A DNA stretch of 5,892 bases from Alphaproteobacteria bacterium (lineage in GTDB: Bacteria; Pseudomonadota; Alphaproteobacteria; Sphingomonadales; Emcibacteraceae): NCBI GenBank assembly GCA_013152615.1, contig JAADGA010000110.1, forward strand, positions 1-5,892. The letters run 5' to 3'. A model generated the notes under the pieces. That model was not told where the DNA came from, did not search any database, and worked only from the letters and a program-made list of their open reading frames with translations. This document shows positions 1 to 5,892 of the stretch, in pieces. Both the position numbers and the translations under genes were made by a program. How positions within the stretch are numbered: position 1 is the stretch's first letter; the number at the start of each line of letters is the position of its first letter.

Positions 1-356
1 ACCGCTACGGCTATATGAAAATCACCGACCGCTCCAAGGATGTGATCAAATCCGGCGGTGAATGGATCAGCTCGATCGACATTGAAAATCTCGCGGTTGG
101 TCATCCGAAAATATTACAGGCGGGGGTGGTCGGGGTTTATCATCCCAAATGGGAGGAACGGCCAATTCTGGTGATAAAGCCCGCCCCCGGTACGCCGCCG
201 ACCGAGGCGGAAATCCTCAATTTTCTTACCGGCAAGATCGCCAAATGGTGGCTGCCGGACGCGGTATTTATTGTTGATGAGATGCCGCTTACCGCCACCG
301 GCAAAATCAGGAAAATCACCCTGAGGGAGCAATATAAGGATTGTTTGAGGCCGTAA
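1..356 (+). CDS. AMP-dependent acyl-CoA ligase, C-terminal part (AlkK/DmdB-like), 5' partial
   Basis: This is the last 117 codons of a gene whose frame is open from base 3 and begins outside the window; the ATG at 15 is internal. Members of the acyl-adenylate-forming superfamily activate a carboxylic acid with ATP to an acyl-AMP and then transfer it to CoA. The hinge motif [13 protein letters not shown] (fragment residues 9-21) and the A10-type motif [10 protein letters not shown] (95-104), whose Lys101 is the expected catalytic lysine of the adenylation step, are both present. The HPKWEERP and KIAKWWLPD segments are typical of medium/long-chain fatty acyl-CoA ligases of the AlkK group and of methylmercaptopropionate-CoA ligases (DmdB). 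The substrate cannot be read from this part. Next to an aldehyde dehydrogenase and amine-oxidation genes it may activate the resulting acid, which is inference. The stop is TAA at 354-356, and the next gene starts 40 nt later on the same strand. Confidence 0.93.
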
Positions 357-363
357 TTTTGCC

Positions 364-389
364 CTATACTCTCTGGTGAGAGGATATAG
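364..389 (+). promoter_or_regulatory. Imperfect hairpin in the ligase/regulator gap, covering the regulator's Shine-Dalgarno
   Basis: CTATACTCTCT (364-374) can pair with AGAGGATATAG (379-389) around a GGTG loop. Nine pairs are Watson-Crick, one is G-U (370/383) and one is a mismatch (369/384). No T-run follows on either strand, so it is not a normal intrinsic terminator. The right arm contains AGAGGA (379-384), the only Shine-Dalgarno-like sequence before the ATG at 397. If the RNA folds this way, ribosome access to the regulator gene would be reduced. It could equally be a DNA operator dyad. This is seen in sequence only; no function is shown. Confidence 0.45.
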
Positions 390-396
390 TGGCATA

Positions 397-1074
397 ATGA
401 CCGCGAAACGCATATTGATTGCCGATGATCATCCGCTTTTTCACGAGGCGCTGAAGGGCGTGGTGGGCGAGATATTCCCGGATGATTGTCAATATTTATG
501 CACGGTCAATGTCAGTGAAACATTGCGGGCACTGGATCAGCGGGACTTTGATCTGATTTTACTGGATTTGAACCTGCCGGGGGCGGAGGGCTTTTCCTGT
601 CTGGTCTCGGTCAGGAAACGGCAGCCGTCGGTGCCGGTGGTGATTGTCTCGTCAACCGATGATGTTATGATTGTCCGGGAAAGCTTTTCCTATGGGGCGA
701 TGGGCTACCTGCCTAAATCCTCGTCGCAACAGGTGATGGAAAATGCCATTCGGCTGGTGATATCCGGCAGCATTTATATTCCGACCGAGGCCCTTGGTTC
801 TTTCGGCGGTCTGGCTGTCGGCGCACAGGAAACCGGGGGGTCACGGGCGCCCCGGGCGCTAAAGGATAACGGCGGCATGGCGGCGCTGACCCCGCGCCAG
901 CTTGCGGTGCTGGCGCTGCTGGCCGAGGGCAAGGCCAACAAGATTATCGCTTATGAACTCGGCATCAGTGAAATCACGGTCAAGGCCCATGTCTCCGCCA
1001 TCCTGCGTAAACTCGGGGTCAGCAACCGCTTGCAGGCGGTGCTTGTCTGCCGGGATATGGCCGGAAAAAGCTGA
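397..1074 (+). CDS. NarL/FixJ-type (LuxR-HTH) response regulator
   Basis: The product is a 225-residue cytoplasmic response regulator of normal family length. The receiver domain spans about residues 4-125, with acidic pair Asp10/Asp11, phosphoacceptor Asp57 in LILLDLNLPG, conserved Ser85 after VVIVS, and Lys107 in YLPKS. A Gly/Ala-rich linker (about 133-161) leads to a C-terminal LuxR/GerE helix-turn-helix (164-221: LTPRQLAVLALLAEGKANKI, ISEITVKAHVSAILRKL). I chose ATG 397 over the in-frame GTG at 376 because AGAGGA (379-384) lies 12 nt before it, nothing resembling a ribosome binding site precedes 376, and the receiver fold begins right after Met397. The gene follows the acyl-CoA ligase by 40 nt and converges, with 24 nt between stops, on a NahK/ErcS-type kinase that is its likely phosphodonor. 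By analogy with ErbR-like regulators near ErcS-type kinases it may activate quinoprotein or catabolic genes; this is inference. Confidence 0.93.
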   Translation: MTAKRILIADDHPLFHEALKGVVGEIFPDDCQYLCTVNVSETLRALDQRDFDLILLDLNLPGAEGFSCLVSVRKRQPSVPVVIVSSTDDVMIVRESFSYGAMGYLPKSSSQQVMENAIRLVISGSIYIPTEALGSFGGLAVGAQETGGSRAPRALKDNGGMAALTPRQLAVLALLAEGKANKIIAYELGISEITVKAHVSAILRKLGVSNRLQAVLVCRDMAGKS

Positions 1075-1098
1075 GGGACAAGTGCCGGGTACTCGGAC

Positions 1099-2481
1099 CT
1101 ATTCAACTGAAGACAGCAGATGCTGAATCAGGGCGTATAGTGCTGCCGGAGCCACCGGTTTGTGAATCACTGGCAGATTTTTCGCCGCCAGCATTTTTAT
1201 CAATGTCGGCTCACGGTCACTGGTGATGATGATTGCCGGCACCAGGTCGGTAAATTCGGCCTGAATTTCCCGGATGGCCGCAATGCCGCTATGGCCGCCG
1301 TCTAGATGATAGTCAGCAATGATCAGTTCCGGGGTCTGGTCGTGGTCAATAAGCTGTTTGAGGCAAATGTCACTACAGGTGCCGGTGATGATAGTGCCGC
1401 CCCATTTGCCGAGCAGCGCGGCCATGCCGTCAAGCACATCTTCATCATTATCAATCACCACAATGCTGCGGCCATCAAGCCCGCCTGGCAGAGTAATAGC
1501 GGCGGGCTGGGGCCGGATGATGTCGTTCCTATCCCCCGGGCGCAGCGTGATATTAAAGGCTGACCCCCGGCCGACGACCGACCTGACCGTGATATCTGCT
1601 GCCAACAGCCCGGCAATGCGCTGCACGATCGACAGGCCAAGGCCAATGCCGCGGCCACCGGCAGTATAATCCTCATGGACCTGAATAAATTCCCGGAAAA
1701 TATCATCAAGGCGGTTTTGTCTGATGCCGATACCGCTATCGACCACTTGCAGGATAATATTATCTCCCCGTGTCCGGCAGCCGATTACGACCCCGCCTTT
1801 GCGGGTATAGCGGACGGCGTTACTGAGGAAATTGCGCAATATGGTTTCGAGCAGCCGCGGGTCGCTATAGACGACATTTGTGGTCGGCACCAGCCGTATT
1901 CTCAAGCCCTTCTCACGTCCGGTCTGGATATAATCCGGCACCACCCGGTCGAGCAGATCCTGAAGTTTAAAATGACAGAATGCCGGGATGATGCCGCCGG
2001 AATCGAGCTGTGAAATATTAAGCAATACCCCGAGCAGATCATCCAGAGCCGCCAGCGAATTTTCAATGCGCTCGACATAACGGCTATTTTCCGCACCGAT
2101 GTTTTTGGTGGACAGGGAGCCGGTAAACAGGCGGGCGGCATTGAGCGGCTGGCGCAGGTCATGGCTGGCGGCGGCGAGAAATTTTGTTTTGCTGATATTG
2201 GCTGCCTCAGCCTGTTTTTTGGCGATTTGCAGCTTGTGCTCAATTTCTGTGCGCACCGCCAGTTCGGTCATCAGTCGCCGGTTCAGATCGCTCAGTTCAT
2301 TGGTGCGCTGATTGACGGTTTCTTCCAGTTTGATCGCGGTCTGAAAAATGGTGAAGCTGTCCTGTTGCTGGTCCATTTTCTGTTCCATCCGGTCCATCAA
2401 CACCTGAACAGTTTTATTCAGCCGGGCATTTTCCATGATCAGCCGCTTTATGTCATCAGCGCTCAGCCGGTGGTCGGTCAT
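1099..2481 (-). CDS. nahK: Hybrid sensor histidine kinase/response regulator, NahK/ErcS family
   Basis: This 460-residue protein has no transmembrane segment or signal peptide, so it is a soluble hybrid kinase. An N-terminal predicted coiled coil (about 10-98) replaces a sensor domain. The dimerisation/phosphoacceptor domain has its H-box at FLAAASHDLRQPLNA (His107). The ATPase domain has an N-box (LRNFLSNAVRYT, Asn217/Asn221), G1 box VDSGIGI (248-252) and G2 box GGRGIGLGLSIV (275-286). A C-terminal receiver (about 338-457) has Asp344/Asp346, phosphoacceptor Asp390 in IIADYHLDGG, Thr420 and Lys441. The HDLRQPLNA H-box and the kinase-REC architecture match the NahK/ErcS family, which includes Pseudomonas aeruginosa PA1976 (NahK/ErcS'). 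The ATG overlaps the TGA of the upstream FIST gene (ATGA), and GGGGA lies 6 nt before it, so the two are translationally coupled. With no sensor of its own it should take its signal from the FIST protein. No HPt domain is visible in the window. The symbol rests on family and synteny, not on demonstrated NO response. Confidence 0.9.
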   Translation of the reverse strand: MTDHRLSADDIKRLIMENARLNKTVQVLMDRMEQKMDQQQDSFTIFQTAIKLEETVNQRTNELSDLNRRLMTELAVRTEIEHKLQIAKKQAEAANISKTKFLAAASHDLRQPLNAARLFTGSLSTKNIGAENSRYVERIENSLAALDDLLGVLLNISQLDSGGIIPAFCHFKLQDLLDRVVPDYIQTGREKGLRIRLVPTTNVVYSDPRLLETILRNFLSNAVRYTRKGGVVIGCRTRGDNIILQVVDSGIGIRQNRLDDIFREFIQVHEDYTAGGRGIGLGLSIVQRIAGLLAADITVRSVVGRGSAFNITLRPGDRNDIIRPQPAAITLPGGLDGRSIVVIDNDEDVLDGMAALLGKWGGTIITGTCSDICLKQLIDHDQTPELIIADYHLDGGHSGIAAIREIQAEFTDLVPAIIITSDREPTLIKMLAAKNLPVIHKPVAPAALYALIQHLLSSVE

Positions 2482-3635
2482 GGATATTCCCCGGAATGCT
2501 CCCGGCCAATGGCGACGCAGCAGAAAGAATTATTCATGTGGATAGTGTTATATTGCTCACCAAAGGTGGCCAGGCCGATGACGTTATTTGCCATATAAAG
2601 CCGGGAGATGTCGGCGATCAGCCCCCGCTCTTCGCAGATCATCTTGCGGGCGGCACAGTCACAGCCCAGAACCAGTACCGGCGGGCCGATTTCCGCGTGG
2701 ACAGTGTCAAACAGCCGGGCGGTACTGGTGATCAGGTCGGCGGGCCGGGCAATGGCCCCGACAACCCCCTTGCCAATGGCACAGGCAAACCGGATGGTCT
2801 GATTTTCCTGATTTACTTCGGCCACGCCGCGCGAATAATATTTTCCACCGATTTTCATCAGGATCGGATGGTTGCTGCATACGGAAATATTCAGATCCCG
2901 CTGGTTTATCCCGCACAGCCGGGCATATTCGGCGGTCGCTGGCAGGCCGTTGATCTCACTGACAATGCGGCTAACCGGGTCGGCTTCGGTAATCACCGCG
3001 CGGGCATCACCGGCGACATAATGATGGGTGTAATGAACCCGGAATGGCAGACTGGTATGGATCAGGATAATAATCGCCTTGTCCTGTCCAAAGCCGTCGT
3101 CATCAAACAGGCTGGTTTTTTTCTGGTCCCAGTTATCCGAGGTGGAGCCACCAACGAGCGAAATATCGCCCAATTGACTGCCAATGGCGGCGGTAACCCG
3201 TTCCTCGGCATTGCTTAGACCGTCAATCAGCATGAAGGCAAAGCTGTTATGGCCGTTGGCACCCGGGATATTTTCCTTCAGTTCGGTAATCAGTTGTTGG
3301 CCCAGATCAATACCGTCCTGAATTCTGAAACGGCTTATGGTACTTATTGTGCGGGTGATAATGCTGAAGTGAGCTTTCGGCAGGGCGACGGCGGTGATGC
3401 TGTCTTCCCGGTAGCCAAGCGGGGTAATTTCCCCGACAGTGGTGCAGCCAATGAGCGGGATCGGGCCAAACTGCCGCCGCAGTTCCCGTTCCAGCCGGGG
3501 CAGATTATAGTTGGGAGAGCAGAAAAACAGGCATAATGCCGGGGATTTATCGCTGCTGCACAGCCCGCGATAAAGCTCCCGGACGGCCTGCTGCTCGTCC
3601 GGTGATATTGATACGGCCCGCTTGATAATGGTCAC
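2478..3635 (-). CDS. nosP: FIST-domain signal sensor, NosP-like partner of the kinase
   Basis: The protein has 385 residues and no membrane segment. A FIST_N domain covers about residues 33-215 (SPALCLFFCS, LIGCTTVGEI at 61-70, LVGGSTSDNW at 160-169) and a FIST_C domain about 220-377 (VLGCDCAARKMIC and the near-terminal GLATFGEQYNTIHMNN). In P. aeruginosa the FIST protein NosP (PA1975) lies next to NahK (PA1976), binds heme and nitric oxide, and modulates NahK autophosphorylation; the same gene pair and order occur here. Whether this copy binds heme cannot be read from sequence. Twelve cysteines are present, with Cys325/Cys327/Cys334 clustered in FIST_C. Translation starts at GTG 3635: AGGAGG (3647-3642) lies 6 nt before it, and no alternative start has a comparable site. 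The TGA overlaps the kinase ATG. The aldehyde dehydrogenase gene ends 77 nt upstream on the same strand, with a possible terminator between. Confidence 0.88.
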   Translation of the reverse strand: MTIIKRAVSISPDEQQAVRELYRGLCSSDKSPALCLFFCSPNYNLPRLERELRRQFGPIPLIGCTTVGEITPLGYREDSITAVALPKAHFSIITRTISTISRFRIQDGIDLGQQLITELKENIPGANGHNSFAFMLIDGLSNAEERVTAAIGSQLGDISLVGGSTSDNWDQKKTSLFDDDGFGQDKAIIILIHTSLPFRVHYTHHYVAGDARAVITEADPVSRIVSEINGLPATAEYARLCGINQRDLNISVCSNHPILMKIGGKYYSRGVAEVNQENQTIRFACAIGKGVVGAIARPADLITSTARLFDTVHAEIGPPVLVLGCDCAARKMICEERGLIADISRLYMANNVIGLATFGEQYNTIHMNNSFCCVAIGREHSGEYP

Positions 3636-3641
3636 AAATGC

Positions 3642-3647
3642 CCTCCT
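3642..3647 (-). promoter_or_regulatory. Strong Shine-Dalgarno fixing the GTG start of the FIST gene
   Basis: On the minus strand AGGAGG is followed by six bases (GCATTT) and then GTG. It is a perfect anti-Shine-Dalgarno match at standard spacing, and it decides the non-ATG start of the nosP-like gene. A good site here also suggests the nosP-nahK pair is translated independently of the upstream aldehyde dehydrogenase. Confidence 0.85.
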
Positions 3648-3684
3648 GATCTCAGTTTAGGGCAGCAGCCCCGCGCCGCAAAGC

Positions 3685-3715
3685 AAAAACCCGGTGAGGA
3701 CAGGGTCAGTCCTCA
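3685..3715 (-). terminator. Possible intrinsic terminator at the end of the aldehyde dehydrogenase gene
   Basis: Reading the minus strand, TGAGGAC (3715-3709) pairs perfectly with GTCCTCA (3701-3695) around a 7-nt loop. CCGGG follows, then five T (3689-3685). The first arm includes the dehydrogenase stop codon (TGA, 3715-3713). The stem is short and the T-run starts five bases after it, so termination is probably partial. If real, it separates the dehydrogenase transcript from nosP-nahK. The remaining 3636-3684 would then have to hold a nosP promoter; I see only a weak candidate there (TTGCGG, 16 nt, TAAACT). Confidence 0.42.
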
Positions 3716-5218
3716 GGCCATGATGCAGACGGATTTCGTTTCCAGATACAGATCAAGCGATTCCTTACCCAGTTCCCGGCCAAATCCCGATTGTTTATAG
3801 CCGCCAAACGGCATCACCACATCGAGAATATTATGGCAGTTTACCCACACCGTTCCGGCCTTGATTTTGGGAATAATATTGATGATATTGCCGACGTCCC
3901 GGGTCCAGATACTGGCGCCGAGGCCATAGACGGTATCATTGGCGAAGCTGGCAATGTCACTGACATCGCTATAGCGCTGAACACATAGCACCGGACCGAA
4001 AATTTCTTCGCGGACCACCTTCATCTCGCGATTGGTATTGCACAGCAGGGTCGGCTCAACGAAATAACCTTCATTGCCGCTTCTGCCACCACCGGCGACG
4101 ACCTCGGCACCCTCACGGCGGCCACTGTCAATATAGCCCATCACCCGGTCAAACTGTATCTGTGAGACCAGCGGATTGATCATATTTTCCGGGTTGAGGC
4201 CGACGCCGATTTTCATGGTGGCGGTTGCCGCAGCCAAGCCGTCAACCACCTGGTCATAGAGGCTGTCAGGGACAAACAGGCGCGAGCCGGCACAGCAGGT
4301 CTGGCCCTGATTAAAGAAGATGGCGCTGGCGGCACCGGGAATGGCAATATCAAGGTCGGCATCCGGCAGAATGATTGCCGGAGATTTGCCGCCAAGCTCC
4401 ATGGAGACTTTTTTCATGGTGTCGGCCGCCGCCTTGACAATGATTTTGCCGACTTCGCCGGAGCCGGTGAACGCGATTTTATCGACATCCGGATGGGCGC
4501 TTAACGCCGCCCCGGCGGTATGGCCATAGCCCGGAACGATATTAACCACTCCGTCCGGAATCCCGGCCTGACAAATAAGCTCACCCAGATAGAGCGCACT
4601 CAGCGGCGTTTCTTCCGCCGGTTTCAGGATTACGGTGCAGCCGGTGGCGAGCGCGGGCCCGAGCTTCCACGCCGCCATCAGCGCCGGAAAATTCCACGGA
4701 ATAATCTGTCCGACCACGCCGACCGGTTCCTTCAGGGTATAGCCGAAAAATTTGGCATCGGGTGCATACGGCACTGACAGCGGCAGGATACTGCCCATGA
4801 TTTTTGTCGGCCAGCCGGCCATATAACGGATGGTATCAATGGCGAGCTGAATATCAACGGCGCGGGCGATGGCGACATTCTTGCCGTTATCAATCGATTC
4901 GAGTTCGGCCAGAACATCGGCATTCTCTTCCATCAGATCAGCCAGACGATGCATGACTTTCTCCCGCTGCCCGGGCTGCATCCGTGACCACGGACTGTCT
5001 TCAAAGGCGGCCCGTGCCGCCTTGACCGCGCGGTCAATATCCTCCCGGTCGCCCTCGGCAACCGATATAATGACCTTGCCGGTCGCCGGGTCAAGGGTAT
5101 CAAAAGTTTTGCCGCTGGCGGCATCGACCCAGTGGCCGTTCAGAAGAATTTTACGCGGAGATGAGATAAATTCCCGCGTTTTCGCATTTAAATTACCCGG
5201 ATATCCTGTTGTCGCCAT
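3713..5218 (-). CDS. NAD(P)-dependent aldehyde dehydrogenase, phenylacetaldehyde dehydrogenase-like
   Basis: This is a 501-residue class of aldehyde dehydrogenase, full length for the superfamily and cytoplasmic. It would oxidise an aldehyde to the acid with NAD(P)+. Visible catalytic parts are Asn176 in PWNFP, Lys199 in ILKPAE for cofactor binding, the FTGSGEVG nucleotide loop (250-257), general base Glu274 in MELGGKS, nucleophile Cys308 in FFNQGQTCCAGSR, and Glu405 in EEIFGPV. RYMAGWPTKI followed by the LKEPVGVVGQIIPWNFP block is typical of StyD/PadA-type phenylacetaldehyde dehydrogenases, but betaine-aldehyde or general alkanal dehydrogenases remain possible; family motifs do not fix the substrate. 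The ATG at 5218 is preceded by GAGGAG 8 nt upstream. The gene is divergent from the qhpA remnant/qhpD, and aldehyde is the product of amine dehydrogenase, which makes it a natural second step. No frameshift or missing catalytic residue is seen. Confidence 0.93.
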   Translation of the reverse strand: MATTGYPGNLNAKTREFISSPRKILLNGHWVDAASGKTFDTLDPATGKVIISVAEGDREDIDRAVKAARAAFEDSPWSRMQPGQREKVMHRLADLMEENADVLAELESIDNGKNVAIARAVDIQLAIDTIRYMAGWPTKIMGSILPLSVPYAPDAKFFGYTLKEPVGVVGQIIPWNFPALMAAWKLGPALATGCTVILKPAEETPLSALYLGELICQAGIPDGVVNIVPGYGHTAGAALSAHPDVDKIAFTGSGEVGKIIVKAAADTMKKVSMELGGKSPAIILPDADLDIAIPGAASAIFFNQGQTCCAGSRLFVPDSLYDQVVDGLAAATATMKIGVGLNPENMINPLVSQIQFDRVMGYIDSGRREGAEVVAGGGRSGNEGYFVEPTLLCNTNREMKVVREEIFGPVLCVQRYSDVSDIASFANDTVYGLGASIWTRDVGNIINIIPKIKAGTVWVNCHNILDVVMPFGGYKQSGFGRELGKESLDLYLETKSVCIMA

Positions 5219-5416
5219 TGCTCTTGCTCCTCTTTTGCTCCGGTGAATATTATTGCCGTGATCACCATATCGTAGCAGATTATTTCATGATTGGCGATCA
5301 CAGGAAATTAGACCTTGGCATCAGGCCGGATTACGGAAAAGTCGATAAAATGCTGTTTAACTTGATGTTATTACAGGAAATCCATCCTGAAACAAATCTG
5401 GAGTATCGCCCGCCAT
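5219..5416. other. Intergenic region upstream of the aldehyde dehydrogenase gene
   Basis: About 200 bases, more AT-rich than the genes around them, that should hold the minus-strand promoter of the dehydrogenase. I find no convincing -35/-10 pair; TAATAT on the minus strand near 5250 is an isolated -10-like match. Visible items are a direct repeat ACAGGAAAT (5300-5308 and 5373-5381), an 8-bp palindrome GTGATCAC (5258-5265), and the dyad TGAT-N5-ATCA (5288-5300). The plus-strand open frame over 5209-5418 overlaps the start of the dehydrogenase gene and matches nothing I recognise, so I do not call it. If the qhpA deletion reached here, this stretch may contain the junction. Confidence 0.5.
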
Positions 5417-5431
5417 GATACTATAGTATCA
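5416..5431. repeat. Perfect 16-bp palindrome, candidate operator
   Basis: TGATACTATAGTATCA is its own reverse complement over all 16 bases. It is flanked by CATG-type sequence on both sides (5414-5417 and 5433-5436, the second displaced by one base). It lies between the divergent dehydrogenase and qhpD genes, at the left edge of the recognisable qhpA remnant. A perfect 16-mer palindrome is expected about 0.1 times in a window of this size. It could bind a dimeric regulator such as the LuxR-type protein in this window. It also reads in frame with the qhpA remnant (DTIVS), so it may be coding debris. Confidence 0.4.
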
Positions 5432-5675
5432 GCATGCCGCGCTGACATTGCTCTGAGTACGGGCCGGTATAAGGTCGCTGTCGGACAAGCAACGGCGGCT
5501 ATAATCGCGTATGATCAGCTTGATTTTGTGACAGGGATCCCTGAAATGACGATTGCACGTCCGGGCGGCGGCAGGAGATATGGTGTCGACAAAGCTCATT
5601 GGTTTGTGGTGGTGGATCGTGGCGGTTCGGCGGTGGAATTTGCTCTGCGCCCCCAGCAATAGAAAAGGAAATTGA
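5417..5675 (+). pseudogene. qhpA: qhpA remnant: 3' end of quinohemoprotein amine dehydrogenase alpha subunit
   Basis: One frame (5366-5662, no convincing start) encodes GRYKVAVGQATAAIIAYD, then QLDFVTGIPEMTIARPGGG. From memory this lines up with the domain III/IV boundary of the Pseudomonas putida alpha subunit, which reads GQREVAVG, AVYDKVEEVKVVPAFSIARI in the same order and spacing. The intact protein is near 490 residues, with two CXXCH hemes in its N-terminal part; no CXXCH occurs here and roughly the first 350 residues are missing. After IARPGGG about 90 further residues are absent, yet a C-terminus-like IVAVRRWN (P. putida IVTVQRWN) appears at 5616-5639 in the next frame. That frame ends in TGA at 5673-5675, directly abutting the qhpD ATG (TGAATG). 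This fits a qhpA-qhpD operon whose first gene lost its 5' part, an internal segment and its frame. The left limit is approximate. An alternative is a 38-residue ORF (5546-5662), which I consider incidental. Confidence 0.62.
5665..5670 (+). promoter_or_regulatory. Shine-Dalgarno of the qhpD-like gene
   Basis: AAGGAA lies 5 nt before the ATG at 5676. The site is intact although the gene in front is wrecked, so the maturase can still be translated if a transcript reaches it. It lies inside the last codons of the ancestral qhpA frame, as usual for coupled genes. Confidence 0.6.
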
Positions 5676-5892
5676 ATGCCCGCTGAATTGCAGTATATTT
5701 CGCACAACGCCCATGATGTTACGGTTGGGGACCAACGAATATTATTTCATGTCCCGACGACGTCGCTGTTTGATCTCGATGATATTTCCGGTGATATTCT
5801 GGACCTGTTCAAGGAAAAGAATCTGGTCTGTCTGGATGATATGGTCGCCCGGTTCGAGGGTCGTTACGCCCCCGAACAGGTGCAGGATGTCA
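5676..5892 (+). CDS. qhpD: QhpD-like radical SAM peptide maturase, N-terminal part (3' partial)
   Basis: The first 72 codons run off the right edge. The segment QRILFHVPTTSLFDLDDISGDILDLF (broken here as QRILFHVPTTSLFDL, then DDISGDILDLF) followed by DDMVARFEGRYAPEQVQDV resembles the N-terminal PqqD-like peptide-recognition region of SPASM radical SAM maturases, specifically the quinohemoprotein amine dehydrogenase maturase QhpD. QhpD forms the intrapeptide Cys-to-Asp/Glu thioether links in the small gamma subunit QhpC, in the cytoplasm and before export. The CX3CX2C cluster motif would lie beyond the window and cannot be checked. ATG 5676 is supported by AAGGAA 5 nt upstream and by homology starting a few residues in. 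Its position just behind a qhpA remnant matches the known qhpA-qhpD order and strengthens the call. Other SPASM maturases with similar N-termini are the main alternative. Confidence 0.68.
   Translation, partial: MPAELQYISHNAHDVTVGDQRILFHVPTTSLFDLDDISGDILDLFKEKNLVCLDDMVARFEGRYAPEQVQDV

Follow-up and report, generated by a model that had tools for sequence, protein, structure and literature searches.

The window, by which we mean the whole stretch of DNA analysed here, is 5892 bases long and represents the entire contig C110; the draft genome to which this contig belongs comprises 272 contigs with a total of 2.1 Mb and is 83% complete. From its left end it contains a response regulator gene (376..1074, plus strand), a hybrid histidine kinase gene of the NahK/ErcS-like type (1099..2481, minus strand), and a NosP-like FIST-domain gene (2478..3635, minus strand; 362 bits compared with a cut-off of 450). 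These genes form a conserved left flank, and the response regulator gene occupies the same place in the three relatives whose stretches extend that far. The region 376-3635 carries a NosP-like nitric-oxide sensor gene, a kinase gene and a response regulator gene, all of them conserved neighbours of an amine dehydrogenase operon. An aldehyde dehydrogenase (ALDH) gene follows (3713..5218, minus strand), which is divergent from the former operon; the nearest models for its product were those of phenylacetaldehyde dehydrogenase, matched below the cut-off. The remainder of the window holds a promoter-region box, AGACCTTGGCAT (5310..5321), an operator-like, perfect 16-base palindrome, TGATACTATAGTATCA (5416..5431), two pieces of a qhpA remnant on the plus strand (a main piece of 44 codons ending at GGGR, 5444..5575, and a C-terminal tail in a different frame, 5612..5641), and the start of the maturase gene qhpD (5676..5891, plus strand), which is open for 72 codons and then cut by the contig end.

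The qhp cluster specifies the quinohemoprotein amine dehydrogenase QHNDH. As described in PMC7876137, qhpA, qhpB, and qhpC encode the subunits, qhpD, qhpE, qhpF, and qhpG function in maturation, and the genes lie in one operon, the order and arrangement of which are variable. QhpD is a radical-SAM enzyme that forms three thioether bonds in QhpC while the leader is held, and QhpG is inactive without QhpD. The same source reports that QhpD performs a single turnover and cites its co-encoding with the substrate in one operon as consistent with this (PMC7876137).

The qhpA remnant and the operon site

Directly in front of qhpD, a plus frame of 98 codons (5366-5662) is open until its stop codon. 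A sequence-only reading had interpreted it as the remnant of an amine dehydrogenase alpha subunit gene, qhpA, and had proposed a profile search and an alignment to related genomes, both of which bore out this assignment. When the translation of 5453-5659 was compared with the QhpA model TIGR03908, residues 3-41 aligned with profile positions 353-393 of 510 (E 7.5e-4, 18.1 bits), and a search of the genome with the same profile matched the remnant at 5420-5575 (E 0.002). As the whole-protein cut-off is 274 bits, the frame does not encode a full member of the family, but is homologous to a part of QhpA. BLAST comparison with 11 same-genus QhpA proteins revealed identities of 41-59% (E 4.8e-10 to 2.5e-7) in alignments of 40-57 residues, and at the DNA level the remnant is 62-72% identical to qhpA of ten relatives across 100-112 bases. 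The P. denitrificans QhpA, which has a solved structure, gave a weak match (E 0.22), and a Pfam search of the frame yielded zero matches. The similarity exceeds chance and identifies 5444-5575 as the middle of a qhpA gene.

The frame contains no CXXCH heme motif, two of which are expected in the N-terminal domain of QhpA, and its single ATG (5546) falls within the homologous part, with none upstream of it. The absence of heme motifs and of a credible start was confirmed, and, as had also been claimed, the gene has lost its heme domain as well as some 80-90 residues close to the C-terminus. The proposed extent of 5417..5675 had to be revised: the qhpA piece is real at 5444-5575, but 5416-5431 is the promoter palindrome, and past the GGG the open frame is not QhpA, the tail being found at 5612-5641 in another frame.

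QhpA proteins form two types, which are separate clades in a tree calculated without the remnant, as it offers too few columns. On the basis of synteny and BLAST scores, the remnant was assigned to the first type as a putative member; the scores were 41-49 bits for first-type QhpA and at most 39.7 bits for the second type, which is a modest gap. An additional QhpA-like gene (G009:C62, L071 3627-4946), which is cut at the contig end and encodes a product 31.7% identical to the C40 QhpA described below, is as similar to the remnant as are the first-type QhpA sequences (55% over 40 residues).

The gene order qhpA, qhpD, qhpC, qhpB was found in 11 same-genus genomes, with qhpA directly before qhpD, and the remnant sits at the qhpA-qhpD site of these operons, where the relatives hold a full qhpA. 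ALDH genes that are 78-83% identical to that of the window and divergent from a TonB-receptor gene (TBDT) were present in 11 stretches, comprising nine long stretches of those genomes, G012, and the second contig of G013. The genes next to ALDH follow the order of the window as far as the stretches extend, i.e. nine stretches include NosP, eight the histidine kinase, three the response regulator, and one the acyl-CoA ligase. Because the ALDH, NosP, and kinase flanks are the same as those of the operon in the relatives, the site can be identified as the native site of the first qhp operon. Compared with the first-type operon of, for example, Emcibacter sp. OFTM17, the window has the same flanks, the box, the palindrome, and the place of qhpD, but the TonB-receptor gene and the core promoter motif are missing, and hardly anything of qhpA is left. 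The earlier proposal that a deletion had brought the remnant next to the ALDH gene was correct with regard to the deletion of most of qhpA; however, the ALDH gene is the normal neighbour of the operon in the relatives, and the intervening TonB-receptor gene was also lost.

Two deletions in front of an open qhpD start

In the relatives, the gap between the ALDH and TonB-receptor genes contains the box AGACCTTGGCAT, a palindrome around GATACTATAGTAT, and, about 20 bases further on, the motif TTTGTCTAGGTTGGC. Pattern scans detected the box exactly in 10 of the 11 regions (in G010 it is one base off), and the palindrome and the motif TTTGTCTAGGTTGGC in all 11. The window retains the box (5310-5321) and a perfect palindrome (5416-5431), the latter left over from the promoter of the deleted operon and the single such site in this genome, whereas the third motif, the core promoter motif TTTGTCTAGGTTGGC, is absent from the window. 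The QhpA piece DIALSTGRYKVAVGQATAAIIAYDQLDFVTGIPEMTIARPGGGR (5444-5575) starts twelve bases past the palindrome; in nine relatives this distance is 3573-3742 bases. The comparison shows a first deletion of about 3.6-3.7 kb, by which the core promoter motif, the TonB-receptor gene, and most of qhpA were removed.

Past the GGG, the same nine relatives carry 108-117 further codons, whereas in the window the similarity to QhpA stops within the open frame. In another plus frame, 5612-5641 translates to IVAVRRWN, which resembles IVTVQRWN near the end of QhpA. In tail alignments the qhpA end was chosen in 9 of the 11 relatives (the exceptions being G015 and G001), and the mean score across all 11 was matched by none of 300 shuffles; the scores for single relatives were unmatched by any of 200 shuffles in three cases and matched by 4 to 70 of them in the other eight. 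As the tail is read in another frame, the alignment shows a second deletion of about 250 bases, which removed most of the last domain and shifted the frame. The pN/pS values of the main qhpA piece, a short stretch, were 0.47-0.70 in comparison with the 11 relatives, the median among the relatives being 0.39, and the piece is under weak codon constraint.

As two deletions are found at the native operon site, the qhpA piece is classified as a pseudogene and, taken alone, is an ordinary one. That it could instead be a short working gene, in which a small QhpA-derived protein is translated before qhpD, is suggested by the 98-codon open frame immediately in front of qhpD, but this can hardly be credited in view of the missing ATG before the homologous part, the location of the QhpA tail in another frame, the weak constraint, and the full qhpA at the same place in relatives. 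Most likely the remnant has no role other than to contribute sequence to the untranslated qhpD leader. A complete qhpA and TonB-receptor gene might also have been collapsed or mis-joined during assembly, as the genome is an 83% complete draft in 272 contigs. We regard this as very improbable, because two separate joins would be required, one of them shifting the frame, because the retained piece is diverged and weakly constrained, and because the genome yielded no other match to the first QhpA type.

The visible part of qhpD (5676-5891) matches the N-terminal domain of the QhpD family (TIGR03906 positions 1-62 of 467, E 7.7e-14). For these 72 codons, a short stretch, pN/pS was 0.15-0.42 in comparison with 13 QhpD genes, and the median among the others was 0.24 without G017. 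Their product is 60-80% identical to other QhpD proteins, the median among the others being 79%, and it forms a long end branch of 0.35 in the tree. As far as visible, qhpD appears not to be a pseudogene, though it is more diverged than usual. A promoter scan found 2 candidates, compared with 1.3 expected from shuffles, i.e. no enrichment.

No match to the remainder of qhpD, in which the radical-SAM core (CxxxCxxC) and the SPASM part are expected, was obtained in this assembly. When 5.8 billion proteins were searched for the full-length QhpD of this species, the best among the 120 listed of 2707 matches was P0006, with 76% identity over the 72 residues of the window, and a protein database search with the 72-residue query matched only the query itself. 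In G013, the operon is followed by a further gene; when this was used to search for the contig downstream of the window, this genome gave a single match, to a homologue of 28% identity on C264.

The second gene set and the distribution of maturation genes

A second, divergent qhpA-qhpC-qhpB set is present in the genome, which shows that this enzyme family has not been lost. Two more QhpA matches were found, one on C40 (profile positions 5-361, 369.5 bits) and one on C214 (458-510). The C40 QhpA is a diheme protein with CSGCH and CARCH, exceeds the TIGR03908 cut-off, and groups with the second type in the QhpA tree. C40 and C214 presumably carry one qhpA gene, with a gap of about 96 profile positions between the contigs. 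The possibility that the window, C40, and C214 contain pieces of a single qhpA was rejected: C40 and the window overlap at profile positions 340-361, differ in sequence there, and have no common 15-mer. On C214, qhpA is followed after 13 bases by qhpC, then by qhpB and another aldehyde dehydrogenase gene. The QhpC on C214 (PF08992, E 1.8e-40), the only QhpC match of the genome, has the conserved cysteines, which are the same as those of the other 15 sequences compared, and the conserved tryptophan. The canonical arrangement with qhpD beside qhpC is not present, as this qhpC follows qhpA, and the sole QhpD match of the genome lies in the window. The clusters of Paracoccus denitrificans and Pseudomonas putida, as described in PMC7876137, contain the same genes as found here; in contrast to them, the first-operon qhpA is a scar, the surviving set is devoid of qhpD, and qhpD, qhpG-F-E, and the structural genes are located on separate contigs.

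C40 also carries genes for a TonB receptor, an AraC-type regulator, an FAD oxidoreductase, a metallohydrolase, and a LuxR-type regulator. The AraC-type regulator (G000:C40, L036 3965-4960) scored 247 bits with the NCBIfam model of FeaR, above the cut-off of 199. A FeaR-type regulator together with a phenylacetaldehyde-dehydrogenase-like ALDH may be a hint at aromatic amines as substrates.

Second-type sets, with no qhpD between qhpA and qhpC, were found in 12 of 15 same-genus genomes. No such set was found in the remaining three (G003, G004, and G006; completeness 64-85%), two of which, G003 and G006, have its neighbouring genes. In G015, the second-type qhpA (G015:C80:70-1296) contains one in-frame TAA. 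QhpD above the cut-off was detected in 11 of the 15 genus relatives, every time in the first operon, and was not detected in G002, G003, G012, and G014. The first-operon contigs of G012 and G014 end within qhpA; G012 is 99% complete and has the second set.

QhpG was found in 11 of 19 genomes searched, this genome included. The search covered 11 genus relatives and left out G012-G015; G001 and G004 (62% and 69% complete) were without a match. In all nine loci of relatives examined, qhpG-F-E adjoin the second-set LuxR gene. Their location in this genome is C32, where they are not next to the LuxR gene; qhpF and qhpE are open. Here, qhpG consists of two overlapping frames (G000:C32, L096 546-1882) with a break near C32:1290, which is either a genuine frame shift or an assembly error.

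Solo qhpD genes were also found. G010 contains one besides its operon copy. This gene (L080 10890-12377) is nearly the same as the operon copy, with end branches of 0.018 and 0.024, and adjoins a gene with weak matches to NrfE/CcmF-type heme lyases; no scar of qhpA, qhpC, or qhpB was detected next to it (best match E 0.11). G017, which belongs to another genus of the same family, encodes only one QhpA, which is of the second type and accompanied by qhpC and qhpB; its single full qhpD adjoins qhpG-F-E at a distance of about 137 kb from this set. In Emcibacteraceae bacterium OB4, qhpD lies about 2.3 kb before qhpG-F-E; the 10 kb examined contained no qhpC, which could be located in the other 6.6 kb of the contig. 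The solo qhpD genes of G017 and OB4 belong to the same QhpD clade, and their products are 75-76% identical to OFTM17 QhpD. Both are found in the same stretch as qhpG-F-E and have no adjoining qhpA or qhpC, and G017 has its second-type structural set elsewhere. They differ from the window in that they adjoin qhpG-F-E and not the ALDH site.

Elsewhere, qhpD seldom occurs apart from qhpC: among the best 80 of 436 qhpD loci in named genomes, qhpC was found within 1 kb in 75. As for the other five, two contigs end immediately behind qhpD, one contig has a length of 4.7 kb, one qhpC is 4.9 kb away, and one locus is that of OB4. Class-wide, in 289 genomes, qhpC was present in five besides this one, and qhpD was adjacent in four of them and on another contig in one (G228). 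QhpA-like genes whose products greatly exceed the family cut-off, with 566-572 bits (G040:C57:99770-101233 and G046:C1:331547-333010), occur in two genomes without a QhpC match and without QhpD above the cut-off.

QhpD function in trans or decay of the system

The two-deletion scar destroyed qhpA and left the start of qhpD open, and we somewhat favour the explanation that qhpD has been kept because it is needed in trans for maturation of the small subunit of the second set. The loss of the first enzyme's qhpA would have been tolerable, whereas the loss of qhpD would not, and qhpD could have outlived the qhpA of its own operon because the second set depends on it. One QhpD would serve the QhpC of both enzymes, by binding the QhpC of the second set at its similar leader and introducing the thioether crosslinks before QhpG, QhpE, and QhpF act.

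Several results argue for this explanation. The visible part of qhpD is constrained according to its pN/pS values, while the qhpA piece is only weakly so. The second set is without qhpD both in this genome and in the 12 of 15 genus relatives that have it. QhpD above the cut-off, detected in 11 of these 15, resides in the first operon each time, and qhpG-F-E adjoin the second-set LuxR gene in every relative's locus examined. G017 possesses only the second-type set and a single, distant, full qhpD. Furthermore, the QhpC proteins of the two types start similarly and share four cysteines as well as the C-to-W region.

Other results argue against it. Only 72 codons of qhpD are visible and no match to the rest was obtained in the assembly, this start is diverged and has a long end branch, the core promoter motif is gone with the promoter scan at the level of shuffles, and qhpG on C32 is in two frames. 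In addition, G012 has the second set and no QhpD above the cut-off, although its first-operon contig ends inside qhpA. If the promoter loss, the divergence, and the qhpG break are real losses, the lineage would be abandoning the system. This is the main rival explanation: the entire amine-dehydrogenase equipment of the lineage would be decaying, with qhpA broken first, qhpG frame-shifted, and the start of qhpD next in line and not yet broken, and no function in trans would be needed. The two qhpG frames, the lost core promoter motif, the long end branch, and the missing rest of qhpD would all fit such a decay. Nevertheless, we consider it rather unlikely, because the 72 codons are open with pN/pS values of 0.15-0.42, because the qhpA pieces, qhpC, and qhpB of the second set are open, as are qhpF and qhpE, and because a lone frame break may be erroneous in a draft genome.

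Titles and abstract starts of the literature were searched, most subscription papers being outside the scope, and within these limits no description was found of qhpD used in trans, of a separated maturase, or of a split of QhpD and QhpG-F-E between two enzyme gene sets.

For the genus as a whole, the arguments seem evenly balanced as to whether two divergent QHNDHs share one split maturation kit, with QhpD encoded in one operon and QhpG-F-E by the other, such that neither set would be self-sufficient. The deletion would then have had to spare QhpD, which would show that QhpD acts in trans on a QhpC encoded elsewhere. The retention of qhpD, with the only qhpC found in the assembly at another location, suggests that co-encoding of the pair is not essential, and the same layout suggests that one maturase may recognise two gamma subunits. 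The reading of QhpD acting in trans contrasts with the link between single turnover and co-encoding that is drawn in PMC7876137. It also calls for caution in annotation, as the absence of qhpD from a structural set does not necessarily mean, in this genus, that the set is broken.
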